Positions 1 to 64,000 of a stretch of 64,000 bases of DNA are shown here, in pieces. Both the position numbers and the translations under genes were made by a program. The DNA comes from Arcobacter sp. CECT 8986. GTDB lineage: Bacteria; Campylobacterota; Campylobacteria; Campylobacterales; Arcobacteraceae. The stretch is taken from NCBI RefSeq assembly GCF_004116725.1, contig NZ_PDKG01000004.1, positions 62,001 to 126,000 on the forward strand, in the 5' to 3' direction. Under the pieces are notes generated by a model that saw nothing but the letters and a program-made list of their open reading frames with translations, was not told the origin of the DNA and did not search any database. Numbering within the stretch: position 1 is the first letter of the stretch; each line of letters begins with the position of its first letter.

Positions 1-10
1 AAGTTGAAAT

Positions 11-1813
11 TTACTCTACAGTCACAGACTTAGCTAAATTTCTTGGCATATCTACATCATTTCCTAATCTTACAGAAATTTCCATAGATAGTAGTTGTAA
101 TACAACTAACATCTCAAAAAATTCAAGCATATAATGATCTCTATCATTAGTCTTAATAAAATCATCACTTAACTCAAATTCAAGTGGAGATATAGAGCAA
201 ATAGTACTATCTCTAGCACTTAATTCTTCAACATTTGATTTAACTTTATCATAAAGAGTATTTTTTGGCATCAATGCAATAGTAAACAACTCTGGGTCTG
301 CTAAAGCTATTGGGCCATGTTTCATCTCACCTGCTGGATAACCTTCAGCATGTAAATATGAAATCTCTTTAAGTTTTAAAGCACCTTCAAGTGCAAGTGG
401 ATAAAATACATCTCTTCCTATAAAAAAGAATCCATGTCCATGAAGATATCTTTTAGATAATCTTCTTGTTTTTTCATGTAGTTTATTATCTACAATTAAT
501 ACTTTTGGAACTTGAATAATAGCATTAATCTCTTGTTCAATAACATCATCAGATATACTATTTTTTATTTTTGCAAAATATAAAGATAACATCCATAAAA
601 CAATAGCTTGAGTTGAAAAAGCTTTTGTTGAAGCAACACCTTTTTCTATTCCAGCTCTTGTTAAAATTGTTGCATTGGCAACTCTTGTCATAGATGAATT
701 ATCAACATTACAAATCACTAAAGTCTTAAGCCCAGCATTTTTTGCCATTTTTAAAGCTTCTAATGTATCTGCTGTTTCACCACTTTGTGATACAACTATA
801 AAAAGAGTATCTTTTGTTAATAGTGGTTCTTTATATCTAAATTCACTTGCAACTTCTACGTTACATTTAACTTTACTTAATCTTTCAAATAAATAAGCAG
901 CTGCCATACTTGCGTGATAACTTGTACCACATGCACATATTTTGATTTCATTAATTCCATCTAGTATAGAATCATCTATTTCATCAAAATTAATAGAGTT
1001 GTTTTTTACTCTACCAAGCATACAATCACTTACAACATCGCTTTGCTCATAAATCTCTTTTTCCATAAAAAATCTATATCCATTTTTTTGAGCAAATTGT
1101 TTTGAGTTTGGAAGTTTACTCCAAACATAATTATCACTAAAAATTTCTATTTCATCTTTACTTACAATACCACCAACACCATCTTCTAAATAGATTGCAT
1201 CTTGTGCTAATCCAATTAATGCAGCATCAGAAGAACCAAACAGAATCTCCTGTGGTTCATTTCCTTTTGCAATAATTAAAGGACTTCCATGTTTAAAGAA
1301 AAATATCTTTCCTGGGTCTGCTTTTGTAACTAAAAGTATAGAAAAAGCACCTTTTAGTTGCGATATTGTATCTTTAAAAGCTTGTTTTGTATCATTAATT
1401 TTATTATTAATATTTTCAAATAAGTGAACTATTACTTCTGTATCAGTTTGCGAGATAAATTTATCTCCTTGTGAGATTAAATAATCTTTTATCTCTTTAT
1501 AGTTTTCAATAATTCCATTATGTACAATATATGAATATTGTCCACTGTGTGGGTGTGCGTTTAGTTCTGTAGGTTTACCATGAGTTGCCCATCTAGTGTG
1601 TCCAATTCCTAACTCAAATTTTTCATCTAAAATATTTTTAGTTTTTTCTCTTAAGTTTTCTAATTTTCCTAAAGCTTTATATACTTCTATATCATTTTCA
1701 TTTACTAATGCTAATCCTGCTGAATCATATCCTCTATATTCAAGCTCTTTTAAACCATCTAGTAAAATTTTTGTTGTGTTTTTATTACCAATATACCCTA
1801 CAATTCCACACAT
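11..1813 (-). CDS. glmS: Glutamine--fructose-6-phosphate aminotransferase (isomerizing)
   Basis: Makes glucosamine-6-phosphate from fructose-6-phosphate and glutamine, the first step toward UDP-GlcNAc for peptidoglycan and LPS. The protein starts MCGIVGYIG, so Cys2 becomes the N-terminal nucleophile of the glutaminase domain after Met removal. Two SIS sugar-binding domains follow (for example SQSGETADT near residue 345 and the EGALKLKEISY region), and the C-terminus is the family ending PRNLAKSVTVE. Its 600 residues are close to the 609 of E. coli GlmS. It lies downstream of the inositol monophosphatase gene on the same strand with about 70 bp between. No glmS ribozyme is expected in this phylum and none was seen. 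Confidence 0.97.
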   Translation of the reverse strand: MCGIVGYIGNKNTTKILLDGLKELEYRGYDSAGLALVNENDIEVYKALGKLENLREKTKNILDEKFELGIGHTRWATHGKPTELNAHPHSGQYSYIVHNGIIENYKEIKDYLISQGDKFISQTDTEVIVHLFENINNKINDTKQAFKDTISQLKGAFSILLVTKADPGKIFFFKHGSPLIIAKGNEPQEILFGSSDAALIGLAQDAIYLEDGVGGIVSKDEIEIFSDNYVWSKLPNSKQFAQKNGYRFFMEKEIYEQSDVVSDCMLGRVKNNSINFDEIDDSILDGINEIKICACGTSYHASMAAAYLFERLSKVKCNVEVASEFRYKEPLLTKDTLFIVVSQSGETADTLEALKMAKNAGLKTLVICNVDNSSMTRVANATILTRAGIEKGVASTKAFSTQAIVLWMLSLYFAKIKNSISDDVIEQEINAIIQVPKVLIVDNKLHEKTRRLSKRYLHGHGFFFIGRDVFYPLALEGALKLKEISYLHAEGYPAGEMKHGPIALADPELFTIALMPKNTLYDKVKSNVEELSARDSTICSISPLEFELSDDFIKTNDRDHYMLEFFEMLVVLQLLSMEISVRLGNDVDMPRNLAKSVTVE

Positions 1814-1881
1814 TAATTATTGACCTTATTTTTAGATTGAAGCTGATATTTTACTCAAATTATGTTAAAAAACTTCTTTTA

Positions 1882-2655
1882 CTACTTATTTAGCTGTTCA
1901 ATAAAAAATTTATGGATTTTTTTATTAGAAGCTACTATATATTTATCTTCAAATAATTTATATTTATTACCCTTTTCATTTGTAACTTTTCCACCAGCTT
2001 CACTTAAGATAATAATACCAGCACTTACATCCCATGCTTTTAAATTCATTTCATAATAACCTTCATAAGTTCCCCTTGCTATATAACATAAATCAAGTGC
2101 AGCAGAACCTAATCTTCTAATATCTTGACAATTTGGTAATATATTTTTCATCTGTTTTAGTACCATATTTAAATCGTCTTGGCAACTTCCATTTGAATAA
2201 GGAAACCCAGTAGCAATTAGTGACTTTTGAAAATCTTTCTCTTTAGAAACTTTAATTTTCTTACCATTTAAATATGCACCTTTATTAACTTTTGCATAAT
2301 ATAACTCATCTAAAATTGGATTATAAACAATACCAATAAAAGGCTTTTTGTTTTTATAAACTCCAACAGAAATTGCTGTGTGAGGAACACCATTTACAAA
2401 ATTTGTAGTTCCATCAATTGGATCAATAATTATTGAGTCTTTAAATTTTAAATCTTTATTATCAGACTCTTCTGCAATGATATTAAATTGTTTAAAGTGT
2501 TTAGAAAACTGCTCTTTTAAATAGTTTTCAACTGCCACATCATATTTTGTAACTAAATCTTTTTTTGCTTTAAAATGAACTTCTTTATCTTTATAATAAC
2601 CATTAACTAATATTTTAGAAGCCTCTTTTATAATTTTTATTAATTTCTTTTTCAT
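1882..2655 (-). CDS. suhB: Inositol monophosphatase family protein (SuhB-like)
   Basis: Mg-dependent phosphatase of the inositol monophosphatase/SuhB superfamily, 257 residues, the usual length. The metal-binding motifs are visible: EESD (about residue 70), the family signature DPIDGTTNFV (about residues 86-95), and the C-terminal WDVSAGIIILSEAGG. The family hydrolyses inositol or related sugar phosphates; in E. coli SuhB also has a role in rRNA antitermination. The natural substrate cannot be told from sequence. The gene is transcribed away from the YkgJ-type gene, leaving about 60 bp for divergent promoters. Confidence 0.9.
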   Translation of the reverse strand: MKKKLIKIIKEASKILVNGYYKDKEVHFKAKKDLVTKYDVAVENYLKEQFSKHFKQFNIIAEESDNKDLKFKDSIIIDPIDGTTNFVNGVPHTAISVGVYKNKKPFIGIVYNPILDELYYAKVNKGAYLNGKKIKVSKEKDFQKSLIATGFPYSNGSCQDDLNMVLKQMKNILPNCQDIRRLGSAALDLCYIARGTYEGYYEMNLKAWDVSAGIIILSEAGGKVTNEKGNKYKLFEDKYIVASNKKIHKFFIEQLNK

Positions 2656-2716
2656 TATATTTCCTATATTTTTTGCTATTTTATCAAAGATAATTTATAA
2701 AAAAATAAAACAAATT

Positions 2717-3328
2717 ATGATAAAACTTTGTATGAAAACTTTTGAAAAAATAAAATCTGATACTTTCTACTTTGATTCTTGTGATGGATGTGAAGCCAAA
2801 TGTTGTGATGGAAGATATGGTTCTTTATTTGCTCAAATAATATTAGAAGATTTTAAAGAAGTTTCTGAATATTTTCCAATTTTATTTATTTATGGTGAAT
2901 TAGGATATCTAAAACCCGTAATTTTATTGACAAATGGAAATTCACTTTGCAAATATAATAAAGATTTCAAATGTACAATATACGAGAACAGACCTTCAAT
3001 TTGTAGAAACTATCCTTTAAGTGCTCATCTTGATAATTCAATTTATATTGATAAATCTTGCCCTGCTTTGCAATCTAATAATGGCTCAAAAATTATTGAA
3101 AATGAAAAAATATTAAATGATTTTAATACATATGATTTTAATAATTATCAAGAAAAATATATAAATATGCATATTTATTTTGACAAGTTTAATAAAGAAG
3201 AAAATCTAAAGCCAATTATTTTTTTAAATAATGTGATGTTTTATAGTTTCAGAAATAGTTTTGATGACTACTATATAAACCTACAAATGAACTCATTAAA
3301 AAACTTGGATAAGTACTACAATATTTAG
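2717..3328 (+). CDS. YkgJ-type (UPF0153) cysteine cluster protein
   Basis: A 203-residue cytoplasmic protein with the cysteine pattern of the YkgJ/UPF0153 family. An N-terminal CDGCEAKCC block is followed by CKYNKDFKCTIYENRPSICRNYP-like spacing around residues 75-105, with a further Cys just after. The family is thought to bind Zn or an Fe-S centre; its function is unknown. The C-terminal half is rich in Asn, Asp and Tyr and shows no recognisable domain. The gene is monocistronic and is followed by a separate + strand small RNA unit. Confidence 0.8.
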   Translation: MIKLCMKTFEKIKSDTFYFDSCDGCEAKCCDGRYGSLFAQIILEDFKEVSEYFPILFIYGELGYLKPVILLTNGNSLCKYNKDFKCTIYENRPSICRNYPLSAHLDNSIYIDKSCPALQSNNGSKIIENEKILNDFNTYDFNNYQEKYINMHIYFDKFNKEENLKPIIFLNNVMFYSFRNSFDDYYINLQMNSLKNLDKYYNI

Positions 3329-3372
3329 TTATTTTTATTTTCTAAATTTATTAAATTATATCTCATATTTAA

Positions 3373-3402
3373 TTTACATTTAAGCTAATAAAGTGCTATA
3401 CT
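3373..3402 (+). promoter_or_regulatory. Sigma-70-type promoter for the small RNA at 3409-3580
   Basis: A -35 box TTTACA at 3373-3378 and a -10 box TATACT at 3397-3402 are separated by 18 bp. The -10 is extended by TG at 3394-3395 (TGCTATACT). Transcription would start near 3409. There is no open reading frame of useful length before the terminator at 3548-3580, so this promoter appears to serve a non-coding RNA. Confidence 0.65.
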
Positions 3403-3408
3403 TATTTT

Positions 3409-3580
3409 ATCCAATGTAACGGAGGTTTGAAAAATAGGAGTTTTAAATAGATAGTTTAAAAGAATATCTTAGCACTGTTACAAAATAAAAATAACATAAG
3501 TCAATAGTAAAGACTTGGGAAATAAAATTATTTATTTCTATCGTTAGAAAAGGTGAAGGTTTGAAATCTTCACCTTTTTT
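3409..3580 (+). ncRNA. Candidate stand-alone structured small RNA, about 170 nt
   Basis: A promoter (3373-3402) and a strong rho-independent terminator bracket about 170 nt with no coding gene. Four helices can be read directly. TGTAAC (3415-3420) pairs with GTTACA (3477-3482) and encloses a 7-bp hairpin TTTTAAA/TTTAAAA (3441-3447 with 3455-3461). AAGTC/GACTT pairs at 3498-3502 with 3512-3516. GAAATAAA/TTTATTTC pairs at 3519-3526 with 3531-3538 around a 4-nt loop. The terminator stem follows. A GGAGG at 3421-3425 could pair with the 16S anti-Shine-Dalgarno. I do not recognise the family; 6S RNA was considered because of the length, but I could not fit its central bubble. Confidence 0.55.
3548..3580. 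terminator. Rho-independent terminator between the small RNA and the chemoreceptor gene
   Basis: An 11-bp stem, AAAAGGTGAAG (3548-3558) with CTTCACCTTTT (3568-3578), has a 9-nt loop. The T-tract runs on the + strand, so it ends the small RNA efficiently. On the minus strand it lies just past the chemoreceptor stop codon with a short T run and may work in both directions. Confidence 0.85.
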
Positions 3581-3586
3581 TATGTC

Positions 3587-5668
3587 CTAAAAACTCTCCC
3601 ACTCATCATCACTTGAAGTATCTTTTATTGTTTTTGGTTTTGTATCTACTTTTTGTGATTTTATAGGTTCAGTTTTTTTTGTTGTTTGAGAAGATTTATT
3701 TGATGAAGAAGTTTTAGTTTTTCTTTGATTTTTATCTAAATCATCTTTTCCAATAAAGTTTTTCTCATTTGCATCTTGTACAATATCATTTGCAATTGAT
3801 GATGTTTCATCTGCAATTGTTTTTGTTTCACTTGCAACTGATGCATTTTGTTGTGTTTGTCTATCTAGCATATTAATTGTATCATTAATTTGGCTGATTC
3901 CTGTTTGTTGTTCTTTACTTGCTGTTTCAACATCACTAATCAAATCTAAAGTTAAAGATATATTTTTATTTAAACTAGAGTAACCAACTATCATTTTATC
4001 TGAAATTATTTTCCCATCATTTGCTTTTGATGTTGCAGTTTCAACTAACTCTTTTATCTCTTTTGCTGCTTCTGCACTTCTACTTGCAAGATTTCTAACT
4101 TCTGCTGCAACTACTGCAAATCCTTTTCCTGCTTCACCAGCTGTTGCTGCTTCAACTGCTGCGTTTAATGAAAGGATATTTGTTTGGAAAGCAATTTGGT
4201 CAATTACTGTAATTGCTTCTGCAATTGATTGTGTTTGTTCGTTTATTGCATCCATAGCTTTTGTAGTTTGTGTTGCTAGATTTTCACCCTCATTTGCTGA
4301 AGATTTAAGTTCATTAGCATTATTTGCCATTTTTACTACATTTTCAGTGTTATGTTTGATATTTGACGTAATCTCTTCAATTGCAGCTGCTGTTTCTTCT
4401 AGACTTGCTGCTGCTTCATTTGATGATTTACTCAATATATCTACATTTTCAAGTAGAGTTGATGCACTATTTTGTAAAGTAATTCCATTTGTTTTATTAT
4501 TTACTAACATATCATTAATAATATTTGCAAGGCCATTTAAACCTTCAACTGTTTCACCAGTTGCATTTTCTATTCTATGAGTAAAGTTCAATTTTTGGAA
4601 CTCTTCAAGTGCAGTTTTTATTTTATTTAAATCATTTGAAATAGCTTTTGACATCACTGATAACATCTCATTTAAAATTGTTTTTAACTCTTCTAAACCT
4701 TTATTATGAGTTGATAAGTTAACTTTTTGATTTAGATTTCCATTTTTAACCTCTTCAACAACACGCTTAACATCATTTATAACAGCTGTATCTTTTTCTA
4801 GTAAAGATTTAGTATTCTCTATATTTTCATTTACTATCTCTGATAGTTTTGCTATTTCATCTTTTTCATCAGTACTTAATAATTTTACAGTTGTTGTTTC
4901 ATTATTTAAATATGAGAAGAAACCTAATAATCCAGTGTTAAAATCATTTATTCTATTTTTTATTACTCTACTTAGATAAAAAGAGAAGAATATTGCAACT
5001 AAGATACTAAGAATTGATACAATTATAAATGTATTAAGAGAAGAACTAATTGCTTCATCAGTACTTATCTGATTTTTTTCTATTACGTTATATGTATCTT
5101 CTGTAAAAGAGTCCATAATTCCACGTATTGCATTATAATCTTTTAAGTAATCTTCAAAATAATACTTTTTAGATTCTGTATATTTTTTTTCTTCTAATAA
5201 AGTTAATAATTTTGCTGTGTCACTTTCTATTTTTGAGTATAATTTATAAAACTCATTAAATTTCTCTTTTTTATCTTGCATTTCTGGATAAAGAAGTTTT
5301 TTAAACTTATCAAATCTCTCTTTTACTTGGTTTAAGTTACTATTTGCACTTTTTACAAGCTTTTGGATTTTTTCTTTATCTTCAGTGTTTACAACCATTG
5401 AAACATACATATTTGATTGGTATGAATCTCTATCTGCTTCAAGTAAAAAAGTAAGTCCATAATTTATCATCTGTGATAAAGCAACACTAGATTGATATGA
5501 ATCTCTATCCCCTTCAAGTAAAGAATCAATACCCTTAAAATCTTTATAAACTAAACTCGTAACGTTTGATTTAATTTTACTAATATTATATGCAACATAT
5601 ATATTTGATAAAACTAAAACAATAATAAGGATTGAAAATGATCCAATTATTTTATTTTTAATACTCAT
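3587..5668 (-). CDS. Methyl-accepting chemotaxis protein with C-terminal EWESF pentapeptide
   Basis: A 693-residue inner-membrane chemoreceptor. A transmembrane segment lies at about residues 8-28, a helical periplasmic sensor runs to about 210, a second membrane segment spans about 211-232, and HAMP-like and long signalling helices follow. The signalling tip carries [12 protein letters not shown] and [18 protein letters not shown]. The sensor contains an internal repeat, GDRDSYQS (53-60) and ADRDSYQS (78-85), 25 residues apart. The C-terminus is a Lys/Ser/Thr-rich linker ending in EWESF, which fits the xWxxF form of the CheR-tethering pentapeptide (NWETF in E. coli receptors). A Shine-Dalgarno GGGAG precedes the ATG. 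The ligand cannot be predicted. Confidence 0.95.
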
Positions 5669-5694
5669 AATAGACTCTCCCTTTTAATAAATCT

Positions 5695-5700
5695 ATTATA
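5695..5700 (-). promoter_or_regulatory. -10 box of the chemoreceptor promoter
   Basis: The minus strand reads TATAAT here, about 27 bp before the chemoreceptor start codon, preceded by long T-rich stretches and no clear -35. This matches the sigma-70 promoter style described for Campylobacterota, where T-rich periodic sequence replaces the -35 box. Confidence 0.5.
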
Positions 5701-5828
5701 GTTTAGCAAAAAAAAATGATTTTTTTATATTTAATAAACTTAATTATTATCATTTTTTTTAATTTAATTAAATTTACACAAAAGTATTTAAGATAGAAAG
5801 ATATGAGAAGAATTAGAATAGAAAAAGT

Positions 5829-5854
5829 AAAACAAAGGCACTCGCCTTTGTTTT
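5829..5854. terminator. Strong hairpin terminator, probably ending the beta-lactamase transcript
   Basis: AAAACAAAGGC (5829-5839) pairs perfectly with GCCTTTGTTTT (5844-5854) around the loop ACTC. The minus-strand side is followed by TTTTACTTTTT-like sequence. It lies beyond the TAGAC repeat cluster, downstream of the beta-lactamase gene and upstream of the chemoreceptor promoter, so it would insulate the two units. Confidence 0.65.
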
Positions 5855-5885
5855 ATTATGATTTACATCATCTCTAAACACATTT

Positions 5886-6144
5886 TAGACTACATTATCC
5901 TTAGATAGACTTACTTAGTCAAAGTTAGACTCAGTAAGACAAAATCAAAAAACTCAACTTAGACTTTTTTAGACACTTTTAAAACTACAAAATACACCTC
6001 ACAAACCACCTATTCATAGGAGATACTGAGAATTAAATTTTATTTCAAAATGAGTTAGACAACTGTGGTTAGGAAATGGTTAGGAAAAATATTTTGAGTT
6101 GATTTTGGATAGACATATTTAGACTATCTTAGACAATTTGAGAC
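5886..6144. repeat. TAGAC pentamer cluster A, 10-nt phased
   Basis: This non-coding stretch downstream of the beta-lactamase gene is built of TAGAC-type pentamers in register. They start at 5886, 5906, 5916 (TAGTC), 5926 and 5936 (AAGAC); then 5960 and 5970; then 6056; then 6110, 6120, 6130 and 6140 (GAGAC). Within each group the spacing is exactly 10 nt, or 20 where one is missing. All point the same way. One copy of a 34-bp direct repeat lies inside. Apart from this and the hairpin at 5829-5854, I see nothing else in the 480-bp gap between the chemoreceptor and beta-lactamase genes except a 24-codon reading frame at 5803 that I do not believe. Confidence 0.8.
6055..6088. repeat. 34-bp direct repeat, copy 1 (3' side of beta-lactamase gene)
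   Basis: Begins TTAGACAACTGTGG and ends GGTTAGGAAAA. It matches 7019-7052 at 33 of 34 positions; the only difference is G at 6078 against A at 7042. The two copies lie 964 bp apart in the same orientation and bracket the beta-lactamase gene. Confidence 0.85.
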
Positions 6145-6152
6145 ACCTTATT

Positions 6153-6905
6153 TTATAAAATATTTTTGGATTTTAATGCTTTATAAACTATCTCTTTTCT
6201 AAGGTTTAATTCTTCTCTTTTTATATCAGCATTTAAAGAAAAGAAATATACCTTATTATTTGTTTTTACATAACCTACATACCAACCAATAGCTCCATCC
6301 CATCCACTTTTTGCTTTTAATTCATATTTATCATTTTTATCTACTGTTATAATATCTTTAACTATACTAATATTGTTTTTAGAAATTGGGAGATTTTCAT
6401 TATAAAGTTTTTTTAAAAAATCTATCTGCTCATATGCAGATATTTTCAAATCACCATTTAACCAAAAAGATGATTTATCTTCTCCTACTGTTTTATTTCC
6501 ATAGTTAAATTTTAAAAGATAATCAATATATTTTTCTTTTGATATTTTTTGTGAAAATTGTTTATAACACCAAACACAACTGACTGTTATTGCTGATTGT
6601 AATGTTTGATCTTTATTCCAAAGTTCATATCCTCTTTTTACTCCATCCCATTTTATAATATCATCCTTTGTTGTAATCAGATTTTCATTTAATGCAATTA
6701 AAGTATGAGGTATTTTAAAAGTTGAAGCTGAACAAAATCTCTTATCAGACCTTTTTAAATTATATACATATAACTCATCACTTTTTAGTGTTGTTACTAC
6801 TAAAGTTCCATTAATATTAAACTCTTTAAATATCTTTTCAAATGATTTATCATCACCATTCAATAAAGTAAAACATAAAAACAGTAAACTAAAAAATTTG
6901 ATCAT
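6153..6905 (-). CDS. Class D (OXA-type) beta-lactamase
   Basis: Periplasmic serine beta-lactamase. Numbered from an upstream in-frame ATG at 6917, the active-site motifs are STFK (catalytic Ser65, Lys68), SCV (113-115), YGN (139-141) and KSG (203-205), followed by the conserved GW. A signal peptide, MIKFFSLLFLCFTLLNG, is evident. I prefer the ATG at 6905 because it places this hydrophobic run at the N-terminus; the 6917 start would add MDEV and has no ribosome-binding site. The TGATAAAAT upstream could be an extended -10. The CDS lies between two TAGAC-repeat clusters and inside a 34-bp direct repeat pair, unlike its housekeeping neighbours, which suggests separate acquisition. The substrate range cannot be read from sequence. 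Confidence 0.93.
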   Translation of the reverse strand: MIKFFSLLFLCFTLLNGDDKSFEKIFKEFNINGTLVVTTLKSDELYVYNLKRSDKRFCSASTFKIPHTLIALNENLITTKDDIIKWDGVKRGYELWNKDQTLQSAITVSCVWCYKQFSQKISKEKYIDYLLKFNYGNKTVGEDKSSFWLNGDLKISAYEQIDFLKKLYNENLPISKNNISIVKDIITVDKNDKYELKAKSGWDGAIGWYVGYVKTNNKVYFFSLNADIKREELNLRKEIVYKALKSKNIL

Positions 6906-7018
6906 TACTTCATCCATTTATTTTTTTTCATTTTATCAAAAAGAAACTATTAGGTGGTTGAGAGGTAATTTACATTCCTACAACTGATTTAGACAAAAGT
7001 AGACATTCTAAGTCATAC

Positions 7019-7052
7019 TTAGACAACTGTGGTTAGGAAATAGTTAGGAAAA
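7019..7052. repeat. 34-bp direct repeat, copy 2 (5' side of beta-lactamase gene)
   Basis: The second copy of the repeat at 6055-6088, 33 of 34 positions identical and in the same orientation. Both copies contain one TAGAC followed by two TAGGA units 11 nt apart. Confidence 0.85.
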
Positions 7053-7058
7053 GTAGAC

Positions 7059-7081
7059 ATAGTACCCCAAAAGGGTACTAT
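7059..7081. repeat. 9-bp hairpin downstream of groEL
   Basis: ATAGTACCC (7059-7067) pairs with GGGTACTAT (7073-7081) around a 5-nt loop. No T-tract follows on either strand, so it is at best a weak terminator for groEL. It may be an RNA 3'-end stabiliser or part of the repeat element. Confidence 0.5.
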
Positions 7082-7114
7082 AAATAGACATACTTAGACA
7101 AATTTGGACATCTG

Positions 7115-8749
<1,635 letters not shown>

Positions 8750-8807
8750 TTATTTTCCTTTTTTATTTTTTATTTAAAAAGTGTTTATGATATTGGATAA
8801 ACCAATA

Positions 8808-9065
8808 TTACATAACTCCAATAATATTTTCAACATTTAAAACTAAGTATTCTTCACCTTCTAAATTAAATTCTGTACCTCTGAATTGTTCGAATACCAC
8901 AGTATCTCCCACTTTTATCTCTTCAACTTTAGAACCAACTGCTTTAACTATTGCAGTGTGTGGTTTTTCTTTTGCATTATCAGGAATATAGATTCCACTT
9001 GCAGTTTTGTTTTCAACTTCAGTTCTTTTTACTAGAACTCTTTCCCCTAGTGGTTTAAAATTCAT
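8808..9065 (-). CDS. groES: Co-chaperonin GroES (Hsp10)
   Basis: The lid of the GroEL chamber. The 85 residues starting MNFKPLGERVLVKR are the full family length. The ATG at 9065 is preceded by AGGAG at a normal distance; an upstream in-frame TTG at 9083 would add six residues that overlap the ribosome-binding site and is not credible. The mobile-loop region is ENKTASGIYIPDNAKEKP. First gene of the groESL operon. Confidence 0.98.
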   Translation of the reverse strand: MNFKPLGERVLVKRTEVENKTASGIYIPDNAKEKPHTAIVKAVGSKVEEIKVGDTVVFEQFRGTEFNLEGEEYLVLNVENIIGVM

Positions 9066-9097
9066 TATAGTATCTCCTATCAAGTTTAAAAATTAAA

Positions 9098-9124
9098 TTA
9101 GCACTCTAATTTTTTGAGTGCTAA
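9098..9124. promoter_or_regulatory. CIRCE operator (HrcA-binding inverted repeat)
   Basis: TTAGCACTC (9098-9106), a 9-bp spacer, then GAGTGCTAA (9116-9124): a perfect match to the CIRCE consensus. It starts directly next to the -10 box, so bound HrcA would block RNA polymerase. This predicts an hrcA gene elsewhere in the genome; it is not in this window. Confidence 0.97.
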
Positions 9125-9153
9125 ATTTTATAAAATTTTTTATTTTTTGTCAA
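9125..9153 (-). promoter_or_regulatory. groESL promoter
   Basis: On the minus strand, TTGACA (9153-9148) is followed after 17 bp by TAAAAT (9130-9125). This is a vegetative promoter, and its -10 box abuts the CIRCE site at 9098-9124. Confidence 0.75.
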
Positions 9154-9184
9154 GTACTTTGAGTTAATTTGACTAAAAGTTTTA

Positions 9185-10048
9185 TTATTTTTTATGTCTG
9201 TGTAAATATTTTAAAAGTAATTCTTCTAAAGATTGTTTTAGTGAACTATTAAAAGTATTTAATTCTTCTTCACATTTCTTTGCTAATTTGTCAGCTGAAT
9301 CAATTGCCCCTTGCAATCCTAATAAGTTCACAAAAGAGTTTTTAGCATCATCATTATGCGTAGTTTTTCCTGCTTCTTCTTCACTTTGAGTTTCATCGAT
9401 AATATCATCTTGAATTTGAAATAATAAACCAATATCAATTCCAAAATTATATAATTTATCTTGAAGTTCAATATCATATTGAGCTATTATTGCTCCCATT
9501 TTTAGAGATGCAGCAATTAGTTTTGCAGTTTTATGAATATGTAAAAATTCTAATTGGTCTAATTTTAATAATTGATTTTCAAAATAACAATCAATTGCTT
9601 GACCAATAATCATTCCATCTATTCCACCATCACTTGATAAAGTTTTAATTAATTGTATTTTTATATCACTACTTAATGGTGAATTTGCAATAAGATTAAA
9701 ACTATGTGTATTTAAAGCATCTCCAACTAAAATTGCAGTTACTTCATCATACTTCTTATGTAGTGTCTCAAAACCTCTTCTTAAATCAGCATTATCCATT
9801 GCTGGTAAATCATCATGTACTAAAGAGTAAGTATGTAAATATTCAACTCCTAATGCCACTGGCATTGAATTTTCAAGAAGAAGTCTATTTTTTGATTTTA
9901 CAACAGATAATAAAAGCATAGGTCGAAATCTTTTACCTCCTGCTTTTAACATATCTGCTAATGCTGTTTCAAAATGTGGGTGAAAAGTTTTTGAAGAGGG
10001 AAGATTATTTGATAAATAATCTTCAAAATCTAGTAATAATTCTGTCAT
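9185..10048 (-). CDS. ispA: Polyprenyl synthetase, farnesyl (geranyl) diphosphate synthase
   Basis: Condenses DMAPP/GPP with isopentenyl diphosphate to make farnesyl diphosphate for quinones and undecaprenyl phosphate. 287 residues. The first aspartate-rich motif appears as HDDLPAMDN (about residue 77) and the second as QIQDDIIDE (about residue 210); GGKRFRPML is the early lysine/arginine motif. The start codon overlaps the stop of the YbaB gene (TAATG), so the two are translationally coupled in an operon that also contains panD. Confidence 0.93.
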   Translation of the reverse strand: MTELLLDFEDYLSNNLPSSKTFHPHFETALADMLKAGGKRFRPMLLLSVVKSKNRLLLENSMPVALGVEYLHTYSLVHDDLPAMDNADLRRGFETLHKKYDEVTAILVGDALNTHSFNLIANSPLSSDIKIQLIKTLSSDGGIDGMIIGQAIDCYFENQLLKLDQLEFLHIHKTAKLIAASLKMGAIIAQYDIELQDKLYNFGIDIGLLFQIQDDIIDETQSEEEAGKTTHNDDAKNSFVNLLGLQGAIDSADKLAKKCEEELNTFNSSLKQSLEELLLKYLHRHKK

Positions 10049-10371
10049 TATGATTTTTGTCCAAAAGAGCCCATACCACCCATCATATTCATGGCCATCA
10101 TTTTTTTATTTTCATCAGATTGTTTTATTACATCATTCATACAAGAGATTAAAAGAATTTGTAATGAATCTTTATCATCCATCAATGAATCATCAATTTG
10201 TAAATCAACAACTTCACTATTTCCATTAATAGATATTTCAACCATTCCTCCACCAGCTTTTGCTGTGAAGATTTTTGATGAGTTTTCCTCTTTTGCTTTA
10301 TCAGCCATCTCTTGTACTTGACTCATCATTTCATTTAAATTTAACTTACTTAAATCAATTCCATCAAACAT
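10048..10371 (-). CDS. YbaB/EbfC-family nucleoid-associated protein
   Basis: Small dimeric DNA-binding protein of the YbaB/EbfC family (about 107 residues; family about 105-110). It has the typical N-terminal helix, the [21 protein letters not shown] strand region and a Met-rich C-terminus. The start at 10371 ([10 protein letters not shown]) is chosen because AGGAAG lies just upstream; a GTG at 10377 would overlap that site. The 5' end overlaps the end of panD by a few codons. Usually near dnaX/recR in other phyla, here between panD and ispA. Confidence 0.85.
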
Positions 10372-10747
10372 AATCACTTCCTACAAGTTCATTAGTAATT
10401 GTTTCTACATTGTTTTTATCATCAACAAGAACAACTGTTGGTTTATAATTTTCTAACTCTTCTTCACTGTAAGAAGCATAAGAGATAACAATAATTTTAT
10501 CTCCAATTTCAACTTTTCTAGCAGCTGCACCATTTAAGCACATATCTTTGCTACCAGGTTTCCCTTTTATTACATATGTTGCAAATCGCTCACCATTATT
10601 AATATTTACAATATCAACTTTTTGTCCAACTCTAATTTTAGCTGCAGCCATAAGTTCTTCGTCTATTGTAATTGAACCTACATAGTTCAAATTAGCATCA
10701 GTAACAGTAGCTCTATGAATTTTGCTGTATAACATATCAAATGTCAT
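10364..10747 (-). CDS. panD: Aspartate 1-decarboxylase (pyruvoyl enzyme)
   Basis: Makes beta-alanine from aspartate for pantothenate and CoA. The proenzyme cuts itself between Gly24 and Ser25 to form the pyruvoyl cofactor; here the sequence is YVGSITID with Gly24-Ser25 exactly in place, which confirms the start at [13 protein letters not shown]. It is 127 residues, the family length. It is co-oriented with the 2Fe-2S gene upstream (12 bp gap) and overlaps the YbaB gene downstream. Confidence 0.96.
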
Positions 10748-10759
10748 TTTTTCAACCCT

Positions 10760-11122
10760 TTATTTTCCTAAACTCATTGGTTCTGCCCAAAATTGTTCAG
10801 GTATTAAATACTCAGTTACAGGCTCTTTACCTAATATATGATTATCAATTATTTTATCTATTTTTTCCTTAGATAAATGACAATACATATAATGTCCAGG
10901 TTCCACTAACATAACTGGCCCAAATTGACATCTTCCTAAACAGGCAGTTCTTATTGCTTGAACTGGTCCCATAATACCTTTTTGCATTAAAGATTGTGCA
11001 ACATAATTATACAAATCTTGTGTTTGTTCATTTACACATGCAGGTTTAGGCATTCCAGGAGGTGCACTTTGTTCACATTTAAATAGATAAAATGTAGGCT
11101 GTGGTATAGTGGCATTTTCCAT
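10760..11122 (-). CDS. (2Fe-2S) ferredoxin-like protein, thioredoxin fold
   Basis: 120-residue protein of the 2Fe-2S thioredoxin-like ferredoxin family. Candidate cluster ligands are Cys16 and Cys29 in the N-terminal part (FKCEQSAPPGMPKPAC) and CLGRC near residue 71, the usual four-cysteine arrangement. It is probably a cytoplasmic electron carrier; the partner is unknown. First gene of the likely panD-ybaB-ispA operon. Confidence 0.82.
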   Translation of the reverse strand: MENATIPQPTFYLFKCEQSAPPGMPKPACVNEQTQDLYNYVAQSLMQKGIMGPVQAIRTACLGRCQFGPVMLVEPGHYMYCHLSKEKIDKIIDNHILGKEPVTEYLIPEQFWAEPMSLGK

Positions 11123-11253
11123 AATAAATCCTTATAACTTTATAATTTGAATTTTAACAAACATTTATTAAATCTTTATAAATTCTTATTTTTAATAATA
11201 AATTAAAATCATAAATATTATACTCTTTTTCAAAATAAATTAAAAGGGCTTTT

Positions 11254-11784
11254 ATGTTTAAAATTTTTATACTTATTGCTTCTATGGTGCTTATGCTGCA
11301 AGCTGCAAATCCAATTGCAGTTTTTAAAACATCAAAAGGTGAAATAGATGTTGAGTTAAGAAAAGACTTAGCTCCAAAAGCAGTAGAAAACTTCATTGCT
11401 CATGCTAAAAATGGTTATTATGATGGTACTATTTTTCACAGAGTAATAAAAAACTTTATGATTCAAGGTGGAGATCCAACAGGAACAGGAGCAGGAGGAG
11501 AATCTATTTGGGAAAAACCTTTTAAAGATGAGTTTGCACCAAATGCTGTATTTGATAAAGCAGGAATATTGGCTATGGCTAATAGAGGACCAAATACAAA
11601 TGGAAGTCAATTTTTTATAACAACAGCACCAACATATTGGTTAAATGGAAAACATACAATATTTGGATATGTAAAAAAAGGAATGGATGTAGTTAGAAAA
11701 ATTGAAAATACACCAACTTCAGGTAAGTATCAAGGTAATAAACCTTTAATAGAGCAAAAAATCATAAGTATCACAATCAAATAA
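11254..11784 (+). CDS. Cyclophilin-type peptidyl-prolyl cis-trans isomerase, exported
   Basis: Catalyses prolyl isomerisation during folding in the periplasm. A signal peptide (MFKIFILIASMVLMLQA) precedes the cyclophilin domain. Active-site motifs are FHRVIKNFMIQGGDPTGTG, MANRGPNTNGSQFFIT and WLNGKHTIFG. 176 residues, a normal single-domain length. The gene stands alone on the + strand and converges on the REC-PAS gene, with a shared terminator. Confidence 0.94.
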   Translation: MFKIFILIASMVLMLQAANPIAVFKTSKGEIDVELRKDLAPKAVENFIAHAKNGYYDGTIFHRVIKNFMIQGGDPTGTGAGGESIWEKPFKDEFAPNAVFDKAGILAMANRGPNTNGSQFFITTAPTYWLNGKHTIFGYVKKGMDVVRKIENTPTSGKYQGNKPLIEQKIISITIK

Positions 11785-11807
11785 ATAGAGTTAATCTCTA
11801 TTTATTT
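11779..11807. terminator. Bidirectional terminator between cyclophilin and REC-PAS genes
   Basis: AAATAAATAGAG (11779-11790) pairs with CTCTATTTATTT (11796-11807) around a 5-nt loop. The stem contains the stop codons of both convergent genes, a compact arrangement. Confidence 0.7.
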
Positions 11808-13178
11808 TGTAAGAGAAAATATCCTATCCATCAAACTTTTATCAGAACTTTGCATAATCTCTTTTTCCATTTTTTCAGCTCTTTTTGATTCTGTTTTTGC
11901 TTTTTCTTTCCAGTATTCAATTTTTTGAGCCATCATCTCAGCATTTTCGATTTTTCCAAGTTTTGTTTTTATATCATGCAACTCTTGTTCTAAATCTTCT
12001 ATTTCCATTTGAGCATTTACTTCAAGTTGTTTACATTTTTTCTCATAAAACTCAACTGTATCTTCAATTTTTGCATTTAGTTTTTTTACTTGAATTTTTA
12101 AATCAGCATTTTCTTTACTAGCTTTTAAAGTAAAAGCACTATCAAGTTTATTTTTTTGTTCTGTACTTTTTTGGTATCCTAATTCACTTCTTAGTTGCTT
12201 GTTTTCTTTATTTAAACTATCTATTTTATATAAAGACTTATCTCTTTCTGCTTTTAGTTTTTTGATTGTACTTTTTAGTTCTTGAATATCGTATTTTAGG
12301 TTATTTATAGTTACAGTTTGTTCAGCACTTCCCTCTTTACTTTTGATAAAAATATCACCTTTATCTTTTATAAGTGCTTTTTGAATCTCTCTTTTTTTAT
12401 TTAGTTCATCTGTTATGTCGTTTTGAACACAAATTGAACCTGTAACTTCATCATTATCATTTGTAGTAGTAATTATATAAGTGTCACTTACATAATATCC
12501 ACCCTCTTTTGTGATGTTTTTGATTCTACCTTTCCACTGTTTATTTGCTTCTACACTCTCATAAATCTCTTTATATATTTTTATATCAGTATCATTATGT
12601 CTAAGAAAAGATAGTTCTTTGCCTAGTAATTCATCTTTTGTAAATTCTGTCGTTTTACAAAAAAGTTCATTAACATAGACAATATTCATATTTTCATCAG
12701 TTTTTATTACTATATTATTAGTATCAATTACATCTTTAAATTTTTCTAATTCTAGTGTTTGTTTGTTTATCAACTCTTCTTGATATATAACTGTTCCAAG
12801 TTCATTTAACACCACAAGTAAATTTCTTATATCTATTGGCTTAACAATATATTCATAAACTTTTAGTTTTATTGCATCTGCTAAAAATTGAGTATCAGAA
12901 TATGCAGTAGTAAAAATTACAGGTACTTTTTTGTTTACTTCTCTAATTTTTCCTACCATCTCTATACCAGTTAAATATGGCATATTAATATCTGATATAA
13001 TTACATCAATATCATCACTATTTTTTAGATATTGTTCTAATCCATCTTTACCATCTTTTGCTGTATAGATTTTTCCAAAAAAGTTAGATAGCAATGCTGA
13101 TAGCTCTTTTCTTATGCTATCATCATCTTCAACATATAAAGCTTTTAGTCTTTTTAGTACTTCTTTATTTATCGCCAT
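11802..13178 (-). CDS. Response regulator: receiver, PAS and long coiled coil
   Basis: 458 residues. The receiver domain covers residues 1-125 (acidic pocket EDDD at 17-20, phospho-acceptor Asp62 in SDINMP, conserved Lys in EYIVKP). A PAS domain follows at about 140-265 (KTDENMNIVYVNELFC), then about 180 residues of charged heptad-like coiled coil. There is no kinase, GGDEF, EAL or DNA-binding output, so the output is probably protein-protein contact. The CDS overlaps the CheY-like gene by 14 bp and lies in a run with CheW, pointing to chemotaxis or motility control. Confidence 0.85.
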   Translation of the reverse strand: MAINKEVLKRLKALYVEDDDSIRKELSALLSNFFGKIYTAKDGKDGLEQYLKNSDDIDVIISDINMPYLTGIEMVGKIREVNKKVPVIFTTAYSDTQFLADAIKLKVYEYIVKPIDIRNLLVVLNELGTVIYQEELINKQTLELEKFKDVIDTNNIVIKTDENMNIVYVNELFCKTTEFTKDELLGKELSFLRHNDTDIKIYKEIYESVEANKQWKGRIKNITKEGGYYVSDTYIITTTNDNDEVTGSICVQNDITDELNKKREIQKALIKDKGDIFIKSKEGSAEQTVTINNLKYDIQELKSTIKKLKAERDKSLYKIDSLNKENKQLRSELGYQKSTEQKNKLDSAFTLKASKENADLKIQVKKLNAKIEDTVEFYEKKCKQLEVNAQMEIEDLEQELHDIKTKLGKIENAEMMAQKIEYWKEKAKTESKRAEKMEKEIMQSSDKSLMDRIFSLTK

Positions 13179-13569
13179 TTTTACCTAGTTTCATTGAAGT
13201 TATCAAATCTATAAATTTTATAAAATCAAAAGGTTTCAATAAGTAGTCTTTTACACCATATTCATCAGCTTTTTGACGATATTCACTCTCTGTATGTGCA
13301 GACATAATAATAACGGGAAGAGAAGGTCTTATATCTTTCAAGACTTTTATCATCTCTATTCCATTTAATACTGGCATATTAATATCTGTAATTACAGCGT
13401 CAATATCATCATTTTGTTCTACTAAAGCTAGTGCTTCTTTTCCATTATGAGCAGTTAAAAAGTTAGCTTCTAATTTTTTTAATGTATCAGAAATAATCTC
13501 TATTAAATCTTTCTCATCTTCAACAAAAAGAAGTTTTAACTTTCTAAGTTCCTCTATTTTTTTATGCAT
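13165..13569 (-). CDS. Single-domain CheY-like response regulator
   Basis: 134 residues with only a receiver domain: acidic pairs EDE at 17-19, phospho-acceptor Asp62 (TDINMP), Ser/Thr switch residue in IIMSAHTES and Lys in DYLLKPFD. It is very similar to the receiver of the next gene, suggesting a duplication. It shares a base with the CheW stop region upstream and overlaps the REC-PAS gene downstream, so the three are co-translated. Confidence 0.88.
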   Translation of the reverse strand: MHKKIEELRKLKLLFVEDEKDLIEIISDTLKKLEANFLTAHNGKEALALVEQNDDIDAVITDINMPVLNGIEMIKVLKDIRPSLPVIIMSAHTESEYRQKADEYGVKDYLLKPFDFIKFIDLITSMKLGKNGDK

Positions 13570-14063
13570 TATGCGTCTTTTAATTCATCTTTGTGTACAA
13601 CTGCTTCAATATCCATTATTACAAGCATTTGATTATTTTCTAATCTAACAAAACCTTTTAAATATTTTGAAGGAATTGCAGAACCCATATCAGAAACAGG
13701 TGCTAAAGCTGATGTATCTAATCTTTGAACATCATCTACTTTATCAACAATAATACCAATCATTCTTTTATCTTCAGTAATAACAGCAATTACAGCAGTA
13801 TTTGAATCATAAATTGGTTCACCTGTATTAAATTTAATTCTAATATCTAAAATAGGAACAACTTCACCTCTTAAATTAATAAGCCCTTTTACCCAATCTT
13901 CTGTGTTTGGTAAATGAGTAATAATATCTGGATAAGTTAAAATTTCCCTAATTTTTGGTAACTCGATTGCATACTTCATCGCACCAAGTTCAAATGTCAT
14001 ATATTCGCTAGTATTAGCGTAATCTATTACATCTTGTTCTTCATTATTTAAATTCTTTTCCAT
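13569..14063 (-). CDS. cheW: Chemotaxis coupling protein CheW
   Basis: 164-residue CheW-domain protein linking chemoreceptors to the CheA kinase. The motifs TFELGAMKYAIELPKIREIL and GLINLRGEVVPILDIR are characteristic, and KRMIGIIVDKVDDVQ follows. A very good ribosome-binding site (AAAGGAGAA) precedes the ATG, predicting strong expression. No cheA gene is in the window, so this may be an accessory CheW for a separate pathway or part of a dispersed system. Confidence 0.93.
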   Translation of the reverse strand: MEKNLNNEEQDVIDYANTSEYMTFELGAMKYAIELPKIREILTYPDIITHLPNTEDWVKGLINLRGEVVPILDIRIKFNTGEPIYDSNTAVIAVITEDKRMIGIIVDKVDDVQRLDTSALAPVSDMGSAIPSKYLKGFVRLENNQMLVIMDIEAVVHKDELKDA

Positions 14064-14266
14064 AAGGTGGTTCTCCTTTTATTTACACTTAATTTATTTT
14101 ACAAAATTTATCTTTAAAACTGATTTTTAGTTTGAGAATTGTTGGCTTTATATTAAAAACTAGTGTTATATTATTAATAAAAACAGAGTCTTTTTTTGTC
14201 ATCAAACAAAACATAAAGCACCTTTGTAGAAGTTTTCTATATTTTATCTATTATAAACTTAATATT

Positions 14267-15454
14267 TTATTGTTTTTTTATATTTTCAATCTTTGCAGTT
14301 GCTATGTATGTAGGGGTTTGTAAAGATATATTATCACCTATATTTATGTTTTCTAATTCTACTATTTTATTATCTTTACTTATTTGAACAAAACCTTTTT
14401 TGTGTTTATTTTTTGGATTATTGTGTTCAAAAGAATTTTTTAGTAAGTTGACACTATTTTGGCAACTATTTATTATATTTGAGAATCTATTTTCAAAACT
14501 AAGTTTTAGCATTTTTATTTCTGAAGATATTAAATTGAATTTTGTTTCAATAGAGTTTTGTTCATACATTCTTTTTAGATGTACGATATTTTGCTCTTTT
14601 GAATACAATATATTTTTTAATCTATTTTCGAAATCTTGTGTTAAAGTATCTATATATATTCTATGTTCATTTGTATCTGGTAGTGCAATTTCTATTGCAT
14701 TTGATGGAGTTGCTGCTCTTACATCTGCAACAAAATCTGAAATTAAAAAATCAACTTCATGTCCAACTGCTGAGATTACTGGAGTTTTTGCTTCATATAT
14801 TGCATTTGCAACAATCTCTTCATTAAAAGCCCACAAATCTTCAAGGCTTCCTCCACCTCTTCCAACAACCATAATATCACAATTAAGAGAGTCTGCATAT
14901 TTTATAGATTTTGCTATATCTTCTTTTGCAGTTTCACCTTGAACCAAAGTTGGAACTAAAATAAACTCAACTAAATTCCATCTATGATTTGCAACTTTTA
15001 ACATATCTTGAATTGCTGCACCAGTTGGAGATGTAACCAATGCAATCTTTTTAGGATATCTTGGTAAAGTTTTTTTAAAAGAAGAATCAAAGTAACCTTT
15101 TTGTTTTAGTTTCTCTTTTAATTGTTCATAAGCTAAAGCTAATGCACCTTGACCTGAAGGCTCAATTCTGTTACAAATTAATTGATAACTTCCCCTTGGT
15201 GTATATACAGTTAAACTTCCTCTAATATTTATTTTTAATCCAACTTCTAATTTGAATTTTAAATATTTAGTATTTCCTCTAAACATTACACAAGAGATTG
15301 TAGATTTTTCATCTTTTATAGAAAAATAGATATGTCCAGAGCTATGATATGTTAAATTTGAGATTTCACCTTCAACATAAACATCCATAAATGTAGTTTC
15401 TATTAATGATTTAATTTGTGTACTTAGAGAAGTAACTGTAATTGGTGCGTTCAT
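14267..15454 (-). CDS. xseA: Exodeoxyribonuclease VII large subunit
   Basis: Degrades single-stranded DNA together with XseB. An N-terminal OB fold (residues 1-100, VEGEISNLTYHSSGHIYFSIKD) precedes the catalytic domain with VTSPTGAAIQDML and GRGGGSLEDLWAFNEE. At 395 residues it is shorter than the 456 of E. coli, because the C-terminal coiled coil is short, as usual in this phylum. The 200 bp between this stop and cheW contain no feature I can support. Confidence 0.95.
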   Translation of the reverse strand: MNAPITVTSLSTQIKSLIETTFMDVYVEGEISNLTYHSSGHIYFSIKDEKSTISCVMFRGNTKYLKFKLEVGLKINIRGSLTVYTPRGSYQLICNRIEPSGQGALALAYEQLKEKLKQKGYFDSSFKKTLPRYPKKIALVTSPTGAAIQDMLKVANHRWNLVEFILVPTLVQGETAKEDIAKSIKYADSLNCDIMVVGRGGGSLEDLWAFNEEIVANAIYEAKTPVISAVGHEVDFLISDFVADVRAATPSNAIEIALPDTNEHRIYIDTLTQDFENRLKNILYSKEQNIVHLKRMYEQNSIETKFNLISSEIKMLKLSFENRFSNIINSCQNSVNLLKNSFEHNNPKNKHKKGFVQISKDNKIVELENINIGDNISLQTPTYIATAKIENIKKQ

Positions 15455-15466
15455 AAGGCCCTCTTT

Positions 15467-15490
15467 AAAAAGGAGTAAAAACTCCTTTTT
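15467..15490. terminator. Hairpin terminator between ubiE and xseA
   Basis: AAAAAGGAG (15467-15475) pairs with CTCCTTTTT (15482-15490) around a 6-nt loop, with T runs on either strand. It would end the ubiE transcript just before the xseA ribosome-binding site, so xseA may depend on partial readthrough or its own promoter. Confidence 0.6.
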
Positions 15491-15493
15491 TAT

Positions 15494-16204
15494 TTAGATT
15501 TTTCTTGCAATTATTAAAGTAGAGATATTCATAGAAAAAGCTTTTGTATAGATTGGTTCTAGTCCAGCTTCTTTTAACTCTTTACATAAGTTTGTAGTTG
15601 TTAAAAACTCATCAATTGAGTTTGGTAAATAAGTATAAGCTTCTTTATTTTTTGTAATAAGTCCACCTAATGTTGGTAAAATTTTATTGATATAAAAATC
15701 AGTTAAATAATCAATTGGTGAATTTTTCTCATTTTTTGTAAATTCACTAATTACAACTAATCCATTTTGTTTTAAAACTCTTGCAAATTCGTGAAATGCT
15801 TCTTGTCTTTGAACAACATTTCTAATTCCATATGAAATAGAGATAATATCAGCACTTGAATCTTCTAAAGGCATACTAGCTGCACCTGCTTCAATAAACT
15901 CAACTTCTGGAAGTTTTTTCTTAGCAACATCCATCATTCCAACACTTGGATCAACTCCAATAATATTTTGTAAATCAATATTATTATCTTTTGCTATTTT
16001 TTGCCAAAAAGTTATCATATCACCTGTACCACAAGCAACATCAACAATCTTTTCAACTGTTTTTTGATTATAAAAATCAAATGCTAATTTACAAGCTTTA
16101 TTTCTCCAACTTTTGTCAATACCCATACTAAGTACTCTATTTGCGATATCATACTTACCTGAAATATCATTGAACATTGATACAATTTTTTCTTGTTTAC
16201 CCAT
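15494..16204 (-). CDS. ubiE: Demethylmenaquinone / ubiquinone C-methyltransferase family protein
   Basis: SAM-dependent methyltransferase that adds the ring methyl in menaquinone synthesis; Campylobacterota use menaquinones, so the menaquinone step is meant. Motifs: SGKYDIANRVLSMGIDKSWR at the N-terminus and the SAM-binding VDVACGTGDM, with a later SYGIRNV. The ATG at 16204 (MGKQEKIVSMFND) is chosen because AGGAAG lies just upstream; an in-frame TTG 12 codons earlier has no such site. About 236 residues. Confidence 0.92.
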   Translation of the reverse strand: MGKQEKIVSMFNDISGKYDIANRVLSMGIDKSWRNKACKLAFDFYNQKTVEKIVDVACGTGDMITFWQKIAKDNNIDLQNIIGVDPSVGMMDVAKKKLPEVEFIEAGAASMPLEDSSADIISISYGIRNVVQRQEAFHEFARVLKQNGLVVISEFTKNEKNSPIDYLTDFYINKILPTLGGLITKNKEAYTYLPNSIDEFLTTTNLCKELKEAGLEPIYTKAFSMNISTLIIARKI

Positions 16205-16217
16205 TAATCTTCCTAAA

Positions 16218-16487
16218 TTATAATAAAAATTTTCCCACAAATAATCCTAAAATAAAACCAATATTTATCATTATTAATGACCGTAAAATACTTATTTTTT
16301 TATTCATTTTTGGTATTTGAGATATTATGCTTTTTTGTTTTTCTAAAGACTTTTCAAATACGGCAGAAGAGTCTTTTAATGCTTTTGTTGATGTATTTAT
16401 ATCTTTAAATGATTTTCTAAGTGCTAGTTCAGAAAACTCAAGCCTTTCAACTATCTCTTTGGCTTGTTTAAAGCTCATTTCACTCAT
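16218..16487 (-). CDS. Small coiled-coil protein with C-terminal membrane anchor
   Basis: 89 residues of unknown function. The first 65 are charged and helical (likely coiled coil); residues about 70-88 (LIMINIGFILGLFVGKFLL) form one membrane span, giving a tail-anchored topology. Its start overlaps the ParA-like ATPase stop by 4 bp, so the two are translationally coupled and probably work together, perhaps as membrane partner and ATPase. I do not recognise the family. Confidence 0.6.
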   Translation of the reverse strand: MSEMSFKQAKEIVERLEFSELALRKSFKDINTSTKALKDSSAVFEKSLEKQKSIISQIPKMNKKISILRSLIMINIGFILGLFVGKFLL

Positions 16488-17278
16488 TTTTTAATTTCAA
16501 TCCATCTATCTAAATCATGAAAGATTCTGTTTAATGTACCTAAAACATAATCTTTTGCTTCTGTTTGAATTCTTCTAAAAAATAGATATTTTCTAGCACT
16601 TTCAACATCACCTAACTCTTTTGCTTGAATAGCTTTTGCTGCAAAATCAGTATTATTATATGCCATTTCCCAAACAGTACTTCCTAAATATCTACTCATT
16701 GTAATAATTTTATCATTTTTTACAGGAAAGTATTTTGGATTTTTTACAAAGTCATATAGTGCAGAATTACTATCTAAATATTTATGTCCAAAAAAATTAA
16801 TAAATTGTTCTTCTATATAATCTGGCTCCATAGATATAGCTCTATTTAAAGCAAATAACATATTTTTTTCTGGATTTTCTTCAATTTTTCTGATTTTTTT
16901 CATAGTTGCAATTGCATTTTTTCCATCAAGTTCACCATCACCTAAAGGAATAATCCATTTTACATTACCAAAAGAACCAACTTTTTTAATCTCTTCTAAA
17001 ACTAATGAAGATGTTTTATTTCCTCCAACATCTACAATTATTTCATGGTTGTCATCCATAAGCATAAGTTCATCTAAATCTGATAATTTATTTGTACCTA
17101 GCATCTGTTTATCAACTATTTCTGTTCTTGTAAAAGACCTACTATCATTATTTTCATCATCTATTTCAATGTATCTGATTTTTTTACCATGTTTTTTATA
17201 AAGGTAAGGTGCAATTACTTGCATCGCAACAGTAGATTTTCCTACTCCACCTTTAGTTTGTGGAATTATAATCATCAA
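16484..17278 (-). CDS. Orphan ParA/MinD-type P-loop ATPase
   Basis: 264 residues. A deviant Walker A, KGGVGKST, lies at residues 9-16 and a Walker A'-like IEIDDENNDS region at about 38-47; VDVGGNK near residue 83 may be the Walker B-like strand. The family includes ParA, MinD and conjugation-associated TraL/StbB-like ATPases; the sequence resembles the latter plasmid type more than chromosomal ParA. No ParB or parS is visible. It abuts magIII (1-bp gap) and overlaps the tail-anchored protein by 4 bp. Confidence 0.75.
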   Translation of the reverse strand: MMIIIPQTKGGVGKSTVAMQVIAPYLYKKHGKKIRYIEIDDENNDSRSFTRTEIVDKQMLGTNKLSDLDELMLMDDNHEIIVDVGGNKTSSLVLEEIKKVGSFGNVKWIIPLGDGELDGKNAIATMKKIRKIEENPEKNMLFALNRAISMEPDYIEEQFINFFGHKYLDSNSALYDFVKNPKYFPVKNDKIITMSRYLGSTVWEMAYNNTDFAAKAIQAKELGDVESARKYLFFRRIQTEAKDYVLGTLNRIFHDLDRWIEIKK

Positions 17279-17920
17279 TTAATCCTTTGGATTTCGTTTC
17301 ATAAATTCGACAATTTTGCCATGAAATCTACAATAAACTTCATTTAATGTAATTTCATAACCATAAAGCTTTTTTATTTTATCGAAATTTTCATTAATTC
17401 CATATACTAGCCATGTCTGTATATCATCATATGTGTCAAATTCATAATTAAATCGTTTTAGAAGTCTAGCTGTATATTTATCAACAACCATATACTCTTG
17501 GTGACAAGCATAACACATAATTGCATCTTTTGTTTCTTGCCCTATTCCTTTTTGGTTAAGTAACCAAGAAGAGTAAACATTAGTTTGAAAAGTTTCAAAA
17601 TCTGTAAACTCTTCTAATATATTTTTGCATAAAAGTTTTAATCTTTTTGATTTTTGATTTTTAAATCCACTAGGTGCAATTGCATTTGTCAATAACAAAA
17701 TATCACTATTAGCTAAATTTTCTAAAGTCAAATAATCAAGTTTTTTCAAATTTTCAATTGATTTTTCTACATTAGTCCATTTTGTATTTTGTGTTAAAAT
17801 TGCTCCTACTAAAATTTCAAAATCACTTGAACTTGGCCACCAATAGATTGGCTGTTTATCAATAAGATTTTGCTCTTTTAAAAACTTTAGTAGTTCATAA
17901 GAATTAGTTAAAGATTGCAT
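17279..17920 (-). CDS. magIII: MagIII-type 3-methyladenine DNA glycosylase (HhH-GPD)
   Basis: Base-excision repair glycosylase of the endonuclease III superfamily. The 213 residues match the Helicobacter pylori MagIII layout: WWPSSSDFEILVGAILTQNTKW near the start, the HhH motif in LLNQKGIGQETKDAI, and the catalytic-Asp segment in MVVDKYTARLL. There is no C-terminal four-cysteine Fe-S motif, which separates it from true endonuclease III. The 5' end overlaps the YmdB-type gene by 17 bp. Confidence 0.88.
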   Translation of the reverse strand: MQSLTNSYELLKFLKEQNLIDKQPIYWWPSSSDFEILVGAILTQNTKWTNVEKSIENLKKLDYLTLENLANSDILLLTNAIAPSGFKNQKSKRLKLLCKNILEEFTDFETFQTNVYSSWLLNQKGIGQETKDAIMCYACHQEYMVVDKYTARLLKRFNYEFDTYDDIQTWLVYGINENFDKIKKLYGYEITLNEVYCRFHGKIVEFMKRNPKD

Positions 17921-18716
17921 CTGTAATTATTAACTCTTTTATATCACAAAACTTTTTTATTTTAAATGCATTAATTGCTTTTCCATCTTCAATATCTATT
18001 ACCATCATTTGTAATACACTTTTACAACTATTTGGTACTTGAAAATGTCCACCTAAACCAGTTGTAGCTTTTTCAATTGGAACTTTACTATCCATACCAA
18101 TTACGTTATCTCTACAACCAGTTAGTCCAATATCTGTCAAATAAGCAGTATTATCCATAATTTGTAAATCATCTGTTCCTACATGTGTATGTGTACCACA
18201 AATTGCACTTACTTGATTTTTTAGCATCATAAAAATAATTCTTTTTTCACTTGTAGCTTCACCATGAAAATCAATAAATATATTTTTTACATTATCTTCA
18301 TGTAAAGAAGTTACTAACTTCTTTGCCCAATTAAAAGGATTTTCAACAGTTGGCATCCCAAATTGTCCCATTAAGTTAATAACAGCTAATTTTTCACCAT
18401 TAACTTCTACAACTTTTACACCTGTGCCTACTAAACCTTCTGGATAATTATCAGGTCTTAAAACAGGTTTTGTTTCAAGTAGTGTAATCATCTCTTTTTT
18501 CTTATCAAAAGTATGATTACCTCCTGTAATAATATTAATGCCACTTTTTAAAAGTTCATCACAATTTTTTATAGTAAGACCAAATCCATGAGATGCATTT
18601 TCTGCATTTGCTATTACAAAATCTAAAGAGTATTCTTCAATTATTTTTTTTAGATTCTCTTTGATTATTTTACGTCCTGGCCTGCCTACAATATCACCAA
18701 TAAAAGCTATTCTCAT
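17904..18716 (-). CDS. YmdB-family (TIGR00282) metallophosphoesterase
   Basis: 270-residue binuclear metal phosphoesterase. Metal-ligand motifs are visible in order: FIGDIVGRPGR, NAENASHGFG, GGNHTFDKK, DFHGEATSEK and GTHTHVGTDD. Bacillus YmdB is a cyclic-nucleotide phosphodiesterase affecting biofilm; the role in Campylobacterota is not established. It heads the likely operon ymdB-magIII-parA-like-small membrane protein. Confidence 0.9.
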   Translation of the reverse strand: MRIAFIGDIVGRPGRKIIKENLKKIIEEYSLDFVIANAENASHGFGLTIKNCDELLKSGINIITGGNHTFDKKKEMITLLETKPVLRPDNYPEGLVGTGVKVVEVNGEKLAVINLMGQFGMPTVENPFNWAKKLVTSLHEDNVKNIFIDFHGEATSEKRIIFMMLKNQVSAICGTHTHVGTDDLQIMDNTAYLTDIGLTGCRDNVIGMDSKVPIEKATTGLGGHFQVPNSCKSVLQMMVIDIEDGKAINAFKIKKFCDIKELIITDAIFN

Positions 18717-18879
18717 AATATTTCTCTATGTTTTTTTTGAAATTGTATTGTAATTATCTTTTATCTTATATTAGTCCTTATTTTTTTGGTTGAATAGAAG
18801 ATTAAGAAAAAAACAGTAAAATCAATAGTGTATGCATTTTACATTATGTATAATGGAAAAAACTACGTAAAGGATTTTG

Positions 18880-20853
18880 ATGAGTTCAAAACTAAACAAA
18901 CATGTTTTTTTTATCTCCTCAGCACTAATTGCAGTATTGGCATTATTTGCTTCAATATTTCCAAAAGTTGCTGATGATTTTTTTAAAAGATTACAAGATG
19001 TAATTGTACAAAATGGTAGCTGGTTTTATGTATTAACAGTGGCGATTATATTAATCACTGTTTTTTATCTAGCTTTATCAAAATATGGAGATATTAAGTT
19101 GGGTCCTGATCACTCAACTGCTGATTATTCTTATATGTCATGGTTTGCCATGCTGTTTTCAGCTGGTATGGGTATTGGTCTTATGTTTTTTGGTGTTGCC
19201 GAACCTGTAATGCACTTTTTAAATCCTCCAGTTGGCGATGGAAGTACTATTGAATCTGCCAAAGAAGCTTTAAGAATTACATTCTTTCACTGGGGACTAC
19301 ACGCTTGGGCTATTTATGCTATTGTTGCAATTATACTGGCATTTTTTAGTTATAGACATAACCTACCACTTACTTTAAGATCGGCTTTATATCCATTAAT
19401 TGGGGATAAAATTTATGGACCAATTGGACATGCAGTAGATATTTTTGCTGTAATTGGTACTTTATTTGGGATAGCAACATCTCTTGGTTATGGTGTTTTA
19501 CAAGTAAACACAGGATTAAATTACTTATGGGGAGTTCCTGTAAATACAGTATCTCAAGTAATTCTAATCATAGCAGTAACTGGACTTGCAACTTTATCTG
19601 TTACAACTGGACTTGATAAAGGTATCAAGATATTATCAGAAATAAATCTTGTTTTAGCAGTATTACTTTTACTATTTGTATTAGTTGCAGGAAATACTAT
19701 TTTCTTATTACAAGCTTATGTTCAAAATATTGGAGATTATGCTTCTAATTTACTGAAAAGTACATTTAATTTATTTGCCTATCAAAAAACCGATTGGCTT
19801 GGTGGATGGACTATTCTTTATTGGGCTTGGTGGATTTCTTGGTCACCATTTGTTGGTTTATTTATTGCAAGAATTAGTAGAGGTAGAACAATTAGAGAGT
19901 TTACATTAGGTGTACTTCTTGTTCCAACTGGTTTCACACTTATGTGGATGACTTTCTTTGGTAACTCTGCAATTAGTTTAATTTTAAATGATGGATTTAC
20001 AGCATTTGGAGAAGTAGTTAAAAATAATGTTCCTATTGCAATATTTGCATTTTTAGAACACTTTAGTTTTAGTGGTTTAACTTCAATTGTTGCAACTGTT
20101 ATGGTAATTGTATTTTTTGTTACATCTTCGGATTCTGGTTCTATGGTTATTGATATGCTTTGTTCAAATGGTAACGATGATACACCAATATGGCAAAGAG
20201 TTTATTGGGCAGTTGGAGAAGGTGTTATTGCATCAATTTTAATTTTAGCAGGTGGTCTTAGTGCATTACAAACAATGACAATTGCTAGTGCATTACCATT
20301 TTCTATTGTTCTTTTAGTTGCATGTTATGGCCTGATAAAAGCATTAAGAGTTGATATAGCAAAAAAAGAGAGTTTACAATATAACGCAACTCAAATGACT
20401 ACCACAAATAATACAGCAGATTGGGATACAAGACTTAGTAACATTATTGATTATCCTTCAAAAAACAATGTTAAAAGATTTATTCAAAAGGTTGCAAAAC
20501 CTGCATTAACTGATGTTGCTGAAGAGTTAAAAAAACATGAACTTGATGTTGCAGTTGCAGAAACAAGTGAAGGTGTAGCACTTACAGTTTATTTAGGAGA
20601 AGAAGGTAACTTTGGTGAAAATAAAAACTTTATTTATAAAGTAAAAATAGTTGCTAGAGTAAAACCTAGTTTTGCAGTTGATGAAAAATCAGAAGATGAA
20701 AGAACAGAAGATGAGTTATATTATTGTGCAGTTATTCACCTAATTGAAGGTGGACAAGATTATGATATTATGGGATGGTCAAAAGATGGTATTAGAAATG
20801 ATATTGTTGATCACTACCAAAAACATATGCACTTTATTCATCTATTAAGTTAG
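18880..20853 (+). CDS. BCCT-family betaine/choline/carnitine transporter
   Basis: Inner-membrane Na+ or H+-coupled importer of trimethylammonium compatible solutes. Twelve membrane spans in the first 500 residues include MGIGLMFFGVAEPVMHF and the Trp-rich substrate motif WTILYWAWWISWSPFVGLF with the following RISRGRTIREF. A cytoplasmic C-terminal domain of about 150 residues follows, as in BetT-type proteins, where it senses osmotic stress. The ATG at 18880 follows AAAGGA; an immediately preceding TTG is less likely. Monocistronic. Confidence 0.95.
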   Translation: MSSKLNKHVFFISSALIAVLALFASIFPKVADDFFKRLQDVIVQNGSWFYVLTVAIILITVFYLALSKYGDIKLGPDHSTADYSYMSWFAMLFSAGMGIGLMFFGVAEPVMHFLNPPVGDGSTIESAKEALRITFFHWGLHAWAIYAIVAIILAFFSYRHNLPLTLRSALYPLIGDKIYGPIGHAVDIFAVIGTLFGIATSLGYGVLQVNTGLNYLWGVPVNTVSQVILIIAVTGLATLSVTTGLDKGIKILSEINLVLAVLLLLFVLVAGNTIFLLQAYVQNIGDYASNLLKSTFNLFAYQKTDWLGGWTILYWAWWISWSPFVGLFIARISRGRTIREFTLGVLLVPTGFTLMWMTFFGNSAISLILNDGFTAFGEVVKNNVPIAIFAFLEHFSFSGLTSIVATVMVIVFFVTSSDSGSMVIDMLCSNGNDDTPIWQRVYWAVGEGVIASILILAGGLSALQTMTIASALPFSIVLLVACYGLIKALRVDIAKKESLQYNATQMTTTNNTADWDTRLSNIIDYPSKNNVKRFIQKVAKPALTDVAEELKKHELDVAVAETSEGVALTVYLGEEGNFGENKNFIYKVKIVARVKPSFAVDEKSEDERTEDELYYCAVIHLIEGGQDYDIMGWSKDGIRNDIVDHYQKHMHFIHLLS

Positions 20854-20872
20854 TAACATTTGTTACTAGCTT
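20847..20872. terminator. Bidirectional hairpin between BCCT and flavoprotein genes
   Basis: AAGTTAGTAAC (20847-20857) pairs with GTTACTAGCTT (20862-20872) around ATTT, with one G-T pair. It includes the BCCT stop codon and touches the end of the convergent flavoprotein gene. Confidence 0.6.
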
Positions 20873-22013
20873 AATCACTTAAAATATTTCTTGCACAAGA
20901 GATTGCACTAGAAAAAGCAAACTGAAAATTATATCCTCCAAGTTCACCTGTCACATCCAAACATTCACCTAAAAAATATAGATTTTTTTGTTTTAGACTT
21001 TCCATTGATTTTACATCAATTTCATCAGTGCAAACTCCACCTTTTGTAACTTCAGCTTTTGTATATCCAAAATTTCCAGCAGGTGAGAACTCATAATTAT
21101 GAATTATTTCAAGTTTTTTTATCTCATCATTTGTTAGTTTATTACAAGGTTTATCTTCAAGTTCTATTGAGTTTAAAAACTCTTGCACAAATCTTTTAGG
21201 TAAAGGAAGTCTTGAACTAATTAAAGCATTTCCAACTAATACTTTTTTTATTTTTTTATCTGGTAAAAAATCAAAACTCATTTTTCCTTTTTTCCAATAT
21301 AAAGAACTATTCAAAATAATTGGACCAGAACATCCTTTATGTGCAAAAAGTAGTGAACCATAAAAAGATTTACCTTCTACTTTTGCTTTTGCCATAATAG
21401 ATAATCCACTCAATTTTTTAAACCAAAACTGTTCTTTTTGTACAGTAAAACCAACAAGTGCAGGATTTAAAGTATTTACAGTATGATTAAATTTTGAAGC
21501 AATATCAAAAGCAATTGAACTAGCACCTAAAGTTGTATAAGATAATCCACCAGATGCAATTATAAGTTTTTCTGCTTTTATTTGTGTTTTATTTGTTATG
21601 ATTGTAAAAACCTCATCATCATAATTTACATCAAGAACTTTTGTATTCATATATTTTTTTATATGTGTTGTCAATCTTGTAAACATATCAATAACATCTT
21701 GAGAAGTTTTACAAAAATAAGTTCCTTTTATTAGTTTAGGATTTATTTTCGGATTAACTTTATTTTCATTTAAAAAGTTTAATAAATCTTGATTTGTAAA
21801 GTTTTTTAACACCTCTTTTACAAACTTTTTATTTCCTAAATAGTTATCACAAGTTACTAAATTATTAGTGATATTACATTTTGCTCCACCACTAACTTTT
21901 ATTTTTTGACCTATTTTTTCATTTGTTTCTATTAAACAAATATTATCATCTCTTAATTGGCTTGCTAGCATAAGTCCACTAGCTCCTGCGCCTATTATTG
22001 CTATTTTGTAGAT
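20871..22013 (-). CDS. BaiN/HI0933-family FAD-dependent flavoprotein, apparent ATC start
   Basis: FAD-binding oxidoreductase of the HI0933/BaiN family; function poorly known. The first in-frame ATG (21971) would delete the dinucleotide-binding motif, but the same frame upstream reads YKIAIIGAGASGL, the expected N-terminus. The residue before Tyr is encoded by ATC at 22011-22013, with AAGGAAGAG at normal ribosome-binding distance and an in-frame stop just upstream. I therefore place the start at ATC, giving 380 residues. KVSGGAKCNITN and the C-terminal LYFLGECLDVTGELGGYN are family motifs. The start lies inside the last codons of the sensor kinase gene (13-bp overlap). Confidence 0.82.
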   Translation of the reverse strand: MYKIAIIGAGASGLMLASQLRDDNICLIETNEKIGQKIKVSGGAKCNITNNLVTCDNYLGNKKFVKEVLKNFTNQDLLNFLNENKVNPKINPKLIKGTYFCKTSQDVIDMFTRLTTHIKKYMNTKVLDVNYDDEVFTIITNKTQIKAEKLIIASGGLSYTTLGASSIAFDIASKFNHTVNTLNPALVGFTVQKEQFWFKKLSGLSIMAKAKVEGKSFYGSLLFAHKGCSGPIILNSSLYWKKGKMSFDFLPDKKIKKVLVGNALISSRLPLPKRFVQEFLNSIELEDKPCNKLTNDEIKKLEIIHNYEFSPAGNFGYTKAEVTKGGVCTDEIDVKSMESLKQKNLYFLGECLDVTGELGGYNFQFAFSSAISCARNILSD

Positions 22014-23251
22014 GTCTCTTCCTTTTTACATCTAAATACATTTATTCCATCATTATATGAATATTCTAATGTATAGTTATTTGCTTTTAAAATATTATGT
22101 ATTATATATAATCCTAATCCAAATGAGTTAGCAGATTTATCTTCTGAAGCAAAAAATGGTTCATAATAAGAGGTTAAATCATATTTTAATCTCTCACCTC
22201 TATTTTCAAAAATTATATCTTCATTTTCAGATTTTACAGTAACTCTTTTATCACTTGAATACTTAAGTGCATTATCAATTAAATTCTTTACAGCAACTGT
22301 AAATAGTTTATAATTTATATAAAGTTTTTTATTTTCATATTTATTTTCAACTCTATCATCTTCAATCATTAATATATCTTTTGCATTATCAATAATATCA
22401 TCAATATAATAGTGATTTTTTTCTATATTTTTTCTTGATGAAATCAACTCTTCAATTGAAGCAAATTCATTTATTAAAGACTCTAATCTATTAAATACTT
22501 CTCTTAATTTTTCATCATTTTGTTCACTATTTTCAATCTCTACTAAAAACTTACCTTTTGTTATTGGTGTTTTTAATTCATGCATTATATTTCTAATAAA
22601 AACATTTCTTGCTTCTTTAATATTTTTTAGCTTTTTGGCTGTATTTTTAAACTCCAATGCAAGTAATGAAACTTCATCTTTTCTATCTGTATTACAACAC
22701 TCAAAATCAAAGTTTTCATCACCTAATGTTTTAACTTTGTCTTTTAATATTTTAAGTGGCATCAATTTTCTAAGTGTGATTAAATACATTAAAATAGCTG
22801 TTATTATCACAATTACAAATACCAAAATTATATATATATGAGTAAAATTATTATGGGTTGCTTCATCTTTTACAAGTAAAGTTTCATGCTTTTTCTTCAT
22901 ATAAATATAATTTTTCCCATCAAGTTTTAATATTCTTAATATATTTTTTCCTGAAGGATCTTTTCTTTCAACTAAAACAACTGTTTTAGGATTGTATGTT
23001 ACTTTATTTATCTGTTTTGGAGGAACAATACTATAATTTATCTCTTCTAATGTTTTGAAAAAATCACTATTCATTCCACCTCTATGGTGCTGTCTTATTA
23101 CCATTTTTATAATTGGAACATATTTTTCGATTAGTTGTTCTTCCACATTTTTATAATTATGAGTCATTAATATAGTAAAACTTGTAATTACTAAAATAAT
23201 TGATATTATAAAACTTACTGTAATTGTAAAGAAAATTGATTGTCTATTCAT
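22001..23251 (-). CDS. Sensor histidine kinase (ArsS/CpxA-like)
   Basis: 416 residues. Membrane spans lie at about 8-28 and 140-162, enclosing a periplasmic sensor of about 110 residues. A HAMP-like linker, HisKA with phospho-acceptor His in IMHELKTPITKG, and a HATPase domain (N box NLIDNALKYS, G box SFGLGLYI) follow. It overlaps the regulator gene by 4 bp. Operon context with a Spy/CpxP-like periplasmic protein suggests envelope stress or metal sensing; the resemblance to Helicobacter ArsS is general. Confidence 0.9.
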   Translation of the reverse strand: MNRQSIFFTITVSFIISIILVITSFTILMTHNYKNVEEQLIEKYVPIIKMVIRQHHRGGMNSDFFKTLEEINYSIVPPKQINKVTYNPKTVVLVERKDPSGKNILRILKLDGKNYIYMKKKHETLLVKDEATHNNFTHIYIILVFVIVIITAILMYLITLRKLMPLKILKDKVKTLGDENFDFECCNTDRKDEVSLLALEFKNTAKKLKNIKEARNVFIRNIMHELKTPITKGKFLVEIENSEQNDEKLREVFNRLESLINEFASIEELISSRKNIEKNHYYIDDIIDNAKDILMIEDDRVENKYENKKLYINYKLFTVAVKNLIDNALKYSSDKRVTVKSENEDIIFENRGERLKYDLTSYYEPFFASEDKSANSFGLGLYIIHNILKANNYTLEYSYNDGINVFRCKKEETSTK

Positions 23252-23928
23252 TGTAAAAATTTATACCCCATTCCTCTAATTGTTTGAAGATATTTTGGTT
23301 CTTTTGAATTATCTTCTATTTTTTGTCTTATTCTATTTATTATAACAGCTAACGAACCTGAATTTTCATAATCATGATTTAATAAATCAGAATTATCAAA
23401 TATCTCTTCTCTTGTTACAATAAAGCCCTCTCTTTTTATTAACAAAGATAAAACTTCATACTCAGCAGCAGTCAATTTAACATACTGACCTTTTTTAGTA
23501 ATCTCTCTTTTTTCAGGGTTTAAAACAAATATTTTTTTCTTTGTATCTTCTACATCTTCTGTATTTTTATTATATCTTCTTAGAATTGTTTTTATTCTTA
23601 CTTCTAATTCTCTTGGGTCATAAGGCTTAGGTAAATAATCATCTGCTCCAAGTTGTAAAGCTGTAACCTTATCTGTTATATCACTTCTTGCACTTGAGAT
23701 AATTATTGGGATATTATATTTATCAACAACCTCTTTACATACATCAAGTCCATCCATTCCAGGAAGTGTTAAATCTAATATCAATAAATCAAATTTTTCT
23801 AGTCTTAAACTTGAAAGAGCCAAAAATGGCTCTTCAAAATTTGTAACTTCTATATTGAATTTTTTAAGATATTGAGTTAATAACTCAGCTAGTTGAATAT
23901 CATCTTCAACCATCGCAATTTTTATCAA
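23248..23928 (-). CDS. OmpR-family response regulator
   Basis: 226 residues. Receiver with EDD at 8-10, phospho-acceptor Asp52 (LDLTLPGMDG), switch Ser in ISSARS and Lys in YLPKPYDPRELEVRI. The C-terminal winged helix is typical (LTAAEYEVLSLLIKREGFIVTREEI and IINRIRQKIEDNSKEPKYLQTIRGMGYKF). It is the DNA-binding partner of the overlapping kinase and lies 3 bp after the Spy-like gene, so it may control its own operon. Confidence 0.93.
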   Translation of the reverse strand: MIKIAMVEDDIQLAELLTQYLKKFNIEVTNFEEPFLALSSLRLEKFDLLILDLTLPGMDGLDVCKEVVDKYNIPIIISSARSDITDKVTALQLGADDYLPKPYDPRELEVRIKTILRRYNKNTEDVEDTKKKIFVLNPEKREITKKGQYVKLTAAEYEVLSLLIKREGFIVTREEIFDNSDLLNHDYENSGSLAVIINRIRQKIEDNSKEPKYLQTIRGMGYKFLQ

Positions 23929-23931
23929 AAA

Positions 23932-24372
23932 TTATCCTTTAAATCTGCTTGTTTTTAAATCTAATAATACTTTAAACTGCTCTTTTTGTTCTTTTGTTAA
24001 GATATCATAAATATCTGAAACCATTTGTGCTTTTAATTTTATCATATTCTCTCTTTTAGTAGAAAGAATTTTTATAAACTTATTTTTATCAAATTCAGTT
24101 TTACTAAATGCATCATTTATTGTTTGCATTTTACCTCTGTTTGATTTCATAATATCTGCAATTTTACTCTTTTGTTCTGTTGATAAGTTTAACTGTTTAA
24201 CTACTCCAATAATACCATGGTGTTTATGATGATACCCTTTTTTATTCATCTTCATTGAAGCTTTATCTTTATTCATAAATTGACAATTTTGTCCACCATT
24301 ATTTTGATATGCAAATAATCCTGTTGTTAATATTGTTGTAGCCAAAGTTGCCGCTAAAATTTTTCTTTTCAT
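23932..24372 (-). CDS. Spy/CpxP-like periplasmic LTxxQ protein
   Basis: 146 residues with a signal peptide (MKRKILAATLATTILTTGLFA). Two LTxxQ-like helices, LNLSTEQKSKI and DILTKEQKEQF, mark the Spy/CpxP family. Members are periplasmic ATP-independent chaperones or inhibitors of the Cpx kinase. A His/Met-rich patch (YHHKHHG plus several Met) could bind metal. First gene of the operon with the two-component system, which parallels cpxP-cpxR-cpxA and suggests feedback on the kinase. Confidence 0.8.
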   Translation of the reverse strand: MKRKILAATLATTILTTGLFAYQNNGGQNCQFMNKDKASMKMNKKGYHHKHHGIIGVVKQLNLSTEQKSKIADIMKSNRGKMQTINDAFSKTEFDKNKFIKILSTKRENMIKLKAQMVSDIYDILTKEQKEQFKVLLDLKTSRFKG

Positions 24373-24547
24373 TTTATCTCCTATATATTTTTGATATGAA
24401 AATTATAAAATATCCTTTTTAACAACTTATAAACTCTTTATTAACAAAGCTTAATGAGTATTAATGAAATATAACAAAATAGAGATAATCTTTTATTATT
24501 ATAAATATAATTTTTAGTTAAAATAGTAAAAAGCTATTGGAGTAATT

Positions 24548-25840
24548 ATGATACGAAGAGATTTTTTTAAGTACTCACTATTTGCAGCAACACTTCTTAC
24601 AACAAATAGTGCAATTGCTTCTATTCCAAAAAAAGATAAAAAAAGTAAAGTTGTTATATGTGGAGGAGGTTTTGCTGGACTGACTTGTGCAAAAACACTA
24701 AAACAATTAGATAAAAATATAGATGTTACTTTAATTGAGAAAAACAATAATTTTTCTTCTTGTCCTTTTTCTAATTTATGGTTAGGAGAAGTAGGAAATA
24801 TATCTTATGAAGATTTAAATTACGATTATTATAAAACAATAGAAAAAAATAGTTTTAATTTTGTAAATGAAGAGATTATAAAAATAGATAAAAATAAAAA
24901 GTTAGTCTACACAACAAAAAATATTATAGAATATGAATATCTTATTTTAACTCTTGGAATTGATTATAATTATGAAAAAATATTCAAAGATAAAAAAAGT
25001 ATTCAAGAGTGTAAAATAAAAGCACCAGCTGCACTTAAACCTGGAAGTGAACATCTTGCTTTAAAAAGAATGGTAAAAAACTTTAAAGGTGGAAACTTTA
25101 TCATATCTGTACCAAATGGTGCTTATAGATGTCCTCCTGCACCATATGAAAGAGCTTGTATGATTGCAAACTATTTTAAAAAGCATAAAATTAAAGGTAA
25201 AGTTATTATACTTGACCCACGAGATAAACCAGCTGCAAAACCATATAAGTTTTTAAAAGCTTTTGAAGAGTATTACAAAGACTTTATTATTTACAAACCA
25301 TATAGTGAATTTAAAAAAATCAATTTTGAAAACAAAACAATCACATATAAAAATTTTGATGAGAATCAAATTGAGTATATAAATAAAAAAATAGATTTTG
25401 AAGAAGCAAATATCATTCCACCAAACCAAGCAAATGCTTTAATAAAAAAATCAAATTTAGAAGTTGATGAAATGGGTTGGGCAAAACTTAGAAAACCAAC
25501 TTTTAGATCAACTAGTTCTGAAGATATTTATATTGTAGGAGATTCACAAGGAGAATATGCTTTTGCGAAATCAGCACAAATGGCAAATTCGTGTGCATAT
25601 ATTGTAAGTGAAGAGATAGCAAGTAGAATAAAAAACAAAATTTTTGATTATAAAAATAATATGCCAGGGAATGTTTGTTATTCAATGGTTACTGAAGATA
25701 AAGCTGTTTCTATTATGCATAATTTTAAATATGAAGATACTTTTATTCCAAGTTATGAGATTTCTGAAATTTCACATGATGTTGCAGTTGGGGCAAAAGG
25801 TTGGTATTTTGGGCTTATAAATGATATTTTAGAAATTTAA
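24548..25840 (+). CDS. Flavocytochrome c sulfide dehydrogenase-type flavoprotein (FccB/SoxF-like), Tat-exported
   Basis: 430-residue periplasmic FAD protein. The N-terminus IRRDFFKYS is a twin-arginine signal, followed by the FAD-binding VVICGGGFAGLTCAKTL. Conserved cysteine motifs of this family are present (SSCPFSNLWLGE and YRCPPAPYERAC), and the C-terminal domain has the FCSD flavin-binding form (GNVCYSMV). FccB/SoxF oxidise sulfide with a cytochrome subunit, but no cytochrome c gene is adjacent. The physiological role here is therefore inferred only in general terms: sulfide or thiol oxidation. Confidence 0.85.
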   Translation: MIRRDFFKYSLFAATLLTTNSAIASIPKKDKKSKVVICGGGFAGLTCAKTLKQLDKNIDVTLIEKNNNFSSCPFSNLWLGEVGNISYEDLNYDYYKTIEKNSFNFVNEEIIKIDKNKKLVYTTKNIIEYEYLILTLGIDYNYEKIFKDKKSIQECKIKAPAALKPGSEHLALKRMVKNFKGGNFIISVPNGAYRCPPAPYERACMIANYFKKHKIKGKVIILDPRDKPAAKPYKFLKAFEEYYKDFIIYKPYSEFKKINFENKTITYKNFDENQIEYINKKIDFEEANIIPPNQANALIKKSNLEVDEMGWAKLRKPTFRSTSSEDIYIVGDSQGEYAFAKSAQMANSCAYIVSEEIASRIKNKIFDYKNNMPGNVCYSMVTEDKAVSIMHNFKYEDTFIPSYEISEISHDVAVGAKGWYFGLINDILEI

Positions 25841-25934
25841 TTGATAAAGAGTATTAAAATCCACTTTTTATACACTTGTATTATTTATAATTACAATGTG
25901 AAAAACATATTAGGACTCAATGTTTTCTTCCTTT

Positions 25935-25968
25935 AAAGAGAAAGTTCTCCCTCTTTCTCTTTTTTTAT
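25935..25968 (+). terminator. Rho-independent terminator after the FccB/SoxF-like gene
   Basis: AAAGAGAAAG (25935-25944) pairs with CTTTCTCTTT (25953-25962) around an 8-nt loop and is followed by T residues. It lies almost 100 bp beyond the stop codon, so the transcript has a long untranslated tail. Confidence 0.8.
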
Positions 25969-25982
25969 TTCCCAACCATTAT

Positions 25983-28952
25983 TTATTTTCTCAAGTATTT
26001 CAATGTTGCAGCGATGATATCGTCATCATCTTTACTTGATGATTTTATATTATCTTTTGTATCATCATTTTTAATAAAAGTTATATTCATCTCATATGAA
26101 CTTATCTGTTTTATATTTTTATTTATAGCAAATATTTTAATTAAAATAAGTTCTAAAAACTGTTTTGTAGGAATATCTGGTTTACCAAATCTATCTTCCA
26201 TCTCTTCTTCTATTGCATAAACTTCTTCTTTTGTAGTTGCTTTACTTAGTCTTCTATAAAGTTCTAGTCTTACTCTATCTTCACTAATATAATCACTTGA
26301 AATAAATGCACTAATTGCTAATTTTATATCAACTGATTTATTCTCTTCTTTTGTTTCACCACTTAAAGTTGCTAATGCATCTTCTAGCATTTTTAAATAT
26401 AATCCATACCCAATTTGTTTTATATGTCCACTTTGAGCTTCACCAATTATATTTCCACCACCTCTGATTTCTAAATCTTGATAAGCAAGCGCTGTTCCAC
26501 TTCCTAAATATGAGTTAGATTCTAAAGCAACCAATCTTTTAATTGCATCACTTGTAATTGCTTTTTTATCTTCAACCACATAGTAACAAAAACCTTCTTT
26601 GTCACTTCTACCAACTCTTCCTCTTAATTGGTGTAAATCAGCAATACCAAATCTATCTGCACCATCAATAATAATAGAGTTTGCATTTGGTAAGTGAAGT
26701 CCTGATTCAACTATTGAAGTAGCAAGAAGAATATCAAACTCTTTATTTTCAAATGCATCAATTATTTTCTCTGCATCAGCTGGTTTTATTTTTGAGTGAA
26801 TTACTTCTACTTTAATATTTGGAACTATCTGTTCAATATCACTTTTTTTAGCTTCTATTGAGGCAATATTATTATGAACATAAAAAAGTTGTCCACCTCT
26901 TCTTTTTTCTCTTAAAATAATCTCTTTAATAAGCTTTTCACTAAACTCTTTAACATAAGTTCTAACACCAAGTCTTTCATGTGGAGGAGTAAGTAAACTA
27001 CTCATTCCTTTTAATTTACTAAGTGCTAAGTTTAATGTTCTTGGAATTGGTGTTGCACTCATTGAGAAAATATGAACATCCTCTCTTAATGATTTTAATT
27101 TCTCTTTTTGTTTTACACCAAATTTATGCTCTTCATCAATTACTACTAAAGCTAAATCTTTTGTTTTTACTCCAAGAAGTGAATGTGTTCCAACTACAAA
27201 TTGAATTTCACCGCTTTCTAAACCTTTTTTTACTTGATTTTTCTCTTTTGTTGTAGATTTTCCATCAAGCTTAGCCATAGAAATTCCATACTCTTTAAAT
27301 CTTTTTGCCATTCCTTGATAGTGTTGCGTTGCAAGAAGTGTTGTAGGACATACAAAAATTGCTTGATATCCATCTAATAAAGTTGCTAATATTGCATTCA
27401 TTGCAACTTCTGTTTTACCAAATCCAACATCACCAGAAAGTAATCTATCCATTACTTTTCCACTACTTAAATCTTCAAAAATCTCTTTTATACTTCTTGA
27501 CTGATCTTTTGTATATTCAAATCCAGAACTTTGTTGAAAGTCTAATAAAAGCTGTTTATTTGTATTTATTTTAATACCATTTACAAGCTCTCTTGCAGCT
27601 GCTATTTTAATAATATCATTGGCAATTGCAAAAAGTTTATCTTTAACTTTTTGTTTTAATTTGGCAAAACTTCCTTTTCCTAATTTATCTACAACAGCAT
27701 ACGAACTTCCATCAGCTACATATCTATCAATTAAATCAAGATTTTCAACTGGAATTAGTAATTTATCATCACCTGCATATAAAACTACAACAAAATCTCG
27801 TTTTGCTCCCATTACAGTAACAGGTTCTATTCCTGAATATTTCCCAATACCATGTTTTTCATGAACTACAAAATCCCCTTCTTGAAGCTCATCAAGAACT
27901 AGTTTTACTCTTTTCTTTCTTCTTTTTTTAATCTCTTTATTTAAAGAGATAATAATTTCATCATTACCAACTAGATTGATAATATAAGGTTTAATAATAT
28001 AGTTTATTTTATTATCAGATAAATCTAAATCAAAACCTTTGATTTTTGCTTCACTAGAAGAGATGATTGTAATTTTTTTATCTTCATGAAAAGTTAAAAA
28101 ATCATGTAGATTTGCAACATCTACTTCTTTATATTTTTTTGATTTTGGAATTATAGGAGTTTGTAAAAACTTCTCTTTTGCAATTCTTTTTTCTTCAAAT
28201 ACATAAACTTCATCTAACTCATCTAAAGCTTCATAAGTTATATAACTATTCAGAACAGATGGTAGATATTCACCTAAATCATTTAAATACCAAAATCCTA
28301 AAGAGTGTATATCTTTTACAAATGCATCAGATTCTACTTGTTGAACTTCATCATTTAACTCTTCAAATGTAGTTTCATCAAGTGCTAAAAAAGCAGGACT
28401 TATATCAAAACTTTCAATCTCTTCTTTAAAAGACTTTTGGTCTTCTATATCAAATTTTCTAATACTTTCAACTTCATCATCAAAAAGTGAAATTCTATAT
28501 CCAAAATCACTTCCTAAAGGGCAAATATCAATAATATCACCTCTAAAAGATACTTCTGATTGAGAAGTAACAATATCAACAAAGTAATATCCCCAGTTGT
28601 AAAGTTTTGATTTAAATTCTTCTATGTTTATTGTATCTGCAAAATTTACAGTAAATGTATCAAAACATTTCTGTTTTGGCATTGCATATGAAATAGTTCT
28701 TATTGGAGAAATAAGTATTTTTTTCTGTTTTTTATAGTTATAAAAACCACTCAATTCTTTTGTAATAGATTGTAACTCTTCACTAAAAGATAGTAAGTCA
28801 TCTCCAAAATTGGCTCTGAAATCTGCTAGCACAAAGGCTTCGTATCCATAGTAAGATACTATGTCTGAAGCTACTTGTGCTTGTTTATCGTCATTTACGA
28901 TTATTAATTGGCAGTCATTCTTTTCTGAAAAAAAATCGAAGATATTTTTCAT
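25983..28952 (-). CDS. mfd: Transcription-repair coupling factor
   Basis: Removes stalled RNA polymerase and recruits UvrA. 989 residues (E. coli 1148; short forms are usual here). The order is: UvrB-homology region to about 300, RNA polymerase-interacting domain at about 350-420 (LQEGDFVVHEKHGIGKY), translocase motifs GDVGFGKTEVA, VIDEEHKFGVKQKEK, SATPIPRTL and LRGRVGRS, and a C-terminal TRCF domain. Downstream of, and within 4 bp of, the 101-residue hypothetical gene. Confidence 0.97.
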   Translation of the reverse strand: MKNIFDFFSEKNDCQLIIVNDDKQAQVASDIVSYYGYEAFVLADFRANFGDDLLSFSEELQSITKELSGFYNYKKQKKILISPIRTISYAMPKQKCFDTFTVNFADTINIEEFKSKLYNWGYYFVDIVTSQSEVSFRGDIIDICPLGSDFGYRISLFDDEVESIRKFDIEDQKSFKEEIESFDISPAFLALDETTFEELNDEVQQVESDAFVKDIHSLGFWYLNDLGEYLPSVLNSYITYEALDELDEVYVFEEKRIAKEKFLQTPIIPKSKKYKEVDVANLHDFLTFHEDKKITIISSSEAKIKGFDLDLSDNKINYIIKPYIINLVGNDEIIISLNKEIKKRRKKRVKLVLDELQEGDFVVHEKHGIGKYSGIEPVTVMGAKRDFVVVLYAGDDKLLIPVENLDLIDRYVADGSSYAVVDKLGKGSFAKLKQKVKDKLFAIANDIIKIAAARELVNGIKINTNKQLLLDFQQSSGFEYTKDQSRSIKEIFEDLSSGKVMDRLLSGDVGFGKTEVAMNAILATLLDGYQAIFVCPTTLLATQHYQGMAKRFKEYGISMAKLDGKSTTKEKNQVKKGLESGEIQFVVGTHSLLGVKTKDLALVVIDEEHKFGVKQKEKLKSLREDVHIFSMSATPIPRTLNLALSKLKGMSSLLTPPHERLGVRTYVKEFSEKLIKEIILREKRRGGQLFYVHNNIASIEAKKSDIEQIVPNIKVEVIHSKIKPADAEKIIDAFENKEFDILLATSIVESGLHLPNANSIIIDGADRFGIADLHQLRGRVGRSDKEGFCYYVVEDKKAITSDAIKRLVALESNSYLGSGTALAYQDLEIRGGGNIIGEAQSGHIKQIGYGLYLKMLEDALATLSGETKEENKSVDIKLAISAFISSDYISEDRVRLELYRRLSKATTKEEVYAIEEEMEDRFGKPDIPTKQFLELILIKIFAINKNIKQISSYEMNITFIKNDDTKDNIKSSSKDDDDIIAATLKYLRK

Positions 28953-28955
28953 TAA

Positions 28956-29261
28956 TTATTGTACTTTTTCAAAGTCATTTGTATTTTTATCAAATTTATA
29001 AGCTTGCCAAGGTAAATCTCCAATTTGGAAAATCATACCACAATCATCAAAACCTGATTTTAAAAGCCCTTTTCTAAAAATTTCTAAAATAAATGCTTTT
29101 GTACCAAATGTACCAGTTGTACTTTTCCCTGAATATGCATATTTTTCACCTTCAACGATTTTAAAACCCTCTTTAGTTATATGCTTTTCAAAAACTTCTT
29201 GGTCTTTTAAACCCTCAAGTTCTAATACTACTAATACTTCTAATTCTTCTTGTTCTTCCAT
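28956..29261 (-). CDS. Conserved hypothetical protein
   Basis: 101 residues, no signal peptide or membrane span. The N-terminus is very acidic (MEEQEELEVLVVLELEG) and reads like the start of a small alpha/beta domain; SGKSTTGTFG is Gly/Ser/Thr-rich but is not a P-loop (no proper GxxxxGK[ST]). I do not recognise a family. It lies between the DUF445 gene and mfd with gaps of 6 and 3 bp, so it is almost certainly co-transcribed with both. Confidence 0.7.
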   Translation of the reverse strand: MEEQEELEVLVVLELEGLKDQEVFEKHITKEGFKIVEGEKYAYSGKSTTGTFGTKAFILEIFRKGLLKSGFDDCGMIFQIGDLPWQAYKFDKNTNDFEKVQ

Positions 29262-29267
29262 TATGTT

Positions 29268-29978
29268 CTATCCTACTAAAATAGTCGTAATAAATCCAAT
29301 AAGGCCACCAAAAACAGCCCCCCAAACTACTAACCAACCTAAATGTTCTTTTATCATTTTTTGAACTATTTGTTTTACCATTTTAGGTGTTAGCTCGTCT
29401 AATCGTTTATTAACTATATTACTTACTTTTTCATAAATATCATCAGTTACATCTTTGTTTTTTAAACTTTGATGTAACGCATTTTGAAAAGTCTCATTTT
29501 TTGAGATATTTACAATTGCACCTTTAAGTTTATCTACAAAAGGCTCTTTTAAAGGTTCTAGTGCCTGTTCACCACCAAACATTCCTAACATTCCACCAAA
29601 AGAAGAGCTCATAACTGCTTCTTTCAAAGAATCAAATGCTGGAGTAAAATCAGTTTTTTCTAATACTAATGATAAATCAAACTTTGAGTTATCACTACTA
29701 ATTTCCTCTTCAAAGAATTTATTTAAATTCTCTTTTGTAAAAAACTCATTCATCATAAGTGAATGTATAGCAGATTTAAAGTCTTCAAATCTACTTTCAA
29801 CTACACCACTTCCATATAAAAAAGGTACTTTTTCAAATAACATATGTATTGCAATAGCATTTGTTATTGCTCCACTAAATGCAAATAACCCAATCATTAA
29901 TAAAAGATTATTATCAGCTAAATAACCTATAACAATTAGTAAAAAAGCTAAAAAATTTGAAATAAATGATTTATTCAT
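29268..29978 (-). CDS. DUF445-family membrane protein
   Basis: 236 residues. Two membrane spans at the N-terminus (about 5-45), with the DUF445 signature GAITNAIAIHMLFEKVPFLYGSGVV, a helical middle, and a C-terminal span (about 212-234, WLVVWGAVFGGLIGFITTI). Function unknown; family members are inner-membrane proteins, often annotated YheB-like. First gene of a likely operon with the 101-residue protein and mfd. Confidence 0.82.
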   Translation of the reverse strand: MNKSFISNFLAFLLIVIGYLADNNLLLMIGLFAFSGAITNAIAIHMLFEKVPFLYGSGVVESRFEDFKSAIHSLMMNEFFTKENLNKFFEEEISSDNSKFDLSLVLEKTDFTPAFDSLKEAVMSSSFGGMLGMFGGEQALEPLKEPFVDKLKGAIVNISKNETFQNALHQSLKNKDVTDDIYEKVSNIVNKRLDELTPKMVKQIVQKMIKEHLGWLVVWGAVFGGLIGFITTILVG

Positions 29979-30096
29979 TTATACCCTTTCTTATATTTTG
30001 CGAGATTTTACCATATTTTTTATCAAAAAAAAGAAAAGTAACCTTTTGTAACTTAGATGTAACTGTGATTAATTAAACTTTTGATAAAGGATTATA

Positions 30097-31800
30097 ATGA
30101 TAAATGTAGAAGAAGAAATAATAAAAAAATTTCCAAAAATAAACCAAAATGGCAATTTTTTAAATAAATCAATTTTGACAATTGCAAAAAAAATAGTACA
30201 CGAAGAACATATAAATGATTTTTTGAGTAAAAACTCTCATTTAAAAGGTTTTGAGTTTGTTGATGCGGTGTTAGATTATTTCGATTTTGACTACACTGTT
30301 TCAAATAATCATATTCAAAATATACCTACAACAGGAAAAGTAGTAATAATTGCAAATCATCCGTTGGGAGGATTAGATGCTCTTTGTTTATTAAGACTTA
30401 TTGGAAATATTAGACAAGATGTAAAGATTGTTGCAAATGATTTTTTAGTTGGAATTGACGCACTAAAACCACTTATGATTCCAATAGATAATTATAAAAT
30501 GAGACAATCAAAAAATGATATAAAAGCAGTTTATGAAGCTTTAAACAATGAAGAAGCAATCATAATCTTTCCAGCAGGAGAAGTAAGTCGTGCAAGTGCA
30601 AAAGGAATAAAAGACCCAATATGGAATAAAGGTTTTTTAAATTTTGCAATAAATTCAAATGCTCCAATTTTACCCATTTTTATTGATGGGAAAAACTCAA
30701 AAATATTTTATACAATGTCAGTAATAAACAAAACTTTTTCAACTCTACTTTTATCACATGAAATGTTTAAAAACAAATCTAAAAATATAAATATAAAAAT
30801 TGGTGAGATAATATCAAATGAACATATAAAACCAAAAGGAATAAATAAAAAGTTTCTTGTAAATCTATACAAAAAACATCTATATGCACTAAAAAAAGCA
30901 AAGAAATCTTTTTTTATAACGCAAAAAGCCATAGCTCATCCACAAAATAGAAAAGATTTAATTAGTGAATTAAAAAATTCTAAACAAATAGGAGAGACAA
31001 AAGATGGTAAAAAAATCTATTTATATGATTATCATGAAGACTCAACTGTTTTAAAAGAGTTAGGTAGATTAAGAGAACTTAGTTTTAGAAAAGTTGGTGA
31101 AGGGATAAATAAAAAAAGAGATACAGATAAATATGATATTTATTATAGACATATTATTTTATGGGATGAAAATGATTTAGAAATTGTAGGTTCATATAGA
31201 ATTGGAGATGGAGATTTTATAAATAAAAATATTGGAGTAAAAGGTTTTTATTCAAATACACTATTTAAGTATCATAATGATTTTTCACCATATTTAAAAA
31301 ACTCAATTGAACTTGGAAGAAGTTTTGTTCAACCAAAATATTGGGGAACAAGAGCACTTGATTATTTATGGTATGGAATTGGAGCATATTTAAGACAAAA
31401 TCCCCATGTAAAATATATGTTTGGTCCTGTATCTATCTCTGCTTCATTCCCTAAAGTTGCAAAAGATATGCTGATATTCTACTATTCTCACTACTTTTTA
31501 GGTAAAGATATAGTTGAAGCTAGAATTCCTTATCAATACTCTTCAAACCTACAAGATTTAAAAGATATATTTTGTATGGATGATAGAAAAAAAGATTTTA
31601 AAATATTAAAATCATCACTTAATACTATGGGTGTTGCTGTTCCTACTTTATTTAAACAATATGCAGAAGTTTGTGAAGATGGTGGTGTTGAATTTTTAGG
31701 ATTTAATATTGACCCAGATTTTAGTGATTGTGTTGATGGCTTTATTTTAGTAAAAATCGATAAATTAAAAGAGAATCAAAGAAAAAGATACATAGGTTAA
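30097..31800 (+). CDS. Two-domain acyltransferase resembling OlsF (ornithine lipid synthesis)
   Basis: 567 residues with two catalytic parts. Residues 1-260 are a PlsC-type O-acyltransferase: HxxxxD motif in NHPLGGLD and FPAGEVSR as the second block. Residues about 310-560 are an OlsB/hemolysin-type N-acyltransferase of the GNAT fold (ELGRLRELSFRKVGEG, SIELGRSFVQPKYWG). This order is that described for OlsF, which acylates ornithine and then the hydroxyl of the resulting lyso lipid. The function here is inferred from architecture; the amino acid headgroup could differ. Monocistronic. Confidence 0.75.
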   Translation: MINVEEEIIKKFPKINQNGNFLNKSILTIAKKIVHEEHINDFLSKNSHLKGFEFVDAVLDYFDFDYTVSNNHIQNIPTTGKVVIIANHPLGGLDALCLLRLIGNIRQDVKIVANDFLVGIDALKPLMIPIDNYKMRQSKNDIKAVYEALNNEEAIIIFPAGEVSRASAKGIKDPIWNKGFLNFAINSNAPILPIFIDGKNSKIFYTMSVINKTFSTLLLSHEMFKNKSKNINIKIGEIISNEHIKPKGINKKFLVNLYKKHLYALKKAKKSFFITQKAIAHPQNRKDLISELKNSKQIGETKDGKKIYLYDYHEDSTVLKELGRLRELSFRKVGEGINKKRDTDKYDIYYRHIILWDENDLEIVGSYRIGDGDFINKNIGVKGFYSNTLFKYHNDFSPYLKNSIELGRSFVQPKYWGTRALDYLWYGIGAYLRQNPHVKYMFGPVSISASFPKVAKDMLIFYYSHYFLGKDIVEARIPYQYSSNLQDLKDIFCMDDRKKDFKILKSSLNTMGVAVPTLFKQYAEVCEDGGVEFLGFNIDPDFSDCVDGFILVKIDKLKENQRKRYIG

Positions 31801-31812
31801 AATCTATTTTAC

Positions 31813-33645
31813 TTATGTATCTTCTAAAGTTGATGTAATTAAAAATTTTGCACCATCTTCATACTTATATTTTACTTCTCCAAAGAGTTGAAATCTAACA
31901 ATTGTATTAATAAGTTTTAATCCCAATGTTTTATCAGATATATTCTCAAAATCATTTTTTAGCCCTACTCCATTATCTTTTACAATCATTGTTAGATTTG
32001 TTTTGTTTTTTGATATTTTTATATTTAACTTTGGATTTTTATTATCTTTAAATGCATACTTAAAAGAGTTTGTAATTAACTCATTTAATATTATTGCATA
32101 AGGCATTGCTTTTTCTATATTTAGCTCAATTTCTTCTACTTCTAAACTTATATCTACACTATTTGAATTATTACTGTAAGAGCGTGAAATTATATTAACC
32201 AAATCTTCAACATAATTTTTTAAAGATACAAAATTTATATTTTGTGATTCATACAATTTTCTATGCAATAACTCCATAGTAAAAATTCTCTCTTTTATAT
32301 CAACTAAAGCTTTTTTTGTCTTTTCATCTTGAACTTCTTCTTCTTGAAGTTCTATTAATCCAATAGTTAATGCCAAATTATTTTTTACTCGATGATGTAT
32401 CTCTTTTAAAAGTAAATCTTTTTCTTCTAGTGATTTACTTATCTCTTTTGTTTTCTCTTTTACTTTTATATCTAAAGTTTTAATACTATTTTCAAAAAAG
32501 TTTAACATTGAATCAAAAGCTTGACCTAAATTCCCAATATCATCTTCACCTTTTACACCACTTCTAATATTTTTATGTCCTTGATTTACTTTTATTGCAG
32601 TTTTTGTAATAGTATTTATATTTAATAGTGTTTTTCTAAAGAAAAGTAAAATCATAAAAAGACTTATAACAATAGCAAGTAATGTCTCTTTTAGTAAAAA
32701 TGACAAACCTGCATCTTTTTTATTATCTATTTCATCTTTATTTACTGTGTGTACAAGGAAAAAATATCTATTTTTTCGTTCACTTAATTTTATAACCCAT
32801 GTAAAGACTTCTTTATTATCTAGCTTATGTAAAATTGGAGTTTTTTCATTTGAGTTTAAAAGTTCATTTAGTGTTAACTTTCCAGTTGGTATATTTTTTA
32901 CATTTGATAAATTACTTATAGTATATTTATCTTTTTTTATATCATAAAGAACCTCATCTTTTTTATCTAAAGCTTTAGGATTTAACCAAAATAGAGCTGT
33001 TCTTTCACTCTGTAAATTTTCATCATCTAATAAATTTGCATATATATTATTCTTTAGACTTTTTTCAAAACTTCCATGATTTATATTTAAATCTCTTTTT
33101 GTACAAGACAAAGACAAAATGATGTTGCTATTTTTAAATTTATGATTATAAAAATATACTATTTTTTTAGCATAAAAAAAAGTATTTTCATCAATTTTTT
33201 TATTTATCCAAAAATCAAGATTTTCTATATTGTTATATGAAAAATAGTTTTGATTTTTGATTTTTTCAGACTTTAAATTTTTTGAACTTATTATATAAGA
33301 ACACATACTAAGTATTTTGTTTTTATCTATTTTAGATAATAAATCTTTTTTATTTGAACTACTTGTTAAATCAATATTTCTTATCTCATTTATTATCTTT
33401 TCTTTATATAAACTAATCTCTAAGTTTGATTGCATTTTTAAAGATTGACCTATTACATTAAACTGCTTTTTTATCAAACCTAGAGTTTTAGAGATATTAT
33501 TTAGTATCTCTTTTTCATTTTGTTCTTGTATTTTTGGAATTGTAAGAACAGCTCTTGCTGCTAGAAAAATCATAATTATAAATAAAAAAGAGAAAATAAC
33601 CTTTGTAGCAAAAGAGTAAGTTTTTAATCTAAATACATTACTCAT
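31813..33645 (-). CDS. Membrane sensor histidine kinase (HisKA_2 type)
   Basis: 610 residues. Membrane spans at about 15-35 and 325-345 enclose a large periplasmic sensor of about 285 residues; HAMP follows, then HisKA_2 with the acceptor His in KEIHHRVKNNLAL and a HATPase domain (ELITNSFKYAF, DNGVGL). The HHRVKNNL motif is typical of this class. It overlaps its regulator gene by 8 bp. The periplasmic domain is unfamiliar. Confidence 0.9.
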   Translation of the reverse strand: MSNVFRLKTYSFATKVIFSFLFIIMIFLAARAVLTIPKIQEQNEKEILNNISKTLGLIKKQFNVIGQSLKMQSNLEISLYKEKIINEIRNIDLTSSSNKKDLLSKIDKNKILSMCSYIISSKNLKSEKIKNQNYFSYNNIENLDFWINKKIDENTFFYAKKIVYFYNHKFKNSNIILSLSCTKRDLNINHGSFEKSLKNNIYANLLDDENLQSERTALFWLNPKALDKKDEVLYDIKKDKYTISNLSNVKNIPTGKLTLNELLNSNEKTPILHKLDNKEVFTWVIKLSERKNRYFFLVHTVNKDEIDNKKDAGLSFLLKETLLAIVISLFMILLFFRKTLLNINTITKTAIKVNQGHKNIRSGVKGEDDIGNLGQAFDSMLNFFENSIKTLDIKVKEKTKEISKSLEEKDLLLKEIHHRVKNNLALTIGLIELQEEEVQDEKTKKALVDIKERIFTMELLHRKLYESQNINFVSLKNYVEDLVNIISRSYSNNSNSVDISLEVEEIELNIEKAMPYAIILNELITNSFKYAFKDNKNPKLNIKISKNKTNLTMIVKDNGVGLKNDFENISDKTLGLKLINTIVRFQLFGEVKYKYEDGAKFLITSTLEDT

Positions 33646-34372
33646 TTTTTTCTATTACTTTTACTTTGTATCCCTCTTCATAATAATTTTCAAAAGGGTT
33701 ACAACCTAGTTTATTTTTTAATCTATAAATCAAAGACCTTAACTTTGATAAATCATATACATCTTCTCTCCAAATAAAATTAAAGATTGTATCAAAGCTT
33801 ATTATTTTCCCTGCATCTTTTGTAAGAATTTCAAATAGTTTTTTTTCATTTTTTGTTAGTTTAAAAATTGTATCATCAATATAAAGTTCACATAAAACTT
33901 TATTATATTTTATATTATTTTCTAAATATACAAAATCACTATCTTTTGGGTTTAAAGTCTTTTTATTTTTGAAAAAATATTGATGTTTATGTAGTGCTGT
34001 ATTAATTGCTGCTTTTAACTCTTCATTTCTGCAAGGTTTTATTAAATATGCATAAGGTTCTGATTCCATTGCTTGATTTAAAATATTATCATTATAGTAA
34101 GATGTCAAAAAAATGATAGGAATATTAAAACTTTTCCATAAATAATTAGCTACATCTATACCTGTTTTTGTTGAGTTTAAATTTATATCAACAATGGCAA
34201 TATCAGGAAAATTATTTTGTGCATGAACTATTGCATTATTTGCTGTTGTTGCTATTCCACTTACTTTTAAACCCATTTTTTTTAAGTTTAATTCCATTGC
34301 CATTGCTAAAATAGGTTCATCTTCTACAATCATAATATTAAAATCTCTATTTGCAATTAAATTACTTGACAA
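33638..34372 (-). CDS. Response regulator with OmpR-like winged helix
   Basis: 244 residues. Receiver with EDE at 17-19, phospho-acceptor Asp62 (VDINLN) and Lys in YLIKPCRNEELKAAI; the C-terminal half is a trans_reg_C-type domain (LTKNEKKLFEILTKDAGKIISFDTI and LRSLIYRLKNKLG). It pairs with the overlapping HisKA_2 kinase and is divergent from the iron-uptake genes, separated by about 200 bp, which makes it a candidate regulator of them. Confidence 0.85.
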   Translation of the reverse strand: MSSNLIANRDFNIMIVEDEPILAMAMELNLKKMGLKVSGIATTANNAIVHAQNNFPDIAIVDINLNSTKTGIDVANYLWKSFNIPIIFLTSYYNDNILNQAMESEPYAYLIKPCRNEELKAAINTALHKHQYFFKNKKTLNPKDSDFVYLENNIKYNKVLCELYIDDTIFKLTKNEKKLFEILTKDAGKIISFDTIFNFIWREDVYDLSKLRSLIYRLKNKLGCNPFENYYEEGYKVKVIEKNE

Positions 34373-34504
34373 TTATTTACCTCATGGTTTTTATTTTTGA
34401 TAATCATACTCAATATTGTATAAAAAACAATTTAAATTCAATTTTATTAGCATTATTTTATCTACAAAAAGATACAATCTGCTTCCTTTTATAATTTTGA
34501 TACT

Positions 34505-34533
34505 GATTATTAAAATATCATTATTTAATCATT
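34505..34533. promoter_or_regulatory. 29-bp motif upstream of the membrane protein operon (copy 1)
   Basis: A 29-bp stretch around AAAATATCATT matches 36778-36806 at 24 of 29 positions. It lies about 45-70 bp before the first gene of the PepSY operon. AT-rich with TGATTAT and ATCATTA parts, it could be a Fur site or a site for the divergent response regulator. Confidence 0.5.
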
Positions 34534-34577
34534 TTTCACAATTATAATTATTAAAAAATTTAAATTATGGACAATAT

Positions 34578-34841
34578 ATGAATATACTTAGATTTGTAAA
34601 TGCTGTATTTATCGGTTATTTAGTCTCTTCACTTAGTACGATTACATTAAGTTTAGCTCTTCCTTTTTCAAACAAAACAGAATCTATTTTATTAGCTTCA
34701 ATGTTAAGTTTTATAATATGGTTAGTTGTAATCTTATACTCGTATAGTACACATAATATAAAGAGATTTTCTTTAATATTAATAGTTATTTGTTTGATTC
34801 TTTTTCTTTTAAATAATTATGTATTTGGAATAAAAGGTTAA
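34578..34841 (+). CDS. Small membrane protein of an iron-uptake cluster (DUF3649-like)
   Basis: 87 residues, almost entirely three hydrophobic helices (about 5-30, 38-55, 65-82). It resembles the small membrane protein that often precedes PepSY-associated proteins in siderophore clusters (DUF3649 group), but I base this mainly on position and size. The gap to the PepSY gene is 2 bp. Confidence 0.65.
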   Translation: MNILRFVNAVFIGYLVSSLSTITLSLALPFSNKTESILLASMLSFIIWLVVILYSYSTHNIKRFSLILIVICLILFLLNNYVFGIKG

Positions 34842-34843
34842 TT

Positions 34844-36382
34844 ATGGAAAATAGTTTTAAACAATCAATGAGATGGCTACATACATACAGTGGATTAATT
34901 GTAGGATGGCTTTTATTTGCTATTTTTGTGACAGGTACAACTTCTTTTTATAGAACTGAGATAAATACTTGGATGAAACCTGAACTTCAATACTCAAAAC
35001 CTAGTATTGAAACTATAAATATTGCAAAACAAAAAGCACTAGAATTATCAAACAAATCAAAAATTCAAGTTACTTTACCAAATAGTCGTTCAAATTATAT
35101 CTCTATTATGTGGTTTGAAAAACAAAAAAATTCAAAGAAACCAAGTAGAGTTATAAAATATTATGATGCATCAACAGGTGCTGAAATAACTCCAAGACAA
35201 ACACGTGGTGGAGATTTTTTATATAGATTTCACTTTGAACTTTATGGTATTCCAAAATTTGCAGGAAGATGGATAATATCAATCGCAACTATGTCTATGC
35301 TTGTTGCAATTATTACTGGTATTATAATTCATTCAAGAATATTCAAAGATACTTTTACATTTAGAAATAAAGCAAATCCAAGAGGATGGATGGATGCACA
35401 TATTCTTCCAGCTGTTGCTGCACTTCCTTTTCATATTATGATTACTTATTCTGGGTTATTGCTTTTTATTAGATTAATAATGCCATGGGGAATTGATGCA
35501 GTTTATCAAAATGATTTTAGAACATTTTTTAAAGATTTTTCTATATTAAAACAGATGCCTATGGATAAACCATCGAAAAATAGTTCACACTACGTGTTAG
35601 AAAAAAAGAATTTAGATAATATTTTAGAAAAAGCAAATAATATTTGGCCTAATAATATAGGTTCATTTTCAATCGATAATGAAAATGGTTCAAAAATAGA
35701 AGTTAGTCCAAAAGAAAAAAGTTCAATATACTCTTTAAGATTTGATAGAGAATATGCAATTTATGATGCAAAAAGTACAAAATTAATTTATCAAAGTAAA
35801 ACACCAGCAGGAGATAGTGTAGTTGCAAAAACACATGCTACTTTTGAAACTTTACATAGAGCAAGATTTGCAGACTCATTTATGAGATTTATATTTTTTA
35901 TATGTGGAGTAAGTGGTATTGTTTTAGCTGGAACAGGATTAATTCTTTGGGTAGAAAAAAGAAAGAAAAAGTATGAGAAAAAGAAATCTTATGGATTTTT
36001 TGTTGTTGATAAATTAAATATAGGAACAATTGCTGGTCTTTTTATTGCAACTGCAGCATATTTTATTGCTAATAGAATTATTGGATTTGATATTGAAAAT
36101 AGACAAAATTTTGAGATAAATATATTTTTTATTGTATGGTTATTATCTTATGTTTATGCATTTTTTAGAAATAGTAAAAAAGCATGGATTGAGCAATTTG
36201 CTATTGCATCAGTTTTATATCTTTTAATACCTATAATAAATCTTATTATTTATAAAGATGGTGTATTTCAAAGGGATTCTATTTATAACTATTTTGATAT
36301 ATCTTCTCTTATTTTATCTTTTATTTTTGCAGTTGGTACATATTTTTTAAGAAGAAAATATGTAAAAGGAGCGATTAAATGA
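34844..36382 (+). CDS. PepSY-associated transmembrane protein, iron uptake
   Basis: 512-residue inner-membrane protein of the PepSY_TM family. The N-terminus MRWLHTYSGLIVGWLLFAIFVTGTTSFY and a later HILPAVAALPFHIMITYSGLLLFI are typical; the large periplasmic parts carry PepSY-like segments. Further membrane spans fill the last 150 residues. Members are found with TonB-dependent siderophore receptors and some act as siderophore-iron reductases; this fits the neighbouring receptor. It overlaps the next gene by 4 bp. Confidence 0.88.
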   Translation: MENSFKQSMRWLHTYSGLIVGWLLFAIFVTGTTSFYRTEINTWMKPELQYSKPSIETINIAKQKALELSNKSKIQVTLPNSRSNYISIMWFEKQKNSKKPSRVIKYYDASTGAEITPRQTRGGDFLYRFHFELYGIPKFAGRWIISIATMSMLVAIITGIIIHSRIFKDTFTFRNKANPRGWMDAHILPAVAALPFHIMITYSGLLLFIRLIMPWGIDAVYQNDFRTFFKDFSILKQMPMDKPSKNSSHYVLEKKNLDNILEKANNIWPNNIGSFSIDNENGSKIEVSPKEKSSIYSLRFDREYAIYDAKSTKLIYQSKTPAGDSVVAKTHATFETLHRARFADSFMRFIFFICGVSGIVLAGTGLILWVEKRKKKYEKKKSYGFFVVDKLNIGTIAGLFIATAAYFIANRIIGFDIENRQNFEINIFFIVWLLSYVYAFFRNSKKAWIEQFAIASVLYLLIPIINLIIYKDGVFQRDSIYNYFDISSLILSFIFAVGTYFLRRKYVKGAIK

Positions 36383-36699
36383 TTTTAAATATTTTTTTAA
36401 TTTATGTATCTTTACTTTTACTTGCACTTAGTATAAATAAACACTACAAACTACTATTTTCAAAAGATATAAATAAAAAAACAGTAAGGTTATTTAGACT
36501 GATTGGCTATATTGTTTTAGTTATATGTTTGGGTATATTTATAAATTTAAAAGGTCTATCTTTAGGTACTACATATTTTGTAGGAATTTTAGCTCCTTTA
36601 ATATTTTTTATATCTTTACTTTTTACTTATCAATCAAAACATATAATAAAATATACTCTTATTTTATTTTTAATCTCTATGTTTTTTACAATTTATTAA
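36379..36699 (+). CDS. Small membrane protein (DUF3325-like)
   Basis: 106 residues with about four hydrophobic helices. Size and place after a PepSY-type gene match the DUF3325 proteins of siderophore operons. No catalytic residues can be seen. The overlap with the PepSY gene indicates translational coupling. A Lys/Ile-rich C-terminus ends in LISMFFTIY. Confidence 0.6.
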   Translation: MILNIFLIYVSLLLLALSINKHYKLLFSKDINKKTVRLFRLIGYIVLVICLGIFINLKGLSLGTTYFVGILAPLIFFISLLFTYQSKHIIKYTLILFLISMFFTIY

Positions 36700-36777
36700 A
36701 AAAAATCACATATTAATAAAGTTTTTTAAACTTTATTAATGTATATTTCCACTTAATTTTTAAATGATTTTAATTAT

Positions 36778-36806
36778 GACTATCAAAATATCATTTTTTT
36801 AACATT
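36778..36806. promoter_or_regulatory. 29-bp motif upstream of the TonB receptor (copy 2)
   Basis: The second copy of the motif at 34505-34533, 24 of 29 positions identical, same orientation, about 45-70 bp before the receptor start. The equal distance to the start of both units supports a shared operator. Confidence 0.5.
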
Positions 36807-36848
36807 ATTCAATTATAAAATACTATTAACAAAACACAAGGAGAATTG

Positions 36849-38858
36849 ATGAATTTTAAAAGACACTTAGTCGCTTCATTAGCAATATTTAGTTCATTAA
36901 CATTAGCAAATGCAGCTGATGAAAACTCTGTGGGAGATGTAACTGTTGTAAGTGCAGCAGGTTTTGATCAAAATATAACTGACGCTCCTGCAAGTATTTC
37001 TGTAATTACAGCTGCTGAATTAGAAAAAAAATCTTATACTGATATTAGTGATGCATTAAAAAATGTACCAGGAGTTTATGTAGCTGGTGGTGGTTCTAAT
37101 CAATCTATTATGATTAGAGGTATGAGTTCAGGATATACACTATACTTAATAGATGGTCGACCAATGCAAGGTGGAGATGCTTTTGAGTTAAATGGGCAAT
37201 TAAAAGGTGCTCAAATGAACTTCTTACCTTCAATTGATGAAATTGAAAGAATTGAAATTATTAGAGGTCCAGCATCTTCAAGATATGGTTCTGATGCTAT
37301 GGGTGGGGTAATCAATATCATTACTAAAAAAAATGTAGATAAATTCACTGCAAAAATATCAAATGAATATATTATGGCTGATTCAGACAATGAAGTAAAT
37401 AATGATTCAATACAAACAAATTTATATATTAGTACACCATTAATTGATAAATTATTATCTTTTTCTGTTACTGGTTCTTTTTTAAATCAAGATGAAAGTG
37501 ATTTTAATACAAATAATACAAAAAGTGCAGGAAGTGATCCAGAATACAAAAGAAAAAGTATAAATACAAAATTTACATTAACACCAGATGAACACAATAA
37601 ACTTACTTTTGGATATATGTACTCAAAACAAGAAAGAACATGGAACGAAGGTAAAAGTATAGCTGATGGTGAAGAGGATACTTATCAAAAGTCTATAAAA
37701 TATAACTACTCTTTAGCACACGATTTAAAATTTGATGATTTTATTATGAATTCATATGTTAATTATGATAAAGCAAAAAACCCTACAAGAACAAATGCAA
37801 ATACAGGAAATGGTGTAGAGTTTGAAACATTAACTTTAAATACACAAGGTACATATTTCTTTGAATCAAATGCATTATCAATGGGAATTAACTATAAAAA
37901 AGAGAAATTAGAAGATGGTGCTACAAATGGTCTTAGTGATGCTATTACAAAAATGGATAGATACCAATATTCAATATTTTTAGAAGATGAAATTACTTTA
38001 ACAGATGATTTATTTTTAACATTAAGTGGTAGATATGACTACAATGAAGAGTTTGGAAGTCACTTTAGCCCAAAAGCATATTTAGTTTATCATCTTGCTG
38101 ATAACTGGACTGTAAAAGGTGGAGTTACAAGTGGTTATAAAGCACCTTCTTTAAGACAATCTGCAACGGATTTTGCTGGAATTTCAAGAGGTGGAGTAAT
38201 GTTAGGAAATCCTGATTTAACACCTGAAAAGACTTTAAATTACGAAACAGCAGTTGCGTATGATAATCCAAATGCAGGATTAAAAGCTAGTTTAACACTT
38301 TTTCAAACAGATTTCAAAGATGCAATTAACAGAACTGATAGATTTTGTCCAGCAAATCAACCTTGCGTGTATAAAAGAAATACTTACCCTAGCCATCCAT
38401 ATGGATATACAGCTTATGAAAATGTAGATGAAGCTCAAATTCAAGGTATTGAATTTACAACTGATTATCAAATCACACCTACTTTATCATATAGACAAAG
38501 TTATACATATACAGATTCTGAGCAAAAATCAGGTGATAACAAAGGTGACCCTTTAAATGATATTTCTAAACATATGTTTAATGCAGGACTTGATTGGGAA
38601 GCTACACCAGCACTTCTATTATGGACACAAGTAAATTATAGAGGTAAATCAGCAGGAAGTATTCCAAGAGGTGGAGATTCTTTAGAAAAAGACCCTTCAT
38701 ATACTTTTGCAGATGCAGGATTAGTTTATGATGTAAATAAAAATGTAAAACTAAAATTTGGTGTTTATAACATTGCAAATGAAGAAGTTACATCAGATGA
38801 TTATAGTATGGTTTTAGATGGAAGAAGATATAGCTTTGCTATGGATATAAAATTCTAA
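36849..38858 (+). CDS. TonB-dependent outer-membrane siderophore receptor
   Basis: About 669 residues. A signal peptide (MNFKRHLVASLAIFSSLTLANA) precedes a plug domain with NVPGVYVAGGGSNQSIMIRGM and EIIRGPASSRYGSDAMGGVINIITKK; a 22-stranded barrel ends in a terminal Phe (SFAMDIKF), as for outer-membrane proteins. The extracellular part carries a close Cys pair (FCPANQPC). The ATG at 36849 follows AAGGAG. It resembles CirA/FepA-type catecholate receptors in general; the ligand is unknown. Transcribed after the PepSY genes, with its own promoter region. Confidence 0.93.
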   Translation: MNFKRHLVASLAIFSSLTLANAADENSVGDVTVVSAAGFDQNITDAPASISVITAAELEKKSYTDISDALKNVPGVYVAGGGSNQSIMIRGMSSGYTLYLIDGRPMQGGDAFELNGQLKGAQMNFLPSIDEIERIEIIRGPASSRYGSDAMGGVINIITKKNVDKFTAKISNEYIMADSDNEVNNDSIQTNLYISTPLIDKLLSFSVTGSFLNQDESDFNTNNTKSAGSDPEYKRKSINTKFTLTPDEHNKLTFGYMYSKQERTWNEGKSIADGEEDTYQKSIKYNYSLAHDLKFDDFIMNSYVNYDKAKNPTRTNANTGNGVEFETLTLNTQGTYFFESNALSMGINYKKEKLEDGATNGLSDAITKMDRYQYSIFLEDEITLTDDLFLTLSGRYDYNEEFGSHFSPKAYLVYHLADNWTVKGGVTSGYKAPSLRQSATDFAGISRGGVMLGNPDLTPEKTLNYETAVAYDNPNAGLKASLTLFQTDFKDAINRTDRFCPANQPCVYKRNTYPSHPYGYTAYENVDEAQIQGIEFTTDYQITPTLSYRQSYTYTDSEQKSGDNKGDPLNDISKHMFNAGLDWEATPALLLWTQVNYRGKSAGSIPRGGDSLEKDPSYTFADAGLVYDVNKNVKLKFGVYNIANEEVTSDDYSMVLDGRRYSFAMDIKF

Positions 38859-38872
38859 AATATTAATCAAAT

Positions 38873-38901
38873 AAAAGTAAAGAATTATATTCTTTACTTT
38901 T
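38873..38901. terminator. Bidirectional terminator between TonB receptor and antiporter genes
   Basis: AAAAGTAAAGAAT (38873-38885) pairs perfectly with ATTCTTTACTTTT (38889-38901) around a 3-nt loop. It overlaps the antiporter stop codon. Confidence 0.7.
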
Positions 38902-40525
38902 AGATTCTATAATTTGGTAAAGAGCAACTTCTTGTCTCTTCTACAATTGCTTGAGATAAAACCTCATCTTCTATAATAATATGCTCTAAATGTAATCTTT
39001 CAAGTTGTTTAGCTTCACTATTTCTTCCAACTTTTACAATTGTTTTACTATTATGAGTTAAATCATTTATAACTTCACAAATTAATGTTAATTTTTCTGG
39101 ATTATCAATTGCTACAATAGTTGCAGCTGATTTTGTAATATTAACTGAATTTAAAATAGTTTTACTTGCTGCATTTCCAAATATAATTGGCTCATCATTA
39201 TCTTTACCTATTTTAAAATATTTCATATTATGCTCAATAATATAATATTTTCTACCTTCAAGTTTTAGTTTTTCAACAATCTCTTGACCTAGATGACCAA
39301 AACCAATTACAACAATATGTCCTTGTGTATCTTTATCTACTTGAAGAGTATCAACTATTTGTAATGTATCATCAGGAACTAATTTTGAAGCTAATGATGA
39401 TAGATTTTTAAGAACAATTGGAGTTAAAATCATAGAAATTACAATTGTTACAATTAATATTTGAGAATATGTTGGGTCTATTAAAGAGTTACTTCTTGCA
39501 AGTTCTAAAACAGCAAGTGAAAACTCCCCTATTTGTACTAAAGATAGTGCAGTTTTAAAAGCAACTCTTTTTGTATCATCTATTCTAACTAATAAGTAAA
39601 TAATTGTATATTTTAAAGATAATAAAACAGGTAATAAAATCAATATAGTTACAATATTATTAATAATTATATTAAAGTTTATTTGCATCCCAACTGTTAC
39701 AAAGAAAACACCTAATAAAAGATTTCTAAAAGGAATTAAATCTGCTTCAACTTGATGTTTAAATTTTGTTTCACTAATCATCATTCCTGCAATAAATGCT
39801 CCTAATGAATAAGAAAAACCAAAATAGTGAGCAATATATGATGCGCCAATAGCAATAAGTAAAACAGAACCTACAAATAACTCTTCAGATTTTGATTCAC
39901 TTACATATTCAAAAAATGGCTCAAGTAGATATTTTCCAACAACATATAATAATAAAATTAATATCGCAGCAGCAATTGTTGTATGTGCAATAATATTAAA
40001 AATAGATTTATCATCACCAGTACTAAAAATAGAAATCATAAGTAAAATAGGAATAACCGCAATATCTTGCATAATCAATATTCCTAAAACTCTTCTTCCA
40101 TATGGCTTTTTTATTTCACCATTTTCATTATATATTTTTAATACAATTGCTGTTGAAGATAAAGATAAAGCTGCACCTATTATAAGTGAAGTTTTATAAT
40201 CAAATTTTAGTATAAACATACAAATTAGAAATACAAAGAGCGTTGTTACTACTATTTGTAAACTACCAGTAAATAAAACTTCTCTTCTCATTTTATTTAG
40301 GTGTTGAATAGAAAACTCAAGCCCAATAGTAAACATAAGAAAAACAACACCAAACTCTGCAATCTCTTTTAAATCGTGGTTATTAACTGCATTATGCAAA
40401 TCAAAAACATACGCAATTATCGTACCTGTTATAATATAACCTATAATCGTTGGTAAATGAACCTTTTTTAAAATCAGATTTACAACAACAGCAATAAATA
40501 TAGTCCAAACAATTATTCCTAACAT
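38900..40525 (-). CDS. CPA2-family cation:proton antiporter with TrkA-N domain (KefB-like)
   Basis: 541 residues: about twelve membrane spans (residues 1-380, with FGVVFLMFTIGLEFS and LSLSSTAIVLK), then a RCK/TrkA-N domain starting at HIVVIGFGHLGQEIVEKL. The family exports K+ or Na+ in exchange for protons under control of bound nucleotide or glutathione adducts. Whether this is a Kef-type K+ exporter cannot be settled. It follows the TOTE-like gene with a 3-bp gap, so the two are co-transcribed. Confidence 0.9.
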   Translation of the reverse strand: MLGIIVWTIFIAVVVNLILKKVHLPTIIGYIITGTIIAYVFDLHNAVNNHDLKEIAEFGVVFLMFTIGLEFSIQHLNKMRREVLFTGSLQIVVTTLFVFLICMFILKFDYKTSLIIGAALSLSSTAIVLKIYNENGEIKKPYGRRVLGILIMQDIAVIPILLMISIFSTGDDKSIFNIIAHTTIAAAILILLLYVVGKYLLEPFFEYVSESKSEELFVGSVLLIAIGASYIAHYFGFSYSLGAFIAGMMISETKFKHQVEADLIPFRNLLLGVFFVTVGMQINFNIIINNIVTILILLPVLLSLKYTIIYLLVRIDDTKRVAFKTALSLVQIGEFSLAVLELARSNSLIDPTYSQILIVTIVISMILTPIVLKNLSSLASKLVPDDTLQIVDTLQVDKDTQGHIVVIGFGHLGQEIVEKLKLEGRKYYIIEHNMKYFKIGKDNDEPIIFGNAASKTILNSVNITKSAATIVAIDNPEKLTLICEVINDLTHNSKTIVKVGRNSEAKQLERLHLEHIIIEDEVLSQAIVEETRSCSLPNYRI

Positions 40526-40528
40526 TTC

Positions 40529-42655
40529 TCATCCTATAGTTTGTTTGTAATGCATCTGCTTATAACCTTCCATTCTTTTCTTATAAGCAGAATTTAACAT
40601 AGCATTTTTTGAATCTAAAAAATCAATAGCAAGACACTCTTGCCCATCTCTTCCCACTCTTCCTAAATATTGAATTAACCTTCCATAATAAGAAATAGGA
40701 GTAGCAAAAAGTATTGTATTTAAATGAGGAAAATCTATTCCTTCTCCAAAATATGATGTTGTTGCAAGTATCAAACTTTTTGTTTTAACTTGTTTCATAT
40801 TTTCATTTTGTTCTTTTTTATTCATGCTTCCATGAATACAAACAAAATCAATATTTTCTTTTTTTAGCATCTCTTCTAAAAAATTTAAGTGCTCTATTCT
40901 ATCACTTAGAACCAAAATCTTTCTTTTTATATTATTTTTTATTTCATTTAAAATCAATAAATTTCTAGTTTGATTAGCACAAAGTTCATTTATCAATGTG
41001 GCATAATTATCAGCATTACTTTCAAAATCAGTTCTAATAATTTTCAGTTTATTAGTTGTTGTTTTTTTCTTTTTATACTCATATGAAATATCACCTAATT
41101 GCTGAAATAAAATTGGGTCTAAACCATCTTTTCTTTTTGGTGTTGCACTAAGTCCTAAAACATATTTACCATGGAACTGTTTTATAATTTGTTCAAAAGT
41201 AACTGCTGGAATATGGTGACACTCATCAACAATTACAAAAGAGTAATCATTTATAATATCAGGGTCATTTTTTAAACTCTGCATTGTTGCAATATCAATA
41301 ACACCTGTTAGTTTATTTTTACCTTTTCCTAAATATCCAATATCTTTTTTTGTATATCCAAAGTAATCAACAAATCTTTGTATCCATTGATTAAGTAACA
41401 TATTTTTATTTACAACTACTAAAGTACTGCAGCTTCTAAGTTCAGTCATCTTTGCACCAATTAGTGTTTTACCAAAACCAGGAGGTGCAACACAAATAGA
41501 AAAATCTGTTTTTAGAATATTAGTTATTGCTTCATCTTGCTCTTCTCTTAAAGTAAAGCTTACTTTTTTTGTTTCTATTCTTTCAAAAAACTTTTTATCA
41601 TCCAATTCATAATCAACACTATATTCATCTAAAAACTTTAGTGTTTGGTAAATTAAACCTCTTGGAAGTTTTAGATATTTTTCATCTTCTTCAAAATTTT
41701 TTATTACTCTTGGAGTATTATATAAAGGTTTACGAAGACTTAATAAAACTTTTATTTGTGGGTTTTCAAAACTAGCAAAACTTTTTAGTTTATTTATGAA
41801 TGTTTTTGATAAATCTTTTGTAGGAATATACAAAAAATCATAAATAATTAACTTCAATTTAAAACTTGGAAATGTTATATCTTCAAAGGTAGTAGAATCA
41901 AATGCCTTTACATCTTCGTTTTTGCATAATTGTTCTATTTTATTAATTTCAACTTTTTGAATATTATTTAATATACTCCATTGATCTTCATATATTTTTG
42001 AAGTATTTATATCTATAAAAACTGATTTATTCTCTTTTCTATAAAACAAATGCAAAGGTAACTCAATCTTTGAGCCTAAACTTGCTTTTGTAGCAAACTG
42101 TTCTTTTGGAAATATTTTTGCACTTATATTTGCTTTTTTTATAAGTTCATTTGCAAATATATTTGCTTTTTTTGCACTAACACTATTTTGAAAAAATATC
42201 CATGCTCTTAGTGTTGAAATATAACTTTGTTCAAAATATGCTCTAATATTAAGCGAATTTAATGCAATTTGTAATTTAAACTTATCTTCATCTAAAAGCT
42301 CTATTACAATATATTTACAACTATTTTTATAATCAATTACATATGATGCAAGATGAGTTAATCCTCTTAAATGCAACTCTATTTCTTGATTAGTTAAAGG
42401 TAGATAATCTTCACCCCTAAAAGTTTGAGTAACAGGAAAAAAGTTTTGTTTTGATTTATCTTTACTAATACTTTTCTTTGCATAAATATCAAATCTATTT
42501 ACAAATAAAGATTTGAATATATCAATCTTTTCATCTTTTGAAAAATTTATTTTTGTAGTATTTTGAGTAAGAGATGCTTCTAAAGCTTTAATCTCTTCTT
42601 CTATTTTATGTTTTTGTTCGTAAAGATAAGTTAGTCTCTCTTTAATTGTTGCCAT
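40529..42655 (-). CDS. TOTE-type primase-helicase with degenerate primase domain
   Basis: 708 residues. After a coiled coil (1-30), residues 40-235 follow the archaeo-eukaryotic primase region of TOTE conflict-system proteins: IDIFKSLFVNRFDIYAKK, YLPLTNQEIELHLRG, AWIFFQNSV, KIELPLHL and YEDQWSILNNI. The expected acidic DxD region reads IVIELLDE (117-124) and the expected SxH region reads YISTLRAW, so catalysis is unlikely; the usual zinc-finger cysteines are also gone. The SF2 helicase half is intact: PPGFGKT (391-397), DECH (477-480), LSATPKRKDG and QYLGRVGR. Coupled to bactofilin (14-bp overlap). Confidence 0.75.
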   Translation of the reverse strand: MATIKERLTYLYEQKHKIEEEIKALEASLTQNTTKINFSKDEKIDIFKSLFVNRFDIYAKKSISKDKSKQNFFPVTQTFRGEDYLPLTNQEIELHLRGLTHLASYVIDYKNSCKYIVIELLDEDKFKLQIALNSLNIRAYFEQSYISTLRAWIFFQNSVSAKKANIFANELIKKANISAKIFPKEQFATKASLGSKIELPLHLFYRKENKSVFIDINTSKIYEDQWSILNNIQKVEINKIEQLCKNEDVKAFDSTTFEDITFPSFKLKLIIYDFLYIPTKDLSKTFINKLKSFASFENPQIKVLLSLRKPLYNTPRVIKNFEEDEKYLKLPRGLIYQTLKFLDEYSVDYELDDKKFFERIETKKVSFTLREEQDEAITNILKTDFSICVAPPGFGKTLIGAKMTELRSCSTLVVVNKNMLLNQWIQRFVDYFGYTKKDIGYLGKGKNKLTGVIDIATMQSLKNDPDIINDYSFVIVDECHHIPAVTFEQIIKQFHGKYVLGLSATPKRKDGLDPILFQQLGDISYEYKKKKTTTNKLKIIRTDFESNADNYATLINELCANQTRNLLILNEIKNNIKRKILVLSDRIEHLNFLEEMLKKENIDFVCIHGSMNKKEQNENMKQVKTKSLILATTSYFGEGIDFPHLNTILFATPISYYGRLIQYLGRVGRDGQECLAIDFLDSKNAMLNSAYKKRMEGYKQMHYKQTIG

Positions 42656-43079
42656 GTCTTAATGGTGCGGGAGAAACTATAATATTATTAATTTTTTGTT
42701 CAATTTCTGAATATCTACTTTTCAGATTTGAACTTTTTCTAATACCTTGACCTTCAAACTTACCATCTTCTTCAATCACAAGTTCATTGTATCTAATCTC
42801 ACCAATTACTTTTCCTGAAGATAAAACATGAACTTCATTACAATCTATTTTACCATCAAATAGTCCACTTACAATTAAGTTATTAGCTTTAATATCTCCA
42901 ATAACTTCACCAGTTTGACCAATTGTAATTATGTCAGCTTCTAAAATAACACCTTCAAATTTACCATCTATATGAACTGTACCTGGAGTACTAATACCAC
43001 CAATAATACAAGTTCCTGCTGCTATTACTGTTGCACAATTTTGTTGTGTTCGCTTATCAGTTTTACCAAAGATTCCCAC
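42642..43079 (-). CDS. Bactofilin, polymer-forming cytoskeletal protein (CcmA-like)
   Basis: 145-residue bactofilin: a central beta-helix of repeated strands (GGISTPGTVHIDGKFEGVI, ADIITIGQTGEVIGDIKANNLIVSGLFDGKIDC) with short tails. It assembles filaments; Helicobacter CcmA sets helical cell shape with Csd peptidases. The start is GTG at 43079 with AAGGAG at normal spacing. Its first 18 codons lie inside the end of the M23 peptidase gene, a 55-bp overlap. Confidence 0.9.
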   Translation of the reverse strand: MGIFGKTDKRTQQNCATVIAAGTCIIGGISTPGTVHIDGKFEGVILEADIITIGQTGEVIGDIKANNLIVSGLFDGKIDCNEVHVLSSGKVIGEIRYNELVIEEDGKFEGQGIRKSSNLKSRYSEIEQKINNIIVSPAPLRHGNN

Positions 43080-43936
43080 GGAATTCTCCTTTGTTTTTTG
43101 AAAATGTCTTCATAGTTTTTCATATTCCAGTATAAGAAGTTATAAGGATTTATAATTTTTACACCATATCTTACTTCATAATGTAAATGTGGTGCTGCAC
43201 TTCTTCCACTATTTCCACTCAAGCCTAAAAAGTCGCCTTTTCTTATTACTTGACCTAATTTTACCTCTGTTTTATTTAAATGTGCATATATAGTTTGAAA
43301 ACCATATCCATGCATAATCTTAACAACTCTACCAAAACCACCAATATTTTTTGACTGAACATAGCTAACTATACCATCAGCTGTGGCATAAACTTTTGTT
43401 CTCATTCTTGCTCTTAAATCAATTCCTCTATGGAATTTCTTCTTTTTAGTAATTGGATGAACTCTATATCCATAAGATGATGTAATTACAGTTTTTTCTA
43501 AAGGACTTCCATTTGGTATAGTTCTTAAAATAAAAGCTTTTTGAACAGTTGTCATTGTTGCTAAAGTAGCTCTTTTTATAAGGCCTATATCTTCATCTTC
43601 TTTTTTTATTCCAATTATCTCTTCAAGGTGGTCAAGTTTTGAACTCAACTCTTCTAAATCATCAACTTTATTTTTTATCTGTTTTGAGTATTTACTATTT
43701 TGAGTTAGAAGTTCTTTCTCTTTTTGTTCAAGAATTGAAATCTCTTTCTCTTTTGATTCTTTTAAATGAGAAACCTCACCACTTAAATATGTAATTAGCC
43801 AAAAACTTCCACCTAAAACAAATAGCGCAATTATTGAAAATATTACTATAAATTTTCGAACAAACTGGTGAATATTATAAGACTTTGTTCCATTTACATC
43901 TGATACCGTAATTATTAATCTATTTTTCATCAACAC
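43025..43936 (-). CDS. M23-family peptidoglycan endopeptidase (Csd-like)
   Basis: 303 residues. A single N-terminal membrane span (about 28-50), a coiled coil (about 60-110), then an M23/LytM domain with ligands in HRGIDLRA (first zinc His and Asp) and HLHYEVRYG. It cleaves peptide crosslinks in the periplasm. Adjacent to bactofilin as Helicobacter csd1 is to ccmA, so a cell-shape role is likely. It overlaps folC by 17 bp and the bactofilin gene by 55 bp. Confidence 0.92.
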   Translation of the reverse strand: MLMKNRLIITVSDVNGTKSYNIHQFVRKFIVIFSIIALFVLGGSFWLITYLSGEVSHLKESKEKEISILEQKEKELLTQNSKYSKQIKNKVDDLEELSSKLDHLEEIIGIKKEDEDIGLIKRATLATMTTVQKAFILRTIPNGSPLEKTVITSSYGYRVHPITKKKKFHRGIDLRARMRTKVYATADGIVSYVQSKNIGGFGRVVKIMHGYGFQTIYAHLNKTEVKLGQVIRKGDFLGLSGNSGRSAAPHLHYEVRYGVKIINPYNFLYWNMKNYEDIFKKQRRIPWESLVKLISEHNKIVQQ

Positions 43937-45080
43937 CTAAAAACTCTAAAAATCTTTCTACAACTAAAAAAGAACCAAATGCTAAATACTCTTCATCTTT
44001 AGTGATTTCAAGTTTAGATTTAATCATTATATTGTATTTTTTACAAATTTCAAATAAATTATTTTTATCAACTATTCTTTTATCTTCTATATCTATAATA
44101 ATTATTTGTTTTATTATAGGTTTTAAAATCTTTAAAACATTTTCATAATCTTTATCTTTATAAGAGTTATAAATAAGAGTTATTTTTTTGTTTTCAAACT
44201 CTTTTTTCAACACTCTCGCAGCTAAAGGATTATGTCCTACATCTATTGTTATATTTGGTGCAATCTTTTCACATCTTCCTTTTAATTTTACATTTTCAAA
44301 TAAAGAAGTATCAATATCGATTTTTAGATATTTTAAAGCTTCTATTACTAAATGTAAATTTCTTTTTAAATAAGAAGCATATTGTGTTTTTATCTCATAT
44401 TTTTCAAAATCATCTACTATTTTAATAGAGATTTGTCTTTTAGCTTTTAATTGCTCTTTTACTTCATATGCCATTTTTTCAACAACATCATGAATTTGAT
44501 ATCCAACAATCATATGATTATCACAAGCACGCATTTTTGTTTGGGCAATTTCTTCTACACTATTTCCTAAAAAAGCTTGATGGTCCAAATCAATTGTAGT
44601 AATTAAACTTAGATTATTTGTTACAACGTTTGTTGCATCAAACTCTCCTCCAAGTCCAGCTTCCAAAACAATATAATCAAAATCACTACTTAAATATAAA
44701 GCAATTAAAGTTGTATATTCAAAATATGTTAACTTTTCTAATAGCTTTATATCTAAAAGTGATTGTATTTTTTTGTGTGCTAATTCTAAATCTTCATCAC
44801 TTACATCTGCTCCATTAAGCCAAATTCTTTCATTAAATTTTACAATATGAGGAGAGCTATAATGTAGAACTTTATAGTTTTTTCTATGTAAATAAGTAGA
44901 TAAAAATCTTCCCGTACTTCCTTTACCATTTGTTCCTACAATATGAATAACATATGGTAAATTTATATGATTTTTCAAGATTTCCCAAGAGTTTTGAACT
45001 ATTGAGAAATCTATTTTGTCATAGTAAAGAGTTTTATAATTTAAAAACTCTTTTAAAGCTACTACTTTTAAATCTTGCAT
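43920..45080 (-). CDS. folC: Folylpolyglutamate synthase / dihydrofolate synthase
   Basis: Adds glutamate to folates (and to dihydropteroate in bifunctional members). 386 residues, Mur ligase fold: P-loop GTNGKGSTGRFLSTYL, YSSPHIVKFNERIWLNG and EAGLGGEFDATNVV, with IDLDHQAFLG and DVGHNPLAA further on. Gene order leuS-lptE-folC-M23 matches other Campylobacterota. Confidence 0.94.
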   Translation of the reverse strand: MQDLKVVALKEFLNYKTLYYDKIDFSIVQNSWEILKNHINLPYVIHIVGTNGKGSTGRFLSTYLHRKNYKVLHYSSPHIVKFNERIWLNGADVSDEDLELAHKKIQSLLDIKLLEKLTYFEYTTLIALYLSSDFDYIVLEAGLGGEFDATNVVTNNLSLITTIDLDHQAFLGNSVEEIAQTKMRACDNHMIVGYQIHDVVEKMAYEVKEQLKAKRQISIKIVDDFEKYEIKTQYASYLKRNLHLVIEALKYLKIDIDTSLFENVKLKGRCEKIAPNITIDVGHNPLAARVLKKEFENKKITLIYNSYKDKDYENVLKILKPIIKQIIIIDIEDKRIVDKNNLFEICKKYNIMIKSKLEITKDEEYLAFGSFLVVERFLEFLGVDEK

Positions 45081-45090
45081 ATTTAAAAAA

Positions 45091-45606
45091 CTACTTTTCT
45101 TTTTTAAAAGATTGAATTGCTATTTTTGATATTACCTCTTCTAAAGCTTTTGAAGCAGCTGCTCTAATAGCTTCAAATCTTTTAGTATCTGTAATAATTG
45201 CACCATCATCAATTGAAAATTCATTTGTTCCAGTTACAGTAAATTTATTTTGATAATCTTCATTTTTATATCCAACGTTTATATTTACACTTGCTCTATA
45301 AAGTTTATTAAAACCATTATCATCATATGAAATTGTAGACATTGAAACATTTCCAAGTCTTAAATCAATGATAGTATCTGCTTGTTTTTTATCATAAACT
45401 AATTTTGAACCTAATCTATGAACTAAGATTTCATTCATTGCATCTTTGATTAAAACTGCATTTTTAGGATCTTTTAAATTTATAAATAAATCAACAAAAA
45501 CATCACCTTGAATCTGCTCTTTTGCATAAGTACTTGATGGCTTATATCCACACCCAGAAAATAATAAAACAACTAAGGCAAATAGAGTAAAAAGACTCTT
45601 CTTCAT
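45091..45606 (-). CDS. lptE: LPS-assembly lipoprotein LptE-like
   Basis: 171 residues. A lipoprotein signal with lipobox LFSGC (Cys at about residue 19) starts the chain, and GYKPSS follows, as usual in LptE. The rest is an alpha/beta domain. LptE is the outer-membrane plug of LptD in LPS export. Sequence similarity is low in this family, so the call leans on the lipobox and the conserved place just after leuS (2-bp gap) in Campylobacterota. Confidence 0.78.
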   Translation of the reverse strand: MKKSLFTLFALVVLLFSGCGYKPSSTYAKEQIQGDVFVDLFINLKDPKNAVLIKDAMNEILVHRLGSKLVYDKKQADTIIDLRLGNVSMSTISYDDNGFNKLYRASVNINVGYKNEDYQNKFTVTGTNEFSIDDGAIITDTKRFEAIRAAASKALEEVISKIAIQSFKKEK

Positions 45607-45608
45607 TT

Positions 45609-48071
45609 TTAACCTTTTATAACTAAATTTACTAATTTATTTGGTACAACAATCTCTTTGATTATCTCTTTACCATCCAACCACTTATTAGCTGATTTTT
45701 TTGCTAATGCTAATATCTCATCTTTTGAAGTATCAGGAGCAACTTCAATTTCACATCTTTTTTTACCATTAATTGTAACAGCTATAATTATAGAATCTAA
45801 TGCAAAAACTTCTTCTTTTACTTCAATTCTTGCTTCAAAGTTACTTCTATTAAATAACTTATCAGATAATTCCCAACAAGTATGAGGAATAATTGGCTCT
45901 AGAATATTTGTAAGAATATAGTATCCTTCTGCCCAAACAAGTTCATTATTTTGTGCTTGTAAAGCGTTTAATGCTTCCATAGCTCCAGCAATTAAAGTAT
46001 TAAAAGTATATGTTTTGTTAAATACATCGTCTGCTCTTTTTAAAGCTTCATAAACTTTTCTTCTTGCTTCTTTTTCATCTTTATTTAATGAAGAGTGTTC
46101 AATATTTTTAAATTGCTCAACTGATGAAGAAGTAACGTGTTCACTTCTTTGAACAAATTTTTTAATAAATTTAAATGCACCATCAACAGCACTATCATTC
46201 CACTCTAACTCTTTTGTTGGTGGTGCTGCAAATAGTATAAATAATCTTGCAGTATCTGCTCCATATTTATCCATAATTAAATCAGGGTCAACTACATTAC
46301 CTTTTGATTTAGACATTTTTGCACCATCTTTTAAAACCATTCCTTGAGTAAGAAGTTGTTTAAATGGCTCTCTTGAATTTGTATAACCTAAATCATTTAA
46401 TACTTTTGTGAAAAATCTTGCATATAAAAGGTGTAAAATTGCATGTTCGATTCCACCAATATATTGGTCAACATCCATCCAATAATCACTATCTTTTTTA
46501 GAGATACCCTCTTTTTGCCATAGTTTAGGATTTGTTGCATATCTTAAGAAATACCAAGAAGATTGAACAAATGTATCTAAAGTATCTGTTTCTCTTGTAG
46601 CTTCTTTACCACATTTTGGACAAGTACATTTTTTCCATTCATGTGTATCTAAAGGATTTCCATTTCCTGTAATCTCAACATCTTCAGGAAGTGCAATTGG
46701 TAAGTTCTCAATCTTTTCAGGAACTAATCCACAATCATCACAATGTACAAAAGGAATTGGTGCTCCCCAATATCTTTGTCTTGAAACTCCCCAATCTCTT
46801 AATTTAAAATTGATTTGTTTTTTTCCAAGTGAATTTTGCTCAAAGTGATAAATCATCGCTTTTTTAGCTTTTGTATTTTTAAGTCCTGTAAAACTTTCAG
46901 AATTAATTAACTCACCTTCTTGAGTATATGCTTCTGTTTGATTTTCTAAAATACCATCTTTTCCAACAATAACTTGTTTGATTGGTAAATCATATTTTTT
47001 TGCAAATTCAAAGTCTCTTTCATCGTGAGCTGGAACAGCCATAACTGCACCACCACCATAAGAAACTAATACAAAGTTAGCAACCCATACAGGAATAATC
47101 TCACCAGTTAAAGGATGAATAACATCTATTTCTAGAGAAACTCCTTCTTTTTCTTGTGTTGCTCTATCTCTTTCACTTACTTTTTGCATTGCTTTAATTG
47201 CTGAAATTTTTTCTTCTGGAAGAAGATTATTTTCAACTATATATTTTACAATTGGGTGTTCTGGAGCTAATGCTGAATATGACATTCCATAAATAGTATC
47301 TGGTCTTGTAGTAAATACATCAAAAGAGCTAAATTGTTTATCTAATTTAAATCTTGAATCTTGAGATAATTCTAAAGAGAACTCTAACCCTTCACTTCTA
47401 CCTATCCAGTTTTCTTGCATAGTAAGTACTTGACTTGGCCAAGAACCTTCTAATATTTTTAAATCGTCAAGTAATTCTTGTGCATATTTAGTAATAGCAA
47501 TATAATAACCTGGCATCTCTTTTTGCTCAACAGGTGTACCACATCTCCAACAACATCCCTCTTCTACTTGCTCATTTGCAAGAACTGTATGACAAGGCTC
47601 ACACCAGTTTACTGTTGTTGATTTTCTATATAAAAGTCCAGACTCATACATCTTGATGATAAACTCTTGTTCCCATTTTGTGTATAATTCATCTGAAGTA
47701 GCGAACTCTCTTTCTTCACTAAAAGATAAACCAAGAGATTTTAACTCATCTCTCATATAATCAATATTTTCATAAGTCCATTTTTTAGGATGAAGTTTAT
47801 GTTTTATTGCTGCATTTTCTGCTGGCATACCAAAACTATCCCATCCAATTGGATGTAATACATTGTAATCTGCTTTTCTAAAATATCTAGCGAAAGCATC
47901 ACCTAAACAGTAGTTTCTTACGTGTCCCATATGAATTCTACCACTTGGGTATGGGAACATACTTAAAATATATTTTTTTTGTTTTTTTGTATCATCTGCT
48001 GGCTCAAAACTTTTATTTTCACTCCAAAAAGTTTGCCATTTTTTCTCTATTTGCTTTGGATTATATTCCAT
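45609..48071 (-). CDS. leuS: Leucyl-tRNA synthetase
   Basis: 820 residues, class I. HIGH-type motif in [15 protein letters not shown], editing domain with the Thr-rich [11 protein letters not shown] and AVPAHDERD, zinc-knuckle-like cysteines ([18 protein letters not shown]), and [12 protein letters not shown]. All catalytic parts are present. The ATG overlaps the last base of the DUF6394 gene. Confidence 0.99.
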
Positions 48072-48415
48072 TAATAAATATCCTTATCTTGACTTTTTGC
48101 ACTCTCAATTAATGCTAATGCTATTGAAAAAGCATTTGAAACAACTGCACCAATTGCTAAAGCAGTTGCCATTCTCTCATCACCAATAAATGTTAATACC
48201 ATAAACGCAGGAATTAAGTGTAGGTCTGCAACCAATGAACTAGCAAGAAGTTCTGCTGCTAATAAATTTTTTACACCAATTTTTAAAATTGTAGAAATTA
48301 CATTTACCCCAGCTGCTAAAAATAGTGCTACTGCATTTGGTTCGTAGATAAACCCTGCTGTTGTTGTAAGAGACATGAGTGAGAAAAATATATAAGTAAC
48401 CTTACCCCAATCCAT
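48071..48415 (-). CDS. DUF6394-family small membrane protein
   Basis: 114 residues with three or four hydrophobic helices and few charges ([32 protein letters not shown]). It matches the small conserved protein placed before leuS in Campylobacterota, annotated DUF6394. Function unknown. Overlaps leuS by one base. Confidence 0.75.
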
Positions 48416-48486
48416 ATTATTCCTTTTGAGATTTATAAATAAGGATATATATTAGCCAAAATATACTAAAGTATTGCTTTTAAGCC

Positions 48487-48957
48487 TTAAAGATTTTTAT
48501 GCCTAAAAGCAACTACTAATTTGTAGATTAGATATGCAATTATCAATTTAAAAAATAGTTGCACGATGAAGTATATTGTTCCACCTATATTTAATTCAAG
48601 TGGATTTAGATTATGAAGTAAAAGACTAAAAGTCAAATCTTCTGTGATTATTAAATATAATCCAAATGTTGCATATAAAGCAAGATAAATAAGATTTGTT
48701 TTATGCATATATACAAGATTATAAACGCATAGCCAAATAAAAGGCAAAACTAATCCTGCTATTAAAATCTCTTTATAAAATCCATGGGGTATAAAACCTA
48801 TATATTCATGTGATTTATTTACAAACTCATATTCAAATATAGAAGAGAAAAACTCAAATAATACTATCCAAAGTAGTGCTAATTGCCAATCTCTTGCGTG
48901 ATTTGAAGATATTTTGTCAAAATTGTATTTAAATTTTTTTAATTTTTCTTTGTTCAT
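48487..48957 (-). CDS. Membrane protein, paralogue of the C-terminal domain of the next gene upstream
   Basis: 156 residues with four membrane helices. ISSNHARDWQLALLWIVLF and LIIAYLIYKLVVAFR align with ISSNHSQDWLLALFWIMSF and VIIAYLIYQLIISIR of the 526-residue protein, in the same order and spacing. It is therefore a stand-alone copy of that C-terminal domain. Function unknown. It has its own start and is not a fragment (full reading frame, normal ATG). Confidence 0.75.
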   Translation of the reverse strand: MNKEKLKKFKYNFDKISSNHARDWQLALLWIVLFEFFSSIFEYEFVNKSHEYIGFIPHGFYKEILIAGLVLPFIWLCVYNLVYMHKTNLIYLALYATFGLYLIITEDLTFSLLLHNLNPLELNIGGTIYFIVQLFFKLIIAYLIYKLVVAFRHKNL

Positions 48958-49041
48958 TACTTTGTTTCCTAAGTTATATTATTAGGTTTTTTATTATTTT
49001 CTATTATATCACGATTTTAGATTAAATAAAATTTAAATGTA

Positions 49042-50622
49042 TTATTTTCTTCTTGTATTTTGTCTAATAGATATGATTAATTGGTAAATTAAGTATGCGA
49101 TAATAACTTTAAATATGAACTCAGAAAAAGTGATATTATCCCAACTATTCATCACAGAAAAAGGATTAATGTGATTTGTAACATTATATAAATTAAAATC
49201 ACAACTAATTATAGAATACAATCCATATGAGATAAAACCAAATATTATAAGAAGAATATTTTTAAATTCTATTTCTAGACTAGCTATTATTAATGACATA
49301 ATAAATATAAAAAAAGCTGGTATTAAATTTATGAAACTAATATGATATTCCTCAAAATGATTTGTTATTGTTCCTATTGAAAATGTAAAACTCATAATCC
49401 AAAATAGTGCTAATAGCCAATCTTGAGAATGATTAGAACTTATTCCGTGTACTTTAAATACTAGCCATTCAAAAAAGTTTTTTCCTTCTTTTAAATCTTT
49501 TGTTAATTCTTCTTCTCTTTTTTTCATTTCTATTGCATAGTATTTATTTGCTTCAATTATGTTGTTTTGTTGTTCAAAAGAGTCTTTTATTATTCTTGCA
49601 GTTTCTCTATTGAGAACTTCTTTTTCACTTATATTTTCTTCAGATAAATTTCTAATATTATTAAAATTTGATTTACCTAATAAGTTTGATTTTTCTAAAT
49701 CAATACCTTTTAAAATACTATCTTTAAAACTTACTACTTTGTTAAAATTACAAGAAAGAGGTTTTAAATAAAAATTAAATTCAGTTGATAAAAAACTTAC
49801 ATTATTTTCAAATTCAATATCGATAAGATTTATATTATTAATAAACTTATTAAAAGAGCAAGAGAATACACCTTTAAAGATACTTTTAAAAATAGTACTA
49901 GTATTAATATTGCATAAAGTGATATAACAACTGTTAAAGAATCTATTATTATCTATTCTTAAAACCCTTATATCTAAATCATCTAATAAAAAACTACTCA
50001 AGAAATCACAACTTATAAAATTAATTGCAAAAGAGTTTCTACTCTTTTCTATCTTAAATTCATCATCTATTGTGCAATCATAAAAAGTATAATCTTTATT
50101 TTTATTCAAATTTTCATTATTATGTATTTGATTTAGGTTATTATCAAATATTTTTTTCTTGAATTCACAACTAACTGCATATAATAAATTTAAATCACAA
50201 TTTTTAAATAAACTTGCAGAAATAATAGTATTTTCAATCTCAACTCTAGAAGGGAAAGTACATTCATTAAATAAAAAATCTTGATTATTTTCTAACATAT
50301 AAATATTTCTAATACAAATAGGATTTATAAAATTGCAATTATAAAACACTATTTCAAAATTGATATAATCCCAAATTGGTAAATAAAAACTACATCTTTC
50401 AAATATTACTTTTTTTAAAAGATTAAGTGTTTTTATATTCTTTATATCTACTTCAATACCAATGAAACGAAATATTGTGTCTTTTATCTTTTCTTTTAAA
50501 GAATCAGTTAATTCAGAAAAACTATGTTTACTAACTAAATAACTATTTAAAGTTTTAATTTGTTCATTATCTTTTAAATCTAATTGATTTATTATTTCTT
50601 TTATCAATTCATTTTCTGACAT
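49042..50622 (-). CDS. Large pentapeptide-like/membrane protein of unknown function
   Basis: 526 residues. About 1-330 is a repetitive, Asn/Phe-rich region with periodic Phe/Leu and Cys, reminiscent of degenerate pentapeptide repeats (NCDFLSSFLL, ENNVSFLSTEF, NLLGKSNFNNI); a charged helix (about 335-380) leads to four C-terminal membrane helices (about 395-520). This combination resembles membrane-tethered pentapeptide proteins of unknown role. It and its paralogue interrupt the usual leuS-secF neighbourhood. Base composition is very AT-rich, slightly more than the neighbours by eye. Confidence 0.7.
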   Translation of the reverse strand: MSENELIKEIINQLDLKDNEQIKTLNSYLVSKHSFSELTDSLKEKIKDTIFRFIGIEVDIKNIKTLNLLKKVIFERCSFYLPIWDYINFEIVFYNCNFINPICIRNIYMLENNQDFLFNECTFPSRVEIENTIISASLFKNCDLNLLYAVSCEFKKKIFDNNLNQIHNNENLNKNKDYTFYDCTIDDEFKIEKSRNSFAINFISCDFLSSFLLDDLDIRVLRIDNNRFFNSCYITLCNINTSTIFKSIFKGVFSCSFNKFINNINLIDIEFENNVSFLSTEFNFYLKPLSCNFNKVVSFKDSILKGIDLEKSNLLGKSNFNNIRNLSEENISEKEVLNRETARIIKDSFEQQNNIIEANKYYAIEMKKREEELTKDLKEGKNFFEWLVFKVHGISSNHSQDWLLALFWIMSFTFSIGTITNHFEEYHISFINLIPAFFIFIMSLIIASLEIEFKNILLIIFGFISYGLYSIISCDFNLYNVTNHINPFSVMNSWDNITFSEFIFKVIIAYLIYQLIISIRQNTRRK

Positions 50623-50713
50623 TTTCTTCCTAAATAAATCATTTTATTTATTATATTCTTTTCATCCTTTGACTCTTTTATTACTTTTTTTATAAAAAGT
50701 AATATAAAAAATC

Positions 50714-50848
50714 GTATCGAATATTATATTTTTTGGAATTTTATTCATGCAAAGCTAAAATTGTAAAACTCGACTTCGTCTCAAACAGTTACAATTTTTT
50801 AACGCTTTTTATTCATAAAATCTTTGTCCTAAAAATATAAATCGATAC
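50714..50848. repeat. Long imperfect palindrome 1, in the 400-bp gap before secF
   Basis: GTATCGA (50714-50720) mirrors TCGATAC (50842-50848), and inside it AAAATTGTAA (50757-50766) mirrors TTACAATTTT (50789-50798). The arms between show further, gapped similarity (AAAGC against GCTTTT, ATTTTAT against ATAAAAT). The tip holds GAC-TTC-GTC. No reading frame of note. It looks like a mobile or REP-type non-coding element rather than a terminator. Confidence 0.65.
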
Positions 50849-50876
50849 CTTATTTATTCCTAATTTATAAACTTTA

Positions 50877-51021
50877 AATAAGACTGTTATTGTTTTAGAT
50901 TTTGAAAAATTTTAAGGCAAAAAATGAAATTTATGAAGGAGTTTACTGAAGTAAATGACTGAGTAAATTTTGTTTTTTAACGTAGAAATATTTTAAAAGA
51001 TGATTCAAGAACAGTCTTATT
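50877..51021. repeat. Long imperfect palindrome 2, ending in the secF stop codon
   Basis: AATAAGACTGTT (50877-50888) mirrors AACAGTCTTATT (51010-51021) perfectly. The arms stay alike for about 60 bp each, and the tip is TTTACT-GA-AGTAAA (50942-50955), with the centre near 50949 for both. Only an RNA or a DNA element would need this; no gene fits. A second short stem, 51009-51017 with 51022-51030, encloses the secF stop codon. Together with palindrome 1 it accounts for most of the 397-bp gap between 50622 and 51020. Confidence 0.75.
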
Positions 51022-51991
51022 AGACTGTTCCTTTCTCATACATAGCTCTCATTCTCTCTTTTTCTTTTTGTCTTTTAACTTTCTCTGCTTCTTTTGCTCT
51101 AAAAGAAGTAATTGAGAATTTTAATTGAACTAAGAAAGATGCAGCAATAAATATTGATGAGTAAGTACCTACAATAATACCTACAACCAATGTAAATGCA
51201 AATCCGTGAATAATCTCACCACCAAATACAAACAGAGTCACAACAACAAAGAATGTTGTCAATGAAGTTAATGTTGTTCTTGATAATGTTTTACTCACTG
51301 ATTCATTAACAATTTTTTCAATAATAGACTCTTTAGAAGTTTGAATACCTTCTCTAATTCTATCAAATACAATAATTGTATCATTTAGTGAATATCCAAG
51401 TAATGTTAACAATGCTGCTAAAATATCTAAGTTTACTTCAACAGAAAATAATGATATCGCACCCATTGCAATAGTAATATCATGAATAAGTGCTAAAATA
51501 GAAGCAATAGCAAATCTCCACTCAAATCTAAAACTTACATACACTAAAATTACAAGAATTGAAAGAGTAAGTGCCATAATACCTTTTTCTCTTAACTCTC
51601 CACCAACTTTTGGTCCAACTATATCAATTCTTCTTATCTCAAACTTACCAGTAGGAGCTAAAACTTTAGTAATTCTATCACTAATATCTGTTGATAAGTC
51701 AGATGATGAACCTGATAATCTAATAACTACTTCTTCATCACTTCCAAATTTTGAGATAATTGCATTTGAATAAGCTGGCTTATTTTTTAACACTTCTCTA
51801 ATATCTGAAATTGGAGCTTTTTGTTCATATTTAACTTGAACAATTGTACCACCTGCGAAGTCAATACCAAAGTTTAAACCTTTAGTAAGAAGTAATACAA
51901 TTGATGCAATAAATAGTATTGAAGATAGACCTAAAAAAGGAAGTCTACTTCCCATGAAGTTATATATTTTATTTGATTTAAAAATTTCCAT
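51020..51991 (-). CDS. secF: Protein translocase subunit SecF
   Basis: 323 residues, six membrane spans: one near residue 18-36, a periplasmic domain, then five spans (about 130-300). Motifs: GLNFGIDFAGGTIVQV (start) and LGYSLNDTIIVFDRIRE. Works with SecD and SecYEG using the proton gradient to complete export. Shares one base with the end of secD (ATG/stop overlap). Standard length. Confidence 0.97.
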   Translation of the reverse strand: MEIFKSNKIYNFMGSRLPFLGLSSILFIASIVLLLTKGLNFGIDFAGGTIVQVKYEQKAPISDIREVLKNKPAYSNAIISKFGSDEEVVIRLSGSSSDLSTDISDRITKVLAPTGKFEIRRIDIVGPKVGGELREKGIMALTLSILVILVYVSFRFEWRFAIASILALIHDITIAMGAISLFSVEVNLDILAALLTLLGYSLNDTIIVFDRIREGIQTSKESIIEKIVNESVSKTLSRTTLTSLTTFFVVVTLFVFGGEIIHGFAFTLVVGIIVGTYSSIFIAASFLVQLKFSITSFRAKEAEKVKRQKEKERMRAMYEKGTV

Positions 51992-53556
51992 TAATTAACT
52001 CCAAACCATTTTTTAGTGTTTTTATCTTTTGATATTTTTGGCATAAGTGCATCATATATACCATGAGTACCTAAAATTGCCGTTAACATAGATGCTAAAA
52101 TACCAATAGAAATTGTAACTGCAAATCCTTTGATTGGACCTGTACCATATGCATATAAAATCACAGCTGCTAAAATTGTTGTAATATTAGCATCTAAAAT
52201 TGCTCTCATTGCATTTGAATATCCATCTTCGATTGCTTTAGGAATAGACATTCCTTGTTTTAATAACTCTCTAATTCTTTCAGTAATAATTACATTGGCA
52301 TCAACTGCCATACCAACTGTAAGAACGATACCAGCCATACCTGGAAGAGTTAAAGTTGCACCAAACATTGCCATTACTGCAACAATAATAAAAATATTTG
52401 TAATCAATGCAACATTTGCAATAACACCTGCTCTTCTGTAGTAAGCAACCATAAATACTACAACTAAAGCAAATCCTAAAATAAGTGCCATCATTGAAGC
52501 TTCAATTGAATCAGCACCAAGAGAAGGTCCAACACTTCTTTTTTCAAGAAGTTTAACAGATGCAGGTAAAGCACCACTTCTTAATGCAATTGCAACATTT
52601 CCAGCTTCTTGAACTGAAAAACCACCAGAGATTTGACCACTTCCACCACCAATTCTTTCTCTAATTGAAGGAGCAGAATATACTTTCCCATCAAGTACAA
52701 CAGCCAATCTTTTACCAACACTTTTAGCAGTAAAATCACCAAAAATTCTTGCACCACTTGAATTTAGTGTAAAATTAATAATTGGTTGGTTTGATTTATC
52801 AAATGCAACTTTTGCATCAATTACTTGCTCACCATTTAAAATTGGTATCTCTTTTACAAGATATAATCTATTAGAATCACTTGTATCTTCTAATATTAAA
52901 TCCCCATATTCAGCAGCTTGTGCTTCACTCATTGTGTAAACTTGGTCTGCTCTTTCTTCATCAACAGCCATAAGTTCTAAGTTTGCAGGTTTAGAAATAA
53001 GCTCTCTTGCAGATTTTTCATCTTCTTGAGATTTGATACCTGGAAGCTGAACAACAATATCTGTTTTTCCTTGTCTAATAACAGTAGGTTCAGCAAGACC
53101 AAATTGGTCAAGTCTATTTCTTATTGTTTCAACTGCTTGAGATACAGATAAATCTTTTGTTCTTTCTATCTCTTGGTCAGTCAAACTAACAGTTACATTT
53201 AATCCATCAACAGATGTTTTTAATCCACTTATTTGTTCTAAATTTTTCTCAATTTTTGGTAGTTCATCTTTATCTAACATAGAGAAAGTAATAGTATCGT
53301 TATCAATACTTAAATCTTCTAATAATAAATCTTCATCATCTGCAAAATATTTGATTGATGTTGCTATACTTTTTATTTTTGAAGTTACAGCTTCATTTGT
53401 CTGAACTCCTAATAGCATATGAAGTCCACCTTGTAAGTCTAATCCTAAAGAGATTTTTTTACCAGTGTCTGTTTGCATAAATGAAGGAAGTGAAAAAACA
53501 ATTCCAAATATGATACTTAATATAAAAATAACTAGTCTATAATTTAAGATTTTCAA
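51991..53556 (-). CDS. secD: Protein translocase subunit SecD
   Basis: 521 residues, shorter than E. coli SecD (615) but normal for Campylobacterota. N-terminal span, LGLDLQGGLHMLL, periplasmic P1 domain with VETIRNRLDQFG, and five C-terminal spans with GMAVDANVIITERIRE. Operon order yajC-secD-secF is standard. Confidence 0.97.
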   Translation of the reverse strand: MKILNYRLVIFILSIIFGIVFSLPSFMQTDTGKKISLGLDLQGGLHMLLGVQTNEAVTSKIKSIATSIKYFADDEDLLLEDLSIDNDTITFSMLDKDELPKIEKNLEQISGLKTSVDGLNVTVSLTDQEIERTKDLSVSQAVETIRNRLDQFGLAEPTVIRQGKTDIVVQLPGIKSQEDEKSARELISKPANLELMAVDEERADQVYTMSEAQAAEYGDLILEDTSDSNRLYLVKEIPILNGEQVIDAKVAFDKSNQPIINFTLNSSGARIFGDFTAKSVGKRLAVVLDGKVYSAPSIRERIGGGSGQISGGFSVQEAGNVAIALRSGALPASVKLLEKRSVGPSLGADSIEASMMALILGFALVVVFMVAYYRRAGVIANVALITNIFIIVAVMAMFGATLTLPGMAGIVLTVGMAVDANVIITERIRELLKQGMSIPKAIEDGYSNAMRAILDANITTILAAVILYAYGTGPIKGFAVTISIGILASMLTAILGTHGIYDALMPKISKDKNTKKWFGVN

Positions 53557-53628
53557 TCATTTTCCTTAGCTTTTTGAGGTACATAGAAAATTTAAAACAT
53601 ACAAAGTTGTATGTTTTAAAATAGTTAA

Positions 53629-53898
53629 TTAATCTAAAAGTTTTGCAACAAAATCTTTCATTAATTTCATTTCAGTGTTATCATGGTTTTTAACTACTAA
53701 ATAAGTCTCTTCAACTTTAGTAATTTCTACCATTAAGCCACCATTTGTTACAATCTTATCACCCTTTTTTAATTCAGACAACATTTGCTTATGAGCTTTA
53801 GCTTGTTTTTGTTGTGGTCTGATAATCAAAAAATAAAAAATTGCAAATAGTGCAACTAGAGGTAATAATGAACTTATTAAATCAGCATTTCCTGCCAT
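53629..53898 (-). CDS. yajC: Preprotein translocase subunit YajC
   Basis: 89 residues: one membrane span at about 8-28 (SLLPLVALFAIFYFLIIRPQQKQ, with the family RPQQK motif), then a small soluble domain (LKKGDKIVTNGGLMVEITKV). Part of the SecDF-YajC complex; 72 bp before secD. Divergent from lnt, with 28 bp between. Confidence 0.95.
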   Translation of the reverse strand: MAGNADLISSLLPLVALFAIFYFLIIRPQQKQAKAHKQMLSELKKGDKIVTNGGLMVEITKVEETYLVVKNHDNTEMKLMKDFVAKLLD

Positions 53899-53926
53899 TT
53901 AAATTCCTTTTTGTGAAGTATTTTCT

Positions 53927-55159
53927 ATGTTTTTAGTAAAACAGATTAATTTTAACAAAACTATTATAATAAAAGGCTTGATAACTGCAATATTGCTTAG
54001 CAGTTTTATTTACTTACAAAATTTTGATATAAATTATAAAGTACTTAATACTCTTCTTGGATTAGCAGGAATATATTTTTTACTTACAATTCCTAGAGTA
54101 TCTTTAGTAATCGCAGGATTTTTTACTGGAATTTTTTGGTTTTACTGGATATCTTTTAGTTTTGTTTATTATCATATTGCATATTTAATTCCAATAGCAA
54201 TTATAGGAATTGGACTTATTGTTGCTTTTTTCTTCTTTTTATTAGATTTTATTAAAAAACCAATCTTTAGAATTTTTGCTATTTTTGCACTAAGTTTTAT
54301 TGAACCTTTTGGGTTCAATTGGTTTAAACTTGAATTACTATTTGAAAGTTCATATTTACAAACTTCGAAATTAGCTTTCTTTTTGATACTTGTTTCTATG
54401 TTCTTTCTAACGAGAAAAAATAAATACAAAGCGCTATTTATAATACCTTTAGCTTTTGCTTTTAATTATTCAAAACCTATAAAAATTAAAGAGCCTGATT
54501 TAAAAATATACATGGCAAATATGCACATAAATCAAGATACAAAATGGAATAAACAAAATAGATTAAACATCATAAATAAAAATTTAGATGAGATAGATTA
54601 TGCAATACAAGAAAATTATGATTTGATTATATTACCTGAAACTTCTCTTCCAGTACTTCTTAATAAAGATGAATTTTTATTAAAATATTTACAAAGAAGA
54701 GCTAAAAAAATTGATATTATAGTTGGTTCTATGTCTTATAGTAAAAATGGTTACTATAACTCGACATACTATTTTTCTAAAGACAAAGTTCAAATTGCAA
54801 ATAAAGTAGTGCTTGTTCCTTTTGGAGAGAAGATTCCTCTTCCTAAAATATTTAGTGATTTTATAAACAAAATATTTTATAATGGAGCAAGTGATTATAT
54901 AGAAGCAAAAAATCCAACAGATTTTAATATCAAAGGTTTCAAATTTAGAAATGCCATATGTTATGAAGCAACAACTGACAAAATATTTGAAAATCTAAAC
55001 GACACAAAATATATGATTGCTATATCAAATAATGCTTGGTTTACACCATCAATAGAACCTACATTACAAAAAATTCTTATGAGATATTATGCAAAAAAAA
55101 ATAATATAATCATATATCATGTGACAAATGATAGTAAAAACTTTATCTTAAAACCTTAA
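53927..55159 (+). CDS. lnt: Apolipoprotein N-acyltransferase
   Basis: Transfers the third acyl chain to the N-terminal Cys of lipoproteins at the inner membrane. 410 residues: about seven membrane spans in residues 1-180, then a nitrilase-type domain with the catalytic Glu in LPETSLP, Lys in KVVLVPFGEK and Cys in AICYEATT. Somewhat shorter than E. coli Lnt (512) because the C-terminus stops soon after the catalytic domain, and the final membrane span is missing. Position beside yajC-secDF matches Campylobacter. Confidence 0.93.
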   Translation: MFLVKQINFNKTIIIKGLITAILLSSFIYLQNFDINYKVLNTLLGLAGIYFLLTIPRVSLVIAGFFTGIFWFYWISFSFVYYHIAYLIPIAIIGIGLIVAFFFFLLDFIKKPIFRIFAIFALSFIEPFGFNWFKLELLFESSYLQTSKLAFFLILVSMFFLTRKNKYKALFIIPLAFAFNYSKPIKIKEPDLKIYMANMHINQDTKWNKQNRLNIINKNLDEIDYAIQENYDLIILPETSLPVLLNKDEFLLKYLQRRAKKIDIIVGSMSYSKNGYYNSTYYFSKDKVQIANKVVLVPFGEKIPLPKIFSDFINKIFYNGASDYIEAKNPTDFNIKGFKFRNAICYEATTDKIFENLNDTKYMIAISNNAWFTPSIEPTLQKILMRYYAKKNNIIIYHVTNDSKNFILKP

Positions 55160-55166
55160 ATTTTTA

Positions 55167-55277
55167 CTATCTGTATTTACTATTATTTTTTACATTATCC
55201 AAGTCATATTTCATACTTTCATAACTAACAGGTTCAGTTGTTTGTTTTGACTGAATTATAAAAATTGTGTTATTCGT
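55167..55277 (-). pseudogene. Possible gene remnant or lost C-terminal extension of the TPR lipoprotein
   Basis: A frame open for 36 codons between stops, reading IQSKQTTEPVSYESMKYDL and on to a Lys/Asn-rich end. The composition looks protein-like, but it has no usable start. It overlaps the 3' end of the TPR lipoprotein gene by 8 bp in a different frame, so a frameshift near 55270 would join the two. Alternatively, it is chance in AT-rich DNA. Confidence 0.3.
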
Positions 55278-56100
55278 CTAAATCCAACTTACCTTTATAT
55301 TTTATTGGAAATTCATCTGAATTTAATTGTAAGTCATACCCTTTTTGGATTATATTGTTTGGTATTTTCATATCATCTTTTAATACTCGTAGAACAGAAG
55401 ATTTTGTATATTTTGTATCTATTACTGCTATTGCATATGCACTTGCTTTTACATCATCTTTTAATTTTTCATGATATAAGCTTGAAATATTTTTATATGA
55501 TTCATAATTATTTAATTTTATTGCTTCTTTATACCATTTTTCAGCTTCTTGATAATTATTTAATTTTTTAGAAAAAATAAATCCTAAATTATTTCCAGAC
55601 ATTTTATCTCTTGTTTTTTCAAATGATTGCTTATAATAAAATACTGCTTTATCATAATCATTTAGTTCATTATAAATATCTCCCATTCTAAACAATGCTT
55701 TATCCCATTTTAAATCAATAGCTTTTTTACACCAACTTATTGCTTCATCATATCTTTTTAACTTTTGCAATGCATAACATGCAAAATATGAATTCTCCCC
55801 TAAAGCAATCATCGAATCTGCATATTTATACCACTCTAAGGATTTTTTATAATCATGTAACTTCTCTGAATATGCGTATCCTATCTTCATTGCTGGAACT
55901 GGGTCTTTTTTTGCATCATACCATAATCCTATTAATCCCATTTCTCTTAAATTTTCAGAGCTAGGCATAGGTAAAGAAGGAGTAAATTTTACTTCTTTCT
56001 CTTCTTTTATTTTATTTGAATTCTTATTATCTTCACATGCAGTTAAGTTTAGACTTATTATTGCTATTATTAATATATTTATTATTGTTTTTACTTTCAT
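55270..56100 (-). CDS. TPR/Sel1-like repeat lipoprotein, possible immunity protein
   Basis: 276 residues. A lipoprotein signal ends in the lipobox LTAC (Cys at about residue 22). From about residue 60 there are six or so helix-pair repeats with alternating Ala/Tyr positions (for example AISWCKKAIDLKWDKALFRM and KAVFYYKQSFEK), typical of TPR/Sel1. It would be anchored in the outer or inner membrane, facing the periplasm. It lies 22 bp after the large PAAR-like gene on the same strand. Lipoproteins in this place often are immunity proteins; this is inference. Confidence 0.75.
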   Translation of the reverse strand: MKVKTIINILIIAIISLNLTACEDNKNSNKIKEEKEVKFTPSLPMPSSENLREMGLIGLWYDAKKDPVPAMKIGYAYSEKLHDYKKSLEWYKYADSMIALGENSYFACYALQKLKRYDEAISWCKKAIDLKWDKALFRMGDIYNELNDYDKAVFYYKQSFEKTRDKMSGNNLGFIFSKKLNNYQEAEKWYKEAIKLNNYESYKNISSLYHEKLKDDVKASAYAIAVIDTKYTKSSVLRVLKDDMKIPNNIIQKGYDLQLNSDEFPIKYKGKLDLDE

Positions 56101-56122
56101 TTAATTCCTCTTTCTTTTTATA

Positions 56123-59100
56123 TTATTCTAAGTATTTTATATCTTCAGGTGTAAAACTTATTTGTTCTAATGATTCTATTTTTATTTTACAATCTATATT
56201 TAGTAGAAAATCTGATGAAGTTTCTATTTTATTTAAATCTTTAAATACTATTTTATATTTAAAATCTATTAAAGAGCTTTTAACTATTATATATGAGCTA
56301 TGATTTTCTTTTTTTATTTTATTTACAAAAGTATTTAAGATAAAATAAGAATTCTTTTCTGGAAAAAAATTAAAAAGATAATAATTCCCTCTATCTATTA
56401 AAACTTCCCCAATTTCTATATACTCATCTTTAAGAGGAGAAAAATATAGTTTAAACTCTTTATCTTCTGCAATGTTTTTTGGTATCTTTAATCCTTCATA
56501 AGCATAAAAATCAATTTCATAACCATTTGCTGTTTTTACTTTTTGATGACTTTTCATTTCTTCTTTATCTAATTTGAATCCATACATAGCAGATTGTAAA
56601 AAGCTTAATTCATTTTTTAATGCTATATCAAAATACGACTCATTTGTTTTATAATTTTCTCCTATAAAATTTATTATATTTTTAGCATTTTTAAATCCTT
56701 CACTATTTATAGTTTTTAGTTCTTTTTTTCTATTTGTTGTTTCTAATAGATATTTTGCTGGAAAGCCTTCCGTATACATTTTTTGATTTCTTCTATTATT
56801 TTTTAAATAAATTCTATCATTATAAAAAAGTGATTTTTTTAGATAGCTTTCAAATGCACTATCAACAAATTTTAACATTACAATGGCATACGCAATTGAA
56901 CTTATTGAAACAAAAGTAAGTAGAGGTGTTCCACTAGTTACTAAAAATGCGACTACATTTAAAGTTATCATTCCAATACTTACAGCTAAGGCATCATAAT
57001 CTTCATTTTTCTCATATTTTATTGCATCTACTATAGCAATAATTATCACTGTGTATGCTGATACTTTTGCAAAAAATTTACCAGTTGCTGTTAAAAAGTC
57101 ATTATTTGCAAGGTTTATTTTTATTAACTCTTTACCACTTAATTTTTTATTCATTTTATTTAAAAAAGCTTGTGCTACATTTTCAAACTTCTCATTTTGC
57201 AATATTCCTATTAAAGCACTATTTAATCCTGCAAAATCATTTACAAAACCTATTGTTGATTTTATATCTTTATTTTTATTATCATAAATATACTCTTTTA
57301 TTGAAGCTATTGCTAAAATAGAAGCGTAAGCTTTAAATGCTAAACCTAATTGTAAAGCTCTTGATTTAGAAAATCCTTTTACTTGATATGTTTCATCATT
57401 TGAGTATTCTTCCAAAAACTTATCCAAACTTTTATCAATATGATCTGTTATTCCACACATTAATTTTAAAACAAAATGTATCTCTTTTTCTGATTTTTTA
57501 ATATCTTTATCTAAATCTAATGGTTCTATTTTTTCATTTTTTTTATTTTTATTTACTGTTTTTTCATTTTTTGCTAACTCATGATATTTATCAAAAAACT
57601 TTTGAGCTTTTTCTTTTGCTATGTTACTTGATTTTAAAAAAAGTAGTTCATTTAAAAGTTGTTTTATAAGATAATCATCAAAATGTTCTGATATTTGATA
57701 TTTTCCTAAAATAAGCTCTTTTTGGCTATCTTCTAATTTGATTTTTTTGTCTACTATATCATCTGTAAAATTTAAAAGGTATTTAATATCTTCACTAGCA
57801 AATATTCCATTTACTGATACTTCTTCATCTAAAGGAATCTTAGGAGAACAAAGAGAATAGATAATATTCATACCTCCCACTACATACTCAAAAATGTCTA
57901 TATTACAACTTTTATATTGTAAAAGTAACTTTTCTAATTTTCCTTCTAAAAACTTTGTTTTAATAGTTTTTAAAATAGTTTTAGGTGATGTGACTGCTTT
58001 TTCTTGATAATACTTTATATCTTTTGGAATATAAAGTAAATCGCTTTTGTAACTTATTTTATATGAGTAATCAAAGGATTTCATAATGTGATGATTATCT
58101 AATTGTTTATAATCTTCTAGGAAGTGATTATTCTTTTCTTTATTTGAAAAAATCTTTTTAATAAAGTTTTTCTTATCTCTTGTTGTTTGACTATTTTTAA
58201 ATACTGTTTTATTATAGAATTCTTGATTTTCTACAACTGATTTTACATTTGAAATTTTTCCATATCCTACATTTGGTAAAGGAATAATTTTTCTATATGC
58301 GATTAAAAAATCATTTCTTATTTTTATAAATTTTTGATAATCTATTAAAGGTTTAATATCATTTTTAAAATCATCTAAAAAGAACAAACAAAAAATAATA
58401 TGTGCTAATACTTGTGTAGCATCTTCTTTAACAAGTGTATAATCACCATTTCCTGTAAATCTCATCAATGATTCTTTTTTAACATTAGTAGAGTAAAAAA
58501 ATTTAATATTTTCTAACATAATAAATTCATTATTAAAATAAATATTTTTTTTAAAATAATGTTTTTTTATTTTTGATTTATTTTCATCTTCAAAATAGAT
58601 AAAACTATGATCAAAAAATCCTTTTGAATAGTTTGTTAATATTGTTATATACGAAAATGCTTTTTTATCTACATCTTTGTGAACAATATTCTCAATATCT
58701 TTAAATTTTAAAACATAGTTATATAGTTCTTTATTATGAAATATCATCTCAATAAATTCTTTATAACAATCTCTTAATATAAATAAATTTTTTCTATATT
58801 TTTCCTCTTCAAAGTCAGAAACATAAAAATAGTCTACAAGATTTGCAATAGTATAAGCATATGAATTTCTCTTTTTTATATCATCAAAAATCTTTTGATT
58901 ATAACTATATGCCAATTTATAATTTGTACAATACTCTTCATATAAATCTTCTATCTCTCCTATAGGGTCTTCAATAAATCCAACAATAATATTTAAATTT
59001 TTTTCTTCATTTTTGCTTTTCTGTGCATCAATAAGTTTTTGTTCAATTTCATTTTTATTTATACTATCTATATCTTTTATATAAATTCCACTTTTACTAT

Positions 59101-59893
59101 CTAGTGAATTGGTATCTATTTTTAGTTCAGAAAGTTTTTGTATATCACTTAGGTTATTTAATTTGAAATTACTATAATAGATTTGATATGAACTTTTTTC
59201 TTTAAGTGGAATAAATTTTCTTATTACTTCATTTTTTGTGTCTTGATAGCGAATATCTTTTAATTCTTCTGCATTTATTCCACCATGATTAAAAATTTTA
59301 TATTCTAAGTATTCACTTCCTTTTACTACATATACAAAAGCTAGGGTATGAGAATATATATTATTAAATTCTGATTCTTCTTTATTGGTTACATAAGTTT
59401 CATCTGTCTTTCTAAAACCTCTTGAAGGTCTTATTGGTTTATAAATATCTTGTGATTTTCTTATTAAATAAAGTTCATAATTTACTGTAGTTTTTTCTTT
59501 TTGTTTTTCATATTCTTCTTCAATCATTTTTTTATTTGCTATTACATCTTCATTTTCTATACTTGGAGGTGAACTTATTTGAGATGTTCCTTGTCCTGGA
59601 TTTACTAATACAACTGCTCTTCCTTTATCTGTTTTAAATCCATCTGTTCTTAATAAAAAATTTTTTGATGTTGATTTTACATTTGTTTCGGTTCCTGCTG
59701 TTGATACCGAAGCTACTTTTGTACAAGGATTTTTACTTCTTGGGCAATCCACTGGTGCTCCTATTATATCAGTTAAATATAATGGCTTTTTTCCTGCTAT
59801 TCTTTCTACTTTTGCTGTTGATGTAAGAGTAACTTTACCTCCACATGCGCATTGTATTACGCCAGATTCTATTACATTATATTTATTGCCCAT
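56123..59893 (-). CDS. PAAR-like-domain protein, probable type VI secretion cargo effector
   Basis: 1256 residues. Residues 1-125 resemble DUF4280/PAAR-like spike-tip domains, with Cys15 and Cys17 (IQCACGG), Cys50 and Cys57 (VDCPRSKNPC), and a Gly/Thr-rich GRAVVLVNPGQGTSQ. About 130-900 is a long charged, Lys/Asn-rich region without a family I recognise. Two hydrophobic helices lie at about 975-1055 (YTVIIIAIVDAI, LTFVSISSIAYAIVML), as in membrane-acting toxins. The last 170 residues are soluble and beta-rich. No VgrG or T6SS gene is nearby. Toxicity is inferred, not shown. Confidence 0.68.
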   Translation of the reverse strand: MGNKYNVIESGVIQCACGGKVTLTSTAKVERIAGKKPLYLTDIIGAPVDCPRSKNPCTKVASVSTAGTETNVKSTSKNFLLRTDGFKTDKGRAVVLVNPGQGTSQISSPPSIENEDVIANKKMIEEEYEKQKEKTTVNYELYLIRKSQDIYKPIRPSRGFRKTDETYVTNKEESEFNNIYSHTLAFVYVVKGSEYLEYKIFNHGGINAEELKDIRYQDTKNEVIRKFIPLKEKSSYQIYYSNFKLNNLSDIQKLSELKIDTNSLDSKSGIYIKDIDSINKNEIEQKLIDAQKSKNEEKNLNIIVGFIEDPIGEIEDLYEEYCTNYKLAYSYNQKIFDDIKKRNSYAYTIANLVDYFYVSDFEEEKYRKNLFILRDCYKEFIEMIFHNKELYNYVLKFKDIENIVHKDVDKKAFSYITILTNYSKGFFDHSFIYFEDENKSKIKKHYFKKNIYFNNEFIMLENIKFFYSTNVKKESLMRFTGNGDYTLVKEDATQVLAHIIFCLFFLDDFKNDIKPLIDYQKFIKIRNDFLIAYRKIIPLPNVGYGKISNVKSVVENQEFYNKTVFKNSQTTRDKKNFIKKIFSNKEKNNHFLEDYKQLDNHHIMKSFDYSYKISYKSDLLYIPKDIKYYQEKAVTSPKTILKTIKTKFLEGKLEKLLLQYKSCNIDIFEYVVGGMNIIYSLCSPKIPLDEEVSVNGIFASEDIKYLLNFTDDIVDKKIKLEDSQKELILGKYQISEHFDDYLIKQLLNELLFLKSSNIAKEKAQKFFDKYHELAKNEKTVNKNKKNEKIEPLDLDKDIKKSEKEIHFVLKLMCGITDHIDKSLDKFLEEYSNDETYQVKGFSKSRALQLGLAFKAYASILAIASIKEYIYDNKNKDIKSTIGFVNDFAGLNSALIGILQNEKFENVAQAFLNKMNKKLSGKELIKINLANNDFLTATGKFFAKVSAYTVIIIAIVDAIKYEKNEDYDALAVSIGMITLNVVAFLVTSGTPLLTFVSISSIAYAIVMLKFVDSAFESYLKKSLFYNDRIYLKNNRRNQKMYTEGFPAKYLLETTNRKKELKTINSEGFKNAKNIINFIGENYKTNESYFDIALKNELSFLQSAMYGFKLDKEEMKSHQKVKTANGYEIDFYAYEGLKIPKNIAEDKEFKLYFSPLKDEYIEIGEVLIDRGNYYLFNFFPEKNSYFILNTFVNKIKKENHSSYIIVKSSLIDFKYKIVFKDLNKIETSSDFLLNIDCKIKIESLEQISFTPEDIKYLE

Positions 59894-59965
59894 TTTTATA
59901 ACCTAATTATAATTTTTCATATTTTATATAAAAATAATTTAATTAGTTATTAAGAGGTAGTTTTA

Positions 59966-61369
59966 TTAATCGTATTTATTTTTTATTGTTACTAATATTT
60001 CCTCTTTTGTTAAGTTTTCATCTATTTGTAAATCCATCGCAAAATCCAAAATTTCTTTAAACTCTTTTGATGGTTTAAAACCAATATTTATCAAATCTCT
60101 TCCTTGAACAAGAGGCTTTAAAGCACTATTTTGTATATTTAACTCTTTTGCTTTAGTTAATAGCCAATCTATTGCTTTTGGGCATTTTTCTTTATCTTTT
60201 ATATCTCGACCCAAACAATCAGCCAAACATACATAACACAAATCTTCAATATTTACTTTTAATGATAATCTTTTTACTGCTTTTAAAGAAGAGTTTGCCA
60301 AATATAGTTGAAAAGGTGCTAAATGATTTTTCACTAAAGGAATAATTTTTTCAATAAACTTTTTCTCATTTGTTATTTTAGACAAGAACTGTTTTGTTGG
60401 CTCTACACCTAAAGCTTCATGTTTATGAGAAGCTATTCTTCCATTTATCTCTTGGGTACAAAAAGGTTTTCCTAAATCATGGCAAAGTATTGAATAAAAA
60501 AGGTATAGTTTTCTATACTCATCTGTAATATCACTTTCACTTAGTATTCTTGCTAGTTCATCAATACACATCAAAGTATGAATCCAAACATCACCTTCAG
60601 GATGATACTCTTTATCTTGGATACATCCAATAAGCTTTTCTAACTCATCAAAATATTTTAATATTCCTAAATCTTTTAAAAGATTTAGACCAATTGATGG
60701 TTTAATTGATTTTAAAAATAGTTTTTTTAGCTCTTCAAAAACTCTCTCTTTAGGAAGAGTTTTAAACTCATTTGTATCTGCTAATTTTTTACATAAATCA
60801 AAAGTATTATCTTCTAGTTTTAAATTAAATCTTGCACAAAATTGTACTGCTCTATATACTCGTAAAGCATCTTCACTAAATGTATTTTTATTTACATATC
60901 TTAATACTTTATTTTTTAAATCGTGCAAGCCATTATGTGGGTCAAGTATTTTATCTTCAAAGAAATCATAACCAATAGAATTAATAGTAAAATCACGTCT
61001 TAAACTAGCTTGTGAAAAACTCATATTTTTATTTGTAATTACTTCAAAACCTTTGTGTCCAGATGCAATCTTTTTTTCTTTTCTTGCTAATGCAAAATCA
61101 AAATCAAAGCCATCTACACTTAAAGTCAAAACACCAAAAGATTTACCAACTAGTTTTACATTTCCATATTTTGATAAAATATCTTGAATATCTTCAAGTT
61201 TTTCTACATTAAATATCTCAATATCAAAATCTTTGGAATCTATTTTTAAAAAGAAGTCTCTAATACATCCTCCCACAAGAATTGGCTTAGCACCAACTTC
61301 TTGCAAAGAGTTTAGTATTTCAATAAGTATTGAAGGAAGATTAGTTTTTATGTTTGTATACGTGAACAT
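59966..61369 (-). CDS. CCA tRNA nucleotidyltransferase / poly(A) polymerase family
   Basis: Adds or repairs the 3' CCA of tRNA (or adds poly(A) tails). Head domain GGCIRDFFLKIDSKDFDIEIF holds the metal-binding DxD; RRDFTINSIGYD and an HD-type domain (CHDLGKPF) follow. I place the start at the ATG at 61369 (MFTYTNIK); an ATG upstream at 61402 (MKEFQF) or one at 61408 would increase the overlap with the MscS gene (61341) to over 60 bp. The chosen start still overlaps it by 29 bp. About 467 residues. Confidence 0.9.
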   Translation of the reverse strand: MFTYTNIKTNLPSILIEILNSLQEVGAKPILVGGCIRDFFLKIDSKDFDIEIFNVEKLEDIQDILSKYGNVKLVGKSFGVLTLSVDGFDFDFALARKEKKIASGHKGFEVITNKNMSFSQASLRRDFTINSIGYDFFEDKILDPHNGLHDLKNKVLRYVNKNTFSEDALRVYRAVQFCARFNLKLEDNTFDLCKKLADTNEFKTLPKERVFEELKKLFLKSIKPSIGLNLLKDLGILKYFDELEKLIGCIQDKEYHPEGDVWIHTLMCIDELARILSESDITDEYRKLYLFYSILCHDLGKPFCTQEINGRIASHKHEALGVEPTKQFLSKITNEKKFIEKIIPLVKNHLAPFQLYLANSSLKAVKRLSLKVNIEDLCYVCLADCLGRDIKDKEKCPKAIDWLLTKAKELNIQNSALKPLVQGRDLINIGFKPSKEFKEILDFAMDLQIDENLTKEEILVTIKNKYD

Positions 61370-62156
61370 CTCTTTGAGGGAAAGGAATTGAAATTCCTTC
61401 ATTATCAAAAGTAGTTTTTATAGTTTCAATTAAATCAAATTTTACAGTCCAATAATCAGGTGTATTTACCCAACCTCTTACGATAAAATTAACTGATGAA
61501 TCACCAAGTTCAGAAACTGCAACAGTGATTCCTTTATCAAGTAAAATAAGTTCATTTGATTTTAATGTATTTTCTAAAATCTCTTTTGCTTTTTTGATAT
61601 CATCATCATATCCAATACCAATTACTAAATCAACTCTTCTTGTAGGATTTGCATTTACATTTGTAATTGTACTTTGAGTTATAGAGCCATTTGGAACTAT
61701 TAGTTTTTGATTATCTGGTGTTTTTAAAACCGTATTAAAAATTGAAATTTCTTCAACTGTACCACTAACTCCAGCAGCAGTTACAAAATCTCCAACTTTA
61801 AAAGGTCTAAACATTATTATCATAACTCCAGAAGCAAAATTACCAAGAGAGTCTTTTAATGCTAAACCAATAGCTAAACCAGCAGCACCTAATATTGCGA
61901 AAAATGAAGTAGTATCTACACCTAATTGCTTTAAAGCAGTTAGAGCAACTATTACCATCAAAATATAATAAATTATATTTTTAAAGAAACCTAAAAGTGT
62001 TTCATCTACTCTTTTTGTTTTTGTTAATATTTTTATACTAAGGTCAGTTAATTTTGAAGCTAACCATTTTCCAATTACAAAAATAACAATAGCCAATGCA
62101 ATATTTAAAGCATACATTCCAATTAACTCTGATACAGTTTGAACACTCCCATCCAT
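61341..62156 (-). CDS. Small-conductance mechanosensitive channel, MscS family
   Basis: 271 residues. Three N-terminal membrane spans, the pore helix AAGLAIGLALKDSLGNFASG, and a cytoplasmic beta/alpha domain ending IPFPQRDVHVYKHKN, the usual MscS ending. It protects against hypo-osmotic shock by releasing solutes. 14 bp after proS. The 3' end overlaps the cca gene. Confidence 0.94.
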   Translation of the reverse strand: MDGSVQTVSELIGMYALNIALAIVIFVIGKWLASKLTDLSIKILTKTKRVDETLLGFFKNIIYYILMVIVALTALKQLGVDTTSFFAILGAAGLAIGLALKDSLGNFASGVMIIMFRPFKVGDFVTAAGVSGTVEEISIFNTVLKTPDNQKLIVPNGSITQSTITNVNANPTRRVDLVIGIGYDDDIKKAKEILENTLKSNELILLDKGITVAVSELGDSSVNFIVRGWVNTPDYWTVKFDLIETIKTTFDNEGISIPFPQRDVHVYKHKN

Positions 62157-62170
62157 AATGACTCCTAATT

Positions 62171-63874
62171 TTATTTTATAAGTTCAATTAACTTTGGTAC
62201 TACCTCATCAATAGATACATCAATTTTTTCTAATGTTTTTCTATTAACTATTTCAACCATTCCCTCTTTTAATTTTTTACCAATAACAACAGCATAAGGG
62301 AATCCAATAAGTTCAAAATCACCCATTTTGAAACCAAATCTAGCATTTTTTCTATCATCTAGTATTGTTTCTATTTGATTTTCTTTTAAAGAGTTATAAA
62401 TCTTTTCACCAACTTCTAACTCATCTTCTTTTTTAGCATTTGAAACAATAATATCAACCATAAATGGAGCAGTTGGCTTAGTCCAAATACACCCTTTTTC
62501 ATCATGGTTTTGCTCAATGACTGCTGCTACTAATCTACTAACACCAATTCCATAACATCCCATGATAAAAGGTTGAGATTTTCCATTTCCATCTAAAAAT
62601 GTTGCATTCATAGCACTTGAATATTTTGTTCCAAGTTGGAAAATATGACCTGCTTCAATACCTTTAGTATAAGATAATTTTCCATCACAATGAGGACAAG
62701 AATCACCCTCTTGTACTAAAATCAAATCTTTAAAAGTTAAATCTAATGAAGTTAAATCAACACCAGTTAAATGATACTCTTCTTCATTAGCACCACAAAC
62801 TACATTATTATCATCTTTTAATTCATTATCAACTACTACTTTAATATCTTTTGGTAAATCAATAACACCACAATAACCACCAACTAAGTTAGCACTTTGT
62901 AAATCTTCAGGTGTTGCATCTAATAACTCCAATGCTTCAACAGCATTACAAGCTTTAGTCTCTTCTAACTCATCAGTTCCTCTTACAAAAAATACAACTA
63001 CTTCAGAAGAGTTTTCATACATCGCTTTTTTGATTACTGCTTTTATTGAATAGTATGCATCAATATTTAAAAAGTTACTTACCTCTTCAATTGTTTTACA
63101 ATTAGGAGTATGAACTTTTTGTATCTCTTTAGTCTCTAAAGCTTCTTTTTTATTTGGTTTTCTTGTTGCTGCTTCAACATTAGCACCATAATCACAACTA
63201 TCACATACTGCAATTGTATCTTCACCTGAGTTTGCTAAAATCATAAACTCTTTTGAGCCACTTCCACCTATTGCTCCACTATCTGCTTCAACAATTCTAA
63301 ACTCCAATCCTAATCTTTCATAAACTCTTTTATAAGTTTTTTCCATAAGATTAAATTCTCTTACTAAATCTTCAGTTGTTGCATGAAAAGAGTAAGCATC
63401 TTTCATAAGAAACTCTCTACCTCTCATAAGTCCAAACCTAGGTCTAGCTTCATCTCTAAATTTTGTATTTATTTGATAAAGATTAACTGGTAAATCCTTA
63501 TAAGAAGTGATTCTATTATTTACCATATCAACTAAAGCTTCTTCATTTGTAGGAGATAATACAAAGCTAGTATTTTTTCTATCTTTAAATTTAAGAAGTT
63601 CAGGTCCCATAGTATTTGCTCTACCTGATTCTTCCCATAAAGAAGTTGGAGTTACAAATCCCATTTGTACTTCATTTGCACCAGCATTATCCATCTCTTC
63701 TTTTACTATTGCTCTAATTTTTTCTAATACAATTTTACCTAATGGCATAAAGTTATAAATACCTGCTCCAACTTGATTTACAAATCCACCTCTAACTAGA
63801 AATTGGTGAGATGCTAAAGTCGCATCTTTTGGTGCTTCTTTAGTAGTTGGTATAAACATATTTGAAAATTTCAT
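62171..63874 (-). CDS. proS: Prolyl-tRNA synthetase
   Basis: About 567 residues, class II, bacterial form with the editing insert. Motifs: [43 protein letters not shown] (motif 2), and the C-terminal [17 protein letters not shown] (motif 3). I take the ATG at 63874 ([10 protein letters not shown]) because it follows AGAGG and a clean gap; an ATG at 63895 would overlap the upstream gene. Confidence 0.97.
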
Positions 63875-63881
63875 TAATTTA

Positions 63882-64000
63882 TTATCCTCTTTCATTTATA
63901 GTCAATGCATGATCACATTGATATTTATTTAACATATTAGAATCATTTTTTAGTTCAAACATTGATTGAACTGCTCCTAATACAATATCGCATTCCATAT
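63882..64000 (-). CDS. 3' end of an unidentified gene, cut by the window edge
   Basis: An open frame enters from beyond 64000 and ends at the TAA at 63882-63884, 7 bp before proS. The visible end reads [19 protein letters not shown], and continues to a [12 protein letters not shown] tail. In related genomes hemA precedes proS, and the helical [10 protein letters not shown] could belong to its C-terminal dimerisation domain, but too little is visible to be sure. Confidence 0.6.

Follow-up and report, generated by a model that had tools for sequence, protein, structure and literature searches.

Phased GTCTAA arrays beside an Arcobacter groEL gene as probable integrase arm-type sites at both ends of a 1.24-kb beta-lactamase cassette

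The phased TTAGAC (GTCTAA) arrays that lie on both sides of a beta-lactamase gene next to groEL in the window (the whole 64,000-nt stretch of Arcobacter sp. CECT 8986 DNA analyzed here) are, judging from sequence comparisons, probably (at a rough probability of 0.8) arm-type sites of an Arm-DNA-bind (P4-like) tyrosine integrase, placed at the two ends of a 1.24-kb cassette that was integrated site-specifically. This reading is based on the duplication of the core ATGATGTAA, the presence of an empty site in a sister species, the movement of the unit between genera, the attP-like character of its joined ends, and the occurrence, at integrase attachment regions, of arrays that agree in type, spacing and strand. 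The features of the element and its surroundings are listed in Table 1.

Table 1. Features of the groEL-associated element (positions in the window)
Feature	Position	Strand	Evidence or remark
Integrated element, 1,243 nt between two ATGATGTAA copies	5872..7114	-	Target duplication, empty-site comparison; also in G073, G074
groEL-side copy of recombination core ATGATGTAA (last two codons of groEL and stop)	7115..7123	-	
Distal copy of ATGATGTAA	5863..5871	-	
Native groEL terminator-like hairpin, displaced beyond distal core	5830..5854	-	Matches post-groEL sequence in G005
Proximal arm, GTCTAA-type sites	6989..7109	-	+ strand TTAGAC at 6989, 6999, 7019, 7053, 7084, 7094, 7104
Distal arm, GTCTAA-type sites	5885..6144	-	+ strand hexamers at 5885, 5905, 5915, 5925, 5935, 5959, 5969, 6055, 6109, 6119, 6129, 6139
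37-nt repeat, proximal copy	7019..7055	-	Two TTTCCTAAC inside, 11 nt apart
37-nt repeat, distal copy, 95% identical	6055..6091	-	
Hairpin TAGTACCCCAAAAGGGTACTA within proximal arm	7060..7080	-	Sequence; identical in G073
Cargo: intact class D (OXA-type) beta-lactamase gene, 254 aa	6153..6917	-	NCBIfam NF012161 above cut-off; Pfam PF00905
groEL, target gene	7115..8749	-	Protein intact despite insertion

A sequence-only reading of the window had described TAGAC pentamers in two clusters around the beta-lactamase gene, 10 nt apart and all in one orientation, and this array proved to be real. On the + strand, TAGAC starts at 5886, 5906, 5926, 5960, 5970, 6056, 6110, 6120 and 6130 in the first cluster and at 6990, 7000, 7020, 7054, 7085 and 7095 in the second. 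Sites with a single mismatch stand at 5936, 6140 and 7105, and variants include TTAGTC at 5915; the opposite strand holds no TAGAC within the array region. The repeated unit is better described as TTAGAC N4, or as GTCTAA N4 when read on the strand of groEL. Within the 478 non-coding bases (5872-6152 and 6918-7114) there are 15 TAGAC, compared to a mean of 1.46 and a maximum of 8 in 5000 dinucleotide shuffles. Pairs at exactly 10 nt numbered 5 (shuffle mean 0.004, maximum 2), and pairs at 10, 20, 30 or 40 nt numbered 11 (shuffle mean 0.013, maximum 3). The 64-kb window as a whole has no excess of TAGAC (64 observed, 84 expected), and the clustering is therefore local. A genome-wide search, proposed in the same reading as a check on whether composition alone could account for the repeats, returned five matches to TAGAC N5 TAGAC in the host genome (G000, 36 contigs), all of them at the groEL locus, compared to two for a reversed control pattern; the composition-only expectation was thus not upheld. 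The shuffles and the host-genome count together rule out chance or base composition as the source of the array, and the variation of the spacers among sites rules out an ordinary tandem repeat of one decamer. The two clusters also share a 37-nt repeat which, together with a similar three-site array, is found on either side of the bla gene at an offset of 964-965; these repeats may be binding sites of an accessory factor.

What that reading missed is that each cluster forms one end of a single mobile element. The final nine bases of groEL recur at the far end of the element in G000, G073 and G074, and second copies of ATGATGTAA in other relatives are chance matches inside genes. The distal flank in G000 is 94% identical over 133 nt, native terminator hairpin included, to the sequence that follows groEL in the sister species G005, whereas the proximal (groEL-side) flank has no match to this empty site. 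In G073 the best match in the same comparison is weak (78% over 134 nt, with gaps), and it is likewise weaker in G074, in which the genes of the usual neighborhood come after the distal ATGATGTAA copy. The insertion is site-specific, exactly at the groEL stop codon. The cargo is a single intact class D beta-lactamase gene, and the element encodes no recombinase; nor were a transposase or rep, par or regulator genes found within its 1,243 bp. No matching pair of terminal inverted repeats was found at its ends, and the arm sites are all in one orientation. The hairpin within the proximal arm probably serves groEL as a terminator in place of the native one. Arcobacter butzleri is known to have a class D beta-lactamase (PMC6477937).

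When the element ends were joined in silico, as in a circular form, ATGATGTAA was found with GTCTAA-type sites on both sides, in a single orientation. In G000 the arm sites start at -263, -253, -243, -189, -103, -93, -69, -59, -49, -39 and -19 on the minus side of the joined core and at +14, +24, +34, +65, +99, +119 and +129 on the plus side; an extra one-mismatch match at -35 overlaps the -39 site. Most of these positions are kept in the joined core of G073, with a 1-nt shift on the proximal side. The lambda-type attP of tyrosine integrases consists of a core with an arm array to either side, and the predicted joined form of the element is attP-like.

The distribution of the element among relatives points to its movement. 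In the complete chromosome G073, which is from another genus, it stands after groEL and is 95% identical to the G000 copy over 1,209 nt; the two groEL genes are 85% identical and the genes beyond the element 74%, whereas the non-coding arms are 96% and 89% identical. The unit has thus been transferred horizontally as a whole, together with its arms. A more decayed copy is present in G074 (protein 92% identical), and in G085 the protein is 82% identical and the arms are degenerate. In G004 (L026) the array motifs surround a different, broken RibD_C/dihydrofolate-reductase-like gene, intact relatives of which occupy the same post-groEL place, without arrays, in G001 (L040) and G002 (L033). Free decay of the arrays between strains, which the sequence-only reading had said would speak against it, is seen in part: the arrays are intact in two genera and decayed in G074, G085 and G004. 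Arrays are absent from nearly all relatives. Of 397 genomes searched in the phylum, 4 had three TTAGAC at 10-nt spacing with one mismatch allowed, in the three groEL units and in G161; the 104 genomes of the family added only G088, where the array resembles a tandem decamer, and G089. In G003 (L032), the closest relative of G000, the sequence about 200 nt after groEL resembles the proximal arm marginally (score of 90 compared to 78 for the best shuffle), perhaps as the scar of a lost insertion. Relatives of the OXA protein, approximately 70%, 66% and 60% identical, are encoded directly after groEL, without arrays, in G177 (L232), G589 (L233) and G396 (L234), which belong to three other families of the order; these pairs are either older insertions with lost arms or an older gene order. 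No DNA match to the element was obtained among plasmids and phages, and plasmid-borne OXA proteins are less than 60% identical to the cargo. In viral contigs the exact core string had no match, a search for a groEL end plus array gave 13 matches that are apparently chance or coding matches, and the 14-base accessory motif matched 96 times, with no TTAGAC clusters near those read.

Integrases with an Arm-DNA-bind_3 domain (PF13356) were gathered from the family, and motif pairs were counted in 68 distinct upstream regions. A first strict count of TTAGAC around 30 integrases had given little signal. RTCYAW pairs at lags of 10, 20 and 30 nt numbered 29, 27 and 14, with other lags at 3 or fewer, a signal that emerged after orientation and variation had been taken from the sequences, the motif being partly fitted; at lag 10 there were none on the opposite strand and none in coding sequence. 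Because RTCYAW had been widened after some of the loci were inspected, the count was redone with the window's own GTCTAA as a fairer test. With one mismatch allowed, lags of 10, 20 and 30 nt gave 27, 18 and 13 pairs, and the antisense strand gave one peak of 18 at lag 23. The arm motif of known integrases is similar to GTCTAA, not identical. At many integrase loci the array begins within approximately 10 nt of the 3' end of a tmRNA or tRNA; in G161 it lies between a tRNA-Sec gene and the integrase gene, and in G089 directly 3' of a broken integrase gene. No GTCTAA triplets were found at 30 tyrosine-recombinase loci of G000, G073, G074, G004 and G085, and a search of approximately 5 kb downstream of groEL in some 60 relatives, with a few integrases of one family as queries, revealed no helper integrase.

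Further observations were made at integrase loci and in viral contigs. In contig C58 of G089 (L402, 2993-4210 and 4500-4680), a similar array-bearing stretch follows approximately 340 bp beyond the GTCTAA array at the broken integrase gene. The host has an Arm-DNA-bind integrase at its tmRNA gene (L182, contig C3 of G000, near 94599), and the phased motifs upstream of it are of the TTCTAA type, a different arm-motif variant. Viral contigs contain 61 stretches with a strict triple array. Those at L098, L102, the L104 group and L105 adjoin Arm-DNA-bind integrases; many others are not beside an integrase, some adjoining terminase or unrelated genes and some being plain tandem decamers. Since viral arrays also lie away from integrases, the array pattern alone is not proof, and it is the place beside a core that counts as such. 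In L106, L120, L122, L133 and similar viral contigs, TTAGAC decamers with identical spacers stand in tandem, often adjoining terminase or other phage genes rather than an integrase.

According to the proposed mechanism, an integrase supplied in trans would bind the arms, at about one protomer per helical turn, and bridge them to the ATGATGTAA core. The circular cassette could be inserted or excised at groEL by recombination at ATGATGTAA; its insertion would leave GroEL intact and supply groEL with a new terminator. Arm-type sites are well known, for example those of KplE1 IntS (PMC2951348), and all five arm sites of ICEMlSymR7A IntS are required for integration (PMC11963761). Like these tyrosine-integrase att sites, the element has a short core in the end of a host gene with repeated arm-type sites adjoining it, and arrays with its type of motif and 10-nt spacing stand beside the Arm-DNA-bind integrases of the family. 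It differs in having no integrase of its own, in carrying up to 18 or so sites over both arms as compared to the five of ICEMlSymR7A, and in its target, which is the groEL stop codon and not a tRNA or tmRNA gene. It also resembles integron gene cassettes, in which a single resistance-type gene has its own recombination sites and the recombinase is elsewhere; however, in place of a folded attC it has direct arrays of double-strand sites that surround a fixed chromosomal core, and no integron platform was seen for it. In the literature, as far as it was covered, groEL is not reported as an integration target of this kind in Arcobacter-like bacteria, nor are cassettes of this type described.

One alternative, which we regard as unlikely, is that an integrase island at groEL lost its middle, that the att arms and one gene were left, and that this remnant later spread through ordinary uptake of DNA, with no integrase acting in trans. 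In a cis-mobilizable element (CIME) the integration and transfer genes are lost and attL and attR are kept (PMC5704250), and the present element, with only the beta-lactamase gene between its arms, formally fits this published definition; the decay of several copies (G074, G085, G004) is also in line with a remnant. However, the compact two-armed unit is 95% identical between genera, compared to 85% for groEL and 74% for the other flank, which indicates that the element moved as a unit when it was already small; no flanking tract is shared, and its arms are conserved to the same degree as its gene. No larger relative of it was found at groEL. Elements usually called CIMEs are much larger than 1.24 kb, whereas this one has that length and a single gene, is conserved as a unit across genera, and has a related unit with other cargo.

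We consider it quite improbable that the element is a DDE transposon or MITE-like unit targeted to the groEL end, where its transposase would generate a 9-bp target duplication, and that the arrays are binding sites of this transposase. The duplicated block is indeed 9 bp, a usual target-duplication length, and arrays of binding sites are found at both ends of Tn7-like elements, which the element resembles, as it does MITEs, in being short, in standing at a conserved gene end and in having several sites (here predicted) per end. Yet it lacks inverted terminal repeats, its array sites all point in one direction, it has neither a transposase nor a relationship to one, and the same type of array adjoins tyrosine integrases. 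The sequence-only reading had suggested a cooperative DNA-binding protein acting in centromere function, replication, recombination or repression. A binder occupying one face of the helix remains the correct view, and among these functions the evidence selects recombination, because of the duplicated groEL target, the empty site in the sister species, the horizontal transfer of the complete element and the similar arrays at integrase attachment regions. That the arrays are sites of a regulator, nucleoid, replication or partition protein unrelated to mobility is very improbable: phased sites would suit any cooperative binder, and the array-less OXA genes next to groEL in G177, G589 and G396 mean that some of the groEL-bla neighborhood may be independent of the arrays, but the arrays are missing from nearly all relatives, travel with the cargo between genera and recur at integrase attachment regions, and the unit is bounded by target duplications and has no rep, par or regulator gene.

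Under the arm-site reading, an odd-looking array is explained as a recombination site, and GTCTAA-like motifs placed every 10 nt on one strand would provide a simple signature of integrase attachment regions in the bacterial family of the host. A beta-lactamase gene annotated merely as a chromosomal gene beside groEL could travel as a 1.24-kb unit, its mobility being overlooked in annotation because the element has no integrase, transposase or inverted repeats. A broader and tentative proposal, with the odds somewhat against it, is that Campylobacterota harbor a family of minimal cassettes at the groEL stop codon, each with one gene, no integrase and a complete double-armed att site; their cargo would vary (beta-lactamase, dihydrofolate-reductase-like), and a P4-like integrase would move them in trans, as an integron-like form of gene capture on lambda-type att sites. 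If such mobilization in trans is true, these cassettes would be overlooked carriers of resistance genes, and the exchange of cargo would be directly testable.

The sequence after groEL has another recurring feature. In L036, L039, L044, L048 and others, a hairpin pair with strings such as GGTGATGTGC(A/T)AAAGCACC recurs in many genomes, and it looks like another family of repeated elements at the groEL end.
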